From positions 1 to 57,317 of the forward strand of contig JAIOSF010000020.1 of NCBI GenBank assembly GCA_021107755.1: DNA of 57,317 nucleotides. The letters are read 5' to 3'. Below are positions 1 through 57,317 of this stretch, one piece after another; position 1 is the stretch's first letter, and each line of letters opens with the position of its first letter. The notes below the pieces were generated by a model, which saw only the letters and a list, made by a program, of their open reading frames with translations, was not told the DNA's origin and ran no database searches. This stretch comes from Arcobacteraceae bacterium. GTDB taxonomy: Bacteria; Campylobacterota; Campylobacteria; Campylobacterales; Arcobacteraceae. Both the position numbers and the translations under genes were made by a program.

Positions 1-1
1 A

Positions 2-61
2 GTTTGGCCAGATGAAGCTAGACCAACTGCATTTGAGTTTATTAGTACTTATTCTTGTTAA
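2..61 (+). CDS. glnA: C-terminal end of a probable glutamine synthetase (partial)
   Basis: Only the last 19 codons and a TAA stop lie in the window. The peptide ends in a segment with R-P-T-x-x-F-E-F followed by Y-S-C. This resembles the end of type I glutamine synthetase, which in E. coli closes with T-P-H-P-V-E-F-E-L-Y-Y-S-V. The call is an inference from this short match, supported by the GOGAT genes that start 190 bases downstream. The 5' part lies outside the window, so no catalytic residue can be checked. Confidence 0.55.
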   Translation, partial: VWPDEARPTAFEFISTYSC

Positions 62-85
62 TAATTTAATAGTATTATAGATTAT

Positions 86-119
86 AAAAAGGGTGATAGG
101 TTTTCCTATCACCCTTTTT
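86..119 (+). terminator. Intrinsic terminator after the partial glnA-like gene
   Basis: A perfect 15-bp inverted repeat (A5-GGGTGATAGG and its complement) surrounds a TTTT loop and runs into six T residues. The A-tract on the left makes it usable in both directions, but the only adjoining upstream gene reads rightward. It separates that gene from gltB. Confidence 0.9.
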
Positions 120-252
120 TATTGTTTTCATTTAACGACATTTTAAACAAAAATTGGATAAAATCGCCATAATAATGTAAGATAATCTTAGACTATCTCT
201 TAAATACAAACTAAATATTAACAAACAGAGATAAAACACATAAAGGAAAATA

Positions 253-3200
253 ATGGGATGTAATTTAGACAAATTAACTTCATTCAAAGATAATTGTGGG
301 TTTGGACTAGTAGCTCACTTAAAAAATAAACAAACACATCAAAATTTAGAAGATGCTATAACAGCATTAGAGAGAATGATGCACAGAGGTGCAGTTGCAG
401 CAGATGGTAAAAGTGGAGATGGAAGTGGATTACTTCTATCAATTCCAGATGATTTTATGCGAAAAGTTGCTATGCAAAATGGGGTAGATCTTCCAAAGCT
501 TTATGCAGTTGCAATGGTATTTTCAAAAGGGGAAGCACAGTTAGAAACTTTTAAATATTATTGTGAAAAAAATGACTTAAAAGTATTATTATGTCGAGAA
601 GTTCCTGTAAATACAGATGCTTTGGGTGAGCAAGCTTTAGCTATATTACCTGAGATTACACAAGTTTTTGTTGTACCAAATACTTTGATCTCTTCAAAAA
701 GATTTGATGCAATGTTATATCTTGCAAGAAAAGAATCAGAACATGCATTAAAAGATCAAGAAGATTTTTATATTCCAACATTTTCATCAAAAGTGATTGC
801 TTATAAAGGGCTTGTTATGCCTACAACTATTAAGCAGTTTTATCTTGATTTAAATGATCAAGATTTTAAAATATCATTTGCACTCTTTCACCAAAGATTC
901 TCAACAAATACATTACCAAAATGGAGACTTGCTCAACCATTTAGAGGAATAGCACACAACGGTGAGATAAACTCTGTTGAAGCAAATAGATTTAATGTTT
1001 TAGTAAAAACAGAAGCAATAAAATCTGAAATTTTTAGTGATGAAGAGTTGGAAAGAATTTTCCCACTTTTACAAGATGGTGGAAGTGATAGTGCTTCTTT
1101 AGATAATATGTTTGAATTTCTAATGATAAATGGTATGGACTTTTTTAAAGCTGCACGAAGTTTAGTACCAGCTCCTTGGCAAAATGCTCCATATATGGAC
1201 TCAGAACTTAGAGCATTTTATGAATATTGTGCAATTAGATTTGAAGCTTGGGATGGACCAGCAGCTGTAAGTTTAACCGATGGGAGACATATTGGGTGTT
1301 TAATAGATAGAAACGGTTTAAGACCATCAAAATATTTCCAAACAAAAGATGATAGACTTTTTATCACAAGTGAATATGGTACAGTTTTAATTCCTGATGA
1401 AGATATTATTGATAGAGGAAGATTACAAAGTGGTCAAATGATTGCAGTTGATCTTAAAAATGGTCAAATATTAAAAAATGATGATATTAATGATTATTTA
1501 AAATCAACACAGAACTATGAAAAGTGGTTGACTTCAAATATGCAATATCTTCAAGAATATGTTGAAGATACATTTATCAATCTTGAGGATTATAGATTTG
1601 ATGATTTAGAACATAGACAAAAATATGCAAATATAACTTATGAGACACTAGATCAGATGATTATCCCTATGGCTGATGATGGAAAAGAGCCAACAGGCTC
1701 TATGGGTGATGATACTCCGTTGGCATGTTTTTCAACATCAAATAGAAACTTTACAGATTTCTTTAGACAAAAGTTTGCACAAGTAACAAATCCACCAATT
1801 GATCCATATAGAGAAAAAATTGTAATGTCTTTAAATACTGGACTTGGTCATGCGTATAATATTTTAGAAGAGAGTGAACATAATACAAAAAGATTAAAAG
1901 CAGTTAGCCCAATTTTAATGAAAGAAAAATTTGATGTTATGATGAGATTTGGTGATAATCAAGATCCATTATATGATGAAGATTTTCAAAATAAAACTTT
2001 TAGTACAACATTTACAACTAACTTAGAAGTAGCATTACAAAAACTGTATGCTGAAGTAAAAGAAGCTGTGGTAAATGAAAATGTTAGTATAGTTATCTTA
2101 GATGACAGAACTGTATCAAAAGAGTCTAAAGTTATCCCAATGGCTATGGCAGTTGGATATATAAATCACAAGTTACAAAATGACAAAATTAGAAGTACCG
2201 TTTCAATAGTTGCAGTTACAAGTGAAGTGTACGATCCACATAGCGCTGCTGTGTTAATCGCATTTGGTGTGGCAGTTATCTATCCATATATGATGTATGC
2301 ATCTATAGTATCCTATTATGAGAGAAAAAACATCTCATCTTATGAATTACAAAAGAAACTAAAACATAGTATGAAAGCTATTGGTTCAGGGCTACTAAAA
2401 ATTATGTCAAAAATGGGGATTGCTACAATTGCTAGTTATAGAAACTCATCATTATTTGATATTATTGGTTTAAGTGATCAAATAGTAAAAGATTGTTTTG
2501 AACATGCAAATAGTGACTTATCTGGTCTTGGATATGAAGATATTGAAAAAAGAATAGAAAAGCTACATTTTAATGCATATTTTGATGATCAATCAATGTT
2601 TCCACTAAATATGGGTGGATTTTATAAATATATTGATGGTGGAGAGTACCATGATTATGCACCAGCAGTTACACATGCAATGCATAATAAAGCGGCATCT
2701 GGAAAAGAAGATATTAGTGATTTTAAAGGTTTAAAAAACTTAGTAGAAAATAGAGGTCAAAAATTTATTCGAGATTTCTTTGAATTTAATAGTGACAAAC
2801 AAGCTATTAGTATTGATGAAGTGGAATCAAAAGAAGATATTTTCAAACGATTTGCAGCAGCAGCTATGTCATGTGGTTCTATCTCTGTTGAAGCTCATGA
2901 AGCAATTGCAGAAGCTATGAACACAATCGGAGCACAAAGTAACTCTGGAGAGGGTGGAGAAGATCCTGCTAGATTTGGAACAATTAAAAACTCTAAGATT
3001 AAGCAAGTTGCTTCTGGAAGATTTGGTGTAACACCAGGGTATTTAGTAAACTGTGAAGAGCTACAAATTAAACTAGCGCAAGGTGCAAAACCAGGTGAGG
3101 GTGGACAATTACCTGGTTCAAAAGTAACTCCTATGATTGCAACGCTCAGACATACAACTCCCGGTGTTACATTGATTTCACCACCTCCTCATCATGATAT

Positions 3201-4689
3201 TTATTCTATTGAGGATTTAGCACAATTGATTTTTGATTTAAAGCAAATCAATCCAAAAGCTAAAATAGCTGTCAAACTTGTTTCATCAGTTGGTGTTGGA
3301 ACTATTGCTTCAGGTGTTGCAAAAGCATATGCTGATAAGATTATTATCTCTGGGGCTGATGGTGGAACAGGTGCTGCTCCATTAACATCTATTAAACATA
3401 CAGGTAATGCTTGGGAGATGGGACTTGCAGAGGCTCATAATTCACTAAAAGCAAATCATTTAAGAGGGATGGTTCATCTTCAAACTGATGGTGGATTAAA
3501 AACAGGACTTGATGTAGTAAAAGCAGCTATGCTTGGTGCTGAAAGTTATGCTTTTGGTACTTCTGTATTAACACTTTTAGGATGTAAAATTTTAAGAATT
3601 TGTCATACAAATAAATGTAGTGTTGGGGTTGCAACTCAAGATGAAGATTTAAGAGAAAAATTTAGTGGTACAGTTGAAAGACTTATCTCTTATTTTGAAT
3701 TTTTAGCACAAGATGTACGAGAGATTTTGGCAACTTTAGGATATGAGAAGATTGAAGATATTATTGGTAGAAGTGATCTATTAAAAGTTCTTGATGATGA
3801 GTTTTCACAAAAATTTGATTTTCAAAATGTATTGAGAAGAATTGATGGAATTGATACTTGTCAAGTGGAGTCAAATACTCCTTATGATCAAAATGAAGAC
3901 TCACATAAACTTCTAAGAAAGGTGCTGCCTACAATTCAAAGTCCAAACATCCCTGTAACAGTGGATGCAGAGATTTCAAATTTAAATAGAAGTTTTGGTA
4001 CTTTAACATCAGGTGAAATTGCAAAAAGATATGGTGATGCGGGACTTCCTGAAGATACTATTACTTACAACTTAACAGGGATTGCTGGACAATCGTTTGG
4101 GACATTTTTAAGTCGTGGTGTTTCAATGTATCTAGATGGTGTTGCAAATGATTATGTTGGAAAAGGTATGAGTGGTGGAAAAATTATTATAAAACCAGCA
4201 CTTCAAGGAAGCGATTATGCAGGTGCTGGTAATACCTGTTTATACGGTGCAACAGGTGGAAAGCTTTATGTAAGAGCAACTGTAGGTGAGAGATTTGCAG
4301 TAAGAAACTCTGGAACAATTGCAGTTGTTGAGGGAACAGGAGATTCTCCATGTGAATATATGACAGGTGGTATTGTTGTGATTTTAGGTCAAACAGGTAT
4401 CAACTTTGGTGCCGGTATGACAGGTGGATTAGCATTTATTTATGATCCACACAGAGAGTTTACAGATAAGATGAATCAGGAGCTTATAGAAGCTTTAAGA
4501 ATTGATACAGATGATACAGAGTTAGAGAGAATTTATCTAAAAAATACACTTAAAGATTATGTGAAAGAGACAGAATCTTTAAAAGCTATAGAGATTTTAG
4601 AACACTTTAGATCAGAGATTAGAAATTTCTGGATGGTAAAACCAAAAGATATGACAATTTTACCTTTAAACCCAGAGCAGGGAGATTAA
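253..4689 (+). CDS. gltB: Glutamate synthase (NADPH) large subunit
   Basis: The alpha subunit of GOGAT transfers the amide of glutamine to 2-oxoglutarate, giving two glutamates, in the cytoplasm with GltD. At 1478 aa it has the family's full length. The class II glutamine amidotransferase domain comes first, and Cys15 in C-G-F-G-L is the expected N-terminal nucleophile after removal of a 14-residue propeptide. The FMN/synthase domain follows, with the 3Fe-4S cysteines at about C1111, C1117 and C1122 (C-x5-C-x4-C), then a Gly-rich beta-helix domain. AAAGGAAA just before the ATG supports the start. gltD follows after 3 bases, so the two are one operon. The preceding glnA-like tail points to a GS-GOGAT locus. 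Nothing looks broken. Confidence 0.97.
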   Translation: MGCNLDKLTSFKDNCGFGLVAHLKNKQTHQNLEDAITALERMMHRGAVAADGKSGDGSGLLLSIPDDFMRKVAMQNGVDLPKLYAVAMVFSKGEAQLETFKYYCEKNDLKVLLCREVPVNTDALGEQALAILPEITQVFVVPNTLISSKRFDAMLYLARKESEHALKDQEDFYIPTFSSKVIAYKGLVMPTTIKQFYLDLNDQDFKISFALFHQRFSTNTLPKWRLAQPFRGIAHNGEINSVEANRFNVLVKTEAIKSEIFSDEELERIFPLLQDGGSDSASLDNMFEFLMINGMDFFKAARSLVPAPWQNAPYMDSELRAFYEYCAIRFEAWDGPAAVSLTDGRHIGCLIDRNGLRPSKYFQTKDDRLFITSEYGTVLIPDEDIIDRGRLQSGQMIAVDLKNGQILKNDDINDYLKSTQNYEKWLTSNMQYLQEYVEDTFINLEDYRFDDLEHRQKYANITYETLDQMIIPMADDGKEPTGSMGDDTPLACFSTSNRNFTDFFRQKFAQVTNPPIDPYREKIVMSLNTGLGHAYNILEESEHNTKRLKAVSPILMKEKFDVMMRFGDNQDPLYDEDFQNKTFSTTFTTNLEVALQKLYAEVKEAVVNENVSIVILDDRTVSKESKVIPMAMAVGYINHKLQNDKIRSTVSIVAVTSEVYDPHSAAVLIAFGVAVIYPYMMYASIVSYYERKNISSYELQKKLKHSMKAIGSGLLKIMSKMGIATIASYRNSSLFDIIGLSDQIVKDCFEHANSDLSGLGYEDIEKRIEKLHFNAYFDDQSMFPLNMGGFYKYIDGGEYHDYAPAVTHAMHNKAASGKEDISDFKGLKNLVENRGQKFIRDFFEFNSDKQAISIDEVESKEDIFKRFAAAAMSCGSISVEAHEAIAEAMNTIGAQSNSGEGGEDPARFGTIKNSKIKQVASGRFGVTPGYLVNCEELQIKLAQGAKPGEGGQLPGSKVTPMIATLRHTTPGVTLISPPPHHDIYSIEDLAQLIFDLKQINPKAKIAVKLVSSVGVGTIASGVAKAYADKIIISGADGGTGAAPLTSIKHTGNAWEMGLAEAHNSLKANHLRGMVHLQTDGGLKTGLDVVKAAMLGAESYAFGTSVLTLLGCKILRICHTNKCSVGVATQDEDLREKFSGTVERLISYFEFLAQDVREILATLGYEKIEDIIGRSDLLKVLDDEFSQKFDFQNVLRRIDGIDTCQVESNTPYDQNEDSHKLLRKVLPTIQSPNIPVTVDAEISNLNRSFGTLTSGEIAKRYGDAGLPEDTITYNLTGIAGQSFGTFLSRGVSMYLDGVANDYVGKGMSGGKIIIKPALQGSDYAGAGNTCLYGATGGKLYVRATVGERFAVRNSGTIAVVEGTGDSPCEYMTGGIVVILGQTGINFGAGMTGGLAFIYDPHREFTDKMNQELIEALRIDTDDTELERIYLKNTLKDYVKETESLKAIEILEHFRSEIRNFWMVKPKDMTILPLNPEQGD

Positions 4690-4692
4690 GAT

Positions 4693-6057
4693 ATGTTAAA
4701 TTTTACAAAAGTAGATAGAAATAATCCTTCAAAAAGAGGGGTTATGGAGAGGATTAAAGACTTCAGCGAAGTTTATAATGTGTTTGATAAAAATAAAGCA
4801 CAAGAGCAAGCTGATAGATGTATAGGGTGTGGTGATCCATATTGTCATAATAAATGTCCTTTACATAATATAATTCCAGCATGGCTAAAGCAAACTGCTC
4901 AAAATGATATTGAATTAGCATTTAATATTTCAAATGAAACTTCACCTTTTCCTGAAATTTTGGGAAGAATTTGTCCACAAGATGTATTATGTGAGGGTGA
5001 TTGTACACTCAATGATACTCACGGTGCTATTACTATTGGTGCAGTTGAAACACATATTAGTGAAACAGGATTTGAACAAGGTTTCAAACCAAAATTTGCT
5101 AGTGAAAAAATAGGAAAAAAAGTAGCAGTTGTGGGAAGTGGACCAGCTGGTATTAGTGTGGCTACTTTTCTTTTAAGAGCAGGTATTGATGTAGATATGT
5201 TTGAAAGAGCTAGTAGAGCTGGTGGTCTTTTAACTTATGGAATTCCAGGATTTAAACTTGATAAGTTTAGAGTGCAAAGAAGAATTGATTGGTTAGTTGA
5301 AGCTGGTATGAATCTTTATACAGATTGTGAAATTGGAAAAGATAAATCATTTGAAGAGTTAGAGAAAAATTACGATGCTGTATTTATAGGAATAGGTGCA
5401 ACAAAAGGGAAGAAAACTGGAATTTCAGGGGAAGATAATGAAAATGTATATCTTGCTATGGAGTTTTTAACAGGAATCCAAAAAAGAAACTTCGAAGAGG
5501 AAAATACAAATTTTATAGATGTAAAAGATAAGAATGTAGTTGTAATAGGTGGTGGAGATACTGCTATGGACTGTGTAAGAACATCTATAAGAGAGGGAGC
5601 AACAACCGTTAAATGTCTTTATAGAAGAGATGAGGCTAATATGCCTGGAAGTAAAAAAGAGGTTGTAAACTCAAAAGAAGAGGGTGTGGAGTTTGTATTT
5701 AATGTGAGTCCAAAATCTATTGAGTCAAATGGTGTAATAGTTGAACAAACAACAATGAGTGAAGCTGATGAATCAGGAAGACAAAGTGTGAAAATAGTGC
5801 CAAATAGTGACTATTTAGAAGAGGCAGATATTATAATACTTGCACTAGGATTTGAGCAAGAGTTACCAAGCTTTATTAAAGAAAGTGAATTAGAACTAGA
5901 TAGATGGAATGGATTAAAAATAAATGAAAAATACCAAACATCAAATTCTAAAATCTATGCAGGTGGAGATAGTGTAAGAGGTGCAGATTTAGCAGTTAGA
6001 GCTGCTGCTGATGGTAAAGTTGCTGCAAAATTTATCATAGATAATTTGAAAAGATAG
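4693..6057 (+). CDS. gltD: Glutamate synthase small (beta) subunit
   Basis: The flavoprotein subunit of GOGAT passes electrons from NADPH through FAD to the large subunit. The 454-aa protein opens with a ferredoxin-like 4Fe-4S region holding C43, C46, C51 and C55 and a second Cys group near residues 95-104. It has an FAD-binding G-S-G-P-A-G motif around residue 148 and an NADPH-binding G-G-G-D-T motif around residue 287. Length and order match GltD. It starts 3 bases after gltB, consistent with translation from one mRNA. Related proteins such as the PreT subunit share this fold, but the position beside gltB settles the assignment. Confidence 0.96.
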   Translation: MLNFTKVDRNNPSKRGVMERIKDFSEVYNVFDKNKAQEQADRCIGCGDPYCHNKCPLHNIIPAWLKQTAQNDIELAFNISNETSPFPEILGRICPQDVLCEGDCTLNDTHGAITIGAVETHISETGFEQGFKPKFASEKIGKKVAVVGSGPAGISVATFLLRAGIDVDMFERASRAGGLLTYGIPGFKLDKFRVQRRIDWLVEAGMNLYTDCEIGKDKSFEELEKNYDAVFIGIGATKGKKTGISGEDNENVYLAMEFLTGIQKRNFEEENTNFIDVKDKNVVVIGGGDTAMDCVRTSIREGATTVKCLYRRDEANMPGSKKEVVNSKEEGVEFVFNVSPKSIESNGVIVEQTTMSEADESGRQSVKIVPNSDYLEEADIIILALGFEQELPSFIKESELELDRWNGLKINEKYQTSNSKIYAGGDSVRGADLAVRAAADGKVAAKFIIDNLKR

Positions 6058-6065
6058 TAAGTATT

Positions 6066-6437
6066 ATGAAAGAGGATTTATTTAATTTATTACGAAATGG
6101 AGCTGATGCAAACACTTCTGATGCAAATGGTTTTACCCTTTTGATGCATTTTACAAGAAATAATGATACTCTTTCTATGGGATTATTATTAAGTTATGCG
6201 GCTAAAATAAATGAAAAAGATGCTCTTAATATGACAGCTCTAGATTATGCCATAAAAGATAAGCATTTAGAAGCTGTAGAGTTTTTAGTGAATAATGGAG
6301 CACATGTAAGTAGTGAAACTTATATGTATGCAATAAAGATGGGAAATAGAGATATCATAGATTTTCTTGATAGCCTAGATCCTGACAAGTATATATTTTT
6401 AAAAAATAAAAATAAACTAAAAAGACAACAAATATGA
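6066..6437 (+). CDS. Small ankyrin-repeat protein
   Basis: A 123-aa protein made almost wholly of ankyrin-like repeats: segments around residues 12-20, 55-62 and 70-79 show the N-G-x-T-L-L-M-H, M-T-A-L-D-Y-A and L-V-N-N-G-A-H helix-turn patterns. It has no signal peptide or membrane segment, so it is probably cytoplasmic and binds a protein partner. It lies 8 bases after gltD and overlaps argB by 4 bases (ATGA), so it appears translationally coupled to nitrogen and arginine metabolism genes. Its partner is unknown. A link to GOGAT or ArgB is a guess from position only. Confidence 0.85.
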   Translation: MKEDLFNLLRNGADANTSDANGFTLLMHFTRNNDTLSMGLLLSYAAKINEKDALNMTALDYAIKDKHLEAVEFLVNNGAHVSSETYMYAIKMGNRDIIDFLDSLDPDKYIFLKNKNKLKRQQI

Positions 6438-7288
6438 AATTAAAACAGGAAAAAATAAAAACCCTTCTTGATGCCCTTCCTTACATCAAAGAGTTTAGAA
6501 ATAAAATTATTGTTATAAAATATGGTGGTAGTGCACAAACAAGTCCAGAATTACAAGAGAAATTCGCAAGAGATATTACACTTTTACAACTCGTTGGGAT
6601 AAAACCAGTTATTGTTCATGGTGGTGGAGCTAAAATATCTGATATGTTAAATAAACTTCAAATACCATCAACTTTTGTAGATGGTCACCGAGTAACTTGT
6701 GAAGAGTCTATGAGAATTGTCGAGATGGTTTTAAGTGGTGAGATAAATAAAAATATCACTTCACTTTTAAATTATCATGGAACAAAATCTATAGGTATTA
6801 GTGGAAAAGATAGTAACTGTATAGAAGCCATTGCAAAAGATGGTGGAAAGTTCGGTTATACAGGTGAAGTTACCTCTATAAATGCACAGATGATTGAAGA
6901 TTTGATAAAAGAAGGCTTTGTTCCTGTTATTGCACCAATTGCGAATAGTGAGAGTCCAAATCATCCAGGATTTAATATCAATGCAGATATTGCAGCATCT
7001 CAAATTGCGATTGCACTTAAAGCAAATAAAGTACTATTTTTAACTGATACAGTAGGTGTTTTAGATAAAAATAAAGAGCTTTTAAATTCTCTTGATAAAG
7101 AGGATGTACAACGATATAAAGATGATGGAACAATTGCTGGTGGGATGATACCAAAAGTTGATAGTTGTATTGATGCAATTTATAATGGAGTACATAAAGC
7201 TCATATTATAGATGGAAGAGTTGAACATAGTATATTACTTGAATTATTTACAAGTGATGGTATCGGTACACAATTTTTACAGAAGTAA
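6434..7288 (+). CDS. argB: Acetylglutamate kinase
   Basis: ArgB phosphorylates N-acetylglutamate in the second step of arginine biosynthesis. The 284-aa protein has the amino acid kinase fold markers: a lysine in K-Y-G-G-S near residue 30, the V-H-G-G-G-A loop near residue 64, and a C-terminal G-I-G-T-Q. Length matches ArgB, and glutamate supply by the upstream GOGAT operon fits the pathway. The start overlaps the stop of the ankyrin gene (ATGA). No other arginine gene is nearby, so the pathway is dispersed in this genome. Confidence 0.95.
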   Translation: MKLKQEKIKTLLDALPYIKEFRNKIIVIKYGGSAQTSPELQEKFARDITLLQLVGIKPVIVHGGGAKISDMLNKLQIPSTFVDGHRVTCEESMRIVEMVLSGEINKNITSLLNYHGTKSIGISGKDSNCIEAIAKDGGKFGYTGEVTSINAQMIEDLIKEGFVPVIAPIANSESPNHPGFNINADIAASQIAIALKANKVLFLTDTVGVLDKNKELLNSLDKEDVQRYKDDGTIAGGMIPKVDSCIDAIYNGVHKAHIIDGRVEHSILLELFTSDGIGTQFLQK

Positions 7289-7291
7289 AAA

Positions 7292-8302
7292 ATGGGATAT
7301 ATAAAACTAAACCAAAAAGCTTTTTTTCATAATCTCGATTACTTTTCACAAAGTTGTGGCTCTAAAGATAAAGTTGCCATTGCTTTAAAAGACAATGCTT
7401 ATGGTCATGGGATTGAACAGATAGCTTCAATGGCCAGTAAATATGGGATAAAACATGTATTTGTTCGAGATTTAACGGAAGCTTCTATTGCACAAAAGTT
7501 TGGTTTTGAGTCTATCTTAGTTTTATATGACATCCCAACTAAAAAAGAAGATGATTCTCTAATTATCTCAATTAACTCACTTTCATTTATAAAACAAATC
7601 CCATCTGGAAGTAAGTGTGAATTTAAAATAGATACAGGGATGAATAGAAATGGTATCTATCTTGCAGAGATTGAAGAAGCATGTAAACTTATCAAAGAGA
7701 AAAAGTTGATCTTAAATGGTATCTTTACACACTTTTGTTGCTCAGATGAAGAAAATAGTATCACAAAAGAGCAAGAGGAGAATTTTCAACTAGCTATCCA
7801 AGAGACAAAAAAATATATAGATTACAACTTTAGAGTACATTGTGCAAATAGTACAGGTGTTTTTAAAGTTAATATGAATTTATATGATATAGCAAGGGTA
7901 GGTATAGGTATTTATGGTTACTTAGATACTAAAGAGGAACAATATTTACAACCAGTGCTTTCACTTCATGCTCAAAAATTAGCAACTAAAAATATTAAAA
8001 AGGGGAACCATATAGGGTATGGAAGTGATTCTTTTATAACACCATCTGATATGGTTGTATCAAATTATAATATTGGATACGGAGATGGGTTATTTAGAGC
8101 TAATTCTCATAAACAAAGAAAAATAGCAAATGGATTAGAGATACTTGGTCGAGTTTCTATGGATAGTTTTTCTGTAGAATCTAAAGACGATGAAGTATGT
8201 GTTTTTGATAATGTAACCCATCTAGCACAAGTGCACAATACAATCAAATATGAGATACTCACAAGTTTAAAACCATCAATAAAAAGGCTGATTGTTGAGT
8301 AA
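7292..8302 (+). CDS. alr: Alanine racemase
   Basis: A PLP enzyme that interconverts L- and D-alanine for peptidoglycan. The 336-aa protein has Lys33 in L-K-D-N-A-Y-G-H-G, the usual PLP-lysine motif (commonly V-K-A-D-A-Y-G-H-G). It also has the second catalytic tyrosine region G-Y-G-D-G near residue 258 and a C-terminal beta domain. It is slightly shorter than the E. coli enzymes, as expected in Campylobacterota. It starts 3 bases after argB and its end overlaps the next gene by 11 bases, so it is part of a tightly packed operon. Confidence 0.93.
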   Translation: MGYIKLNQKAFFHNLDYFSQSCGSKDKVAIALKDNAYGHGIEQIASMASKYGIKHVFVRDLTEASIAQKFGFESILVLYDIPTKKEDDSLIISINSLSFIKQIPSGSKCEFKIDTGMNRNGIYLAEIEEACKLIKEKKLILNGIFTHFCCSDEENSITKEQEENFQLAIQETKKYIDYNFRVHCANSTGVFKVNMNLYDIARVGIGIYGYLDTKEEQYLQPVLSLHAQKLATKNIKKGNHIGYGSDSFITPSDMVVSNYNIGYGDGLFRANSHKQRKIANGLEILGRVSMDSFSVESKDDEVCVFDNVTHLAQVHNTIKYEILTSLKPSIKRLIVE

Positions 8303-8873
8303 TCGAATCCCATTTGGAGAGATTAATCAAAAAAAGAAAAATGCAGTATTTTTATCTATCTACACAGATGAAATAGCCCCTTGGAAATACTTCAACGATG
8401 ATATAAAACACACACGGTGTCCCGCTGTTATTATGATAGATAGATGGGATGGACGGATTGGTTTTCCAGGTGGGACACTAGAGGAGGGAGAACCACTTTT
8501 AGATGCCTTGGTGCGGGAAATCAAAGAGGAAGTTGGTATTCGAGTTCGACCTGAAAAAGTAAAAGGTGTCGTTTCCCATGAAGATGAAAATTTTGTAACA
8601 CATCTTTATGCTCTTCATGTAAATGAATTAGAGTTTTTACATATCTATTATCATATCTTAAATAACTTTTCTCGTTCTATTTTAAATCATGCATATGAGG
8701 AAGCGGATGAGTCACATTTTATGTCTGAAATTACAGGGATAAAAATAGTTCCAATAGTACAACATAGAAATAAAGGGATTAATAAATTTTTAGAAAATAG
8801 TTTTGCAGGGAGCTGTAGAAAAGATTTTGAAGTATTTATCAAAGAGATTTTACAAATAGAAAGTTTTGTATAA
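8292..8873 (+). CDS. Nudix hydrolase, NUDT16-like
   Basis: A 193-aa Nudix-family pyrophosphohydrolase. The Nudix box is complete around residues 56-79: G-G-T-L-E-E-G-E followed by R-E-I-K-E-E-V-G-I, giving the G-x5-E-x7-R-E-U-x-E-E-x-G-U pattern that binds Mg2+. The W-D-G-R-I-G-F-P-G-G lead-in resembles the eukaryotic NUDT16/U8 decapping group, so nucleoside diphosphates or capped RNA ends are possible substrates; this is inference. The start appears to be TTG (two TTG codons in a row) inside the end of alr. The first ATG-type alternative would cut into the fold. Confidence 0.85.
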   Translation: MLSNRIPFGEINQKKKNAVFLSIYTDEIAPWKYFNDDIKHTRCPAVIMIDRWDGRIGFPGGTLEEGEPLLDALVREIKEEVGIRVRPEKVKGVVSHEDENFVTHLYALHVNELEFLHIYYHILNNFSRSILNHAYEEADESHFMSEITGIKIVPIVQHRNKGINKFLENSFAGSCRKDFEVFIKEILQIESFV

Positions 8874-8895
8874 ATTGCAAAATGCAATATTTTTT
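8874..8895 (+). terminator. Short terminator-like hairpin after the Nudix gene
   Basis: ATTGCA and TGCAAT pair around an AAA loop, followed by A and a run of T residues. The stem is only 6 bp and AT-rich, so termination may be weak. It lies at the end of the gltB-to-Nudix gene run. Confidence 0.45.
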
Positions 8896-8916
8896 AAATT
8901 CTTCAAAAAATTCTGT

Positions 8917-8931
8917 TAAAATCTTTTTATG
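8917..8931 (+). promoter_or_regulatory. -10 box 6 nt before an ATG, no Shine-Dalgarno (possible leaderless start)
   Basis: TAAAAT at 8917-8922 is followed by six bases and then the ATG at 8929. No AGGA-like site lies between the preceding gene and this ATG. A transcript starting at the usual distance from this -10 box would begin at or next to the start codon. No good -35 box is seen, which is common in Campylobacterota. Confidence 0.45.
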
Positions 8932-10740
8932 AACATAACACAACAACAAAAAGATATCTTAGAATCTATAAAACAGTATAAGAATATTAAAATAAATGCC
9001 TTTGCAGGCACTGGAAAAACAACTACTCTCAAACTTATCTCAGAAACATATTCTTCAAAAAAGATACTTTATTTGGCTTTCAATAGTGCAATAAAAAATG
9101 AAGCTATGGGAATATTCCCATCAAATACAAGTGTAAAAACAACCCATGGATTAGCTTATGTTGCAGTGAAAAAACATACCTCTATCAATCTAGATTCTTT
9201 GGTAAACTATAGAGCTATAGATATATCAAAAGAGTTTGGTATCACTTACAATCAAGCTATAGGGGCATTAAAAATATTTGAAAACTTTTGTAACAATACA
9301 AAAGAGGAAATAGCCAAAGATGATATAGAACATAAAAGTGCAAAGAAGATGTTTGATTTGATGCTTATAGGAAAGATGAAGCCTACTCATAGTTTTTATT
9401 TAAAGTATTATTATCTTCTTCTCTCAACTGAGCAAATTCCACAATTCAACTATGATATTATCATGCTTGATGAAGCACAAGATACAAATGAAGTAACTCT
9501 TGGTATCTTTGAAGCTTTAAGTTCTAAAACAAAAATATATGTGGGAGATAAACATCAGCAAATATATTCTTTTCGTGGAAGTAAAAATGCCCTTGATAAA
9601 ATCAAATGTGATAAAAAACTCTATTTGAGTTCAAGTTTTAGATTCAATAATGATATAGCTCAATTTGCAAATAAACTTCTCGCGAAGTTTAAAAATGAAA
9701 ATATAGAGATAAAAGCTTCAAAAGATACAGATAAGACTATCATTACAAATGGATATATCTCAAGAACTAACGCACAACTCATAGCTACTATTTCAAATCG
9801 GATAGAAAATAGAAAACCCTTTGTAACTGTAAGAGATCCAAATGAGATATTTAATCTAACTATTGAGGTGTATTATTTATTAAACAATGAAAAAGAGAAA
9901 ATAGTACGAAATAGATTTTTAAAAGATTTTAGCAGTGATGAGGATATTGCAGATTATGCAAAAGAGGTTGAGGATTTTGAACTAAAATCAGCTTTAAAAG
10001 TTGCTAAAGAGTACAAAGAAAAGATATTTGAATTTCAAGAGGTAGCAAAAAAGTTTTATGATGCTTGGAAAAATAGAGTCAATAATGGTTTTGAACAAAG
10101 GATAGATGAGATACTTTTTCTAACAACAGCACATACAGCTAAAGGTTTAGAGTGGGATAGAGTAACTATAGCAGATGATTTTACAGATTTTGCAGACTTG
10201 ATAGTTGACTTTGGTTGTGATAGTTTAGAAGAGTTCAATCAAGAGCAAAACTTCCTACCAAATCAAGAACTTCTTGATGAGTTTAATCTTTTTTATGTAG
10301 CAATCACTCGAGCTAAAAAATCACTTGTAAAAGATAGTGAAAATTTTCATTATCTTATGGCTAAAAATGTAGATAAACTTATAGACACAAGAATCAAAGA
10401 TGCAAAAGCAAATATAGAAGCGATCCAATCAGGGAAAAAAGTAAGTGTTTCTAAGATGCAACAAGAGGATAAACAACTATTAAGACAACAAAAAAATCAA
10501 GAAGATGGAAAAGCAAAAAATAGTGGGCTAAAATGGAGTTTAGAGGATAAAATTAAACTCAAAAGTATGTTCAAAAAAGCAAATTCTATTACTCAAATAG
10601 CCTCAAAATTAGAACGAACTACAGGGGCTATTTTGGGAGAACTTTTAAAAAGTGAAGTTATCACAAAAGCACAGCAATTAAAACTCTCAGAGTTAGTAAA
10701 AACAAATGGGAACTTAGCTACAATTACCAGTATAAAATAG
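8929..10740 (+). CDS. UvrD/Rep superfamily 1 helicase, FBH1-like
   Basis: A 603-aa ATP-dependent DNA helicase. Walker A is A-F-A-G-T-G-K-T-T-T at residues 24-33. Walker B with D-E-A-Q-D is near residue 183, followed by the G-D-K-H-Q-Q-I-Y-S-F-R-G motif, and motif VI F-Y-V-A-I-T-R-A-K is near residue 460. The T-H-G-L-A-Y segment and general spacing resemble FBH1-type helicases, which act in recombination control. The last 80 residues (K-W-S-L-E-D-K onward) look like a small helix-turn-helix-like tail of unknown use. An exonuclease gene follows 11 bases downstream, so a joint DNA-processing role is likely but unproved. Confidence 0.88.
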   Translation: MNITQQQKDILESIKQYKNIKINAFAGTGKTTTLKLISETYSSKKILYLAFNSAIKNEAMGIFPSNTSVKTTHGLAYVAVKKHTSINLDSLVNYRAIDISKEFGITYNQAIGALKIFENFCNNTKEEIAKDDIEHKSAKKMFDLMLIGKMKPTHSFYLKYYYLLLSTEQIPQFNYDIIMLDEAQDTNEVTLGIFEALSSKTKIYVGDKHQQIYSFRGSKNALDKIKCDKKLYLSSSFRFNNDIAQFANKLLAKFKNENIEIKASKDTDKTIITNGYISRTNAQLIATISNRIENRKPFVTVRDPNEIFNLTIEVYYLLNNEKEKIVRNRFLKDFSSDEDIADYAKEVEDFELKSALKVAKEYKEKIFEFQEVAKKFYDAWKNRVNNGFEQRIDEILFLTTAHTAKGLEWDRVTIADDFTDFADLIVDFGCDSLEEFNQEQNFLPNQELLDEFNLFYVAITRAKKSLVKDSENFHYLMAKNVDKLIDTRIKDAKANIEAIQSGKKVSVSKMQQEDKQLLRQQKNQEDGKAKNSGLKWSLEDKIKLKSMFKKANSITQIASKLERTTGAILGELLKSEVITKAQQLKLSELVKTNGNLATITSIK

Positions 10741-10751
10741 CGGGATAGTTT

Positions 10752-11294
10752 ATGATAATTTTAGATTTTGAAACAAATACAACACACCAATATGATGTGA
10801 TAGAAGCTGCTGCTGTGAAAATAGAGATAAGAGATGGTGAATTTGTTGTAATAGATAAGTTTCATAGATACTATCTCTCACGCCACAATGTTAATCCATA
10901 CTCTTATGCCGTACATAGACTCACCCCTGAGCTTATCTTAGAACACAGAAACAAACAAGAGACAAAATATCCTGCATACTTCAAAGAAGATGAAGATTTT
11001 GCATCTTTTTGCGAAGGGTGTACAACTTTAGTAGCTCACAATATTAGCTTTGAGTTAAGACATATAGAAAAGCTAGTAAAGTTTGAAAAGCATATTTGTA
11101 CTATGAAAGAGAACAAACATATAGTGAAGGCTTTGAACAAAAATGGAAACATAAAAAATCCAAAATTAGATGAAACTTGTATCTACTATGATATAGACTT
11201 TGACCCAAACTCATACCATAGTGCTACTTATGATGTAAGTAAAACTTATGAGATATTGAAAAAGATGAAACTAACAAATTTAACAAAGGTATAA
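10752..11294 (+). CDS. DnaQ-like 3'-5' exonuclease (DEDD) with altered Exo II residue
   Basis: A 180-aa exonuclease-fold protein. Exo I is L-D-F-E-T-N with D5 and E7. Exo II is A-H-N-I-S-F-E, where the usual Asp is Glu101. Exo III is Y-H-S-A-T-Y-D with H156 and D161, the DEDDh arrangement. Members of this family remove nucleotides from DNA or RNA 3' ends with two metal ions; Glu in place of Asp may retain weak metal binding. It is a stand-alone domain, much smaller than a polymerase. It sits 11 bases after the FBH1-like helicase and 4 bases before a DEAD-box gene. Confidence 0.8.
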   Translation: MIILDFETNTTHQYDVIEAAAVKIEIRDGEFVVIDKFHRYYLSRHNVNPYSYAVHRLTPELILEHRNKQETKYPAYFKEDEDFASFCEGCTTLVAHNISFELRHIEKLVKFEKHICTMKENKHIVKALNKNGNIKNPKLDETCIYYDIDFDPNSYHSATYDVSKTYEILKKMKLTNLTKV

Positions 11295-11298
11295 CTAT

Positions 11299-12525
11299 AT
11301 GGGATTTATCCAATTTAATCTATCAGAACCAATGCAAAAGGCACTTACAAAGAACAATTTTTTAACTCCAACACCTATACAACAAAAAGTTATCCCTTTA
11401 GTTTTGAAGTCACAAGATATTATGGCAAAAGCACAAACAGGAAGTGGAAAAACTGCAAGTTTTGTTTTGCCTATTTTGCAAAAGTGGCTTGATAGTTCTT
11501 ATAATGGCAAAGCAAAAATAAGAACGCTCGTTTTAACACCCACAAGAGAACTTACTTTACAAGTGGCTGAGAGTTTTAAAGTTTTTAGTTCAAACTTTTC
11601 AAAAAAACCTAGAATTATAAGTGTAATTGGTGGAGAAGAGATAGCAACACAACTTTATGATTTACAAAAAGGGTGTGATATCTTAGTTGCAACCCCTGGA
11701 AGGCTACTTGATATTTTGAGAAAAAAACAGATTAATTTATCTTCTTTAGAGTTTTTTGTTTTAGATGAAGCAGATAAGATGTTAGATTTGGGTTTTGCAA
11801 ACGAGTTAGATTTAGTTCTTGAAAATTTATCGAAAAACAGAAGAAATTTATTTTTCTCTGCAACCTATCCTCAAAAGATATTAGAGGTTGTATCAAAAAT
11901 AACAGATGATGTAGTTCAGATAAATATAGAAGATGAAACACCAATAGTTGAAAATATAACACAACGGGCAATATTAGTAAATCAAGAGAAAAGAAATCCT
12001 CTTTTAAGAGAACTTTTAAAAACAAATAATTTTAAACAAGTGTTAGTTTTTGTATCAAATAATAGAGCAGCTGATAATCTTGCAGTTAAGTTTAGAAAAT
12101 ATGGTTTTAATGCAGAATCCTTTCATGGAAATCTAGACCAAGATGAAAGAGTGTTTACCCTAGAAGATTTTAAAACGAAAAAGATAGATATACTTTTTTC
12201 TTCTGATATTTCAGCAAGAGGTTTGCATATAGAGGATATATCTTGTGTTATAAATTATGATCTACCAAGAAGTTCAAATGACTATATTCATAGAATTGGA
12301 AGAACTGCCAGAGCTGGAAAAAGCGGAACGGCAATATCATTTATCACATTAGAAAACTTTGAGCATTTTAAACTTATAGAAAAACGCGCACAAATAGAAC
12401 TTGAAAAAGAGCAAATTGAAGGTTTCGAGTTTGTTGGAACAGTTACAAGACAAAAAGGTGGCGCTCCAGTTAAAGGAAAACGGAAAAGTAAAAAAGATAA
12501 ATTGCGTGAGCAGATTGGCAAATAA
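11299..12525 (+). CDS. DEAD-box RNA helicase (RhlE/SrmB-like)
   Basis: A 408-aa ATP-dependent RNA helicase. It shows the Q motif (L-T-P-T-P-I-Q-Q), Walker A A-Q-T-G-S-G-K-T near residue 42, P-T-R-E-L, D-E-A-D near residue 155, S-A-T, and the arginine-finger motif H-R-I-G-R-T-A-R-A-G near residue 330. The C-terminus is short and basic (K-R-K-S-K-K-D-K), an RNA-binding tail. Likely roles are ribosome assembly or RNA decay. A second DEAD-box gene with a different tail lies at 48338-49831, so the two probably have separate duties. Confidence 0.92.
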   Translation: MGFIQFNLSEPMQKALTKNNFLTPTPIQQKVIPLVLKSQDIMAKAQTGSGKTASFVLPILQKWLDSSYNGKAKIRTLVLTPTRELTLQVAESFKVFSSNFSKKPRIISVIGGEEIATQLYDLQKGCDILVATPGRLLDILRKKQINLSSLEFFVLDEADKMLDLGFANELDLVLENLSKNRRNLFFSATYPQKILEVVSKITDDVVQINIEDETPIVENITQRAILVNQEKRNPLLRELLKTNNFKQVLVFVSNNRAADNLAVKFRKYGFNAESFHGNLDQDERVFTLEDFKTKKIDILFSSDISARGLHIEDISCVINYDLPRSSNDYIHRIGRTARAGKSGTAISFITLENFEHFKLIEKRAQIELEKEQIEGFEFVGTVTRQKGGAPVKGKRKSKKDKLREQIGK

Positions 12526-12533
12526 ACTAAGCT

Positions 12534-13208
12534 ATGAATATTATCTATAAAATTTATACTTTACTTTTAAAAAAATATGGTGCTCAAGGTTGGTGGCCAT
12601 TTTTAGGTATTGGTTATCATCCGAATGACTATAGCTATCCTAAAAATAGCAATCAAATATTTGAAGTTGTCTTGGGTTCAATATTAACTCAAAATACCAC
12701 TTTTGTATCTGTAACAAAAGCTATGAATAATCTACAAGAGAATAATTGTATCACAAGTGAATCTATAAAAGCTATGGATGTAGATAAACTCAAAGAGTTT
12801 ATAAAACCAGCAGGGTACTTTAATCAAAAGGCAAATTATATTTTGGAGTTTATACAATTTTATGATAGTTTAGATGGAACTATTCCAACACGCGAGGAGC
12901 TTTTAAAAGTAAAGGGAATAGGGGAAGAGACTGCTGATTCTATCCTTTTATATGGTTATAATCAAGCTCAATTTAAAGTAGATGCATATACTAAAAGGTT
13001 GCTTTTGGAGTTGGATTTGATTGATGAAAAGGCTAAGTATAAAGATATGAAAAAACTATTTGAAGATGCTTTAGAAAAAGAGATACAAGATGAAGATAAA
13101 AGAAGAAAAATCTATCAAGAGTTTCATGCTTTGATTGTGGAGCATGGGAAACATAATTACTCTAAAAAGCCTTATGGTATAGACTGCTTTTTGAAAGATG
13201 AGATATGA
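12534..13208 (+). CDS. MagIII-like DNA glycosylase (HhH-GPD)
   Basis: A 224-aa base-excision repair glycosylase. The helix-hairpin-helix is L-L-K-V-K-G-I-G-E-E-T-A-D around residues 122-134 and the catalytic aspartate is in F-K-V-D-A-Y near residue 148. In endonuclease III the HhH carries a catalytic lysine where this protein has Glu. The C-terminal four-Cys Fe-S cluster is absent. Both traits, and the G-W-W-P and G-S-I-L-T-Q-N-T segments, match the 3-methyladenine glycosylase MagIII of Helicobacter pylori. The role is therefore probably removal of alkylated purines, without lyase activity. It overlaps the next gene by 4 bases. Confidence 0.8.
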   Translation: MNIIYKIYTLLLKKYGAQGWWPFLGIGYHPNDYSYPKNSNQIFEVVLGSILTQNTTFVSVTKAMNNLQENNCITSESIKAMDVDKLKEFIKPAGYFNQKANYILEFIQFYDSLDGTIPTREELLKVKGIGEETADSILLYGYNQAQFKVDAYTKRLLLELDLIDEKAKYKDMKKLFEDALEKEIQDEDKRRKIYQEFHALIVEHGKHNYSKKPYGIDCFLKDEI

Positions 13209-14395
13209 TAAATCTATTAGATAAAAACAAAAACTTCAACATACTCCTTGCAGGGATTATAAGTATCATCATAGGTGTTGGTGTAGCACGATTTGCATTT
13301 ACTACACTGCTTCCTTCTATGCTTGAAGATTTTTTGTCTGTGACCAATGCTGGGCTTTTTGCTTCTTTTAACTATGCTGGATATCTAAGTGGTGCTGTAT
13401 TTAGTATATTTTTAAAAGATATCAATAGTAAAGTAAAATATTTTAGGATAGGGATAGTTTTAAGTGTACTTACAACACTTATACTTGCAACTACCACAAA
13501 TGAGACTTTATGGTTTGTGTCTCGTGTGATTGCTGGGTTTGGGTCGGCTATGGTTTTGATAGTTGGTGGTGCTATAGTGATGGTAAAAATCAATTATGAA
13601 GATAAAACAAAAGCTATGGGGATACATTTTAGTGGGATTGGTTTTGCTATAACTGTAAGTGAGCTTATAGCTCAGTATACCCTTAAAAGTGGTACTTGGA
13701 GTGATGCTTGGATGGTACTTACTATCTTTGCTTTTTTTGCGTCTATTTATGCTATTTATATTTTATCTTTTGATAAAGAGTTGAAAAAAGAGGCAACGAA
13801 ACATAAAGTTTCAAAAGATATGTTTACACCTTATGTTGTCTTGCTAATTTTGGCTTATTTTACAGCAGGGGTGAGCTTCGTGGTTCAAGCTACTTTTTTT
13901 CCTGATATTATCAACTCTTTAGAGGGGCTTGATGGGTATGGAAGTTTAGGTTGGCTTGTGGTTGGTATTGCTGGAATACCATCTGCAATTATCTGGATGA
14001 GACTTGCCCATAGGTACAATAGTGTAGATATCATCATCTTGGCATTTGTGTTGCAAATAGTGGGTATCTTAATACCTACTATGACAAATAATATCTATCT
14101 AAACCTTTTAAGTGGGGCATTATATGGAAGTACTTTTATAGGTCATGTGGCTCTTTTTATGCATTATGGTGGAAAGTTAGCAGGAAAAAATCCAGTGATA
14201 TTTATGGGCTCTATGACTGCTGCTTATGGGATAGGGCAGGTGAGTGCACCACTTTATAGTATAGCTTTGATAGAGAAGTTTGGTAATTATAATATGACTT
14301 TGTATGTTACAGCTTTTATAGCCAGTATTGGTATTTTGTTGTTATTGTATGCGAAAAAATTACGAGCTAAGCATTATGAGAATATTAAATATTAA
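13205..14395 (+). CDS. MFS transporter, YbfB/YjiJ type
   Basis: A 396-aa inner-membrane carrier with about 12 hydrophobic helices. The N-terminal helix G-V-G-V-A-R-F-A-F-T and the following L-S-G-A-V-F region resemble YbfB/YjiJ-family major facilitator proteins. These are uncharacterised or linked loosely to drug or metabolite export. The substrate cannot be read from sequence. ATG overlaps the glycosylase stop as ATGA, so translation is probably coupled, though a functional tie to DNA repair is not evident. A bidirectional terminator follows. Confidence 0.85.
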   Translation: MINLLDKNKNFNILLAGIISIIIGVGVARFAFTTLLPSMLEDFLSVTNAGLFASFNYAGYLSGAVFSIFLKDINSKVKYFRIGIVLSVLTTLILATTTNETLWFVSRVIAGFGSAMVLIVGGAIVMVKINYEDKTKAMGIHFSGIGFAITVSELIAQYTLKSGTWSDAWMVLTIFAFFASIYAIYILSFDKELKKEATKHKVSKDMFTPYVVLLILAYFTAGVSFVVQATFFPDIINSLEGLDGYGSLGWLVVGIAGIPSAIIWMRLAHRYNSVDIIILAFVLQIVGILIPTMTNNIYLNLLSGALYGSTFIGHVALFMHYGGKLAGKNPVIFMGSMTAAYGIGQVSAPLYSIALIEKFGNYNMTLYVTAFIASIGILLLLYAKKLRAKHYENIKY

Positions 14396-14436
14396 TTATT
14401 TGAATCAAGAATTTTATACTTTGATTGTCTAGTAGG

Positions 14437-14463
14437 GAAGGCTTTTTATTATTAAAAGCCTTC
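14437..14463. terminator. Bidirectional terminator between converging genes
   Basis: GAAGGCTTTT (14437-14446) pairs with AAAAGCCTTC (14454-14463) around a TATTATT loop. Each arm supplies a T-tract for one strand, so it can end the rightward MFS transcript and the leftward transcript arriving from 14475-15415. Confidence 0.85.
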
Positions 14464-14474
14464 TAGCCAATTAC

Positions 14475-14966
14475 TTATTTTACTGGCATAGTCATATATT
14501 CTGAAGTGTTATCAGTTTTTTCTGGATCATATATTTTTTGATAGAAACAATTTATATTGTAATTAAAATATAATGGTGTAAATAAGAATGTCCAAAATCC
14601 ATGAAACCAATAAGGATTAGATTTATCAAAATTTAGATAGTTATTTAGTCTATTTCTTGCTTTATATCCCCATATTATCGTAAGAATCCATGAAATATTG
14701 CTAAAAAAAGTTGCAAAATTATCAATAATAATATTAGGAAAAAAGATATTAAAAAGTATTGAAATAACACTAGCATATATAAAAAATATCAATGTAGTAA
14801 TCAATCTTTCTGATAATTTATTATCATTACCGATATGATTGTTTATTTTTTTACTTTGTTTCCTTATATAATGGGCATTGTATATTCCAAGTGTAATTGC
14901 TGATAAAAAAAATAGTTTCCAAGTGCTTTCAGTTTTTAATTCTTTAATAAGTGTATATTCAATCAT
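14475..14966 (-). CDS. DUF4234-like membrane protein
   Basis: A 163-aa integral membrane protein. The opening S-T-W-K-L-F-F-L-S-A-I-T-L-G-I-Y-N followed by a basic stretch is characteristic of the DUF4234 group, whose function is unknown. Three or four hydrophobic segments are visible (about residues 17-33, 57-78, 85-103 and 118-135). It lies 2 bases after the lipoprotein gene at 14969-15415 and should be co-transcribed with it. No catalytic motif is seen. Confidence 0.75.
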   Translation of the reverse strand: MIEYTLIKELKTESTWKLFFLSAITLGIYNAHYIRKQSKKINNHIGNDNKLSERLITTLIFFIYASVISILFNIFFPNIIIDNFATFFSNISWILTIIWGYKARNRLNNYLNFDKSNPYWFHGFWTFLFTPLYFNYNINCFYQKIYDPEKTDNTSEYMTMPVK

Positions 14967-14968
14967 AC

Positions 14969-15415
14969 TTACTCTATACTTTCTTGAGTATCTTTTATCT
15001 CTATTTCACACACTGCTTTATCTACATTTTTTAAATCAGGTCTACCTACTAATAGTCCCATATTAACAGTACCTTGAATACAAACAATATCATTTTCTTT
15101 GACATATACGGCAACTGTAGAAGTAGCTTCAGTTTTTGCCCATAAAATTTTCTTACCTGGTGTCATCTCTTTTGAAATAAAACCACCATTTCGTAATGTT
15201 CCAATAACTTCATCATCATTATTTTTATTTTTTACATCATAGTAAACTCCGCCACCTATAAAACTTGATGGTCTATATACATATACCATCCCTTTACCTT
15301 CTGTCGGTGTTTTGAAGCCCATAAATTGTTTCCCTTTTGCTCCACATCCTGTAAATCCAAGTGCTAATGTTACTCCAATAATTCCTGTTGTAACTAATGA
15401 TAGGTTTATCTTCAT
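14969..15415 (-). CDS. DUF2846-type lipoprotein
   Basis: A 148-aa exported lipoprotein. The signal peptide ends in a lipobox F-T-G-C with lipidated Cys24. The rest is a predicted beta-rich domain with V-Y-V-Y-R-P near residue 45, matching the DUF2846 family, whose role is unknown. It heads a two-gene unit with the DUF4234-like membrane protein, suggesting an envelope function. The RBS region before the ATG is AGAGAAAATG, acceptable for this genome. Confidence 0.8.
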   Translation of the reverse strand: MKINLSLVTTGIIGVTLALGFTGCGAKGKQFMGFKTPTEGKGMVYVYRPSSFIGGGVYYDVKNKNNDDEVIGTLRNGGFISKEMTPGKKILWAKTEATSTVAVYVKENDIVCIQGTVNMGLLVGRPDLKNVDKAVCEIEIKDTQESIE

Positions 15416-15595
15416 TTTCTCTCCATGTTATTTTATTAAATTATTTATATTATTTTAGTTTATTTACAAATATTCTAGAAATCAAATAAATAATTAGTAT
15501 AAAATTCTATCTAAACAATGTCACATATAGTGTCACACTTTTGAGAAATTCTAAAAATTATAATTTAGATTGTATTTAATTTTTTATAGAAAAGT

Positions 15596-16312
15596 TTACT
15601 GAATAATCCCATCATGCCACTGAACCAGTGTAAGCCTATACCCATCAGTCACAGGTAAAACCTCGTGGCTAAAGTAAGGATTACTAGGAAAGACTACCAT
15701 ATCTCCCGCTTTTGGTTTGAGTTTTATTTGATTGTTCTCTTTATCGTAAAGGTAGTTGAATATTAACTCTCCACCACTAAAACTGTAGCCATCGTTTTCC
15801 TCTTGACAAGTAGTAGCAAAAAGTACAGTTGTGACTTTTCTTTGAGGGGCAACATTTATGAAACCTACAGTATTACTGTTTTCATCAACTAATTCACTTG
15901 AATCATCGGCGTGTTTTTTGTAGAAAAAGCCTTTTTTGTATTGGAGCATTTGTACTTTTGTACTAAAAGTTAGCGGAGTGTTAAAAAACTCCTCTATTTG
16001 TGGTTGAAAATTTTGAAACTGAGTATTATAGATATTTGAAAGCTGCTTGTTGAGTTTTAAAATATTTGTTTTTCTTTGTTTTATATTTAGCTTTGGTTGT
16101 ACAATTCCATCTACAACAGTTGCTTTAATTTTGGCTTGTGCTATATCATCTTTTTGTTTTGAATAATCAACTATCTCTTTCAATAGTTCAGGGGTGAAAA
16201 AATTCTCTATTATCAAATATGGATACTCTTTGTACGGATTTGGTAATAGAAGATTTTCTATTGCGATGTTTTCAAAAAGAGGATCACAATATATATGGTT
16301 AGATAGTTGCAT
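15596..16312 (-). CDS. 2-oxoglutarate/Fe(II)-dependent oxygenase (prolyl-4-hydroxylase-like)
   Basis: A 238-aa cytoplasmic dioxygenase. The metal triad is H134-x-D136 and H216, and R226 is placed to bind 2-oxoglutarate. S-G-G-E-L (179-183) and G-D-M-V-V-F-P (203-209) are typical of the P4Hc fold. The family hydroxylates proline or other residues in proteins, or small molecules; the substrate here is unknown. It lies 54 bases downstream of a tiny Cys-rich secreted peptide gene on the same strand, which may be its substrate (inference only). No signal peptide is seen, so any modification of that peptide would happen before export. Confidence 0.85.
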   Translation of the reverse strand: MQLSNHIYCDPLFENIAIENLLLPNPYKEYPYLIIENFFTPELLKEIVDYSKQKDDIAQAKIKATVVDGIVQPKLNIKQRKTNILKLNKQLSNIYNTQFQNFQPQIEEFFNTPLTFSTKVQMLQYKKGFFYKKHADDSSELVDENSNTVGFINVAPQRKVTTVLFATTCQEENDGYSFSGGELIFNYLYDKENNQIKLKPKAGDMVVFPSNPYFSHEVLPVTDGYRLTLVQWHDGIIQ

Positions 16313-16366
16313 TTTCTCTCTTTTTTATAAGTATTAGAATAAGGGTTTTGTATTAAAATTTATGAG

Positions 16367-16588
16367 TTATTTATCCTCTAGCTTTTCTAAACAAGCAGAG
16401 TAAGTAGCATCACATTTATCATAACATTTTTCAACATTTGAATCACCATTTGCATCACAAATAGTTAAGCAAGCAGAATATGCAGCCTCACATTGATCAG
16501 CAGCTTCATTTGCAACTTCATCAGCTGCTATAAGATTTACACAAAGAATTGAAGCAATTAAGAAAATTGCTGTTTTTTTAAGTATCAT
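16367..16588 (-). CDS. Small secreted Cys-rich peptide, mirror-symmetric cysteines
   Basis: A 73-aa protein with a signal peptide (cleavage likely after L-I-A-A near residue 22) and a short acidic mature part. Six cysteines lie at C33, C40, C44, C55, C59 and C66: C-x6-C-x3-C-x10-C-x3-C-x6-C, a palindromic spacing. The two halves share C-E/D-A-x-Y-S-A-C, suggesting an internal duplication. The pattern suits a helical hairpin held by disulfides, or a metal site. A good RBS (AAAGGAAG) precedes the ATG. I do not recognise a named family. It is followed by a 2OG-Fe(II) oxygenase. Confidence 0.8.
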   Translation of the reverse strand: MILKKTAIFLIASILCVNLIAADEVANEAADQCEAAYSACLTICDANGDSNVEKCYDKCDATYSACLEKLEDK

Positions 16589-16626
16589 TTACACTTCCTT
16601 TAATTTTAAGATAAGTTTTTTTTGTT

Positions 16627-16657
16627 AGTATAAATGTATTCTTTATTTGAAGAATAC
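16627..16657 (-). promoter_or_regulatory. Candidate promoter with an 8-bp inverted-repeat operator
   Basis: On the minus strand TATACT (plus 16627-16632) is a plausible -10 box for the Cys-rich peptide gene. Right upstream, GTATTCTT (16636-16643) and AAGAATAC (16650-16657) form a perfect inverted repeat with a 6-base spacer, covering the -35 zone. That is where a dimeric repressor would be expected to bind. The regulator is not known. Confidence 0.5.
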
Positions 16658-16909
16658 ACAACATTTGTTAACTCTAGTATCTACAAGTCTAACGCCAATT
16701 ATAACTATAGATATCTAGGGTTCTTTTTAGCCCTTATTCATAATTGAAATTATAAACTAAAAATGAGATTTTTAAGCTGAAATATTTCTGAATTTTTTGG
16801 AGCTTTTTATAACCCCTTTATTCATCGTATTTACAAGAAAAAAATTATTAAAATTTTCCTATTTATTTTTGAAAAAATCATTAAAATTTGTTAAAAAAAA
16901 AGTTTTTTT
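16658..16909. other. AT-rich intergenic stretch without recognised gene
   Basis: Together with the promoter segment this makes a gap of about 320 bases between the Cys-rich peptide gene and glsA. I see no open frame with a ribosome site and no known RNA. Next to the glsA stop lies an A9-G-T9 run, which may help end the glsA transcript but contains no GC stem. Confidence 0.6.
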
Positions 16910-17836
16910 TTAAAAAATTGATAGTGAAGTTTTGTTTGTGAATATTTCTAGAGCTTTTGTTCCACTATATGAGTTCCCCCAGTTGTTTAATCGAGGACTA
17001 AATACAGCTATACTCATGAGCTTTGGAACAATAGCAACTATACCTCCACCAACACCACTTTTACCAGGTAATCCCACATGAAATGCAAAATCACCACTCG
17101 CATCATAATGTCCACAGGTGAGCATCACAGCATTTATTCTTTTTGCTTGACTAGATGTTATAAATTCTTTGTTTGTAATGGGATCTGTTCCATGATTTGC
17201 AAGAAACAACATAGCTCGTGAGAGCTCTTTTGTACTCATGGTAATGGCACAATGTTTAAAGTAGGTTTTGACCACATCATCAACATTGTTATCAAGGTTG
17301 TTAAAACTCTTCATAAGATTTGCTAGGGCTATATTTCTATGTCCATGTTTATATTCTGAAAACCATACATCTCTATCATATGTAATATCTTGATTATCAC
17401 TTATTTCTTGAATGAAACCTAGAATCTTATCATAAGTATTATCTACATTTTTATAGTGTGATAGAAGTGTATCAGTTACTACTATTGCTCCAGCATTTAT
17501 AAATGGATTTCTTGGGATACCATGTTCGTATTCTAGCTGTACTAAAGAGTTAAAAGGATTTCCAGATGGTTCTCTCCCAACTTTTCTATAGAGTTCTTTA
17601 CTATAGATATTTAAAGCTTTTGTAAAAGTAAATACTTTAGAAATGCTTTGAATAGAAAACTTCGTATCACTACACCCTATATGATGACTTGTACCATCCA
17701 TAAGGGTAATACTCATAGCAAATTGATCAGGGAGTACTTTTGCTAAAGCTGGTATATAATCAGCAACTTTTCCATTTGTTAATGTTGGTTGTAACTCTTG
17801 AAATATCTCATCTAATATTTGTTGATAATTTATCAT
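16910..17836 (-). CDS. glsA: Glutaminase
   Basis: A 308-aa bacterial glutaminase that hydrolyses glutamine to glutamate and ammonia. The serine-dependent beta-lactamase-like catalytic motif S-I-S-K (S64-x-x-K67) is present in F-S-I-Q-S-I-S-K-V-F. The family segments P-F-N-S-L-V-Q-L-E and N-P-F-I-N-A-G-A-I are clear. Length matches E. coli YbaS/YneH. It lies 6 bases downstream of the 173-aa protein gene at 17843 and appears co-transcribed. In Campylobacterota, glutaminase supplies glutamate and may help with acid resistance or host glutamine use; which applies here is unknown. Confidence 0.95.
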   Translation of the reverse strand: MINYQQILDEIFQELQPTLTNGKVADYIPALAKVLPDQFAMSITLMDGTSHHIGCSDTKFSIQSISKVFTFTKALNIYSKELYRKVGREPSGNPFNSLVQLEYEHGIPRNPFINAGAIVVTDTLLSHYKNVDNTYDKILGFIQEISDNQDITYDRDVWFSEYKHGHRNIALANLMKSFNNLDNNVDDVVKTYFKHCAITMSTKELSRAMLFLANHGTDPITNKEFITSSQAKRINAVMLTCGHYDASGDFAFHVGLPGKSGVGGGIVAIVPKLMSIAVFSPRLNNWGNSYSGTKALEIFTNKTSLSIF

Positions 17837-17842
17837 AATAAC

Positions 17843-18364
17843 CTATTCTGCTAGTTTTTTGTTAAATTTTGTAACAAAACTTGGTAGAAGTTTATAAAAC
17901 AGTTTTATATACTCTTTTTCCTGTTTTCTATCATCAATTAAAGATTCTAAAGCTTTATTGTTTAATGATAAAAACAGTAGTCTAATAGAACCCTTTAGGT
18001 TGATATTTTTCTTTATACTAAAATCTATAATTTCATTTGTCAATATTTGAAAAGTTGTGTTTTCTTCAAAAGGTTTATTGTGACTCATATTGTTTTTATA
18101 GATTACATCTTGTTTATGTTTTGTACTTTCTATAATAGTTAGAATAGATTTTTCATAGTTGTTCTGTGGAGTATATTTAATATGAAGTTTCTCTTGTAAT
18201 TGAAATATATCACCATTTTGAGAAAAGTTTTGTTCTCCAAAAGTTTTAGTGAGTATATCAATAGATTCTTTTTGATAAGAAGATCTATTTGAAAAGTTTT
18301 TTTTCAATAAAATTATAATAAATAATATTGTTAAAATAATGAGTATAATGTAAAAAAAGTTCAA
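17843..18364 (-). CDS. Membrane-anchored protein of unknown function
   Basis: I do not recognise this 173-aa protein. Residues 3-23 form one hydrophobic helix followed by K-K-N, so it is probably anchored in the inner membrane with the soluble part in the cytoplasm. The remainder is charged and mostly helical in pattern, with no Cys pairs or catalytic motif seen. It precedes glsA by 6 bases on the same strand, so both are likely expressed together. Confidence 0.7.
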   Translation of the reverse strand: MNFFYIILIILTILFIIILLKKNFSNRSSYQKESIDILTKTFGEQNFSQNGDIFQLQEKLHIKYTPQNNYEKSILTIIESTKHKQDVIYKNNMSHNKPFEENTTFQILTNEIIDFSIKKNINLKGSIRLLFLSLNNKALESLIDDRKQEKEYIKLFYKLLPSFVTKFNKKLAE

Positions 18365-18505
18365 AGTTTTCCTTTTGTGTTAATGGTGTAATTATAGTAT
18401 TCTTACTCTTAATAATTAACAAATTTAAATATCGTTAAATAATTTTTTAATGATAAAAGTTAAAAAATATTGTATAATTCAAAAAAAATAAATTTGAGGA
18501 AAAAA

Positions 18506-18907
18506 ATGAAAACGAAAAAACAAATTGTAGAGTCATATTATGAAAATCTATGGAATAAGCAAGATAAAACTTACATAGATAAGTTATTCGATGACAATAT
18601 TGTTTTTAGAGGTTCTTTAGGAATTGAAACTAGAGGAAAAGAGGGCTTTATAGAATACTTTGATATGATAACAACTGCAATACCAAATTTGTATCATGGG
18701 ATTGAAGTATTGATTGTTGAAGATAATCAAGTAGCTGTTCGAGCTGTGTATAATGGTACACATAAGGGAAAATTATTTGATTTTGAAGCAACAAATAATA
18801 GAATAAAATATAATGGTGCATCATTTTTTAAAATTGAAAATGAAAAAATAGTTGAGATTTGGGTTCTTGGGGACTTAAATGTTTTATATAAACAATTAGG
18901 AAAATAA
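18506..18907 (+). CDS. SnoaL-like (NTF2-fold) protein
   Basis: A 133-aa NTF2-fold protein of the SnoaL/ester-cyclase-like group: E-S-Y-Y-E-N-L-W-N near the start, then D-D-N-I-V-F-R-G and F-I-E-Y-F-D-M-I, and a closing I-V-E-I-W-V-L-G-D strand. Such proteins include polyketide cyclases and many binding proteins, so no reaction is assigned. The ATG at 18506 is chosen because GAGGA lies 8 bases before it; an upstream in-frame ATG at 18470 has no ribosome site. A TATAAT at about 18472 could be its -10 box. Confidence 0.78.
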   Translation: MKTKKQIVESYYENLWNKQDKTYIDKLFDDNIVFRGSLGIETRGKEGFIEYFDMITTAIPNLYHGIEVLIVEDNQVAVRAVYNGTHKGKLFDFEATNNRIKYNGASFFKIENEKIVEIWVLGDLNVLYKQLGK

Positions 18908-18922
18908 ATAATACTATTGTTT

Positions 18923-18964
18923 AAAAAAAAGAGAGATAATAGTTTTATTTACTCTCTTTTTTTT
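18923..18964. terminator. Bidirectional terminator between SnoaL-like and nitrilase genes
   Basis: A8-GAGAG (18923-18935) pairs with CTCTC-T8 (18952-18964) around a 16-base loop. It serves both converging genes, and its right arm lies in the last codons of the leftward gene. Confidence 0.75.
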
Positions 18965-20480
18965 TCACTTCAAAAATATCTGTTCTTCTATCTTTTAAGT
19001 TTTTTACACTTCCAAATTCATGGAGTTCTCGTAAAAGATCTATATCAACATCAGCAATTAAAACCATCTCTGTATTTGTTGTAGCTTCTGCTTTTATACC
19101 ATTTGCTGGAAAAGAAAAATCACAAGGGGTAAAAACCATAGACTGCGCAAACTGCATATCCATATTGTGAACATTTGGTAAGTTTCCAACACTTCCTGCA
19201 ATTGCAACATAACATTCATTTTCAATCGCTCTTGCTTGGGAACAAAGTCTTACTCTTGAGTAACCATTTTGAGTATCTGTTAAAAATGGCACAAATAAAA
19301 TATCCATTCCCTCACTAGCTAATAGTCTGCTAAGTTCTGGAAACTCTGAATCATAACAGATAAGTATCCCTATTTTTCCACAATCTGTATCAAATGTTTT
19401 AAGTTCACTTCCCCCTTGCATCCCCCATACTTTTGCTTCATCAGGAGTAACATGTATCTTTTCATAACGATCAATAGTTCCATCTCTTCTACATAAATAT
19501 CCAACATTATAAAGATGACCATCTTTTATCTCTGGCATACTTCCTGAGATGATATTTATATTGTATGATATTGCAAACTCTGAAAACTTTTGAATAATAT
19601 CATGGGTATGTTTGGCTAACTCTCTTATAGCTTGTGGTTCTGAAAGATGGTTGTTTTCAGCCATTAATGGGGCATTAAAAAACTCTGGGAAAAGTGCAAA
19701 ATCAGAACGATATCCTGAAACTGTATCTATAAAGTATTCTGCTTGTTGTAGCAATTCTTCAAGGTTTTTATAGGGTCTCATTTGCCATTGAATTAAGCCT
19801 AATCGAACCACTTTTTTATTTATACTTGCTAGTTTATTAGGTTTTTCATAATAGATATTATCCCACTCTAGTAAAACGGCAAATTCTCCAGAAGCTTTAT
19901 CTCCCTCTAAATATCCTTTTAAAACTTTAGCGGGATGAAAATCATTAGATATTTGAAAATTAAGTACAGGATCATGAATCTCTTTTCTTTTTACCTTTTC
20001 AATATACTCTTTTGGAGTAAGTTCATTCTCATACTTATGATAATTTGGGATTCTTCCACCAAAAGCTATCCCTTTAAGATTGTGTTTTTCACACAACTCT
20101 TTTCTATAGTCATACAACCGTCTTCCAAGTCTTAGACCTCTAAATTTTGGCTTCACAAATACATCAATACCATAAAGTATATCACCTTTATTTGAATGTG
20201 TAGAAAATGTATAGTTTCCAGTTATCTCTTTATAAGTGTGATGATTTGAAAATTCATCATAATTAACAATGATAGAAAATGCACAAGCAGCTAACTCACC
20301 ATCTATTTTTATAACAATTTGTCCCTCTTGAAACTTCTCGATTAATGTTTTAAGTTGATTTTCTTTCCAATAAGCATCTTGCATTGTTTCATAGGAGAGT
20401 AACATTGTCTCTTTTAATTCATCGTAATCATCCATACTTAAAAATTTAAGTTCAATATTCTCTTTGTTTTGTGTTTCCAT
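18945..20480 (-). CDS. GNAT acetyltransferase-nitrilase fusion
   Basis: A 511-aa two-domain protein. Residues 1-200 form a GNAT domain with the CoA-loop pattern V-K-P-K-F-R-G-L-R-L-G near residue 115. Residues 225-500 form a carbon-nitrogen hydrolase with the Glu-Lys-Cys triad in F-P-E-F-F, Y-E-K-I-H and I-L-I-C-Y-D-S-E. This fusion is a recurrent architecture in bacteria, described mostly as a GNAT/amidohydrolase of unknown substrate. It would combine N-acylation with amide hydrolysis or ammonia transfer. AGGAAA precedes the ATG. It is a single-gene unit between its terminator and the next minus-strand cluster. Confidence 0.9.
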   Translation of the reverse strand: METQNKENIELKFLSMDDYDELKETMLLSYETMQDAYWKENQLKTLIEKFQEGQIVIKIDGELAACAFSIIVNYDEFSNHHTYKEITGNYTFSTHSNKGDILYGIDVFVKPKFRGLRLGRRLYDYRKELCEKHNLKGIAFGGRIPNYHKYENELTPKEYIEKVKRKEIHDPVLNFQISNDFHPAKVLKGYLEGDKASGEFAVLLEWDNIYYEKPNKLASINKKVVRLGLIQWQMRPYKNLEELLQQAEYFIDTVSGYRSDFALFPEFFNAPLMAENNHLSEPQAIRELAKHTHDIIQKFSEFAISYNINIISGSMPEIKDGHLYNVGYLCRRDGTIDRYEKIHVTPDEAKVWGMQGGSELKTFDTDCGKIGILICYDSEFPELSRLLASEGMDILFVPFLTDTQNGYSRVRLCSQARAIENECYVAIAGSVGNLPNVHNMDMQFAQSMVFTPCDFSFPANGIKAEATTNTEMVLIADVDIDLLRELHEFGSVKNLKDRRTDIFEVKKKESK

Positions 20481-20538
20481 TTTTTCCTAACCTAATAATA
20501 TTTTATAATTATAGCTAAATTTAAAACGATATAATGGT

Positions 20539-21201
20539 TTATAAAGTTCTATTTTTAAATTTTTCAAAGAGGTCTCGCCTCTCTGTTTGTATCTCTACAT
20601 CACTTGCAATTACTTTCTTTTTGAATTTTTTATAAAGTTTGTATTGGATATAAATTGCAATAAATCCTAGTATTGCTACATAAGATAAAAGTGTAGTTAG
20701 TTCAATTGTAAAATAATCAAACAACATAGCACTAATACTTCCACATACAATAGCAATAGATATCATAAAAGAACGCAACATCAAATAATCTTTGAGTTCA
20801 ATAGCTTCATCTTGCATAAAATCAACGGTGTGAACTCTGGCTATCTCAAAGGTGATAGCTTGAATAGTAAATATTGATAATATCACATAAGTAAAAACCA
20901 CAATAGAGTGGCTTAAAATTGGGTATGAGGATATTTGAATAATATCTAAAATGATAGTAAATAGATAAATATTATATATCCTAATATGTTTAAATAGCGG
21001 TTGTACTATCCCATCAAGAGCTCCAAGAAGCATAAAAAAACTTATCATAAAAACTGGAAGATAAGTACCTTCAAGTTTTGTGATATAAGGCAGTAGTGTC
21101 CAGTCAATATAGGTAACTAAAAACAAAACTATAGATTGTAGGTACAAGAAATATGATTTTTGTACCTCATGAAATAGAGTTGTATAATTTCTAAATGCCA
21201 T
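20539..21201 (-). CDS. Six-helix membrane protein
   Basis: A 220-aa integral membrane protein with about six hydrophobic helices (around residues 18-35, 45-62, 75-92, 98-118, 145-163 and 168-187) and a basic tail. The helix pattern resembles half of a major facilitator, but I cannot name a family. It overlaps the upstream GNAT gene by 11 bases and ends a three-gene unit (DUF2156, GNAT, membrane protein). It may move or present the product of the two acyltransferase-fold enzymes; this is inference from order only. Confidence 0.7.
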   Translation of the reverse strand: MAFRNYTTLFHEVQKSYFLYLQSIVLFLVTYIDWTLLPYITKLEGTYLPVFMISFFMLLGALDGIVQPLFKHIRIYNIYLFTIILDIIQISSYPILSHSIVVFTYVILSIFTIQAITFEIARVHTVDFMQDEAIELKDYLMLRSFMISIAIVCGSISAMLFDYFTIELTTLLSYVAILGFIAIYIQYKLYKKFKKKVIASDVEIQTERRDLFEKFKNRTL

Positions 21202-21622
21202 TTGAACTTCGATACATCAAATACCCATCAATATTGTTAGGATAGTAGTTCTTTAAAACTTTTTTGATTTTGAAATTGTTTTTTTCATAAAGTTTTATGG
21301 CACTTTTATTTATAGTTTTTACTTCTAAAGTGAAACTTTTTGTTTCTAATATTTTAAAAGAATATTCTAAAAGTTTTGTTGCAATACCCTGACCTTGAAA
21401 CTCTTTTTTTATACACAAAGAGTAGAGTCTATAATTGTTTTTTCTTTTTAGCCACAAAATATATCCCACAATTTTATTATCTTGTTTATAAACAAAAAGA
21501 TGATTTCTTTTTATGTGGTAATAAAAAGAACCTACACTTAGTCCAAAATCATCTTTGGAAAATACAGAACTTTCAAGGTTAAAAAGCTCTTTTGTATTCT
21601 CTTTTGTTGCTACTGAAATCAT
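21191..21622 (-). CDS. GNAT family N-acetyltransferase
   Basis: A 143-aa GNAT enzyme transferring an acetyl group from acetyl-CoA. The CoA-binding motif A is I-K-K-E-F-Q-G-Q-G-I-A-T-K-L-L near residues 73-87, and the C-terminal N-K-S-A-I-K-L-Y-E-K-N-N-F pattern resembles RimI-like enzymes that act on protein N-termini. It overlaps the DUF2156 gene by 4 bases and the six-helix gene by 11 bases, so the three are translated together. The acceptor is unknown. Confidence 0.85.
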   Translation of the reverse strand: MISVATKENTKELFNLESSVFSKDDFGLSVGSFYYHIKRNHLFVYKQDNKIVGYILWLKRKNNYRLYSLCIKKEFQGQGIATKLLEYSFKILETKSFTLEVKTINKSAIKLYEKNNFKIKKVLKNYYPNNIDGYLMYRSSNGI

Positions 21623-22602
21623 TGTTTTTGATAAATAGTATATTTAGGAATTAATTTATCGGGTCTATAAGACATCTTTACTTTCTTTAAGTTTTCAAAT
21701 CCCATATCATCCCCTACATTTATATAAATACTTCCATAGAGTTCTTGAAGATATTTTGTAAACTCTCTAAAGATAAATTGAGCACATCCTAAAACTTCAA
21801 AATCTGTTTTTTCGATAATAACACTTGAAGTTGTCTCGTTGATTCTCTCCCCTACAGTAAAACCTTTAATCTCATCATCAATATACAATACCATCCCTAC
21901 AACATCAAGATTTTCGTAGTCATTTAAAAGTCTTTTTATAGCAAATCTTTCAAAATAGATACCATCAAGAAAAGTTTCTACCTCCTCTTTTGGCATATAA
22001 ATAGTTCTATCTTTTACCCATTTGTTAAATAGTGTTGTGATACCCTCCTTGTGTTTTTCTATATCTATAATCTCAACTCTATGGTTTGGATATACTTTTT
22101 TAAATTTGTTTATCTCATTTCTTTTTGATTTATAAGGGTCCCCTTTAAGTTCTATTAAATCTTCTGTTTCATAGATATAGTCAACAAGTTTTTTCTCTAT
22201 TAAAAAATCTTTTAACATATCATAAATAACTGTCCCCTCTTCGAGGTAGTTTACAAATCCTTCAAGTAAGTTTTCATGTACATATTCTATTTTCGAATAA
22301 TTTTTATTACTGTTGTGTGTGTTCATAATATCAAAACAATCAATCATCGCTTCATAGGTATTCTCTTTTTTCCCTAAGGGTGGTAAAAGCATAGTTAATT
22401 CACCAGAATTTAATATAAACAGACAAAAAGTGTCATTAACAATTGCATAAAAACCTGTAGCAGTTGAAAGCCAGATATAGTTTCCAGCAAAAGTATAATC
22501 ACTAATATCAACATTTATCACATCAAGATAGTGATCCATCACCTCTTTTGCTTTTAAATCAAAGTGTTTTAAAGTATAATTACTAACAGTTAAAGTAGAC
22601 AT
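21619..22602 (-). CDS. DUF2156 / phosphatidylglycerol lysyltransferase-like domain protein
   Basis: A 327-aa soluble protein of the DUF2156 type, the double-GNAT fold found as the C-terminal domain of MprF aminoacyl-phosphatidylglycerol synthases. The opening L-K-H-F-D-L and S-D-Y-T-F-A-G-N-Y-I-W segments are typical. Unlike MprF it carries no membrane domain, so any lipid or peptide aminoacylation would need a partner. A strong GGAGG lies before the start, the best Shine-Dalgarno in the region. It leads the three-gene unit with a GNAT enzyme and a six-helix protein. Confidence 0.82.
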   Translation of the reverse strand: MSTLTVSNYTLKHFDLKAKEVMDHYLDVINVDISDYTFAGNYIWLSTATGFYAIVNDTFCLFILNSGELTMLLPPLGKKENTYEAMIDCFDIMNTHNSNKNYSKIEYVHENLLEGFVNYLEEGTVIYDMLKDFLIEKKLVDYIYETEDLIELKGDPYKSKRNEINKFKKVYPNHRVEIIDIEKHKEGITTLFNKWVKDRTIYMPKEEVETFLDGIYFERFAIKRLLNDYENLDVVGMVLYIDDEIKGFTVGERINETTSSVIIEKTDFEVLGCAQFIFREFTKYLQELYGSIYINVGDDMGFENLKKVKMSYRPDKLIPKYTIYQKQ

Positions 22603-22721
22603 AGGAAGCCTCCAAATTTAATTTTGCGAATTATACATCTTTTTTGGCAATTTGCATCAAAAAATTTGGTAAATTTTCAATATAATTACAAAGTAATAAA
22701 AAGCAAGGGATATCACAGATT

Positions 22722-24092
22722 ATGAATGAGAAAGATATAGAACAAATTGAAAATTTATTAGAACAACTATTAGAAGAAATATCTCAATATAAAGAGGAAA
22801 ATAGCACTGTTCACCCTTATGATATTGCTGAACAATTATTACATTTAAGAGATTTAGATGAGGAGCAATACTCATCAATTTTACGAAAAATACCAAGTAC
22901 TCTTCTTGCTGAAGTTCTCTCCGAGATGCCTGATTATGTGCAAGAGGAGATTAGTGAGTATATTAGTACAAAAAAACTTGTAGCTATTACTTCAAATATG
23001 GATACCGATGATGCTGCGGATTTCATCCAAAATATTAGTGAGGACCATGAAGATGTAGCACAAACTATTTTAGAAAGTTTCGATGATGAAGATAAAGAAC
23101 TTTTAGAGCAACTTATTGCATATAGTGATGATGAAGCTGGTTCTTATATGCAATCAGAGTTATTTAGTGCTAAAGAAAATGAAAATATTGGTGATGCTAT
23201 TAAAAGATTAAAAGCTCTTAAAGAGAGCGGAGAAGTTGATAATATTTGGCATTGTCATATTACTAATATAAAAGGAAAATATATAGGAAGTGTAGGTTTA
23301 GAAGAGCTTATCATTTTTGAACATACATCAAAATTTTCAGATATACCAAGTGAAAAGTTTAGAACCTACAATATTTCCCATAAAGCAACTATCAAAGAGG
23401 TTGTAGATATGGTAACAAATTATAACCTTACGAGTGTACCTGTTTTAGATGATAACAATAGGTTAGTAGGGAGAATTACTTCTGATGATGTGTACGATAT
23501 CATCCAAGAAAGTGCAACAGAGCAAATCTATAACATGGCTGGGGTAAATGATGAAACAGAGCAAGTTGAAAGCATCTATGAAATAGGAAAAGGGCGAGCT
23601 GTATGGTTAGCAATAAATCTTGTTACTGCTATTGCAGCTTCAGTTGTAATTGGTATTTTTGATACAACTATTCAGTCACTTGTAGCTTTAGCCATTTTGA
23701 TGCCAATTGTAGCTTCTATGGGTGGAAATGCGGGAACTCAAACCTTAACAGTAACAGTAAGACAGATGGCTTTAGGGGATATTGAAAAAGAGGATGCTAG
23801 AAAAACAATCCAAAAAGAGGTGTTGATATCCTTAGCAAATGGTTTATTGTTTGCTATGATTATTGGGGTTATATCATATTTATGGTTCTCTATGCCAATG
23901 CTTGGAGTGGTTATAGCACTTTCAATGATTATTAATCTTTTAGGAGCTGGGTTCTTTGGTGCTGTTATCCCTTTAAGTTTACAAAAAATGGGGATAGACC
24001 CAGCGATTGGAAGTACAGTTTTACTTACAACTGTTACTGATGTGGTTGGGTTTTTTAGCTTTTTAGGTTTAGCAACTTTAATATTATTATAG
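22722..24092 (+). CDS. mgtE: Magnesium transporter MgtE
   Basis: A 456-aa Mg2+ channel. The order is the MgtE N domain (residues 20-130), two CBS domains (about 135-260), a connecting helix and a five-helix membrane domain containing the G-G-N-A-G-T-Q-T-L motif near residue 335. The cytoplasmic domains sense Mg2+ and gate the pore in characterised homologues. AAGGGAT precedes the ATG. A corA-type gene follows 9 bases later, so two unrelated Mg2+ systems share one operon. No M-box riboswitch was seen in the short leader. Confidence 0.94.
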   Translation: MNEKDIEQIENLLEQLLEEISQYKEENSTVHPYDIAEQLLHLRDLDEEQYSSILRKIPSTLLAEVLSEMPDYVQEEISEYISTKKLVAITSNMDTDDAADFIQNISEDHEDVAQTILESFDDEDKELLEQLIAYSDDEAGSYMQSELFSAKENENIGDAIKRLKALKESGEVDNIWHCHITNIKGKYIGSVGLEELIIFEHTSKFSDIPSEKFRTYNISHKATIKEVVDMVTNYNLTSVPVLDDNNRLVGRITSDDVYDIIQESATEQIYNMAGVNDETEQVESIYEIGKGRAVWLAINLVTAIAASVVIGIFDTTIQSLVALAILMPIVASMGGNAGTQTLTVTVRQMALGDIEKEDARKTIQKEVLISLANGLLFAMIIGVISYLWFSMPMLGVVIALSMIINLLGAGFFGAVIPLSLQKMGIDPAIGSTVLLTTVTDVVGFFSFLGLATLILL

Positions 24093-24101
24093 GAAAAATA
24101 T

Positions 24102-24878
24102 ATGATACGAGACAAATTAGATAACTTTCACCTTGAAGATGTTAGAAGTGAAGTACATCCCTCAGTATTTTTCAAACATGAAAATTATGACCTTTTTATT
24201 TTAAGACTTCCTCAAAGTGAAGATGGGAAAATTTTACAAATGAGTAATGCTTTTGTAGTTACAGATGATTCCTATTATTATTTTGATAAAAGTAAAGATT
24301 TGTTTGTAGATTTGAAAAATATAAAAGGTTTTTATAGATTCTTAGATAAAAAAATAGATACTGTTTTAAAAATTATTTTAGATAATTTCAACAGTATTGA
24401 GGCAATAGAAGATAAGTTTTATGATGGAAAATCAATCAAAGATTTTAACCAACAATGGTTTGCTTATAAAACAGATATAGTAAGGATAAATAGAGTACTT
24501 TTTAAAGCAGTACAAACTATGAGTGATTTGATACTAAATTATAAACACGAAGAGGAGTATCTTGAGAGAAACTTTGAGGATATTGAGGAGCATTTACAAA
24601 GGGCTTATAGAAATAGTGGATTACTTTTAGAAAAGCTTGATGCATTATATAATTTTAATCTCACACAAACAAACGAGTCAATGAACCAAACTGTTTATGT
24701 TCTTACACTTTTATCTGGGATATTTTTGCCACTAAACTTAATAGTTGGATTTTTTGGGATGAATACTACTTCGTTACCATTTACCGTTGGTGATGGTGGT
24801 ACTTATAAAGTGGTATGGTTACTTATTAGTATTGGAGTTATAGCTTCAATTGTTACTTATATGTTTAAGAGGAAGTAG
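24102..24878 (+). CDS. CorA-family divalent cation channel
   Basis: A 258-aa CorA-like protein, shorter than the classical 316-aa CorA. The N-terminal alpha/beta domain and long helix (about residues 85-190) lead to two membrane helices, with the signature G-M-N in F-F-G-M-N-T-T-S between them near residue 225. It probably carries Mg2+, Co2+ or Ni2+. It is co-transcribed with mgtE. The stop codon lies inside a hairpin shared with the converging MscS gene. Confidence 0.88.
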   Translation: MIRDKLDNFHLEDVRSEVHPSVFFKHENYDLFILRLPQSEDGKILQMSNAFVVTDDSYYYFDKSKDLFVDLKNIKGFYRFLDKKIDTVLKIILDNFNSIEAIEDKFYDGKSIKDFNQQWFAYKTDIVRINRVLFKAVQTMSDLILNYKHEEEYLERNFEDIEEHLQRAYRNSGLLLEKLDALYNFNLTQTNESMNQTVYVLTLLSGIFLPLNLIVGFFGMNTTSLPFTVGDGGTYKVVWLLISIGVIASIVTYMFKRK

Positions 24879-24897
24879 AATTATTCTGTTTCCTCTT
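24867..24897. terminator. Bidirectional terminator built into two coding ends
   Basis: AAGAGGAA (24867-24874) pairs with TTCCTCTT (24890-24897), and inside it AGAAT pairs with ATTCT. The hairpin covers the stop codons of both the CorA-like gene (ends 24878) and the MscS gene (ends 24881), and T-rich sequence follows on the plus strand. Confidence 0.7.
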
Positions 24898-26272
24898 TCT
24901 CTTTTGGTACAGTTTTAGAGGCTTTTAGTTTTATAGTTTCATGATTTTTATATGCTTGAAAAAGTTTTATAGTTACTTCTCCTCTTGTTTTTGTAGCATG
25001 TTTATAGTTTGTTTGATAAGCAATAAGAGCAACAATTGCTGTTTTTGTAGAGTTTAAATTAAATGATATTTTATATGAAATATTAATCTTTGTAAAAACT
25101 TCTTGTGTGATCTGTTCTACCTCTTCAAAGTTATTATTCACATCAAACTCAAACTCTATTAAATCTGTTATTAGTCCATTTTTCTTTAATGAATAGTTAT
25201 AAAATACTTTTGTAAAGATATAACTATTTGGTATATATATTGTACGACCTACATTTTTTATCTCTTTAATATTTGTATAATCTTCTATCTCATTGAGTTT
25301 CATTTTTACTAATGAAATATCAATTATATCCCCAATAGTGTGTTTTGTTTCAAACTGTACCATAACTCTATCGCCCACTTTTACAATACTAGTAAAAAAG
25401 ATATAGATAGCCCCTGCAATATTTAGAATAATTTCTCTAGTTGCTAAAGTAAGCGCAGCTGCAATTACACTTAAAAATGTGATAATATACATAATATCGT
25501 CAATATACCTCATAGCTACAAATACAATAATTAAAATTGCAAAAAGAAGTGAGAGAAGTTTTTTATAGTTTTTTTGATCTTCGTGATTTTCTGGATTGTG
25601 TGTTAGGAAAAAAACCAAAGAGGAAAGTAGTTTATAAATAATATAAAATACTATAATCATTCCAACAGTAAAGAGGTGTTTCATAAAAATATCATTTTTA
25701 TACTCTTCATATTTTTTTAATAACTCCTCTTTAGATTCTAAAAGGTTTTTTTCTGTTTTTTCAATATTTTCACTATATTCAATAAAATAGTCTAAGTCCT
25801 CTTTGAGTGATTGAAGTTTGCTATTCTCTTTATCTGTATTAAGCATAGTTAGATATCTGTTTTTAATAGTTGATTTTGCTATGTAAAAATCATCTTTGAG
25901 GGTTTTATATTTTTGTATAGTTTTTTCTATATCTTTAAGAGATGTATGGAGGATGAAATCTCTTAATGTAATAGTTGAAATAGTATATTTATATTGTTTT
26001 AAAAGAGTATTAAAGTTTTGATTTGTTTCATATAACTCAAGTTTTGATTTATAAATAGATAATCTTTTTTTGAGTTCCTCTTGTGCTGTTGAGGTTGTTT
26101 TTTTAAGTTTTTGTTCAATAACTGTAATGTTATTTATTAGTATATTATAGTTTTTATAGTTTTGATAAGTTTTTAACCAAATGTTCTTTTCAATAGTTGA
26201 GGTTGTGTTGGCTACTGTATCATCAGCTATAAGTGACAAACAAACAAATAAAAAAATAAATAAAATTTTCAA
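24881..26272 (-). CDS. MscS-family mechanosensitive channel with periplasmic coiled coil
   Basis: A 463-aa inner-membrane channel. A signal peptide (residues 1-16) is followed by a long, Lys-rich coiled-coil region to about residue 190. Several membrane helices come next (about 195-300), including the pore-lining A-A-L-T-L-A-T-R-E segment. The MscS beta domain has V-G-D-R-V and a conserved I-Y-I-P-N-S-Y motif near residue 350. It probably releases solutes under hypo-osmotic stress. The start appears to be TTG with AAGGA before it. It is divergent from a second, much smaller MscS-type gene, sharing a 60-base promoter region. Confidence 0.85.
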   Translation of the reverse strand: MKILFIFLFVCLSLIADDTVANTTSTIEKNIWLKTYQNYKNYNILINNITVIEQKLKKTTSTAQEELKKRLSIYKSKLELYETNQNFNTLLKQYKYTISTITLRDFILHTSLKDIEKTIQKYKTLKDDFYIAKSTIKNRYLTMLNTDKENSKLQSLKEDLDYFIEYSENIEKTEKNLLESKEELLKKYEEYKNDIFMKHLFTVGMIIVFYIIYKLLSSLVFFLTHNPENHEDQKNYKKLLSLLFAILIIVFVAMRYIDDIMYIITFLSVIAAALTLATREIILNIAGAIYIFFTSIVKVGDRVMVQFETKHTIGDIIDISLVKMKLNEIEDYTNIKEIKNVGRTIYIPNSYIFTKVFYNYSLKKNGLITDLIEFEFDVNNNFEEVEQITQEVFTKINISYKISFNLNSTKTAIVALIAYQTNYKHATKTRGEVTIKLFQAYKNHETIKLKASKTVPKEKEETE

Positions 26273-26332
26273 CTTTATATCCTTATAAATAGTGTATAAT
26301 TATATCATAAATTATAATCTTAGGAACTTTTT

Positions 26333-26863
26333 ATGTTAACAACAAACTTTATGCTTACTATTGGATTAATTATTTTAACAATTGTTATATCAAAGCTATC
26401 AGAATATTTTATCCGAAAAATAGGTGAAAGAAAAAGAATCATTCCCAAAAGAGTTTATTATGTAACTAAATTTTCACATTTTGTCATTATATTTATGGGA
26501 ATATTGTTTTTAGCTGTTATTTGGAATGTTCAATTAGGTGGTATTATGGTATTCGCATCATCAATTTTTGCTGTAATTGGTGTAGCACTTTTTGCTCAAT
26601 GGTCAATATTAAGTAACCTGACTTCAAGTATTATTATATTTTTTACCTTTCCAGCGCGAGTTGGGGATAAGATAAAAGTGATTGATGGGGACAACTCTAT
26701 AACAGGAGAGATTATTGAGATATCATTATTTCAAATTGAAATTTTAGATGAAGAGAACAATATAGTGTTGTATCCAAATAATCTTTTTTTACAAAAACCA
26801 ATTATGAAAATCAAAAATAAAAATAAAGTTACAAAAGAGGATACTATTGAGGCAACTGACTAG
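26333..26863 (+). CDS. Minimal MscS-type channel protein
   Basis: A 176-aa protein with two or three membrane helices (about residues 5-22, 45-62 and 70-95) and an MscS beta domain: R-V-G-D-K-I-K-V-I-D and L-Y-P-N-N-L-F. It stops soon after the beta domain and lacks the C-terminal alpha/beta vestibule of E. coli MscS. It is thus a trimmed channel or a regulator of the larger one. AGGAA lies before the ATG. Its last 20 bases overlap the converging retropepsin gene. Confidence 0.8.
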   Translation: MLTTNFMLTIGLIILTIVISKLSEYFIRKIGERKRIIPKRVYYVTKFSHFVIIFMGILFLAVIWNVQLGGIMVFASSIFAVIGVALFAQWSILSNLTSSIIIFFTFPARVGDKIKVIDGDNSITGEIIEISLFQIEILDEENNIVLYPNNLFLQKPIMKIKNKNKVTKEDTIEATD

Positions 26864-27326
26864 CATTAAAAGATAAATCTTTTTTTGTAACATCTACTAA
26901 AAAATCTTGTTTTATAAGCTCTCTCCCTATTAAAAGAGGAAATTTCATACTTCCTCTAAAGCTTAAAGACAACTCTATATTGTAAGTTTTATTATAAATA
27001 ACAATAGGTGTTTGTATGAAATATCTTGTTTGTATAGTTCCATTTGAACTTTTTACATTGGCAATTCTAGAAATCTTTTTTGTGATATAGTTACCTGTAA
27101 ATTTTTTATTATTTTCATCAAGTGTAATGAATTTTACATAACCATCTTTGGTTGGTTTTATTGTCATACAATGTAGTGATGAGGTTTTTGCTCCTGTGTC
27201 TATTTTAGCTCTTACAGATTTTAGGTTTAAGTCAGGTAAATCAAATTTATCAATTTTTCCTAAAATGAGTTCTTGTGAAAAAATATTTGTAACAAATACA
27301 ATAGTAAATAATATAGTTTTAAACAT
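26844..27326 (-). CDS. Exported RimB-like retropepsin (DUF785 type)
   Basis: A 160-aa protein with a signal peptide (about residues 1-17) followed by one retropepsin-like domain of the putative ATP-dependent zinc protease group (RimB). The aspartic-protease motif is A-K-I-D-T-G-A near residues 40-46, with V-K-S-S-N-G near residue 92 and L-I-G-R-E near residue 138. It is a paralogue of the cytoplasmic copy at 30359-30781, but exported. The start overlaps the M42-like gene by 8 bases, placing it at the end of the RimK cluster. The substrate is unknown. Confidence 0.85.
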   Translation of the reverse strand: MFKTILFTIVFVTNIFSQELILGKIDKFDLPDLNLKSVRAKIDTGAKTSSLHCMTIKPTKDGYVKFITLDENNKKFTGNYITKKISRIANVKSSNGTIQTRYFIQTPIVIYNKTYNIELSLSFRGSMKFPLLIGRELIKQDFLVDVTKKDLSFNASQLPQ

Positions 27327-28362
27327 CTTCTATCCCATAAAGTTTTGAGAGAATTAGTATCATACTATCTATAGACTTTTTTGTAGTAGTCTCTTCAACT
27401 GTATGGTATCCAATAGTAGGAAGCTGTAAAGTGGTCCCTTGAATAGCCCCTTTTGTGGCATGGATTATCCGTCCAAGTTCTGTAACACCAAGAGAGCCTT
27501 TTGTATCGTTTTGAGACATAATGTTTTTTAAATAAGCGTCTTTAAAATGGTAGTTAATATTATTTTCTATACAGATATTTTTTATTTGATTTTTTAAAGA
27601 AGAACGAAATACACCATTCTCATCTCGATTTCGTAATACTACATCAAGATGTTGAATATCTTCTACATTCTTATAAGGGCTTGTATCTAATACAAGTAGT
27701 TTTTTTGTATCAATATCAAATCGTCTAAAATATTCCAATAAAAATCTCCAACTTTTTCCAGCCTCTTCAGAAGCTGTAAAAAATGAAGTTCCTTTATATC
27801 CTTTAGTGTACATATAGATGATGATTGCTACAGAGATAACATTATCTAGTTGGGCATAAACTAAATCATTTTCATCAATTTTGAGTTTATCAACAAAACC
27901 TATAGGAGTTCCTGGCATAAGATGGTCAAAGCCATCAACTTTAAAAATTATGTTATTTCGTCTTTGACATAAAAAAGTCTCTTTTATACTCCCTAATCCT
28001 AAATATGTACCAGACCACGGTTCATAAGCTTGTACTTTTTGATCTACAAATCTATCTGTAAAGTTTTTTAAAAGTTGTTCTGAGTTTGAGTTCCCAGTTA
28101 AGTCCGCTTGGTTCTTTGCAATAAAAGCTGCATATTGAAACTCATTGTGTCCTGTACAAATAAGTCCATGTCTATCTGCATGTGCTGAAATATAGCCACT
28201 AGTAGGAGCACTTCCTTTTGCCACAAGAACACCATCATAGTATTCAACATCTACACCAAGTTCTTCTAACTCTCTTTTTACAAACATAAAAAAAGGATGT
28301 TCTGCACCAACAACACTAGGTATTCGTATAAGTTGTTTTAAAATATCATAAAAAAGTTCCAT
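27319..28362 (-). CDS. M42-like metallo-aminopeptidase
   Basis: A 347-aa co-catalytic metallopeptidase of the M42/M20/M28 clan. The expected ligands are visible in order: H in S-A-H-A-D, D in Q-L-D-N, the E-E pair in A-S-E-E-A-G, D in V-L-D-T and H in G-Y-H-T-V-E. Characterised M42 enzymes are aminopeptidases, some specific for glutamate. The start overlaps the deacylase stop by one base (TAATG), so translation is coupled. With RimK next door, cleavage of poly-glutamate or glutamyl peptides is an attractive idea; it is inference. Confidence 0.82.
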   Translation of the reverse strand: MELFYDILKQLIRIPSVVGAEHPFFMFVKRELEELGVDVEYYDGVLVAKGSAPTSGYISAHADRHGLICTGHNEFQYAAFIAKNQADLTGNSNSEQLLKNFTDRFVDQKVQAYEPWSGTYLGLGSIKETFLCQRRNNIIFKVDGFDHLMPGTPIGFVDKLKIDENDLVYAQLDNVISVAIIIYMYTKGYKGTSFFTASEEAGKSWRFLLEYFRRFDIDTKKLLVLDTSPYKNVEDIQHLDVVLRNRDENGVFRSSLKNQIKNICIENNINYHFKDAYLKNIMSQNDTKGSLGVTELGRIIHATKGAIQGTTLQLPTIGYHTVEETTTKKSIDSMILILSKLYGIEDV

Positions 28363-29411
28363 TATTCTATTATCTCTTCATTATTTAATTCATAGAATTC
28401 ACTTTGTTCGATTATCTCTTCATTAAAGTATTCTATTTTTGTTTCAGCTAACTCAAGGTTACCAAACTTTGCTATATGAAAAACCGCATCCCCCTCTTGT
28501 ACAAGAGGAATCTCTGATTTTCCAATAATAATTCCATCAAATGGGGAACTTACTTCAAATGTTTGATCACCTAAAGGTTCATCAATATAAGCTATCACTT
28601 CATTTAATTTTACTGTGTCTCCAAGTGCTTTAATAGTGCGTAACATCCCACTTTCAACAGATCGAATCCATTTACTAGTTTTAGTTATCACTGGTAATTT
28701 TGACTGTTTTTTTCTAGTAATCTGAGGTAACATATTATTTGCTCGTAATACATTTACTAAGCCATTTACACCTATTCGGATAGAAGTTTCATCAAATCGT
28801 AAAGCCTCTCCTGCTTCATACAAAAGTATTGGTACACCTCTATCTTGGGCAACAGCTCGAAGCGATCCATCTCGAAGTTCAGAGTGCAATACAACAGGTG
28901 CTGCAAATGCTTTTGCAAGGTTAAAGGTATATTCGTTGTTTATATTTGTGCGTACTTGCGGAAGGTTTGATTTATGAATAGAAGCTGTATGTAAATCTAT
29001 ACCAAGATCACATTTTAAAACTATTTCATCAAAAAATACCTTTGCAACTCGACCTGCTAAACTTCCTTTACTACTTCCAGGGAAAGACCTATTTAAGTCT
29101 CTTCTATCTGGAAGATATCTTGAGAGGTTCATTATCCCATATACATTTACAATAGGTACAAGAATAAGTGTCCCTTTTAGCCGTTTTAAAATATTGAGTT
29201 TTCTAAATCTTCTAATAATCTCAATACCATTTAACTCATCACCATGAATAGCAGCACTTATAAATACAATAGGACCATCTTTTTTCCCTCGCATCACTCT
29301 TACTGGAAGTTGAGTAGGGGTGTTATAAAGTTTTGGAAGCTCTATATTTATAGTTGTATTAGCACCCTTTGGTATATCAATACCACCAAGAGTGAACTTC
29401 TCATCTGGCAT
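28362..29411 (-). CDS. Succinylglutamate desuccinylase/aspartoacylase-family hydrolase
   Basis: A 349-aa M14-type zinc hydrolase. The zinc ligands are in A-A-I-H-G-D-E-L-N-G (H-x-x-E, near residue 55) and a later H in G-I-D-L-H-T-A near residue 140, with D-L-N-R-S-F-P-G between. A C-terminal beta-barrel (S-P-F-D-G-I-I-I-G near residue 290) resembles a lipoyl-like cap. Relatives remove acyl groups from glutamate or aspartate. Three bases separate it from rimK. Its substrate could be a modified glutamate or a peptide end, judged by context. Confidence 0.85.
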   Translation of the reverse strand: MPDEKFTLGGIDIPKGANTTINIELPKLYNTPTQLPVRVMRGKKDGPIVFISAAIHGDELNGIEIIRRFRKLNILKRLKGTLILVPIVNVYGIMNLSRYLPDRRDLNRSFPGSSKGSLAGRVAKVFFDEIVLKCDLGIDLHTASIHKSNLPQVRTNINNEYTFNLAKAFAAPVVLHSELRDGSLRAVAQDRGVPILLYEAGEALRFDETSIRIGVNGLVNVLRANNMLPQITRKKQSKLPVITKTSKWIRSVESGMLRTIKALGDTVKLNEVIAYIDEPLGDQTFEVSSPFDGIIIGKSEIPLVQEGDAVFHIAKFGNLELAETKIEYFNEEIIEQSEFYELNNEEIIE

Positions 29412-29414
29412 ATT

Positions 29415-30350
29415 TTATGCTCCTATATTATCTCTTTTTATTTTCCGTTTTTTTGTAGGGTTATCTGGACATCTTGGAGTTACATTCTTTTCAATATAAT
29501 CTATGATTTTACCTGCAATATCAAGACCTGTAGATTTTTCAATTCCCTCTAATCCTGGACTTGAATTTACCTCCATAACAAGTGGTCCACGAGCTGATGG
29601 TATCATATCAACTCCACAAACACCAAGTCCCATAGCTTTTGCAGCAGCAAGTGCGGTTGCTTTTTCTTTTCTGTTTAGTTTATATGCTGTTGCACTTCCC
29701 CCTTGGTGTAGATTTGATCTAAAATCTCCCTCAGCACCTTGTCTTTTCATAGCGCCAACAACCTCTCCACCAACAACTAAAGCTCGAATGTCAGCACCTC
29801 CTGCTTCTTCAATGTACTCTTGAACAAGTAAGTTTACCTCCATACCGTAAAAAGCATCTAAAACAGACTTTGCTGCTTTTTCACTATCAACAAGTACAAC
29901 ACCAACACCTTGTGTCCCTTCTAAAATTTTAAGAACTAATGGTGCTCCACCACTGAGTTCAATCACATCTTTTGCATTTGACTTATTAGAGGCAAAAATT
30001 GTTTTTGGCATATCAACACCAAACTTTGAAAGAACCTGTAAACTTCTAAGTTTATCTCTACTTCTTTTAATAGCAAGATTTCCAGAAGTTGAAAAAGTAT
30101 CCATCATCTCAAAGTGTCTTACCATCGCTGTTCCATAAAATGTACGACTAGCTCCAATTCTAGGAATAATAGCATCAGGAGCTGGAAGTTCTTTTCCTTG
30201 ATAGTTTACTTTTAACTCCCCTTTCATAATCTCAATAGCACATTTTAAGTAGTCTATAACTTTAATATCCCATCCTCTTTGTTCACCCGCTTCTACTAAT
30301 CTTTTTGTAGAATACAATTCTTTATTTCTTGATAATATATATACTCTCAT
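29415..30350 (-). CDS. rimK: RimK-type alpha-L-glutamate ligase (ATP-grasp)
   Basis: A 311-aa ATP-grasp ligase, about the length of E. coli RimK. RimK adds glutamate residues to the C-terminus of ribosomal protein S6 and can make poly-alpha-glutamate. The ATP-grasp core is visible: [20 protein letters not shown] near residue 145, the Q-E-Y-I-E-E segment, and the metal-binding M-E-V-N-S-S-P-G near residue 270. It lies 8 bases after rimB on the minus strand and 3 bases before the deacylase gene. Whether S6 is its target here is not shown by the sequence. Confidence 0.92.
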
Positions 30351-30358
30351 TTTGGTCC

Positions 30359-30781
30359 TTATTTTACTTCTTTACTTAAATACTCTTTGCTTACATCTAC
30401 AAGAAATTTTCCACTTAAAAATCGTCTCCCTATTAACATAGGGTATTTCATATCTGCTCTATTTGTAAGAGATATTACACTTTTATATTTTTTCCCCATA
30501 AAATTTACACTTACTTTTATAGCTGGTCTTTCCTGAAGTTGTCCATTTGAACTTTTCACTTTTTTTATTTTATAAATAGGAAAAGTCATCCTTTTCCCAT
30601 GATATGCCTCATGAACTTCATCCAAAAGTGTAAAACTTACTGTATCTCCAACAATATCGATATGATCACAATGTAAGGCATTTGAATCAGCGCCAGTGTC
30701 AACTTTTGCATCTAAATCAAACAGTTCCAAATCGATAATAGATATAAGTTCTCTTTTTCCAACTATTTTTTTTTCACCCAT
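30359..30781 (-). CDS. rimB: Cytoplasmic RimB-like retropepsin
   Basis: A 140-aa single-domain retropepsin-like protein of the DUF785 (putative ATP-dependent zinc protease) family. The active-site motif is A-K-V-D-T-G-A-D-S near residues 25-33, followed by V-K-S-S-N-G near residue 75 and L-I-G-R-R near residue 121. There is no signal peptide. In Pseudomonas, RimA and RimB act with RimK on S6. It opens the minus-strand cluster rimB-rimK-deacylase-M42-exported rimB. GGAAAA lies before the ATG. Confidence 0.85.
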
Positions 30782-30840
30782 CTTTTTTCCTACTATTTAA
30801 AAGTCTGTAATTATACCATAGAATAAAAGTATATTAACTG

Positions 30841-30855
30841 TATAATTTCAAAATG
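30841..30855 (+). promoter_or_regulatory. TATAAT 6 nt before the truD ATG (possible leaderless start)
   Basis: A consensus TATAAT (30841-30846) is followed by six bases and the ATG at 30853, with no Shine-Dalgarno between. A transcript starting seven bases after the -10 box would begin at the start codon. A TTAACT eight bases upstream is too close to be a -35 box. Confidence 0.5.
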
Positions 30856-31803
30856 AATACCCAAAGATTATATATACAAGAACACGAGCCATTGAATTTT
30901 ACATTTCATCAAAATAAATATGATTTTATTGTTAATGAGATACCAAGTATTGAGTTTAAAAATAGAGGAAACTTCTTGATTTTAAAAATCAAAAAACAAC
31001 ATCTCTCCACATGGGAGTTATTAGGTTATATCTCTACAACTTTAGATATAGATGAACATCTAATAGGGTATGCTGGATTAAAAGATAAAAATGCAACAAC
31101 AACACAATATATCTCAATACCTATGAATAAAAGTAGGGATATTGAATATTTAAATAGTAAAAATATTACTATATTGGAAACTTATAAACATGACAAAAAA
31201 TTAAAAATAGGTGATTTAAAAGCAAATAGATTTAGAATCACTTTAAAAGATGTAAAACAAGAGGAATTACCAAAAATATATCAAACAATTTCTCAAATAC
31301 AAAAGCATGGTATGCCTAACTATTTTGGATATCAAAGATTTGGACAAGAGTGTAGTTTTGAAAAGACAAAGCGAGTTGTTTATGGCGAAGAGATAATTGG
31401 TGATAAAAAACTTAATAAGTTTTTAAAACTAGCATATCAAAGTTATTTTTTCAATGGATGGTTAATAAAAAGAATGGAGCTTTCAAAAGAGCAAAAGAGT
31501 AATAAACTTATCCAACTTGATGGGGATATTTGCAACCTTCATGATAGAACAGTTGTAACAGGATTGCTTCCTGGTAGAGATATTTTAAGGGCCAAAGGTA
31601 AAGCTAGAATTATAGAAGAGCAATTTGATGATATGTTTATCCATGAAAAAGGTTATAGGAGAGATGCTTGGATAAAACCTCAAAATATTAAAAATAGATT
31701 TATAGCAGATAAAGACTTTTTAGAGTTAGAGTTTACTCTTCCAAAAAGCAGTTACGCAACTGTTTTTATTGAAAATATCGCAAATAAAAACTTTACCTAT
31801 TAA
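30853..31803 (+). CDS. truD: tRNA pseudouridine(13) synthase
   Basis: TruD converts U13 of certain tRNAs to pseudouridine. The 316-aa protein has the G-Y-A-G-L-K-D-K-N-A-T-T motif with the catalytic Asp near residue 78, and the N-Y-F-G-Y-Q-R-F-G segment near residue 155, both diagnostic of TruD. It is somewhat shorter than E. coli TruD (349 aa), as usual in Campylobacterota. It is transcribed away from the RimK cluster. Confidence 0.93.
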   Translation: MNTQRLYIQEHEPLNFTFHQNKYDFIVNEIPSIEFKNRGNFLILKIKKQHLSTWELLGYISTTLDIDEHLIGYAGLKDKNATTTQYISIPMNKSRDIEYLNSKNITILETYKHDKKLKIGDLKANRFRITLKDVKQEELPKIYQTISQIQKHGMPNYFGYQRFGQECSFEKTKRVVYGEEIIGDKKLNKFLKLAYQSYFFNGWLIKRMELSKEQKSNKLIQLDGDICNLHDRTVVTGLLPGRDILRAKGKARIIEEQFDDMFIHEKGYRRDAWIKPQNIKNRFIADKDFLELEFTLPKSSYATVFIENIANKNFTY

Positions 31804-31857
31804 GGGAGACAATATTATTCTACGATTTTATGCTAAAATGTTTAAAGGGATATTTTG

Positions 31858-33705
31858 ATGATACGGATAAATTTGATATTGTTACTTTTTATTATATGTG
31901 TAGAAGCTTCATCAATTGTGATAGATGAAGAGACATCTAATACAAAAATATTATCTCAAAGTTTTATATATAAAGACAACACAAAATCCTTAACAATTAA
32001 AGAGATCCAAAATAGTGGTATATCCTTTGAAGAGATTAAGAAATCAAGAGTATCTTTTGGATATTCACCAAGTTTTGATGTCTGGATAAAGTTTACACTC
32101 CATAACAGTAGTGATAAAAAAATAAAAAAAATTATAGAGTATGCTAATCCTTTAACAACGCATATTGAATTTTTTGATATAACAAATAAAAATACTTATA
32201 AAGATGGACTTTTTCAAATTAATACAAACAGAAAAACTGTAAATCCATATTTTGAAATTTCATTAGAACCAAATGAGGTAAGTACATATTATATAAAAGC
32301 CTCTTCTAATATAACAACTTTGATTATAGAATTAAATTTATGGAATACACAAGATTTTTATAATAAAGAGTTACAACATCAATCTATTTTACAGCTATTT
32401 TTTGGTGCAATGCTTGTATTGGCTTTTTATAATATATTTATATACTTTTTTACTAAAGATGTAAGTTACCTTTTTTATGTTTTCTATATATTTGGAGTTG
32501 TTATTCACCAATTGATGTATAGTGGAATTACTTATATTTACTTTTTTGATAGTGAAAATATTGAATTTTTTATTAAAGGTGCAACTTTTATAGTGGCTAT
32601 TCCTATATTTGCTTTAGGTCTATTTATAAAGTATTTTATAAAACTTAAACAATATCCTTTATTAAATAAGATATTAAATATATATCTATTTTTATTTCCA
32701 TTTTTAAGTTTATTATTTGTTGTAACTTATTCATTTGATAAATTTCGTAATATATTCACGGTTATATTATTAATATATCTAGTGTATATAGCTATATATA
32801 CAGCAATAAAAGGAAATAGACAATCTTTTTTTATAATCGCTGGTTGGATTGTAATGTTTATTGGTGGTATAGTAATGTATCTATCAAGTACGGGAATTTT
32901 TAATGTATATCAATATTTTCCATATGTAGTTGAATTAACTTTTGTCTTAGAAGCTTTACTTTTCTCTATAGCTTTAGCAGATAAAATAAATCAATTACAG
33001 TATGAAAAAAATAAGTCAGATAGAGACCTTATAACACTACAAAAAACAGAAAAAAAGAGATTAATTGTTGAAGTTGAAAATAAGACACAAGAGCTTAAAA
33101 GTGCATTAGATGTACAAACAACTTTACTTAAAGAGTTAAATCATAGAGTTAAAAATAATATGCAAACAATAATATCTCTGGTAAGACTCCAAGCAGATGA
33201 AGTAGAAGATGAAAATATGCAAAATATTTTCACAACTATACAAAACAGAATAAGTGCTATGAGTTATTTGCATGAATTACTTTATAAACAAAGTGATATA
33301 TCTCATGTAAATGTTCATGAGTATTTTGATAATCTTATTGGGGGATTACAAGATAGCTATGAAAATGAGAGTGAAATTATTTATGATATACGGATAAACT
33401 TAGAAGTAGAGTCAGCTATATCTCGTGGACTTATTTTAAATGAGCTTGTTACAAACTCTTTTAAGTATGCTTTTTTAGATAAGTTAGGAAATATTTGGAT
33501 CACTTTATATAAAAAAGAGGATAGTTTTTATCTCACGATAGAAGATGATGGAGTAGGTTATAACTCTGATCAAACAAAACATTCTTTCGGTCTTATTCTT
33601 GTAAAAACACTTGTAGAAAACCATCTTCAAGGAACTATTACAACAACAAGTACAAAGAGTGGAGTAAAAAACCAAATTATATGGAGAGAAGATGCCCAAA
33701 GCTAA
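31858..33705 (+). CDS. 7TMR-DISM sensor histidine kinase (HisKA_2 type)
   Basis: A 615-aa membrane sensor. A signal peptide (about residues 1-18) is followed by a periplasmic DISMED2-like beta domain (to about residue 165), seven membrane helices (about 175-370) and a coiled coil. A HisKA_2 dimerisation domain has the phospho-acceptor His429 in E-L-N-H-R-V-K-N-N-M, and an HATPase domain carries D-D-G-V-G-Y near residue 565. The extracellular ligand is unknown; DISM domains often bind carbohydrates or small molecules. ATG at 31858, preceded by AAAGGGA, is preferred over an adjoining TTG. The gene overlaps the response regulator by 14 bases. Confidence 0.9.
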   Translation: MIRINLILLLFIICVEASSIVIDEETSNTKILSQSFIYKDNTKSLTIKEIQNSGISFEEIKKSRVSFGYSPSFDVWIKFTLHNSSDKKIKKIIEYANPLTTHIEFFDITNKNTYKDGLFQINTNRKTVNPYFEISLEPNEVSTYYIKASSNITTLIIELNLWNTQDFYNKELQHQSILQLFFGAMLVLAFYNIFIYFFTKDVSYLFYVFYIFGVVIHQLMYSGITYIYFFDSENIEFFIKGATFIVAIPIFALGLFIKYFIKLKQYPLLNKILNIYLFLFPFLSLLFVVTYSFDKFRNIFTVILLIYLVYIAIYTAIKGNRQSFFIIAGWIVMFIGGIVMYLSSTGIFNVYQYFPYVVELTFVLEALLFSIALADKINQLQYEKNKSDRDLITLQKTEKKRLIVEVENKTQELKSALDVQTTLLKELNHRVKNNMQTIISLVRLQADEVEDENMQNIFTTIQNRISAMSYLHELLYKQSDISHVNVHEYFDNLIGGLQDSYENESEIIYDIRINLEVESAISRGLILNELVTNSFKYAFLDKLGNIWITLYKKEDSFYLTIEDDGVGYNSDQTKHSFGLILVKTLVENHLQGTITTTSTKSGVKNQIIWREDAQS

Positions 33706-34381
33706 GATACTAATAGTAGAAGACAATCCTATAACAGCAGCAGATTTAAAAAGTGCATTAAAAAAATTAGATTTTTATATAACAAATATTGTGTCTTCAT
33801 ATAATGAAGCCTTGATTAGTATAAAACAAAATGAGCCAGATATGATTATGATGGATATTGATCTTGGTAAAAGTAAGAATGGTATAGAACTAGCATATGA
33901 AATAAAAAAAAGTAAAAACATTTCTATTTTGTATTTAACATCATTTTCAGATGATGATACTATGGAAAAAGCTTTTGCTACAGACCCTGTAGGCTATCTT
34001 GTAAAACCTTTTAAGCGTGAAGAGTTGAAAACTACTATAATGTTAGCACTTTATAAAATTAATAAGTTAGAATATGAAAATATAAATCAAGATCATACCT
34101 ATATAGGATATGGATATTATTTTGATTTAAAAACAGCACAACTTTACTATAAAAGTAAATATATCAAACTTGGTATAAAAGAAAAACAACTCTTAGCAGT
34201 ATTGACAGAAGCACAAGGTTTGGTTATATCTAATGAGCAACTTGAACATAAACTTTGGGCAGATAATGCTCCATCTAACAGCTCATTACGAACACTTGTC
34301 TATAGACTTAAATCAAAACTTGGATGTAATATAATCGAAACATCATATTCCAATGGATATAAGCTATCTTTTTTTAAATAG
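33692..34381 (+). CDS. OmpR-family response regulator
   Basis: A 229-aa transcription factor. The receiver domain (residues 1-120) has the acidic pair E10-D11, the phospho-acceptor Asp55 in M-M-D-I-D-L-G and the conserved Lys in V-K-P-F near residue 108. The C-terminal winged helix (about 140-229) ends with S-Y-S-N-G-Y-K-L-S-F, typical of Trans_reg_C. It is the evident partner of the overlapping kinase. Such factors usually bind direct repeats spaced 10-11 bp; a pair with that spacing lies upstream of the next gene. Confidence 0.92.
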   Translation: MPKAKILIVEDNPITAADLKSALKKLDFYITNIVSSYNEALISIKQNEPDMIMMDIDLGKSKNGIELAYEIKKSKNISILYLTSFSDDDTMEKAFATDPVGYLVKPFKREELKTTIMLALYKINKLEYENINQDHTYIGYGYYFDLKTAQLYYKSKYIKLGIKEKQLLAVLTEAQGLVISNEQLEHKLWADNAPSNSSLRTLVYRLKSKLGCNIIETSYSNGYKLSFFK

Positions 34382-34422
34382 TTTTATTTCCATAATATAA
34401 AAATCTTCTCCTTCTTTTAATA

Positions 34423-34438
34423 CTTAGTTTAAACTAAG
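34423..34438. promoter_or_regulatory. Perfect 16-bp palindrome upstream of the acyl-synthase gene
   Basis: CTTAGTTTAAACTAAG is a perfect palindrome between the response regulator stop and the LuxI/FeeM-like gene. It is not followed by a T-tract, so it is a poor terminator; as duplex DNA it looks like a site for a symmetric dimer. The binding protein is unknown. Confidence 0.5.
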
Positions 34439-34482
34439 ACACAATAAATACATTCTAAATAATTATAAAATAACCCCTAAAC

Positions 34483-34536
34483 CTTAATTTAATCTTAAAT
34501 CATGTGACAATTCAATCTATACTTCTCTTGTACAAT
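34483..34536 (+). promoter_or_regulatory. Candidate OmpR-type direct repeats and -10 box
   Basis: CTTAA occurs at 34483-34487 and 34494-34498, exactly 11 bp apart, the phase used by PhoB/OmpR-class activators. TACAAT at 34531-34536 is a plausible -10 box, leaving the repeats about 45-60 bases upstream of the start site, a normal activator position. No consensus -35 box is seen. Confidence 0.4.
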
Positions 34537-34566
34537 ATTTATCTAACTTAATACAAAGGATAAATT

Positions 34567-35325
34567 ATGTTCAACATAAACAAAAACAATACATTAGAGG
34601 TGCTACAACAACTTGTAGAAAACAATATTTCACAAAAACTCAGTTATATGCCAGAGAGTTTTAATGAACAACAAAAAGGTGCAATTGAGTTATTTCGAAA
34701 AAGAATTTTTTTAGAAAAAATTGTTGATGAATCAATTGCTTTTAACAAAAAAATTATCTTTCCAAATGAAAATAAAAATATTCATCTAGCAACTACAGCA
34801 GAATCACTAGTTGAAGTATTTAAATTAAGAAGTGATGTATATTCTAGTTTAAATTATCAAGATGAGTTTCCAGATACTATTGAGGGCTTAAATTTTGATA
34901 AGTATGATTCTAATGCAGCTATATTATTTTATAAAGTAGATAAACAAATTACTGGTACTACAAGACTAATATTTGATTCAACGAATAAATTACCTTCTGA
35001 AGATAAATTTTCTTTTAATAATCAAAGAGATAAATATAATACAATAGGTGAATTATCACGATTAATAGTTCGTAAAAATACTAAAGGTTTAGGTTTAGAG
35101 TTTAAAAATATAATGGGTGGAATATATCATATATTTATAAATAATGATATTGATATCACTTTTCTTGCAATTATTAAAGAACATTATAAACTATATACAA
35201 AATTTGGTGGAAGTGAAATCATTTTCAATTCAGATAACTATGGTAACTTAGGACATCCTGTCTATATACTTTCCTGGGACCCATCAAAAGTATCTCCATT
35301 TTTTAAGAAAGCTTTTTTAAAATAA
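34567..35325 (+). CDS. LuxI/FeeM-like N-acyltransferase (possible signal synthase)
   Basis: A 252-aa protein whose core (about residues 75-240) follows the autoinducer-synthase form of the GNAT fold. By eye, LuxI-type landmark residues fall at R88, Y92, D111, D114, R133, F148 or F150, E162 and R165. The strongest stretch is G-E-L-S-R-L-I-V (161-168), matching the LuxI E-x-S-R-x-x-V. The LuxI E44 position appears to be Asn109. The first 70 residues are a helical extension not found in LuxI. N-acyl amino acid synthases (FeeM) share this core, so the product could be an acyl-homoserine lactone or another N-acyl amine. AAAGGA lies before the ATG. It follows a kinase/regulator pair and precedes a diguanylate cyclase gene. 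Confidence 0.65.
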   Translation: MFNINKNNTLEVLQQLVENNISQKLSYMPESFNEQQKGAIELFRKRIFLEKIVDESIAFNKKIIFPNENKNIHLATTAESLVEVFKLRSDVYSSLNYQDEFPDTIEGLNFDKYDSNAAILFYKVDKQITGTTRLIFDSTNKLPSEDKFSFNNQRDKYNTIGELSRLIVRKNTKGLGLEFKNIMGGIYHIFINNDIDITFLAIIKEHYKLYTKFGGSEIIFNSDNYGNLGHPVYILSWDPSKVSPFFKKAFLK

Positions 35326-35335
35326 AAAATTAAAA

Positions 35336-35367
35336 GCAAATAAAGATAAACTTTTATCTCTATTTGC
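35336..35367. terminator. Long AT-rich hairpin after the acyl-synthase gene
   Basis: Two 15-base arms (starting GCAAATA and ending TATTTGC) pair with one A-C mismatch. No T-run follows on the plus strand; on the minus strand the following sequence is T-rich. It may end or stabilise the transcript upstream of the GGDEF gene. Confidence 0.45.
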
Positions 35368-35466
35368 TCAAATGTAGTTCTTTACTGTAATTAAAATAAG
35401 TTTTTTTCAATTTAACTTCTCTTATGATATAATATAGAAAATTATAATTTAATACAGGAACCGCAA

Positions 35467-36273
35467 GTGTCAATAAAGCTAAAAGAGATTACATATAAAG
35501 TATTAAAAAAAATAAAAGGTAAAGAGGTTGTTTTACCTGCTGACTATTCTAAACTTTTTGAAGAGTGTGCCCAAGAGATAAATTTTGATTTGACTAATCA
35601 AGAGTTAGTTTTAAAAGACCTTAACCATGACACTAGTAAGCTAAATGATTTAGTAAAAACTACAAATAAAAATCTTGAAACATTACAAACTTCTACTAAA
35701 AATGCTCAAGAAGCAATTGTGAGTAAAGATACAAAAAAACTTGAAAAAATAAGTCAAGATCTTGATGAAATGAAAAAAAAGATACAGTTCTTACAACAAG
35801 AATTGTTCTCAGATACATTAACAAAAGCATATAATAGAAAATGGTTTGATATGCAATATGTTCATAATAACAAGTTTAAAGAAGATGGTTTTTTAGCATT
35901 TATTGATTTAAATAAATTTAAACAAATTAATGATTCATATGGTCACTTGGTAGGAGATATGGTTTTAAAATATTTAAGCAATTTTTTAAAAAAAGAGGTT
36001 ACTTTTAAACATAGACATGTAATAAGATATGCAGGAGATGAGTTTTTACTGTTAATAGATGATAAAATATCATACAAAAAAGTAAGTGAAGAGTTAAATC
36101 ATATACAAGAAAAACTAACAAAACAAAAATTAAAAATAAAAAGTTCTGATAATATTACATTTACTTTTGGTTTTTCTTATGGTTTAGTAGAGTTTAAAAA
36201 TAATGATTTAGTAGATAAAATTATTGAAGATGCTGATGGAAAAATGTATGAGGACAAACAAAAGTCCAAATAG
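35467..36273 (+). CDS. Diguanylate cyclase (GGDEF domain)
   Basis: A 268-aa soluble enzyme predicted to make cyclic di-GMP. Residues 45-115 are a coiled coil, likely for dimerisation. The catalytic domain (115-265) carries A-G-D-E-F at 189-193 and the substrate-binding F-I-D-L-N-K-F-K-Q-I-N-D near residue 150. The RxxD inhibitory site that should precede it is absent, so product feedback is unlikely. There is no sensor domain, so control would come from expression or a partner. The start is GTG with AGGA upstream. It lies about 140 bases after the acyl-synthase gene. Confidence 0.9.
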   Translation: MSIKLKEITYKVLKKIKGKEVVLPADYSKLFEECAQEINFDLTNQELVLKDLNHDTSKLNDLVKTTNKNLETLQTSTKNAQEAIVSKDTKKLEKISQDLDEMKKKIQFLQQELFSDTLTKAYNRKWFDMQYVHNNKFKEDGFLAFIDLNKFKQINDSYGHLVGDMVLKYLSNFLKKEVTFKHRHVIRYAGDEFLLLIDDKISYKKVSEELNHIQEKLTKQKLKIKSSDNITFTFGFSYGLVEFKNNDLVDKIIEDADGKMYEDKQKSK

Positions 36274-36284
36274 GACTAAAGTAA

Positions 36285-36572
36285 CTAGTGCGACTCTTTG
36301 AGTTTTTTGTCTAGATAAAATGTACCAAAAGGTATAATTGACATTAAAAATGTAAATATATTAAACTTAATATTCCACTTTTGCTCATTTGATGCTTCAT
36401 ATTGCATATACAAATATCCCATCCATAAAGCTCCATGAATCATACCAACAATTTTTGTAGCTATAAGTATTCCAGCCACATATTTTAATGGCATCGCAAT
36501 AAAAAGAAGTATCAAAAATGAATACCCCTCAATTTTTGCTATTTTTCTAAATTTTTCTTTTTTTATATCCAA
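36285..36572 (-). CDS. DUF3817 membrane protein
   Basis: A 95-aa integral membrane protein with three helices. The opening I-E-G-Y-S-F-L-I-L-L-F-I-A-M-P-L-K-Y and the M-I-H-G-A-L-W segment fit DUF3817, whose function is unknown; some members are fused to or located near transporters. The start appears to be TTG, preceded by AAAGGA. It ends 12 bases from the converging GGDEF gene. Confidence 0.78.
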   Translation of the reverse strand: MDIKKEKFRKIAKIEGYSFLILLFIAMPLKYVAGILIATKIVGMIHGALWMGYLYMQYEASNEQKWNIKFNIFTFLMSIIPFGTFYLDKKLKESH

Positions 36573-36688
36573 TTTATATTCCTTTTTTTAAAAAGAAGAT
36601 GATAGTAAAAAAAGCTAGAAATAAACTTAAATTTATAATCTAAGTTTAATATTTTTATAAACAAATCCTATATTAATATGATAGAAAC

Positions 36689-37120
36689 TTAAGATTCATA
36701 CGGATAATATTTTGGGTCATGAGTAAGTACTTGTTTATAGTATTGAATATTTTTATAGTAGTTGATAATTGTTATAACTATAAATGCTATGATTCCCATT
36801 ATCCAATAAAAAAACCATTGACTTATCATTCCAATAAATCCACCTTCATAGATATAATCAATCACTTGAAAAAATAAAAAAAATAAAGTTGTAGATTGAA
36901 AAGTGAGATTACTATTTTTGTTAAAATCTAGTATCTCTACAGTTTTTAGCTTTCTTTTGTAGTACCATAAAACAAAAGACAATCCTAGAGCTATTAATAT
37001 GTAAGTAGTAGCATCTAATAGAAGCAAGATAGTTTTTACATTCCCTAAAAAAATAGAGTATATTATAAGTATAGCTACAAATGTAGCTAGAAAAAGTTGT
37101 CCAATTTGTTTATTTGTCAT
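36689..37120 (-). CDS. Four-helix membrane protein of unknown function
   Basis: A 143-aa membrane protein not recognised as a known family. Hydrophobic segments lie near residues 10-26, 30-50, 75-90 and 105-122. The last 15 residues are polar (H-D-P-K-Y-Y-P-Y-E-S). It is preceded on the same strand by two very short membrane-protein genes (37165-37278 and 37276-37427), so the three probably form a transcription unit. GTAGG lies before the ATG. Confidence 0.65.
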   Translation of the reverse strand: MTNKQIGQLFLATFVAILIIYSIFLGNVKTILLLLDATTYILIALGLSFVLWYYKRKLKTVEILDFNKNSNLTFQSTTLFFLFFQVIDYIYEGGFIGMISQWFFYWIMGIIAFIVITIINYYKNIQYYKQVLTHDPKYYPYES

Positions 37121-37164
37121 ATTAACCTACTATTAAAAATTATGAAACTATAATCAACTATTGC

Positions 37165-37278
37165 TTAATTTTTATAGGAGTATATAGAGATAATGATAGC
37201 CTGAAGTGCCAATAGAGCCCATATTATATGACTTCTATAGTTGTCATAAATATAATCAATCTTCTGTTTTAGATTCAC
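37165..37278 (-). CDS. 37-residue single-helix membrane protein
   Basis: A GTG-started frame of 37 codons ending in TAA. It has a polar, helical first half (K-Q-K-I-D-Y-I-Y-D-N-Y-R) and one membrane helix (W-A-L-L-A-L-Q-A-I-I-I-S) near the end. Its start overlaps the stop of the 50-codon gene as GTGA, a classical coupling signal. I judge it real because of this overlap and the amphipathic-then-hydrophobic layout. Function unknown; small subunits of membrane complexes look like this. Confidence 0.55.
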   Translation of the reverse strand: MNLKQKIDYIYDNYRSHIIWALLALQAIIISIYSYKN

Positions 37279-37427
37279 TGTTCTTCTTTTGGAAATATCT
37301 TTTTTACAAATAAGTATATAACAATAGGTGCAACAGCAAAAAGTAAAAGAAAATATATCGTATCTATCTGAAATGTTATAGATATCAGCATTATGATTGC
37401 GTATAGAAGTAATAATATAATTTTCAT
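37275..37427 (-). CDS. 50-residue two-helix membrane protein
   Basis: A 50-codon frame from ATG to TGA with two membrane helices (about residues 3-18 and 24-41) and a charged end K-K-I-F-P-K-E-E-Q. AGG lies about 8 bases before the ATG. Its stop overlaps the GTG of the next tiny gene. The pair is upstream of the 143-aa membrane protein gene. No family is recognised. Confidence 0.6.
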   Translation of the reverse strand: MKIILLLLYAIIMLISITFQIDTIYFLLLFAVAPIVIYLFVKKIFPKEEQ

Positions 37428-37537
37428 TTTCAACCTACTTGACTTTTTTCTGTTTTATTTATTATATCTTTTTGCTCTTGAAAATAGAATAATCATAAAG
37501 AATATAAACTGTAAATTTAACATTACATTAACTCTAT

Positions 37538-37556
37538 TATAATATAATATTATATG
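37538..37556 (+). promoter_or_regulatory. Tandem TATAAT boxes just before the NosL-like ATG
   Basis: TATAAT occurs at 37538-37543 and again at 37543-37548, the second only five bases from the ATG at 37554. No Shine-Dalgarno is present, so a leaderless transcript is possible. The run is AT-rich, so chance matches cannot be excluded. Confidence 0.4.
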
Positions 37557-38063
37557 AAAAAATTATTCCCTTATTTAACTATATTATTAATTGTAGTCGT
37601 TATAGCATTATTGTTTGTATCAATGTCAACTAGTCAGAATATGACTGTAGTTTACACAGGAAATACTCAAAAAAAGCCTATTGAAATAGTACTTAATAAG
37701 TTTCAAGATAGTGATTGTGGGATGGTTATAGACAGTATTACTTACGCTTCACAAGTAGTTTCTCCATCAGGAAAAACATATTTTTTTCATGACCATGGTG
37801 GTATGGTAAATTGGCTCTCAAATAAAAGTTTTAAAGATGATGCTATTATTTGGGTGATGACAAAAGATACGAAGAGATATGTAGATGGAAGAACAGCTTG
37901 GTATAGTAGAACAGATGATACTCCTATGTTTTATGGTTTTGGTGCTTATGAAAATAAAAAAGATGGATTAATAGATTTTGAAACTATGTCTTTACATATG
38001 TTACGAGGAGAACATCTAGGAAATCAGAAGATTAAAAAAATGCTTTTAGAGGGACAAAACTAG
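37554..38063 (+). CDS. NosL-like membrane-anchored protein
   Basis: A 169-aa protein with one N-terminal membrane helix (about residues 5-23) and a domain outside the cytoplasm. The C-G-M motif at 55-57, followed by a Gly/His region F-F-H-D-H-G-G-M near residue 78, resembles NosL, a copper-binding chaperone of nitrous oxide reductase. Standard NosL is a lipoprotein; this one is anchored by a helix. The UreH/TauE-like gene overlaps its stop by one base, so the two are likely linked in copper or other metal handling in the envelope. Confidence 0.72.
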   Translation: MKKLFPYLTILLIVVVIALLFVSMSTSQNMTVVYTGNTQKKPIEIVLNKFQDSDCGMVIDSITYASQVVSPSGKTYFFHDHGGMVNWLSNKSFKDDAIIWVMTKDTKRYVDGRTAWYSRTDDTPMFYGFGAYENKKDGLIDFETMSLHMLRGEHLGNQKIKKMLLEGQN

Positions 38064-38770
38064 TGGAAACGGTTGATATATTAAGTATTATTACTATTGC
38101 ATTTTTAGGTTCTTTTGGACATTGTATTGGTATGTGTGGTGGGATTGTAATTGCTTATAGTAGTACAAAGGTACAAAACCAATGGAGTAAATCACAACAA
38201 TCTGTTGCTCATCTTTTATACTCATTTGGAAGAATCTTAACTTATGCTATTTTAGGTGCAGTATTTGGATATCTTGGTGGAGTTGCAACATTCTCTAATA
38301 CTGCTAATGGTATATTGTGGTTAGTTGCTGGTACTGCTATGCTTTTAACAGGTTTTTCACTTTTAGGGAAAATCAAATTCTTAACACTTATTGAACACTC
38401 ATTTTCAAAATCAACTTGGTATCAAGAGAATTTTAAAGCACTTCTAAAAAGTCAAACATTTTTTAGCTTCTTTTTACTTGGGATGTTAAATGGGCTACTT
38501 CCTTGTGGATTTGTCTACTTTTTTGCAATCACAGCTGCTAGTACTGCTGATCCATTGTATGGTGCTATGGTGATGATGATTTTTGGTCTTAGTACCATTC
38601 CCGCTTTATTTAGTTTAGGATTTTTTGTAGGTTTATTTAAACAATCAGGTCTTAGAAATATTATGATAAAACTAGCTGCTATTTCTGTAATACTGTATGG
38701 TAGTTACACTATTTACAATGGATATGATTATCTAGTAAGTCCAGATAGAACTCTCTTAGAATGTCATTAA
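38063..38770 (+). CDS. UreH-like/TauE-SafE family membrane protein
   Basis: A 235-aa membrane protein with about six helices. G-H-C-I-G-M-C-G-G (Cys21 and Cys25) near the start and G-L-L-P-C-G near residue 150 identify the UreH/DsbD-like transmembrane group, whose members move metal ions or electrons during metalloenzyme assembly. GTG start overlaps the NosL-like stop. The pairing with NosL favours copper delivery, perhaps to a respiratory oxidase, but no oxidase gene is in the window. Confidence 0.8.
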   Translation: METVDILSIITIAFLGSFGHCIGMCGGIVIAYSSTKVQNQWSKSQQSVAHLLYSFGRILTYAILGAVFGYLGGVATFSNTANGILWLVAGTAMLLTGFSLLGKIKFLTLIEHSFSKSTWYQENFKALLKSQTFFSFFLLGMLNGLLPCGFVYFFAITAASTADPLYGAMVMMIFGLSTIPALFSLGFFVGLFKQSGLRNIMIKLAAISVILYGSYTIYNGYDYLVSPDRTLLECH

Positions 38771-38785
38771 AAACTTGAGATAGAT

Positions 38786-39640
38786 TTGATTTATTCTAGT
38801 GCTTTAGCTCAAATACTACTGATAATCTTAGCTTTATTTTTATTTGTAGAAACTGTCAAATGGACTGATCATATTTTACTTTTAAAAAGACTCAAAAATA
38901 TTCCTTTTCCTGAACACTATAAAAAAGTATTAGAACAAATACCTTATTATGGGTTATTAGATGAAAAGACAAAACTGAAATTACACTATAAAATGCTAGT
39001 TTTCATAGAAGAAAAAGAGTGGATAGGGATAAAAAATGATGTAACTTTTGAGATGAAAGTTGTGATTAGTTTTTATGCTTGTTTGATGATAGTAAATCTT
39101 GATGAAAAAAGCTATGGGAATTTAAGTACAATATATGTATATCCTTATGAGTATGTAATAGATGAGATTAAAAGTTATGGTGGAATTCGTACAGAAGAGA
39201 AGTCTGTATTAGAGGGACAAAGTACAGGTGGAGTTGTTCTTATATCTTGGCACCATGCAAAAAAAGAGGCATATCATATTAAAAATCATAATGTAATTAT
39301 CCATGAGTTTGCCCATGAATTAGATTTTGAGGATGGGGTTGCTGATGGTGTACCTATTTTAGAAAATATGGGATATAATAGTTGGGCAAATATTATGTTT
39401 CATACTTATAAAACTTTAAATAAAAAGTCACTAAAAAACAGATTTTTAGGAAAGTATAAACTTTTTGGACACTATGCTGCACTAAATGAGGCAGAGTTTT
39501 TTGCAGTATCAAGTGAATTGTTTTTTACAAAGCCAAAACAACTACAACAAGAGTTTCCTGCTGTTTACAAACAACTAAAAGGTTTTTATACTATTGATAC
39601 AATAAAATTATTTGAAAAAGGGAAAAGTCAAAGTGTTTAA
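38786..39640 (+). CDS. mtfA: MtfA-type zinc peptidase
   Basis: A 284-aa zincin-like peptidase. The zinc motif H-E-F-A-H (H173, E174, H177) is followed by E-L-D-F-E-D-G and a later N-E-A-E-F-F-A-V that would give the third ligand, as in E. coli MtfA, a regulator of glucose uptake through Mlc. Unlike E. coli MtfA it begins with a membrane helix (about residues 5-22). The start is TTG. Mlc is not in the window, so the target here is unknown. Confidence 0.82.
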   Translation: MIYSSALAQILLIILALFLFVETVKWTDHILLLKRLKNIPFPEHYKKVLEQIPYYGLLDEKTKLKLHYKMLVFIEEKEWIGIKNDVTFEMKVVISFYACLMIVNLDEKSYGNLSTIYVYPYEYVIDEIKSYGGIRTEEKSVLEGQSTGGVVLISWHHAKKEAYHIKNHNVIIHEFAHELDFEDGVADGVPILENMGYNSWANIMFHTYKTLNKKSLKNRFLGKYKLFGHYAALNEAEFFAVSSELFFTKPKQLQQEFPAVYKQLKGFYTIDTIKLFEKGKSQSV

Positions 39641-40085
39641 AAAGTTACTAATAGTTTGTTTTTTGGTTGTTTCATCTTTTGGTTATGATAAAATATATTT
39701 CTTACCAAATGAATCAAAAATAGCCCAAAAAGAGATAGTTGAGTTAATAGAAAATGCCAAATTAAATATTGATATAGTGATGTATAATATTGACTACAAA
39801 AAGTTTGAAAAAGCCTTGAAAAAAGCTAGTAAAAATGGAGTGAATGTCTCTGTAGTATATGAGAAGTCAAAATTAAAGTTTCATAAAAATATAAAGCTTA
39901 TTAAAACTAAAAGAAAATTACATATAAAACTAGCTATAATCGACAATAAATTTGCCATATATGGAAGTGCAAATTGGAAAAAAGAATCATTTGAAGAAAA
40001 TTATGAGATTATAAATATCACAGATGAGGAAGAAAAGATAAAAAAATTTCAACAAATAGTTGAACAAATAAAAAGGGAAAATTAG
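39633..40085 (+). CDS. Secreted phospholipase D-like nuclease (single HKD motif)
   Basis: A 150-aa exported protein of the PLD superfamily with one catalytic motif, H-I-K-L-A-I-I-D-N-K-F-A (H-x-K-x4-D), so it should act as a dimer like the Nuc nuclease or Helicobacter NucT. A signal peptide covers residues 1-17. I chose GTG at 39633, with AAGGGAAA in front and overlapping the mtfA stop; a TTG at 39612 would add seven basic residues before the signal peptide. Likely substrate: extracellular DNA or RNA. Confidence 0.83.
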   Translation: MFKKLLIVCFLVVSSFGYDKIYFLPNESKIAQKEIVELIENAKLNIDIVMYNIDYKKFEKALKKASKNGVNVSVVYEKSKLKFHKNIKLIKTKRKLHIKLAIIDNKFAIYGSANWKKESFEENYEIINITDEEEKIKKFQQIVEQIKREN

Positions 40086-41345
40086 ATGTTAGAATTGGCA
40101 ATTGGAGCATACTGTATATATTTTTTAGTAAATATTTATACACTCTTTATGCAAGTAGATTATGTACAAAAAGCGAAAAATCAAGATGCAGTTATATTAA
40201 CACCTGCAAAGTATAAAATAGCAGGGGAATATAGTGTAGAGAACAATAGACTTTCAATGGCAAGTACTATGTATGAGTTTGTTCTGTTTTTTATCTGGAT
40301 AAGTTTTGGACTAGTTGCATTAGATCAGTTAACAAATGGTTTTGATGGATGGATGAAAGCTGTTGTATTTGTAGACTTATTTATTATTATTAATTGGGTT
40401 TTAGGGTTACCATTTGAGTTATATAAAACTTTTAAACTAGACAAAAAATATGGGTTTTCTAATATGACACCAGCTTTATATATTAAAGATACAATCAAAA
40501 CAGGAATTTTATTTTTGCTTTTTGGAAGTTTAGTGATTGCTGCTTTAAGTTGGATTATAGAATCATTCCCATCTTGGTGGATATATGGATTTGTATTTAT
40601 ATTTGGTGTTATTATCTTAATAAATATGGTTTATCCACTTGTAAGAGATAAGATGTATGATAAATTTAGTCCATTAGAAGATAAAGAGTTAGAAACTAAA
40701 ATAAATGCACTTTTAGAGAAAGTTAGCTTTAAAAGTAGTGGAGTTTTTAGTGTGGATGCAAGTAAAAGAGATAATCGTCTGAATGCTTATTTTGGAGGAC
40801 TTGGAAGTACAAAAAGGGTAGTGCTTTTTGATACACTTGTTGAAAAGTTAACTCATAATGAACTTCTTGCAGTTTTAGGTCATGAGTTAGGGCATTTTAA
40901 AAATGGAGATATCTTAAAAAATATCGGAATCATGGGGTTTGTGATGTTTGTATTTTTTGGAATATTTGGTAACCTTCCAGAAGAATTATTTTTACAATTA
41001 AATTTAAATAACCAGCCTTATGCTATCATCATATTATTTTTGATGTTTAGCCCTATATTATCATTTTTTCTAATGCCTTTAATATCAGCAATTAGTAGAC
41101 ATAATGAGTATGCAGCAGATGAATTTGGGAGTTCAATGGCTACTAAAGAGGATTTAGTAAATGCTCTTTTAAAATTAGCAAATGAAAATAAGTCATTTCC
41201 ACTGTCTCATCCTTTGTATATATTTTTCTTCTATTCACATCCACCTTTAGTAGAAAGACTTAAAGAGTTAGGATATGTGGGTGCTGGAATAGGGGAAGTG
41301 AATAAAGATGATGAGGCACTAAAAGAGAATCTTGAAAACATATAA
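40086..41345 (+). CDS. Ste24-type M48 metallopeptidase
   Basis: A 419-aa membrane peptidase. The N-terminal half has several membrane helices. The zinc motif is L-G-H-E-L-G-H-F-K-N-G-D near residue 262, and E-Y-A-A-D-E-F near residue 340 provides the third ligand. This layout matches CAAX prenyl protease Ste24 homologues, which in bacteria act in membrane-protein quality control. Its ATG directly abuts the PLD-like stop. It overlaps prmC by 14 bases. Confidence 0.9.
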   Translation: MLELAIGAYCIYFLVNIYTLFMQVDYVQKAKNQDAVILTPAKYKIAGEYSVENNRLSMASTMYEFVLFFIWISFGLVALDQLTNGFDGWMKAVVFVDLFIIINWVLGLPFELYKTFKLDKKYGFSNMTPALYIKDTIKTGILFLLFGSLVIAALSWIIESFPSWWIYGFVFIFGVIILINMVYPLVRDKMYDKFSPLEDKELETKINALLEKVSFKSSGVFSVDASKRDNRLNAYFGGLGSTKRVVLFDTLVEKLTHNELLAVLGHELGHFKNGDILKNIGIMGFVMFVFFGIFGNLPEELFLQLNLNNQPYAIIILFLMFSPILSFFLMPLISAISRHNEYAADEFGSSMATKEDLVNALLKLANENKSFPLSHPLYIFFFYSHPPLVERLKELGYVGAGIGEVNKDDEALKENLENI

Positions 41346-42159
41346 ACAAATAATAAAAGAGTATAGTGCTCTTTTAAGAGAGGTTACCCATATACCAGCA
41401 AAAGAGGTGGAGATACTTCTTTTATATCTTTTAGAGAAAAATACAATTTGGCTCCATCTTAATTATGAGAAAGAGTGTAGTTGTGAAGTGGAGTTAAAAA
41501 AACTAGTACAAAGAAGAGCTACACAATATCCAATAGAATATATCACAAAACAAGCTAGTTTTTATGGTGAGATGTTTGAGGTGATGGATGGTGTACTTAT
41601 CCCTCGCCCAGAAACAGAGATACTTGTAGATAAAGCTTTAGAAGTTTTGAAAGATATCAAATCACCTAATGTTTTAGAGATTGGAGTTGGAAGTGGTATT
41701 ATTTCAGTTATGTTAGCTTTGTTGATTGATGAGATAGAAATAGTAGCAGTTGATATCAACGATAAAGCTCTAGAGTTAGCCAAAAGAAATGCTATAAAAC
41801 ATCAAGTTGAAGATAAAATTAGATTTATAAAAAGTGACCTTTTTACAAATGTTCCAGATGAGCTAAAGTTTGATATGGTGGTTTCAAATCCCCCATATAT
41901 AGCGGATGATTATAAATTACCAAAAAATGTAAAATATGAACCTTCAAATGCACTTTTTGGTGGAGAAGTAGGTGATGAGCTACTAAAAAATATTATAGAT
42001 ACAACATTAGAAAAAAAGATAAAATATCTTCTTTGTGAGATGGGATATGATCAAAAAAAACCATTAAATAACTATATAAATACACATTATAAAGTCCAAA
42101 AATTAGAATTTTATAAAGACCTTGAGGACTTTGATAGAGGCTTTTTTTTAAAGGGTTGA
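41332..42159 (+). CDS. prmC: Peptide chain release factor N5-glutamine methyltransferase
   Basis: A 275-aa SAM-dependent enzyme that methylates the GGQ glutamine of release factors. The SAM motif L-E-I-G-V-G-S-G near residue 115 and the catalytic N-P-P-Y-I near residue 185 are diagnostic, along with the N-terminal helical substrate domain. The start is TTG within the end of the Ste24-type gene. No prfA is nearby. Confidence 0.92.
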   Translation: MKTYKQIIKEYSALLREVTHIPAKEVEILLLYLLEKNTIWLHLNYEKECSCEVELKKLVQRRATQYPIEYITKQASFYGEMFEVMDGVLIPRPETEILVDKALEVLKDIKSPNVLEIGVGSGIISVMLALLIDEIEIVAVDINDKALELAKRNAIKHQVEDKIRFIKSDLFTNVPDELKFDMVVSNPPYIADDYKLPKNVKYEPSNALFGGEVGDELLKNIIDTTLEKKIKYLLCEMGYDQKKPLNNYINTHYKVQKLEFYKDLEDFDRGFFLKG

Positions 42160-42188
42160 TTGACTTTGACTCAACTTTATGCTATAAT
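42160..42188 (+). promoter_or_regulatory. Consensus promoter of cbpA-hspR with possible HspR half-sites
   Basis: TTGACT (42160-42165), a 17-bp spacer and TATAAT (42183-42188) form a near-perfect sigma-70 promoter. TTGACT and ACTCAA (42169-42174) are nearly inverted to each other across three bases, recalling the HspR/HAIR arms but with a shorter spacer than the published N7. GCTAT-AAAA-ATAGC makes a small hairpin in the leader (42195-42208). Confidence 0.6.
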
Positions 42189-42243
42189 ATTCTCGCTATA
42201 AAAATAGCAAAATATAATTAAATATTAAAAAGGTTTATAGAAT

Positions 42244-43137
42244 ATGGCAAAAAGTTTATATGAAACATTAGAGATTAGTGAAAATGCAACAGCAGCAGAG
42301 ATAAAAAAAGCTTATAGAGCATTAGCTAAAAAATATCATCCTGATATGAATAAAGACCCAAAAGCAGAAGAGAAATTTAAAGAGATAAATGCAGCGTACG
42401 AAGTATTAGGTGATGAGCAAAAAAAATCACAATATGATATGCATGGTGATGATATGTTTGGTGGTCAAAACTTCCACGACTTTGCAAGAGGGCAGGGTGC
42501 AGGAGTTGATATCAATGATATCTTACGACAGATGTTTGGACAAGGTGGCGGAGGTTTTAGCCAAGGTGGTTTTTCTAATGGTGGAGGCTTTGGCGGAGGC
42601 TCTTTTGGACGAAGTGGCTTTGGTGAACCTGATTTAGATGTAAGTGCAAATTTAACAATAGACTTTAATACAGCTATTTTAGGGGGAGTAAAAAATGTCT
42701 CAATTAATGGAGAGTCATTTGATATTAAAATCCCTGAAGGTATCAGTGAAGGGCAAAAAATACGAGCCAAAGGGAAAGGTCGTCAAGCTCATGGATATCC
42801 TCGAGGTGATTTAATAATCTCTTTAAATATTCGTCCAAGTGATGAGTATGAAAGAGATGAAGATGATCTTGTAAAATCATTTGATATCCCTTTAAAAACA
42901 GCACTATTTGGTGGAAAAGTTGTAATACCAACACTTACTAAAGATATTACTTTAAAAGTTCCACAAAATACAAAACAAAATCAAAAGTTTAGAGTAAAAG
43001 ATTTAGGTGTATATAATAGAAAAACAAAAGAGAAAGGTAGTCTTTATCTTAAAGCAAATATTATTTTACCAAAATTAGAGTCTTTAGATGATGAGTTAGT
43101 AAAACTACTAGAAGAAAAATTACCAGAAGGATTATAA
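42244..43137 (+). CDS. cbpA: DnaJ-class co-chaperone CbpA
   Basis: A 297-aa Hsp40 protein. The J domain (residues 3-70) has the H-P-D motif in K-Y-H-P-D-M-N-K-D that stimulates DnaK. A Gly/Phe-rich linker (about 90-130) leads to two C-terminal substrate-binding domains. The zinc-finger Cys repeats of DnaJ are absent, so CbpA is the right group. hspR follows after one base. The two form the heat-shock unit also seen in Campylobacter and Helicobacter, where HspR represses chaperone genes. Confidence 0.94.
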
Positions 43138-43138
43138 G

Positions 43139-43504
43139 ATGTCTTTTGGAAAATCATATTGTGAACCAGTTTATCTTATAAGTGAAGTTGCAACAATACT
43201 GAATATTCACCCACAAACTTTAAGACAATATGAGAGAGAAGGTCTAGTAACTCCTAGTCGTACTAGTGGTAAAATTAGACTTTATTCTCAAGAAGATATT
43301 GATTATATAAAAAGTATATTGGTTTTAACTAGAGAAGATGGTATAAATATTGCAGGGGTGAGTAAAATATTGCACTTAGAAGAAAAAATTAGGAAACTAG
43401 AGATTTCAATTTGTGAATTACAAGCAAAAGGATTAAGTGAAGCTACAAGTAAAGCACTTGTAGTGAAAAAAAGTCAATATGATATCATAGTTTTTGAGGA
43501 ATAA
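43139..43504 (+). CDS. hspR: MerR-family heat shock repressor HspR
   Basis: A 121-aa repressor with an N-terminal MerR winged helix: Y-L-I-S-E-V-A, H-P-Q-T-L-R-Q-Y-E-R-E-G-L near residues 25-37 and R-L-Y-S-Q-E-D-I near residue 48. A helical region (about 78-100) follows for dimerisation. In relatives it represses its own operon and other chaperones with DnaK as co-repressor. It lies one base after cbpA. The converging ftsZ gene ends 20 bases beyond. Confidence 0.92.
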   Translation: MSFGKSYCEPVYLISEVATILNIHPQTLRQYEREGLVTPSRTSGKIRLYSQEDIDYIKSILVLTREDGINIAGVSKILHLEEKIRKLEISICELQAKGLSEATSKALVVKKSQYDIIVFEE

Positions 43505-43515
43505 TGGATTGAGCT

Positions 43516-43546
43516 AAAAAAAGCCTAGCTTGATTTTGCTAAGCTA
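43516..43546 (-). terminator. ftsZ terminator, stem inside the last codons
   Basis: On the minus strand TAGCTT pairs with AAGCTA around a 9-base loop, then GGC and seven T residues follow. The stem lies within the final ftsZ codons and covers its stop codon. Confidence 0.65.
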
Positions 43547-44685
43547 TATTTAATTGAGTAACCTCTCATTAGTGGAGGTAAATCATATTGACTTTCAATA
43601 TCTTGAGCTGAAAGTCTAGTATTTATATTTGTACTACTTTTATGTGTTTGTTTTGTAGTCTCTTCCTCTTGTGGCTCTTCAGGAGAGCTAAAACCTGTTG
43701 CAACTATAGTTATCTTTATCTCATCAACAGCTAAATTATCATCAGTAGTTGTTCCAAAAATAATATCTGGAGTTCCTATTAGCGTTTCATGTATATGTTC
43801 CATAACATCACCGATAGCAAACATAGAAACATTTGGGTTTACTGTCCAATGTATCATAATCCCTTTTGCACCGCTTAGTGAAATCTCATCTAAAAGTGGT
43901 GATTTGACAGCTTGTTCAAGAGCTTGATTTGCTGCATCATCACCCTTAGCTTTTCCAATTCCCATGAGTGCAATACCTTTATGTTGCATGATAGTTCTTA
44001 CATCAGCAAAATCCACATTGATATCATCACTTCCTGGTTTTAAGATAACCTCACTCATCCCATTTACAGCTTGGTATAGAACATCATCGACAACTTTAAA
44101 AGCATCTTTCATACCAATATTTGCTTCAACAATATGTCTTAAACGATCATTTGGTATGATGATTATTGAATCACTAACTTTTTTTAACTCTTCAAGACCA
44201 AGGTTTGCTAATCCTGTTCTTTTTTTACCTTCCCATTTAAAAGGTTTTGTTACTACAGAAACAGTTAATGCACCTACTTCTTTAGCAGCTTTAGCTACAA
44301 CAGCAGCTGCACCAGTTCCAGTTCCACCACCAAGACCAGCAGCTATAAACACAATATCAGAACCATCTAAAGATTCTTTTATCTCTTGATAGTTTTCTAG
44401 TGCTGAATCTCGCCCAATATCAGGACGCATACCAGCACCTAGTCCGCGAGTTAATTCAATACCTAGTTGTATTTTTTTAGGAGCTTTTGATAAATTTAAA
44501 ACTTGTAAGTCTGTATTTGCAACAATTAAGTCAATCTTATGAGTTCCCTCATTTATCATGTGGTTGATCATATTACAACCACCACCACCTACACCAACTA
44601 CTGCAATTTTAGCAGCATTTTGTTCTAGGACTTTTGATGGTTTTTGAACTCTTATATTACTATGATCAAAAAGATTTTCGTTCAT
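43525..44685 (-). CDS. ftsZ: Cell division GTPase FtsZ
   Basis: The tubulin-like GTPase that forms the division ring. Residues G-G-G-G-C-N-M-I-N (near 35) and the tubulin signature G-L-G-G-G-T-G-T-G-A (near 120) bind GTP. The C-terminal tail includes a conserved-peptide-like L-P-P-L-M-R segment. I place the start at ATG 44685 because GAGGTG lies seven bases before it, its ATG overlaps the ftsA stop as TAATG, and the upstream GTG (44694) has no better ribosome site. This gives 386 aa. It is the last gene of ppiD-ftsA-ftsZ. Confidence 0.95.
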   Translation of the reverse strand: MNENLFDHSNIRVQKPSKVLEQNAAKIAVVGVGGGGCNMINHMINEGTHKIDLIVANTDLQVLNLSKAPKKIQLGIELTRGLGAGMRPDIGRDSALENYQEIKESLDGSDIVFIAAGLGGGTGTGAAAVVAKAAKEVGALTVSVVTKPFKWEGKKRTGLANLGLEELKKVSDSIIIIPNDRLRHIVEANIGMKDAFKVVDDVLYQAVNGMSEVILKPGSDDINVDFADVRTIMQHKGIALMGIGKAKGDDAANQALEQAVKSPLLDEISLSGAKGIMIHWTVNPNVSMFAIGDVMEHIHETLIGTPDIIFGTTTDDNLAVDEIKITIVATGFSSPEEPQEEETTKQTHKSSTNINTRLSAQDIESQYDLPPLMRGYSIKYSLAKSS

Positions 44686-46058
44686 TAAATCCACCTCGCC
44701 ATCTTATCTAATGCTGAACTAAAGAGTGATTTCTTACCCTCTTTAGGTTTGCTTTTTTTAATATCTTGAATATTATTTAGTGACTCACTTGAATCATGTT
44801 TGTTGTTTTTAATCTCTTTTATATCAGACATAGCATGATCATCAGTTTGTTTTCTAGTGTTCATTTGAAGAAGATTTGTATTACTATCTAACTCAAAAAC
44901 ATTATCACAATCTAACTCGTATAATAACAATCCAACAATAGTTGACATTGTAGGGATATTAAAATTTATATAACCATTTTGTATGTTTTTTGGGTTAGAG
45001 ATTCGTACTGGTATATCTTTAAATATTTCAGTTGCTAACTCTTTAATACCAGGTATATAAGTCATTCCACCTGTAAGAACAATACCTCCATCAATACTCT
45101 CAATTGCTGCACTATCTACAAGTCTATCATAGATTATAGAGAGTGTTTCTTCAATTCTTGCATGGATAATAGGTTGAATTTGCTCTAGTGAAATCTCTTT
45201 TGATTCAGACTCATTTCCTAGCAGTGGAAGCTTTACTTTTTTTATACTATTTTCATTTTCGTTTGCATCGTAAGGTAAAAGTGTCGCGTATTGTTTTTTT
45301 ATCATATTTGCAGCACTATATGGTGTATGAAAAGTTGAAACAATATCGTGTGTAATATTTTCACTTCCTATTGGTAAAAAGTCATTATAGAGTATAGTTG
45401 AACCTTTTTGTACAACAAATTGACTAGTTGTACCTCCTAGGTTAATAACAGCAGCTCCTAATTTCTTTTGATCATCATTAAGTGTAGATATTGCATTTGC
45501 ATATCCTGATAATACAAATTTGTCAACTTCTAAGTTTACTTGCTTGAGTGCATTTCTAACATTTGTAAGGGATGTTTTTTTTGCTGTTATTATATTGACT
45601 GATACTTCAATTCTTGAACCGTTCATATTTAAAGGGTTTGTAATAGTTGTACCATCATCAACTCTAAAAAATATAGGTAATACATGAATCACTTCATAAT
45701 CAGAAATAACTTGTGCATTGTAAAGTGCCATTTTTAAAACTTGTTTGATATCATTGTGTGTGATTTGTCCACTTGGGATATTTACTACACCATTACTCAT
45801 CAATGTTTTTGTATTTGCACCACTTATAGAAACCACAGCTTTTGATGTTTGTGTTCCTGAACTATTTGTTGCCGTTGCTACTGCATCATTGATACATTGA
45901 CTTGCTTTATCAATATCAACAATATTTCCTTTTTTTATACCTTCACTTTTAGTTTGTCCAACACCTAAAATATTTATTTTATTACTATAGTCGTTTGAAG
46001 CAACTATAGCAATTATATTTGTTGTACCAATATCAATAGCTAAGATAGAATTGTTCAA
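44685..46058 (-). CDS. ftsA: Cell division protein FtsA
   Basis: A 457-aa actin-like ATPase that anchors FtsZ to the membrane. The phosphate-1 motif D-I-G-T-T-N is at residues 5-10 and G-G-T-T-S near residue 210. The adenosine motif G-G-M-T-Y near residue 335 and the closing basic, aromatic amphipathic helix (K-M-A-R-W-I) give membrane binding. About 70 extra polar residues lie before that helix. ftsZ overlaps its stop by one base. Confidence 0.94.
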   Translation of the reverse strand: MNNSILAIDIGTTNIIAIVASNDYSNKINILGVGQTKSEGIKKGNIVDIDKASQCINDAVATATNSSGTQTSKAVVSISGANTKTLMSNGVVNIPSGQITHNDIKQVLKMALYNAQVISDYEVIHVLPIFFRVDDGTTITNPLNMNGSRIEVSVNIITAKKTSLTNVRNALKQVNLEVDKFVLSGYANAISTLNDDQKKLGAAVINLGGTTSQFVVQKGSTILYNDFLPIGSENITHDIVSTFHTPYSAANMIKKQYATLLPYDANENENSIKKVKLPLLGNESESKEISLEQIQPIIHARIEETLSIIYDRLVDSAAIESIDGGIVLTGGMTYIPGIKELATEIFKDIPVRISNPKNIQNGYINFNIPTMSTIVGLLLYELDCDNVFELDSNTNLLQMNTRKQTDDHAMSDIKEIKNNKHDSSESLNNIQDIKKSKPKEGKKSLFSSALDKMARWI

Positions 46059-46061
46059 ATA

Positions 46062-47405
46062 TTACTCGCTTAAGTATGATTTTACATCATATTTGTTTTG
46101 TAGTTTTTCTAAAAACAAACTTGTGATAGCGTTTGTTTTTGCACCTTCAATTGAAGACTTAACCATCTCTATATTTTTTTCATCAAAAGTTGGCATAGTT
46201 GTATCTTCAATTTTAAACAGTACAGCTTTTGTTCCTAAGTTCATATAATTCTCTTTTTTAGATGATTTAAAAATATTTTGTAATACTTGTGCTGTTTCTT
46301 CATTACTTAATCCATTTATCTCAACATTAGATGCTCTTGTAATATACCCTATATCTGTACCATTAAAGTTTTTAAGCTCTTTTTGTGCTAACTCTTCAAG
46401 TTGTTTGTTTTTTTGTTCCATGATATAGTTTTTATTAATTTGAGATTTAACATCTTCAAACGGTAAAATTTGTGGCTGTATTTTTTTATTTAATCGTACC
46501 ACATAGTAGTTGTTATCTTTTAATATTGGTTTTAAAACTTCATTATTGGCAGCTTTAAAAATTTCTTCTAACTCTTTTTGTGGTAAAAAGTCAGAACCAT
46601 CATAAATTGTGGTTGTGTTTTGAAATTGTGTTTTTTCTTTTTTTAGGTTAAGGTATTCTCTTAAAGCAGTTTTTTTCATCTGTTTAATATCTTTTCCTTC
46701 AATATTTTCTATTTTAGAGTAACTAATATCATACCCTTGTAAAGATTTATAGTTTTCTTTGTTCTCTTCCCAATATTTTTTAAGTTGATCTAATGTTGGT
46801 GTGATTTTTATTAAATTATCATTTATAACTTTTACACTCACTTTATCTTGACTAAAAAGTAAACTACCAATATTGGTTATCTCATTTTTTTCAAGAGGAA
46901 GATTATATATTTTTTGTACTTTTGCTACAAGGAGGTCTTTTTTTAATTGTTCTTCAAATTCACTTACTGTTCTTCTATTTTGTTTTAAAACACTTACATA
47001 GGTATTTTTATCAAATTTTCCATCTTTTAAAAATGATGGTATCTTTACTAACTCTTTTGCAACTTCTAAATCAGTAGTGATAAGTCCTAAATCATCTGCA
47101 TAATTTAAAAATAAATATTTTTGAATCACTCTTTGTAGTGCCATCTCTTCAAGTTTAAATTGTTTTGCTAACTCTTGATTGAAATTTTTACCAAGCATAT
47201 TTTGATATTGTGAATAAAGATTGCTATACTCACTTTGTAAATCTGCTAATGGAACCTCTTTATCTCCAACAACTGCAACAGCACTATCTGACTTACCATA
47301 ATTGTAACTACCCCAACCAACAAAACCAGCACCTACAAATGCTATTGTACTAACCCAGATTGTTACTATCAGCCATTTTTTGTGTCTTTGCATCCATGTT
47401 ATCAT
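46062..47405 (-). CDS. ppiD: SurA/PpiD-like periplasmic chaperone
   Basis: A 447-aa protein anchored by one N-terminal helix (about residues 11-32) with the rest in the periplasm. A SurA_N-type helical region (about 45-180) is followed by a parvulin-like region that appears degenerate. Such proteins help fold outer-membrane and secreted proteins. It lies 3 bases upstream of ftsA, so it shares the cell-division transcript. SurA is an alternative name, but the membrane anchor favours PpiD. Confidence 0.85.
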   Translation of the reverse strand: MITWMQRHKKWLIVTIWVSTIAFVGAGFVGWGSYNYGKSDSAVAVVGDKEVPLADLQSEYSNLYSQYQNMLGKNFNQELAKQFKLEEMALQRVIQKYLFLNYADDLGLITTDLEVAKELVKIPSFLKDGKFDKNTYVSVLKQNRRTVSEFEEQLKKDLLVAKVQKIYNLPLEKNEITNIGSLLFSQDKVSVKVINDNLIKITPTLDQLKKYWEENKENYKSLQGYDISYSKIENIEGKDIKQMKKTALREYLNLKKEKTQFQNTTTIYDGSDFLPQKELEEIFKAANNEVLKPILKDNNYYVVRLNKKIQPQILPFEDVKSQINKNYIMEQKNKQLEELAQKELKNFNGTDIGYITRASNVEINGLSNEETAQVLQNIFKSSKKENYMNLGTKAVLFKIEDTTMPTFDEKNIEMVKSSIEGAKTNAITSLFLEKLQNKYDVKSYLSE

Positions 47406-47428
47406 ATTATTATTTTCCTAGTATTTAT

Positions 47429-48334
47429 TTAAATTCTTTCAATTATACAATTTTCTTGATTATTAATTTCTGAATCATCATAAGGATCCATGTGAATATT
47501 TATAACCCAATTTTTTGTGCTATCAAGTGTTGTTATTTTCTCTTCAATTCTGTCACTTGCTTTATGAGCTTCCATAAGACTTATAAGACAATCAAACACT
47601 AAATGTACTTCTACAAAGTTATCATTTCCTGCTGTTCTTGTTTTTAAAAAGTGGTGATCATTAACAACTTTTTCATTATGAATAATATCAATTATTTTTT
47701 CTGAAATTTCATCTTCCAAAGCTCTATCAAGAAGTACTAAAATACCCTCTTCAATAAGTTCATAAGCACTATAAATAATATATATAGAAATAGCTGCACC
47801 AACAAGTATATCAACAATTTCATAACCTGTAAGGTATACAGCCACTATTGAAAATAGTACAGCTCCATTTACCCATACATCTGTTTTATAATGTAATGCA
47901 TCCGCTTTTATAACCATATTGTTTGTTTTTTTAGCAACAGCATTGAGATATGCTACAAGCCCTATAGTTATAAAAAGTGATATAATCATCACAATAAGAG
48001 AAATATCTAAATAAGAAGATGTTTCACCTGAGAAGTATTTTTTAACTGCTGTATATAAAAGAAAAAGTCCAGACATAGAGATAATTACACCCTCTATTAC
48101 ACTTGCAAGTGCCTCTATTTTTCCTCTACCATAGTTAAATTCATCATCAGCAGGCTTTTCAGAATTTGTAATAGCAAAATAGTTGAATAGTGATACAAAC
48201 ATATCTAGTATACTATCAACCGCACTTGCTAACACAGCAACAGAACCACTTAAGAGTCCAACTGCAAATTTCATCAATGTGAGAAATGCAGCTACACTAC
48301 TAGATACTATTGTTGCTTTTTTTTGTAAAGTCAT
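47429..48334 (-). CDS. Cation diffusion facilitator (FieF-like)
   Basis: A 301-aa divalent metal-proton antiporter with six helices. Metal-site residues appear as D-S-I-L-D near residue 41 and H-Y-K-T-D near residue 148, as in FieF/YiiP. A C-terminal cytoplasmic ferredoxin-like domain has the late H-x-H-L-V-F-D pattern. It probably exports Zn2+, Fe2+ or Mn2+. It lies 3 bases after the DEAD-box helicase gene at 48338 on the same strand. Confidence 0.9.
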   Translation of the reverse strand: MTLQKKATIVSSSVAAFLTLMKFAVGLLSGSVAVLASAVDSILDMFVSLFNYFAITNSEKPADDEFNYGRGKIEALASVIEGVIISMSGLFLLYTAVKKYFSGETSSYLDISLIVMIISLFITIGLVAYLNAVAKKTNNMVIKADALHYKTDVWVNGAVLFSIVAVYLTGYEIVDILVGAAISIYIIYSAYELIEEGILVLLDRALEDEISEKIIDIIHNEKVVNDHHFLKTRTAGNDNFVEVHLVFDCLISLMEAHKASDRIEEKITTLDSTKNWVINIHMDPYDDSEINNQENCIIERI

Positions 48335-48337
48335 AGA

Positions 48338-49831
48338 CTATCTTCTACCTCTTGAGTCTCTATCTCCACCACTTCTACTTCTATCTCCACTACTTCGGTT
48401 TCTGTCTCTATTTCCACCACTTCTATTTCTATCACGGTTTCCACCACTTCGGTTTCTACTTCGGTTCCCACCTCGTCCACCTCTTGAATCTCTACCACCA
48501 CTTTTTAAAGCTCGTTCAAGTAAAAATTCAATATCTTTTTGAGATTTACCAATAGTATCTTTACCTTTTATTTGTGTTTGATTCATAAGAATTGTAGCTA
48601 GTTTGTATGTGATACTTGATAGATCATATTGCTCTTTTAATTGCTCTACTAGTTCATAAACTGTTTCATCAATCTCTTGCGTTGAAATTTTATCTTTTAA
48701 TGTTGCTATTGCTTTATCTTTTACAGAAGCTTTGTTTGGGATAATTTTACTTTCAATATTTGAACCAACATCTTTTTGTATTTTTTGTAAGCTTCTAAAC
48801 TCTGCCGGAGTTACAATAGAAACTGCACTTCCTACATTACCACCACGACCAGTTCGTCCAATTCTATGAACATAACTTTCACTATCAAATGGAAGTTGGT
48901 AGTTAAATACATGAGATACACCTTTTACATCAAGTCCACGAGCAGCTACATCTGTTGCAACTAATACTTCTAGTGTATCACTTTTAAATGCACGAATAAC
49001 TTCTTCTCTTTGTCTTTGTTCCATATCTCCATGAAGACCTTTTGCACTGTATCCTTGCGCTACTAGGAAAGTTGAAAGTCTATCAACATCTCTTTTCATT
49101 TTACAAAATACAATCGCTTTTTCAGGGTTTTTAAAATCAAAAAGTCTGATTAAAGCATCATCTCTTTCATACTCTTCAACCACATAAAATGATTGTGCAA
49201 TTTTTGTATTTGTCATCTCTTGTTTTGTTACAGTGATAAATGATGGTTCATTTAAAATTTTCTCAGCAAGTTTTTTAATAGGTGCTGGCATGGTTGCCGA
49301 GAACATTAAAGTTTGTTTTCTGTTTTTTAGATAATTAAAAATCTCTTTAATATCATCTAAAAATCCCATATCCATCATCTCATCTGCTTCATCAAGAACT
49401 ACATATTTTGGATCAATGCTAATTTGTTTTTTAGAAAGTAAATCTAAAAATCTTCCTGGAGTTGCAACGATAATTGAAGCACTCTCTACATGTTTTATTT
49501 GTCTAGCATATGCTGTTCCACCATATACTGTTGCAGTTTTTATATTTAAAAACTTTCCAAATTTAAATAGTTCATCACTTACTTGAATAGCAAGTTCTCT
49601 TGTTGGTACGATAACAACCATCTCAACTTTTCCAGTACACTCCATCATGTTTAGAAGTGGAAGACCAAATGCTGCTGTTTTACCTGTACCTGTTTGTGCT
49701 TGGGCTACTATGTCTTTTCCCATAAGTACTTGAGGGATTGCCTCTTCTTGAACTGGACTTGGTTGGATAAATCCAGCTGTTTCTATAGCTTTGTTAAGCT
49801 CTTGTTTTAGATTAAAATCTGTAAATTTCAT
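48338..49831 (-). CDS. DEAD-box RNA helicase with Arg/Gly/Asn-rich tail
   Basis: A 497-aa DEAD-box helicase of the CsdA/DeaD kind. Motifs: A-Q-T-G-T-G-K-T near residue 45, P-T-R-E-L-A, D-E-A-D-E-M-M-D near residue 150, F-S-A-T-M-P, and H-R-I-G-R-T-G-R-G-G near residue 320. The final 50 residues consist of Arg, Gly, Asn, Ser and Asp repeats (N-R-S-G-G-N-R-D-R), a flexible RNA-binding and possibly condensate-forming tail. It probably supports ribosome assembly or mRNA decay, especially in the cold. Confidence 0.93.
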   Translation of the reverse strand: MKFTDFNLKQELNKAIETAGFIQPSPVQEEAIPQVLMGKDIVAQAQTGTGKTAAFGLPLLNMMECTGKVEMVVIVPTRELAIQVSDELFKFGKFLNIKTATVYGGTAYARQIKHVESASIIVATPGRFLDLLSKKQISIDPKYVVLDEADEMMDMGFLDDIKEIFNYLKNRKQTLMFSATMPAPIKKLAEKILNEPSFITVTKQEMTNTKIAQSFYVVEEYERDDALIRLFDFKNPEKAIVFCKMKRDVDRLSTFLVAQGYSAKGLHGDMEQRQREEVIRAFKSDTLEVLVATDVAARGLDVKGVSHVFNYQLPFDSESYVHRIGRTGRGGNVGSAVSIVTPAEFRSLQKIQKDVGSNIESKIIPNKASVKDKAIATLKDKISTQEIDETVYELVEQLKEQYDLSSITYKLATILMNQTQIKGKDTIGKSQKDIEFLLERALKSGGRDSRGGRGGNRSRNRSGGNRDRNRSGGNRDRNRSSGDRSRSGGDRDSRGRR

Positions 49832-49973
49832 ATTTTCTTAATTACCTTTGTGTATAAATACGGTATCTTTAAAAATAGAAACTTAACTTATTTAAGTTTG
49901 CCTGCAAAGATTCCCTATATTTATGCGATTATATCCAAAGACACCTTAAAATCTAGTTTAACTAAAATTAAGC

Positions 49974-49988
49974 TATAATAATCTTATG
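49974..49988 (+). promoter_or_regulatory. TATAAT 6 nt before the recO ATG (possible leaderless start)
   Basis: GCTATAAT places a consensus -10 box at 49974-49979, six bases before the ATG at 49986. No Shine-Dalgarno occurs in the upstream 25 bases. The protein start agrees with RecO relatives, so a later start is unlikely. Confidence 0.5.
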
Positions 49989-50603
49989 CAGGGATATATA
50001 ATTAATATAAATAGTGTTAAAGATGAAGACTTAATAGTTACCATACTTACAGAAAGTAATCTTTATACAACATACCGTTTTTATGGAGCTAGACACTCTA
50101 TTATTCATGTTGGATTTAAAATAGATTTTGAATTAGAAACTAATCTAAAAAGTAGTATCCCAAGATTAAAAGATGTGATTCAAATAGGATATCCATGGAT
50201 ACAAGATGCTCAAAAATTATATAGTTGGCAAAGGTTTATAAAACTTTTTTATCCGCATCTAAAAGATGTAGAAGAGATTGAAGAGTTTTATTTTAATCTC
50301 CTTGATACACTAGCACACAAGATGGTAAAGCAAAATCCTAAAAGAGCAATAATTGAGAACTATGTACAGTTATGTGAACATGAAGGACGATTACATACTG
50401 AATATGAATGTTTATTATGTGAAGAGATTATTGAAAATGATATATCATTAGTAAGAAGTTTTTTACCAACTCATGCTAAATGCAGTTACAGTAAAAGATT
50501 TTCCATCAATAAGATAAAAGAGCTGTTTGAAGAAAAAAGTTCATTACAGTTAAGTGATGAAGAGGTAGAGTATTTATGGGATATTTTACTGCAAGGTTTA
50601 TAA
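49986..50603 (+). CDS. recO: Recombination mediator RecO (Campylobacterota type)
   Basis: A 205-aa RecO of the short Helicobacter/Campylobacter form, which with RecR loads RecA on gapped DNA. The N-terminal OB-fold contains E-D-L-I-V-T-I-L-T and Y-R-F-Y-G-A-R-H, and a helical C-terminal domain carries C-x2-C and a later Cys (C-L-L-C-E, then T-H-A-K-C). There is no ribosome-binding site; a TATAAT six bases before the ATG suggests a leaderless mRNA. Confidence 0.85.
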   Translation: MQGYIININSVKDEDLIVTILTESNLYTTYRFYGARHSIIHVGFKIDFELETNLKSSIPRLKDVIQIGYPWIQDAQKLYSWQRFIKLFYPHLKDVEEIEEFYFNLLDTLAHKMVKQNPKRAIIENYVQLCEHEGRLHTEYECLLCEEIIENDISLVRSFLPTHAKCSYSKRFSINKIKELFEEKSSLQLSDEEVEYLWDILLQGL

Positions 50604-50675
50604 AACATATCCAAATAATAACTATTTTTATGATATTGTAGTTATAATCAATGAATAAAATATAAGGGTTTAGTA

Positions 50676-52394
50676 ATGGAGATGTTTGAGATTTCAATGT
50701 TTGTTTTAGTTGTTTTGATTTTTAATTGGTATGTATATGATAGGTATGTTCAAAGGGAGCATCAGTTATTAAAAAATTATCCAATTATAGGGAGACTAAG
50801 ATATGTGTTAGAAGAGGTGAGGGAACCTTTTCGACAATATTTTGGTGATGAAAAATTTTATGAATCAAAAGATAAATTAGATTGGGTATATAAAGCAGCA
50901 AGAGATTTACCAAACTACTCTTCGTTTTCCCCAGCACAACCATTGCCTAAACCTAAGTTTTTATTAAAGCATTCAACTATAGTTTTAAATGAGGATGAAG
51001 TTGAAAATGACTTTAGTGTCACTTTTGGTGAAAAAAGAAATAAACCATTTGTTACAAAATCAATTATAGGGCGTGCTGCTATGAGTGATGGTTCTATTAG
51101 TCCAGAGGGTACAAGAGCTTTTGTCCGTGGAGCTTTTATGGGAAATTTTCCTATAAACACAGGAGAGGGGAGTTTAACAAGTAACTTTTTTATTACACAT
51201 GTAAATTATGATGAAAAATGTACAACAATAGTAAAAGGGACACCACTCCAAATATTTATAAAATCAATGGTGAGAAAACTGTTTAATGGATATCAGGCTT
51301 CTAGAGCTTATAGGCAAATGGTTTTTGGAAATCATTCAGAAGCAGAAACTTATGTATTTGATGAAAAATCAAAACGATTTCATAGACCAAACTGGGATGC
51401 ACCTTTAGAAGATTTTCCTACAGAAGTTCCATCTGATATGCCTGATATTATTTTTCAAATTAGTTCAGGATTATATGGTGCAAGAGATAAAGATGGAAAA
51501 TTTGATCCCCTAAGATACCAAAAAGTTATGCGATTTTGTAAAATGACAGAGATAAAAATAGCACAAGGTGCAAAACAAACTGGTGGTAAAGTTATTGGTA
51601 GCAAAGTAACAGAAGCCATAGCGTATTACAGAGGTGTAGAAGCATACAAAGACCTTTTTTCGCCAAATAGATTTCCTTATGCAAACTCTATTGAGGAACT
51701 TTTTGATTTTATCGGAACATTGCAAGAGCTTTCAGATAAGCCTGTAGGTATTAAAATAGTTATATCTGATACAAATAATATTTTACCAATTGTTAATGAG
51801 ATGAAAAAAAGGATAAATGAAAATAATAGTGCTTATCCTGATTTTATAACAATAGATGGTGGAAGTGGTGGAAGTGCTACAGCTCCTATTGAACTTATGG
51901 AGAGAATTGGCTTAAGTGTAAAAGATGCTATATATTTAGCAGATAAATTATTTAAAGAAGCTGGAATTAGAGATCAAGTTAAATTAGTTGCAAGTGGAAA
52001 AGTTTTAACACCAGATGATGTGATTATATTAATGTCATTGGGAGCTGATTTTATACAAATAGCAAGAGGTTTTATGATGAGTGCAGGGTGTATTAGAGCT
52101 CGATATTGTTCTGGTACAACAGGGAGAAAGTGTCCTGTTGGATTAGCAACACAGGATAAAACACTAAGAGGAAGATATCTTGTTTATAAACATGCAAATT
52201 ATATTAGAGATTATCATAAAAATATTCTTAAAGGGATAAAAATGGTATTAGCTGTTATGGGTAAAAAAAATGTGAAGCAGTTATCAAACAAAAATCTTAT
52301 GTTTATAGATAGAAATCTTAAAATTCATGATAATATTGATGAAGTTTTTGAAAAAAAATTAGATTTTTGTACTAGTAATGATTGTATAATTTAA
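50676..52394 (+). CDS. Membrane-anchored FMN-binding glutamate synthase-domain protein
   Basis: A 572-aa protein with one N-terminal helix (about residues 4-20) and the GltS/FMN domain of glutamate synthase: K-I-A-Q-G-A-K near residue 290, D-G-G-S-G-G-S-A-T-A near residue 392, and a Cys region C-x5-C-x7-C. It lacks the amidotransferase and C-terminal GXGXG domains of GltB. The Cys spacing differs from gltB of this window (C-x5-C-x4-C). The reaction is uncertain; such proteins may be ferredoxin-type synthases or flavoenzymes of unknown use. AAGGG precedes the ATG. Confidence 0.87.
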   Translation: MEMFEISMFVLVVLIFNWYVYDRYVQREHQLLKNYPIIGRLRYVLEEVREPFRQYFGDEKFYESKDKLDWVYKAARDLPNYSSFSPAQPLPKPKFLLKHSTIVLNEDEVENDFSVTFGEKRNKPFVTKSIIGRAAMSDGSISPEGTRAFVRGAFMGNFPINTGEGSLTSNFFITHVNYDEKCTTIVKGTPLQIFIKSMVRKLFNGYQASRAYRQMVFGNHSEAETYVFDEKSKRFHRPNWDAPLEDFPTEVPSDMPDIIFQISSGLYGARDKDGKFDPLRYQKVMRFCKMTEIKIAQGAKQTGGKVIGSKVTEAIAYYRGVEAYKDLFSPNRFPYANSIEELFDFIGTLQELSDKPVGIKIVISDTNNILPIVNEMKKRINENNSAYPDFITIDGGSGGSATAPIELMERIGLSVKDAIYLADKLFKEAGIRDQVKLVASGKVLTPDDVIILMSLGADFIQIARGFMMSAGCIRARYCSGTTGRKCPVGLATQDKTLRGRYLVYKHANYIRDYHKNILKGIKMVLAVMGKKNVKQLSNKNLMFIDRNLKIHDNIDEVFEKKLDFCTSNDCII

Positions 52395-52467
52395 TTTATA
52401 TAGTATTGTTATGATAAAATAATGCTAAATTAAAAATAATAGATTAAAATATAGGAGAATGTGAAGT

Positions 52468-53178
52468 ATGGGTAGAGCCTTTGAGTATAGAAAAGCAGCA
52501 AAAATGAAGAGATGGGGAAATATGTCAAGAGTATTCCCAAAACTTGCAAAAGCTATTACAATGGCTGCAAAAGGTGGAAGTAGTGATCCTGATACAAATG
52601 CAGCATTACGAACAGCAATACAAACCGCAAAAGCACAAAACTTACCTAAAGACAATATTGAGGCAGCTATCAAAAGAGCAAGTGCAAAAGATGTTGCAAA
52701 TATGGCGGAGGTAAACTACGAGGGTAAATGGCAACATGGTGTTCTCATTTTTGTTGAAACTGCTACAGAAAATACAGCAAGAACTGTTGCAAATATAAAA
52801 ACAATTTTTAATAAAAACGGAGGTTCTTTAGTACCTACAGGTTCATTAGAATTTCATTTTGATAGAAAAGCAATATTTGAAATGAAAAAACCAGATATTG
52901 ATATGGATGATTTAGAGATGGAACTTATCGATGCAGGTCTTGAAGAGATTAAAGTAGAAGATGAAGAAAATATAGCTATTATTGCTGACTATACAGATTT
53001 TGGAAATATATCTAATAAATTACATGAGATGGAATTAGAATATGAAAAAGGAACATTATCAAGAGTACCAAATGCACCAGTTGAAATTACTGATGAGCAG
53101 ATGGATGAGTTAGCAGTATTACTAGAGAAACTTGAAGATGATGATGATGTGCAGAATGTTTATACAAATTTAGAATAG
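52468..53178 (+). CDS. yebC: YebC/PmpR family regulator
   Basis: A 236-aa YebC-family protein, beginning M-G-R-A-F-E-Y-R-K-A-A-K-M-K-R-W, the typical start of the family. It has three alpha/beta domains and an acidic C-terminus. Family members act as transcription factors, and recent work also places some at the ribosome for proline-rich stretches. AGGAGA lies before the ATG. The DHH phosphoesterase gene follows after 13 bases. Confidence 0.93.
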   Translation: MGRAFEYRKAAKMKRWGNMSRVFPKLAKAITMAAKGGSSDPDTNAALRTAIQTAKAQNLPKDNIEAAIKRASAKDVANMAEVNYEGKWQHGVLIFVETATENTARTVANIKTIFNKNGGSLVPTGSLEFHFDRKAIFEMKKPDIDMDDLEMELIDAGLEEIKVEDEENIAIIADYTDFGNISNKLHEMELEYEKGTLSRVPNAPVEITDEQMDELAVLLEKLEDDDDVQNVYTNLE

Positions 53179-53191
53179 AAGGGTAATAAGA

Positions 53192-54118
53192 ATGTCAAAT
53201 AAATATAGATTAGTTACAAGAAGTGATATGGATGGTTTAGTTTGTGCAGTAATATTAAAGCAATTAGATATGATTGATGAGATTAAATTTGTACATCCAA
53301 AAGATATGCAAGATGGTAAAATAGAGATAACATCAAATGATATCATTACAAATCTTCCATATTGTGAACAAGCTTATATGGTATTTGATCATCATGAAAG
53401 TGAAACGATTAGAAATGAAAAAGCTGACAATCATGTAATTATCCCTGATGCACCAAGTGCTGCTAGAGTTGTATATGATTATTATGGTGGAAAAGAAAAA
53501 CTTCCAAAAGTGAGTGAATTGATGATGGCAGCTGTTGATAAAGCAGATGCTGCACAGTTTAGTGTAGATGAGATTTTACACCCTGAGGGTTGGGAGTTAC
53601 TGAGTTTTATTATGGATTCAAGAACTGGGCTTGGAAGATTTAGAGATTTTAGAATATCAAATTATCAGCTAATGATGGATTTGATTGATTATTGTATTGA
53701 CCATACTATTGAAGAGATTATGCAACTTCCAGATGTAGTTGAGAGAACAGATTTATACAAACATTATGAAGATCAATTTAGAATGCAACTTGAAGAGTGT
53801 TCTATTATGTACAACAATTTAATAGTATTAGATTTAAGAGAGGAAGAGGTTATCTACCCTGGAAATCGATTTATTATGTATGCAGTGAATCCAGAGATAA
53901 ATATCTCTATTCATGTTTTAAATGGTTTCCAAAATCAAAATACAGTTTTTGCTATAGGAAAATCTATTGTAAATAGAAATTCAAATACAAATATTGGTGA
54001 GCTTTGTTTAAAATATGGTGGTGGTGGACACACTGCTGCTGGGACTTGTCAAGTTGCAAATGAAGATGCAGAGAGAATATTAGAGGAATTAATTGAAGCT
54101 ATAACAAATGACGGTTAG
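53192..54118 (+). CDS. DHH-family phosphoesterase
   Basis: A 308-aa metal-dependent phosphoesterase. The DHH domain shows S-D-M-D-G near residue 10 and V-F-D-H-H-E near residue 65. The DHHA1 domain has Y-G-G-G-G-H-T-A-A-G near residue 280. Relatives cleave nanoRNA, pAp, c-di-AMP or short polyphosphate; which applies is not visible. It follows yebC closely and converges on pdxA. An inverted repeat GTTAGTT-TT-AACTAAC (54114-54129) covers its stop codon. Confidence 0.85.
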   Translation: MSNKYRLVTRSDMDGLVCAVILKQLDMIDEIKFVHPKDMQDGKIEITSNDIITNLPYCEQAYMVFDHHESETIRNEKADNHVIIPDAPSAARVVYDYYGGKEKLPKVSELMMAAVDKADAAQFSVDEILHPEGWELLSFIMDSRTGLGRFRDFRISNYQLMMDLIDYCIDHTIEEIMQLPDVVERTDLYKHYEDQFRMQLEECSIMYNNLIVLDLREEEVIYPGNRFIMYAVNPEINISIHVLNGFQNQNTVFAIGKSIVNRNSNTNIGELCLKYGGGGHTAAGTCQVANEDAERILEELIEAITNDG

Positions 54119-54120
54119 TT

Positions 54121-55032
54121 TTAACTAACTGCCGCTTTTATGGCATTGATATAGCTTTTATTTGAAAGGTTATTATCTTTTTTGTAAGCTATGTCAAAAG
54201 CAGTTCCATGGTCTACAGATGTTCTAAGAATTGGTAGATTCAAAGATATATTAATACTCTCCTCAAAATAGAGTGCTTTTAATGGAGCTAAACCCTGATC
54301 ATGGTACATTGCTACAAAGTATTTATATTTTTTTCTTATATGTGGAGTAAATGCTATATCTGGTACTTGTAGTTCAAAGTTTGATTTTAGATTTTTATTT
54401 ACTATTTTAATAGCTTTTTTTATCTTTTTTTCTTCATCTCCTAAAACTCCATTATCTCCTGCGTGTGGATTAAGTCCTAGTACTGCAATACTATTTTTTG
54501 GTTTTCCAATTGCATTATAAAAGTCAGTCAAAAAAGTGACCAATTTTTTTGTTTTAATCTGTTTGGGAACTTTTTTTAAAGCAATATGCTCCGTAAAAAG
54601 TGCCACAAACATCTTTTCACAGCCAAGCATCATAATAGCGTCTTGTTTAAATATATCTCGCAACATATCAGTATGTCCAACATAATTTATCCCTGCTTTA
54701 CTCCAAGATTCTTTATTTATAGGAAGTGTACAGATAGCATCAACTTTGCCATTTTTTGCTAGACTTATACAATTTATAAAAGAAGTATATGAGAATAACC
54801 CAGAATCTTCCTTTACAAGTCCTGGATTTATATCTGTTTTTTTATATTTTCCAAATGTATTAAAATTTATAGGTATTAATAGATTCAGTTTTTTTGCAGC
54901 TGTTTTTAACAGCTTTTTATCTATACAATATATTGGTGTACAAAGTTTTGATACTATTTCATGATTTTCTAAAGCTAGCTGGATACCAACACCATTTGTA
55001 TCACCAATACTTATAGCAACTTTTTTTAACAT
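54121..55032 (-). CDS. pdxA: 4-hydroxythreonine-4-phosphate dehydrogenase
   Basis: A 303-aa enzyme of the DXP-dependent pyridoxal phosphate pathway, oxidising 4-phosphohydroxythreonine. The N-terminal S-I-G-D-x-N-G-V-G and the metal-site regions L-F-T-E-H, A-G-D-N-G, and M-Y-H-D-Q-G-L-A-P are those of PdxA. It lies one base after pdxJ, the enzyme that uses its product, so the pair forms the expected operon. Confidence 0.93.
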   Translation of the reverse strand: MLKKVAISIGDTNGVGIQLALENHEIVSKLCTPIYCIDKKLLKTAAKKLNLLIPINFNTFGKYKKTDINPGLVKEDSGLFSYTSFINCISLAKNGKVDAICTLPINKESWSKAGINYVGHTDMLRDIFKQDAIMMLGCEKMFVALFTEHIALKKVPKQIKTKKLVTFLTDFYNAIGKPKNSIAVLGLNPHAGDNGVLGDEEKKIKKAIKIVNKNLKSNFELQVPDIAFTPHIRKKYKYFVAMYHDQGLAPLKALYFEESINISLNLPILRTSVDHGTAFDIAYKKDNNLSNKSYINAIKAAVS

Positions 55033-55033
55033 C

Positions 55034-55813
55034 TTATTGTACTAACTTTTTCATATCTATTATTGCTTTTTCTAGTCCTGTAAATACACTTCGTGCAATA
55101 ATACTTTGACCAATATTTAACTCCTCTATCTCATTGATATTTGTCATATATTTCACATTTTGATAATTAAGTCCGTGACCTGCTGCAACTTTGAGTTGTA
55201 GTTTATGTGCATATTTTGATGCATTTTGAATCTCTTGGATTGAATTATTGAATTTTTTTGTAAGAGTATTTCGTGGTAATTCTAACTCTTTGATACTATG
55301 GTGTGAGTTTTGTAATCCCCCATATAACATAGCATAGATATTTGCAAAACTTCCAGTATGTAGCTCTATCCACTCTACATTGAGTTCACGAGATAATTCT
55401 ATCATCTGTTGTGTTGGGTCAATAAAAAGGGAAACTTCTATCTCATTTTGATGTAGTTTCTCTATTACTTTTTGAAGTTTTTCCATATTTGAAGCTAAAT
55501 CAAGTCCACCCTCAGTGGTTACTTCATCTCTATTTTCAGGAACAAGTGTTGCTCTATGGGGTTTTAACTTACAAACAATATCAATAATATCTTTATTGAT
55601 ACTACACTCTAAATTTACAGGAAGAGGGGAGAGTTTGATAATATTTATAGCATCCTCGTCGTGTATATGTCTTCTATCTTCTCTTAAATGTATAGTGATT
55701 TGATCTGCACCACTTAATTTACAAATACCAATTGCATCAATAATATTTGGATCATTTATCTTTCTAGCTTCTCTTAAAACAGCAATATGGTCAATATTTA
55801 CACCTAATAACAT
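55034..55813 (-). CDS. pdxJ: Pyridoxine 5'-phosphate synthase
   Basis: A 259-aa TIM-barrel enzyme condensing 1-deoxyxylulose 5-phosphate with the PdxA product to give pyridoxine phosphate. The start L-G-V-N-I-D-H-I-A-V-L-R-E-A-R is diagnostic; H-L-R-E-D-R-R-H-I near residue 41 and A-A-G-H-G-L-N-Y near residue 216 provide catalytic and phosphate-binding residues. It precedes pdxA by one base. Confidence 0.95.
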   Translation of the reverse strand: MLLGVNIDHIAVLREARKINDPNIIDAIGICKLSGADQITIHLREDRRHIHDEDAINIIKLSPLPVNLECSINKDIIDIVCKLKPHRATLVPENRDEVTTEGGLDLASNMEKLQKVIEKLHQNEIEVSLFIDPTQQMIELSRELNVEWIELHTGSFANIYAMLYGGLQNSHHSIKELELPRNTLTKKFNNSIQEIQNASKYAHKLQLKVAAGHGLNYQNVKYMTNINEIEELNIGQSIIARSVFTGLEKAIIDMKKLVQ

Positions 55814-55847
55814 AAAAATACCTTTTGTTTAGTTTTTTTGTATTCTA

Positions 55848-56354
55848 TCAAATATATTCTAAACTCACACCATCAGTCTCATAAAAAATTTCTGCATTAA
55901 AGACATTTCCCCTTTGAGATTTAAGATTATTAAGTTTTAACCCATCCCCTTTAAATAGTCTTTTTACTTGTCTAAAAGTGAGAAATTTGTTCATAAATCT
56001 TTCCCATACTATTTTTTCACAAGAGTTACATTTATAACCACTATTTATTTTTATAACTTCTCCCCCACATTGGCATAAAAACATTGTTGTTGATTTTGTC
56101 TCCTCATCAAATAATAGTTCTACTTTCCCTTCATGAATAAAAGCTTTTGTATCAAATAGATTGTTTGTATTTGATTTAAAACCTTTGAGCATGATAGTTT
56201 CCCCCTTGAAAAGTTTTTTTGCCTCTTTTTCTTTGAATTCTCTTTTAAAACTAAACTTCCACACCTGTGCTTTACATTTATCACACTCAAAAAGTGCATC
56301 ATGGATGATAACATCGCCACCACATTTACATCTTGATAAAATCTCTTTTTCCAT
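55848..56354 (-). CDS. Tandem zinc-ribbon / topoisomerase C-terminal repeat protein
   Basis: A 168-aa protein made of two similar halves. Each has a C-x-C...C-x2-C zinc ribbon (C9, C11, C24, C27; then C94, C96, C109, C112) followed by a segment with A-K-K-L-F-K-G or V-K-R-L-F-K-G, then G-F-K-S-N-T-N-N-L-F or N-L-K-S-Q-R-G-N-V-F. The second part resembles the C-terminal repeat of type IA topoisomerases. Without a Toprim domain it may be a stand-alone nucleic-acid-binding adaptor. It follows no operon clearly; pdxJ ends 35 bases beyond. Confidence 0.75.
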   Translation of the reverse strand: MEKEILSRCKCGGDVIIHDALFECDKCKAQVWKFSFKREFKEKEAKKLFKGETIMLKGFKSNTNNLFDTKAFIHEGKVELLFDEETKSTTMFLCQCGGEVIKINSGYKCNSCEKIVWERFMNKFLTFRQVKRLFKGDGLKLNNLKSQRGNVFNAEIFYETDGVSLEYI

Positions 56355-56478
56355 AATACAATACCTTTTTTTTGATTTTGTATAGAAATCATATCAAAAA
56401 ATTTAAGAGTGATTAAAAAATATGGCAATTTGCAATTTTAATTGTTTATTTTATGGTTTGTTATGTATTCTTCTCTTG

Positions 56479-56659
56479 TTCCACATCTCCTGAGGTGGAA
56501 TGAATATAGAAGTTAAAATAGATTACTGAAATCTCTTAACTTCTACAAAATTTATTTATAAATACTTGTAGTGAATATAGTATTATAAGTGTGGATGATG
56601 TTTTATGATAACGGTGGACTTCACCGACAGTTTAGCTATTCGATGCTAGGTTTGTTATC
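56479..56659. repeat. Cluster of hairpins in the gap beside the toxin gene
   Basis: The 305-base gap (56355-56659) holds no open frame I can support, but several inverted repeats. TTCCAC/GTGGAA lie at 56479-56500, AGAAGTTAA/TTAACTTCT at 56508-56544 and CTACAA/TTGTAG at 56543-56571. A 53-base unit closed by GATAAC/GTTATC lies at 56607-56659, with CGGTG/CACCG and TAGC/GCTA hairpins inside. The last unit starts directly after the toxin stop. TGAATATAG is repeated at 56501-56509 and 56572-56580. Confidence 0.55.
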
Positions 56660-56929
56660 TTATTCGCCATAATGTGACCACATCCTAGAGATTCTAATAA
56701 CTTTATCTATTTCTCTTACTTCGTAAACGAGACTATGTTGAATATTTATTCTTCTAGAATATGAACCGTTTAAATTACCTACTAGTTTCTCATAAGGTGG
56801 GGGATTCTGAAATGGATTTTTTCTAATGATCTCAATAAGCTCTTTAGCTTTTTTATCTAAATTAGCACTTGATAATTTCTTAGCATCTTTTAGTGCTAAC
56901 TTACTATAAAGTATTTTGTACTCTACCAT
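56660..56929 (-). CDS. yoeB: YoeB-type mRNA-interferase toxin
   Basis: An 89-aa RelE-superfamily toxin that cleaves mRNA on the ribosome. The P-P-P-Y-E-K-L segment (Glu near residue 47), S-R-R-I-N (Arg near residue 60) and the closing M-W-S-H-Y-G-E match the active-site residues of E. coli YoeB (Glu46, Arg65, His83, Tyr84). It overlaps the antitoxin gene by 7 bases, the standard antitoxin-first order. Hairpin-rich DNA follows its stop. Confidence 0.92.
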   Translation of the reverse strand: MVEYKILYSKLALKDAKKLSSANLDKKAKELIEIIRKNPFQNPPPYEKLVGNLNGSYSRRINIQHSLVYEVREIDKVIRISRMWSHYGE

Positions 56930-57168
56930 TCAATATTTTCATTAAACTCTTCATCGCTTGCTTCCATTGACTCTTGAATTGAGGATGCCATATTTGGTAT
57001 AGAGTTTAAATATAGTGTTTCTTCTATTGCATTCCAGTCTTCTTGTGAAAGCATCACTACATTGTTTCTTTTTCCGGTAATAAGTACAGGTTCATGTGTT
57101 TGTGCTGTTTCATCCATCACATTATAAATATCTGCTCTTACTTGACTTACTGACATAACTTTTGTCAT
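56923..57168 (-). CDS. yefM: YefM/Phd-family antitoxin
   Basis: An 81-aa antitoxin. The N-terminal Phd/YefM DNA-binding fold has M-S-V-S-Q-V-R-A-D and V-M-L-S-Q-E-D-W near residue 52. The acidic C-terminus (E-E-F-N-E-N-I-E-W) would wrap the toxin. It precedes and overlaps yoeB. AAAGG lies before the ATG, and a consensus promoter with GTAC operator half-sites is upstream. Confidence 0.93.
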   Translation of the reverse strand: MTKVMSVSQVRADIYNVMDETAQTHEPVLITGKRNNVVMLSQEDWNAIEETLYLNSIPNMASSIQESMEASDEEFNENIEW

Positions 57169-57194
57169 AGGTAACCTTTTGGTTGATTTTGTAT

Positions 57195-57223
57195 ATTGTA
57201 CTAAATATCGTACGGTTTGTCAA
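57195..57223 (-). promoter_or_regulatory. Toxin-antitoxin promoter with YefM-type operator
   Basis: On the minus strand TTGACA (57218-57223), exactly 17 bases, then TACAAT (57195-57200) form a near-consensus promoter. Two GTAC cores start at 57198 and 57210, 12 bp apart, as TGTACT and CGTACG. YefM-YoeB operators in E. coli use TGTACA cores with 12-bp centre spacing (from memory), so autoregulation is likely. Confidence 0.72.
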
Positions 57224-57317
57224 GATGTGATAATTAAGTATTTTATTGCCTAAGTTTTTATATTCTTAACTAGAAATTGGAAACAATATAGTAGTAAATT
57301 TAATTGTACCTGTCCCC
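57224..57317. other. Right-edge non-coding stretch
   Basis: No gene is recognised. The last bases, TACCTGTCCCC, resemble motifs seen beside some mobile elements, but the window ends before this can be judged. Confidence 0.4.

Follow-up and report, generated by a model that had tools for sequence, protein, structure and literature searches.

A FeeM-type acyltransferase encoded with a membrane histidine kinase and an OmpR-type regulator in Arcobacteraceae: parts of a possible acyl-signal circuit

As the closest described relatives of the enzyme considered here, the FeeM synthases (Pfam PF21926; among them FeeM, PDB 2G0B, Nas354 and NasP) carry a catalytic glutamate, which is Glu95 in FeeM and Glu103 in Nas354, where its mutation abolishes activity; what N-acyl amino acid synthases do physiologically has been described as unclear (PMC4897644). 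LuxI enzymes (PF00765) have a tryptophan at the tenth position after their first conserved arginine. At the level of gene organization, the Vibrio systems LuxM/LuxN and CqsA/CqsS are the nearest comparison: in both, the signal synthase is encoded beside a multi-pass membrane histidine kinase.

The locus described here lies in an Arcobacteraceae genome (Campylobacterota) and was analysed within a stretch of 57,317 nucleotides, hereafter the window. Like the Vibrio systems it ties a synthase gene to a membrane kinase, the two being adjacent in 48 of 50 loci. In most relatives a regulatory site stands upstream of both the synthase gene and target genes; the window keeps only a half-site before its synthase, and binding of the regulator at such sites is inferred. 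It differs from LuxM/LuxN and CqsA/CqsS in its unrelated type of synthase, in its 7TMR-DISM kinase with a HisKA_2 domain, in an OmpR-type regulator that would act directly at promoters (an inference), and in moving between sites and plasmids. The features of the window are as follows.

15520..15536, minus strand: full GTGAC-N7-GTGAC site, its -10 box at the standard offset, lying 104 bp upstream of a lipoprotein-like gene (14969-15415, minus strand).
31855..33705, plus strand: membrane sensor histidine kinase with 7TMR-DISMED2, 7TMR-DISM_7TM, HisKA_2/HWE and HATPase_c domains (Pfam); the start is only approximate (TTG at 31855, then an ATG codon).
33692..34381, plus strand: OmpR-type response regulator (Response_reg and Trans_reg_C, Pfam), overlapping the end of the kinase gene, kept beside the kinase and carrying a variant recognition helix.
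34504..34508, plus strand: single GTGAC half-site, the first half of the tandem repeat in most relatives; weak in the window alone.
34531..34536, plus strand: TACAAT, candidate -10 box, at the offset seen in 72 other promoters (11-16 after the second half-site).
34537..34565, plus strand: inverted repeat ATTTATC ... GATAAAT with a 7-bp stem, whose 3' arm overlaps the ribosome-binding site AAAGGA.
34567..35325, plus strand: FeeM-type acyltransferase of 252 aa with an ATG start, identified by Pfam FeeM, fold Z and conserved active site; helical N-terminus at residues 1-70, GNAT/LuxI-FeeM fold at 70-252; the opposite strand is rich in stops.

The original prediction had called the last of these a LuxI/FeeM-like acyl synthase in a Campylobacterota-type genome. 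Against Pfam FeeM the protein scored 72.1 bits over residues 83-236 (cut-off 27, E 5.8e-20), and it remained under the cut-offs of Autoind_synth (PF00765, LuxI; 15.2 bits against 24) and Acetyltransf_5 (21.2 bits against 22.4). The only NCBIfam match was a sub-threshold one to the PEP-CTERM/exosortase-associated acyltransferases (TIGR03694; 39.9 bits against 111.95, residues 71-171); with that score far below the cut-off and no exosortase (PF09721) in any of the 41 synthase-positive genomes, an exosortase link was rejected. A phmmer search of PDB sequences with the single protein gave no match, and a profile built from 11 relatives found FeeM (2g0b) as its best match (E 0.015), with E162 aligned to the glutamate of the FeeM motif LAEVVQ. 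When the structural model was searched with Foldseek, the top matches were RpaI, LasI and FeeM; VIA-align placed FeeM first (2g0b_C, Z 18.8, 170 residues, 2.7 A) and AHL synthases second (Z 15.4-17.1, with LasI, BjaI, RpaI, MesI and TofI as family members), plain GNATs filling the rest of the list (the best at Z 15.8, the others at or below 14.8). On the strength of the FeeM profile, the fold ranking and the alignment of the catalytic glutamate we therefore conclude that the synthase is a FeeM-type enzyme, LuxI-like only in fold and active-site residues. Membership of the LuxI family fails because PF00765 stays under its cut-off and because LuxR-type receptors (PF03472, autoinducer-binding domain) are absent from all 41 synthase-positive genomes, in a search whose E. 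coli control was positive. The original prediction is thus supported overall: its FeeM half is right, its LuxI half is right only for fold and active-site residues, and neither of the two outcomes that it had named as refuting occurred, neither in the profile comparison (FeeM far above cut-off, LuxI below) nor among the structural matches, where almost every plain GNAT ranks behind FeeM and the AHL synthases.

Its finer claims held as well. The landmark residues said to stand in LuxI order (R88, D111, D114, R133, E162 and R165, with an E-L-S-R-L-I-V core) were confirmed at those positions together with a GELSRLIV core. In an alignment of 48 homologues R88, D111, D114 and E162 are invariant, R133 and S164 are each kept in 47 and R165 in 46; because these residues are kept so widely, the active site is conserved and not a chance resemblance. 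The asparagine noted at the E44 position is N109, an Asn in 46 of the 48, and the assignment to Campylobacterota was correct. The N-terminal helical extension of some 70 residues appears in the AlphaFold2 model (mean pLDDT 83), which has helices at 10-21 and 30-62 and a GNAT fold from about residue 70; its conservation is slightly lower than that of the catalytic part (majority residue 0.56-0.61 against 0.64-0.72). FeeM differs from the synthase in lacking this extension and in having S and Q at the two Arg positions of the R-E-x-x-R pattern, and the synthase is tied to a two-component system rather than to an attached PilZ or cNMP domain. With LuxI the synthase shares the Arg/Asp/Asp/Arg/Glu/Arg order and the E-x-S-R core; it appears to lack the LuxI tryptophan, the tenth position after R88 being Q98 (Gln in 35 of 48 homologues, Trp in none) next to an invariant Y97, in what is a distant alignment.

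Members of this synthase subfamily occur in 41 of 104 Arcobacteraceae genomes and in 24 of 397 sampled Campylobacterota genomes, Sulfurospirillum included, and six Arcobacter/Aliarcobacter plasmids carry the gene under the annotation 'hypothetical protein'. No match was found on phage or viral contigs, and carriage by phages or viruses was rejected. On the Aliarcobacter cryaerophilus plasmid pCNAC48 (locus L132, 779-10056) the cassette and mef(A) lie between two copies of one transposase (WP_263514435.1), with msr(D) immediately outside the pair; here the cassette may move as part of a composite element. In two genomes the synthase looks incomplete and the kinase and regulator intact: the frame is interrupted in G087 (L106, 6239-6715), and in G119 (L113) the gene is short near a contig end. 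These could be receptor-only states, although we put this forward only as a possibility. In another Campylobacterota family a different FeeM-family protein (G040; L114, 10018-10947) is fused to a cyclic-nucleotide-binding domain and has no kinase, and in this it resembles NasP, which is reportedly cAMP-activated.

In the window the synthase gene follows the 7TMR-DISM/HisKA_2 kinase and the OmpR-type regulator. The same kinase lies no more than three genes from the synthase in 48 of 50 loci, nearly always with an OmpR-type regulator; the two exceptions, G093 and the Sulfurospirillum genome G272, carry the kinase-regulator pair elsewhere on the contig, at distances of about 15 and 33 kb. The layouts are kinase-regulator-synthase with or without a second regulator downstream, convergent and divergent forms, and regulator-synthase-kinase; sites and orientations are varied, and the genes outside the cassette differ between genera. 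The kinase clade, cut at more than 360 bits in Arcobacteraceae (below which there is a clear gap down to 291), is present in 41 of 41 synthase-positive and 5 of 63 synthase-negative Arcobacteraceae genomes (Fisher p 9e-24), those five having kinase and regulator without a synthase. Across the Campylobacterota sample the corresponding counts are 24/24 and 11/373 at 360 bits, and 23/24 and 5/373 at 450 bits. The thresholds were picked after the scores had been seen, and the genomes counted are related to one another. After removal of the RecA signal, the synthase, kinase and regulator distances still correlate (partial r 0.71 and 0.73, 0 of 2000 permutations), and since the correlation goes beyond RecA the genes of the cassette are inherited together, in part independently of the species tree.

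Several neighbours of the cassette deserve mention in their own right. Many Aliarcobacter-like genomes have a second OmpR-type regulator directly after the synthase, with a GTGAC tandem site of its own (L016, L017, L082, L086 and others), and sbcD/sbcC-like nuclease gene pairs adjoin the cassette in several genera (L018, L021, L091, L098, L102, L077). A GGDEF (diguanylate cyclase) gene at 35467-36273, directly after the synthase, was rejected as a partner, as it is adjacent in the window only. No known RNA families were found around the cassette.

Upstream of the synthase gene, 28 of 42 relatives have an exact GTGAC-N6/7-GTGAC tandem (0.04% in shuffles) and 35 of 42 have one with at most one mismatch (0.15% in shuffles), nearly always at -53 to -64 from the gene and once at -73. 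The window has only a half-site, and its half-site and -10 box stand at exactly the predicted spacing. The element is used genome-wide: the form with a 12-bp period occurs 5.4 times per synthase-positive Arcobacteraceae genome against 0.44 times in genomes lacking both kinase and synthase (p 7.5e-10), an excess that holds when one site per genome is discounted (p 6.6e-8), while a reversed-pattern control gave a median of zero and, owing to a few outlier genomes, a mean of 1.4-1.5. Kinase-only genomes have 1.2 sites of the 12-bp form and 2.8 of an 11-bp form, and because the site is common only where the pair is present, these genomes included, it tracks the two-component pair. In synthase-positive genomes it marks from several up to about 25 promoters. 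A closer reading covered 87 sites, of which 72 are followed by a gene start at 15-130 bp; the -10 box of these 72 keeps a constant offset (T at +11 in 97%, A at +12 in 99%, T at +16 in 99%). Such spacing would be the geometry of an activator replacing the -35 box, an inference from sequence alone.

Assignment of the cassette's regulator to this site is likewise inferred, and is supported by co-variation of helix and site across several lineages. Most regulators have a recognition helix close to YRLR-KLEYK; those of the window, G003 and G093 read YRLK/N-(S/G)KLG, and there the full repeat is absent; those of G110 and G111 read WRLR, and their repeats are TTGAC. G331 is an exception, lacking a GTGAC site though its helix is of the usual kind. 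The window's genome also has a second kinase-regulator pair, without a synthase and with the usual helix (contig C11; L127, 5063-9355), where complete GTGAC tandem sites precede the kinase gene and the next ORF, of 563 aa and no Pfam family. It is possible that the genome's roughly ten GTGAC sites, the one at 15520..15536 included, are served by this paralogous pair instead.

Genes behind these promoters vary from genome to genome. In the window's genome the targets include a T2SS pseudopilin along with a second pilin-like protein, a ShlB/FhaC transporter, a lipoprotein-like protein and sensor proteins; among the 25 sites of G012 they include SIR2-TPR, TIR, KAP NTPase, HetE-N, Tle1-like phospholipase and AbiZ-like proteins. 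SbcD-like genes stand under GTGAC promoters in three genomes (L210, L223, L227) other than those with sbcD/sbcC beside the cassette. An anti-phage defence link of the regulon, suggested by its SIR2, TIR, KAP, Old/GajA-like and AbiZ-like members, was rejected: enrichment is unsupported because 67 other genes from the same loci match PADLOC models as richly.

In many lineages an inverted repeat lies directly before the synthase start codon, with the ribosome-binding site in its 3' arm and with arm sequences that differ by lineage (for example GTTTGTCCT/AGGACAAAC, TTTCTATC/GATAGAAA and TCTCCTGAT/ATCAGGAGA). Stems of 8 or more precede 43% of the synthase genes (n = 42), against 4% of kinase genes (n = 28), 1% of other genes (n = 210) and not one of the 49 regulator genes, counts that take in related sequences several times over. 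Among the genes compared, in the cassette and outside it, the hairpin is thus specific to the synthase; its effect on translation is inferred. The 7-bp stem of the window is not significant alone (p 0.11). In the window by itself both promoter site and hairpin are weak, and this part of the case rests on the relatives.

By building on these parts, we propose that the cassette encodes a self-amplifying circuit in which an N-acyl amino-acid-like signal is sensed by the kinase, a proposal that on present evidence could as readily prove wrong as right. The acyltransferase would take a fatty-acyl group from acyl-ACP (or acyl-CoA) and attach it to an amino acid or a comparable amine; the product would leave the cell and be detected by the neighbouring 7TMR-DISM kinase, which would phosphorylate the OmpR-type regulator; and the regulator would bind the tandem GTGAC repeats, which would take the place of a -35 box, and activate the synthase gene itself, as positive feedback, along with a variable set of other genes, while the hairpin would hold down translation of the synthase. 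A signal is favoured over a mere product because the pair, although it seems to act at several and up to about 25 promoters, is rarely retained where the synthase is missing; the pair would thus behave like a receptor that needs its ligand, which is again inferred. Partners of the LuxR and exosortase kinds are not at hand, since none was found in the 41 genomes. The conserved kinase and regulator, which the original prediction had not mentioned, lend circumstantial support to its guess that the acylated small molecule is perhaps a signal; the product itself is only inferred.

Several observations count against the circuit: kinase and regulator persist in five genomes that lack the synthase, the window retains one half-site and a 7-bp stem, the complete GTGAC sites of its genome may belong to the C11 pair, and G331 has no site despite its usual helix. 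In addition, sensing of acyl amino acids is not known for 7TMR-DISM kinases from elsewhere. A bolder reading would see here an undescribed quorum-sensing circuit on a FeeM-type N-acyl amino acid signal: a horizontally moving cassette, autoinduced via tandem GTGAC, held by a hairpin, and recruiting locally different genes (surface, secretion, nuclease, defence-like) by one promoter element. Taken jointly, these claims are more likely to fail than to hold.

The strongest rival is that the acyltransferase makes a regulated product rather than a signal, the kinase responding to a cue from outside or from the envelope and the synthase being one of its outputs, whose N-acyl amino acid would act as a surfactant, a membrane lipid or an antibiotic. 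Known N-acyl amino acid synthases do make surfactant and antibacterial N-acyltyrosines (PMC4897644), synthases of the family stand under other regulators elsewhere (a PilZ fusion, and the cNMP-binding fusion of L114), and a tandem site before the synthase suits an output as well as a feedback loop. Under this explanation, however, the pair should often persist without the synthase, yet it does so in just 5 of 63 synthase-negative Arcobacteraceae genomes; we rate it as the less probable account, though by no means a remote one. That the enzyme is a true AHL synthase, using S-adenosylmethionine to make an AHL, is unlikely: the LuxI-ordered active site with its E-x-S-R core, conserved in 48 homologues, and the second-best fold matches to AHL synthases speak for it, but the PF00765 score is too low (15.2 bits against 24), the tenth position after R88 is never Trp (with the caveat of a distant alignment), and the 41 genomes have no LuxR-type receptor. 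A plain GNAT, acetylating a small molecule or protein and handling no long acyl chain, is very unlikely, for although the remaining places in the fold list go to plain GNATs (Z up to 15.8) and an acyl tunnel is only presumed, the FeeM profile is well above cut-off, FeeM and AHL synthases lead both fold rankings, and E162 aligns with the region of the FeeM catalytic glutamate.

Returning to the signal circuit that we prefer, each of its pieces is of a known kind, and their combination is new to the literature searched, which was restricted to open-licence papers: there we found neither a description of acyl-signal quorum sensing in Campylobacterota nor a FeeM-type synthase that is joined by a membrane kinase and a regulator dedicated to it, a promoter element and a leader hairpin. 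N-acyl amino acids have long been suspected of being signals, and a conserved receptor-like partner and a defined promoter element make this idea directly testable; the set of target promoters offers a way to read what such a signal would control in these widespread water- and food-borne bacteria.
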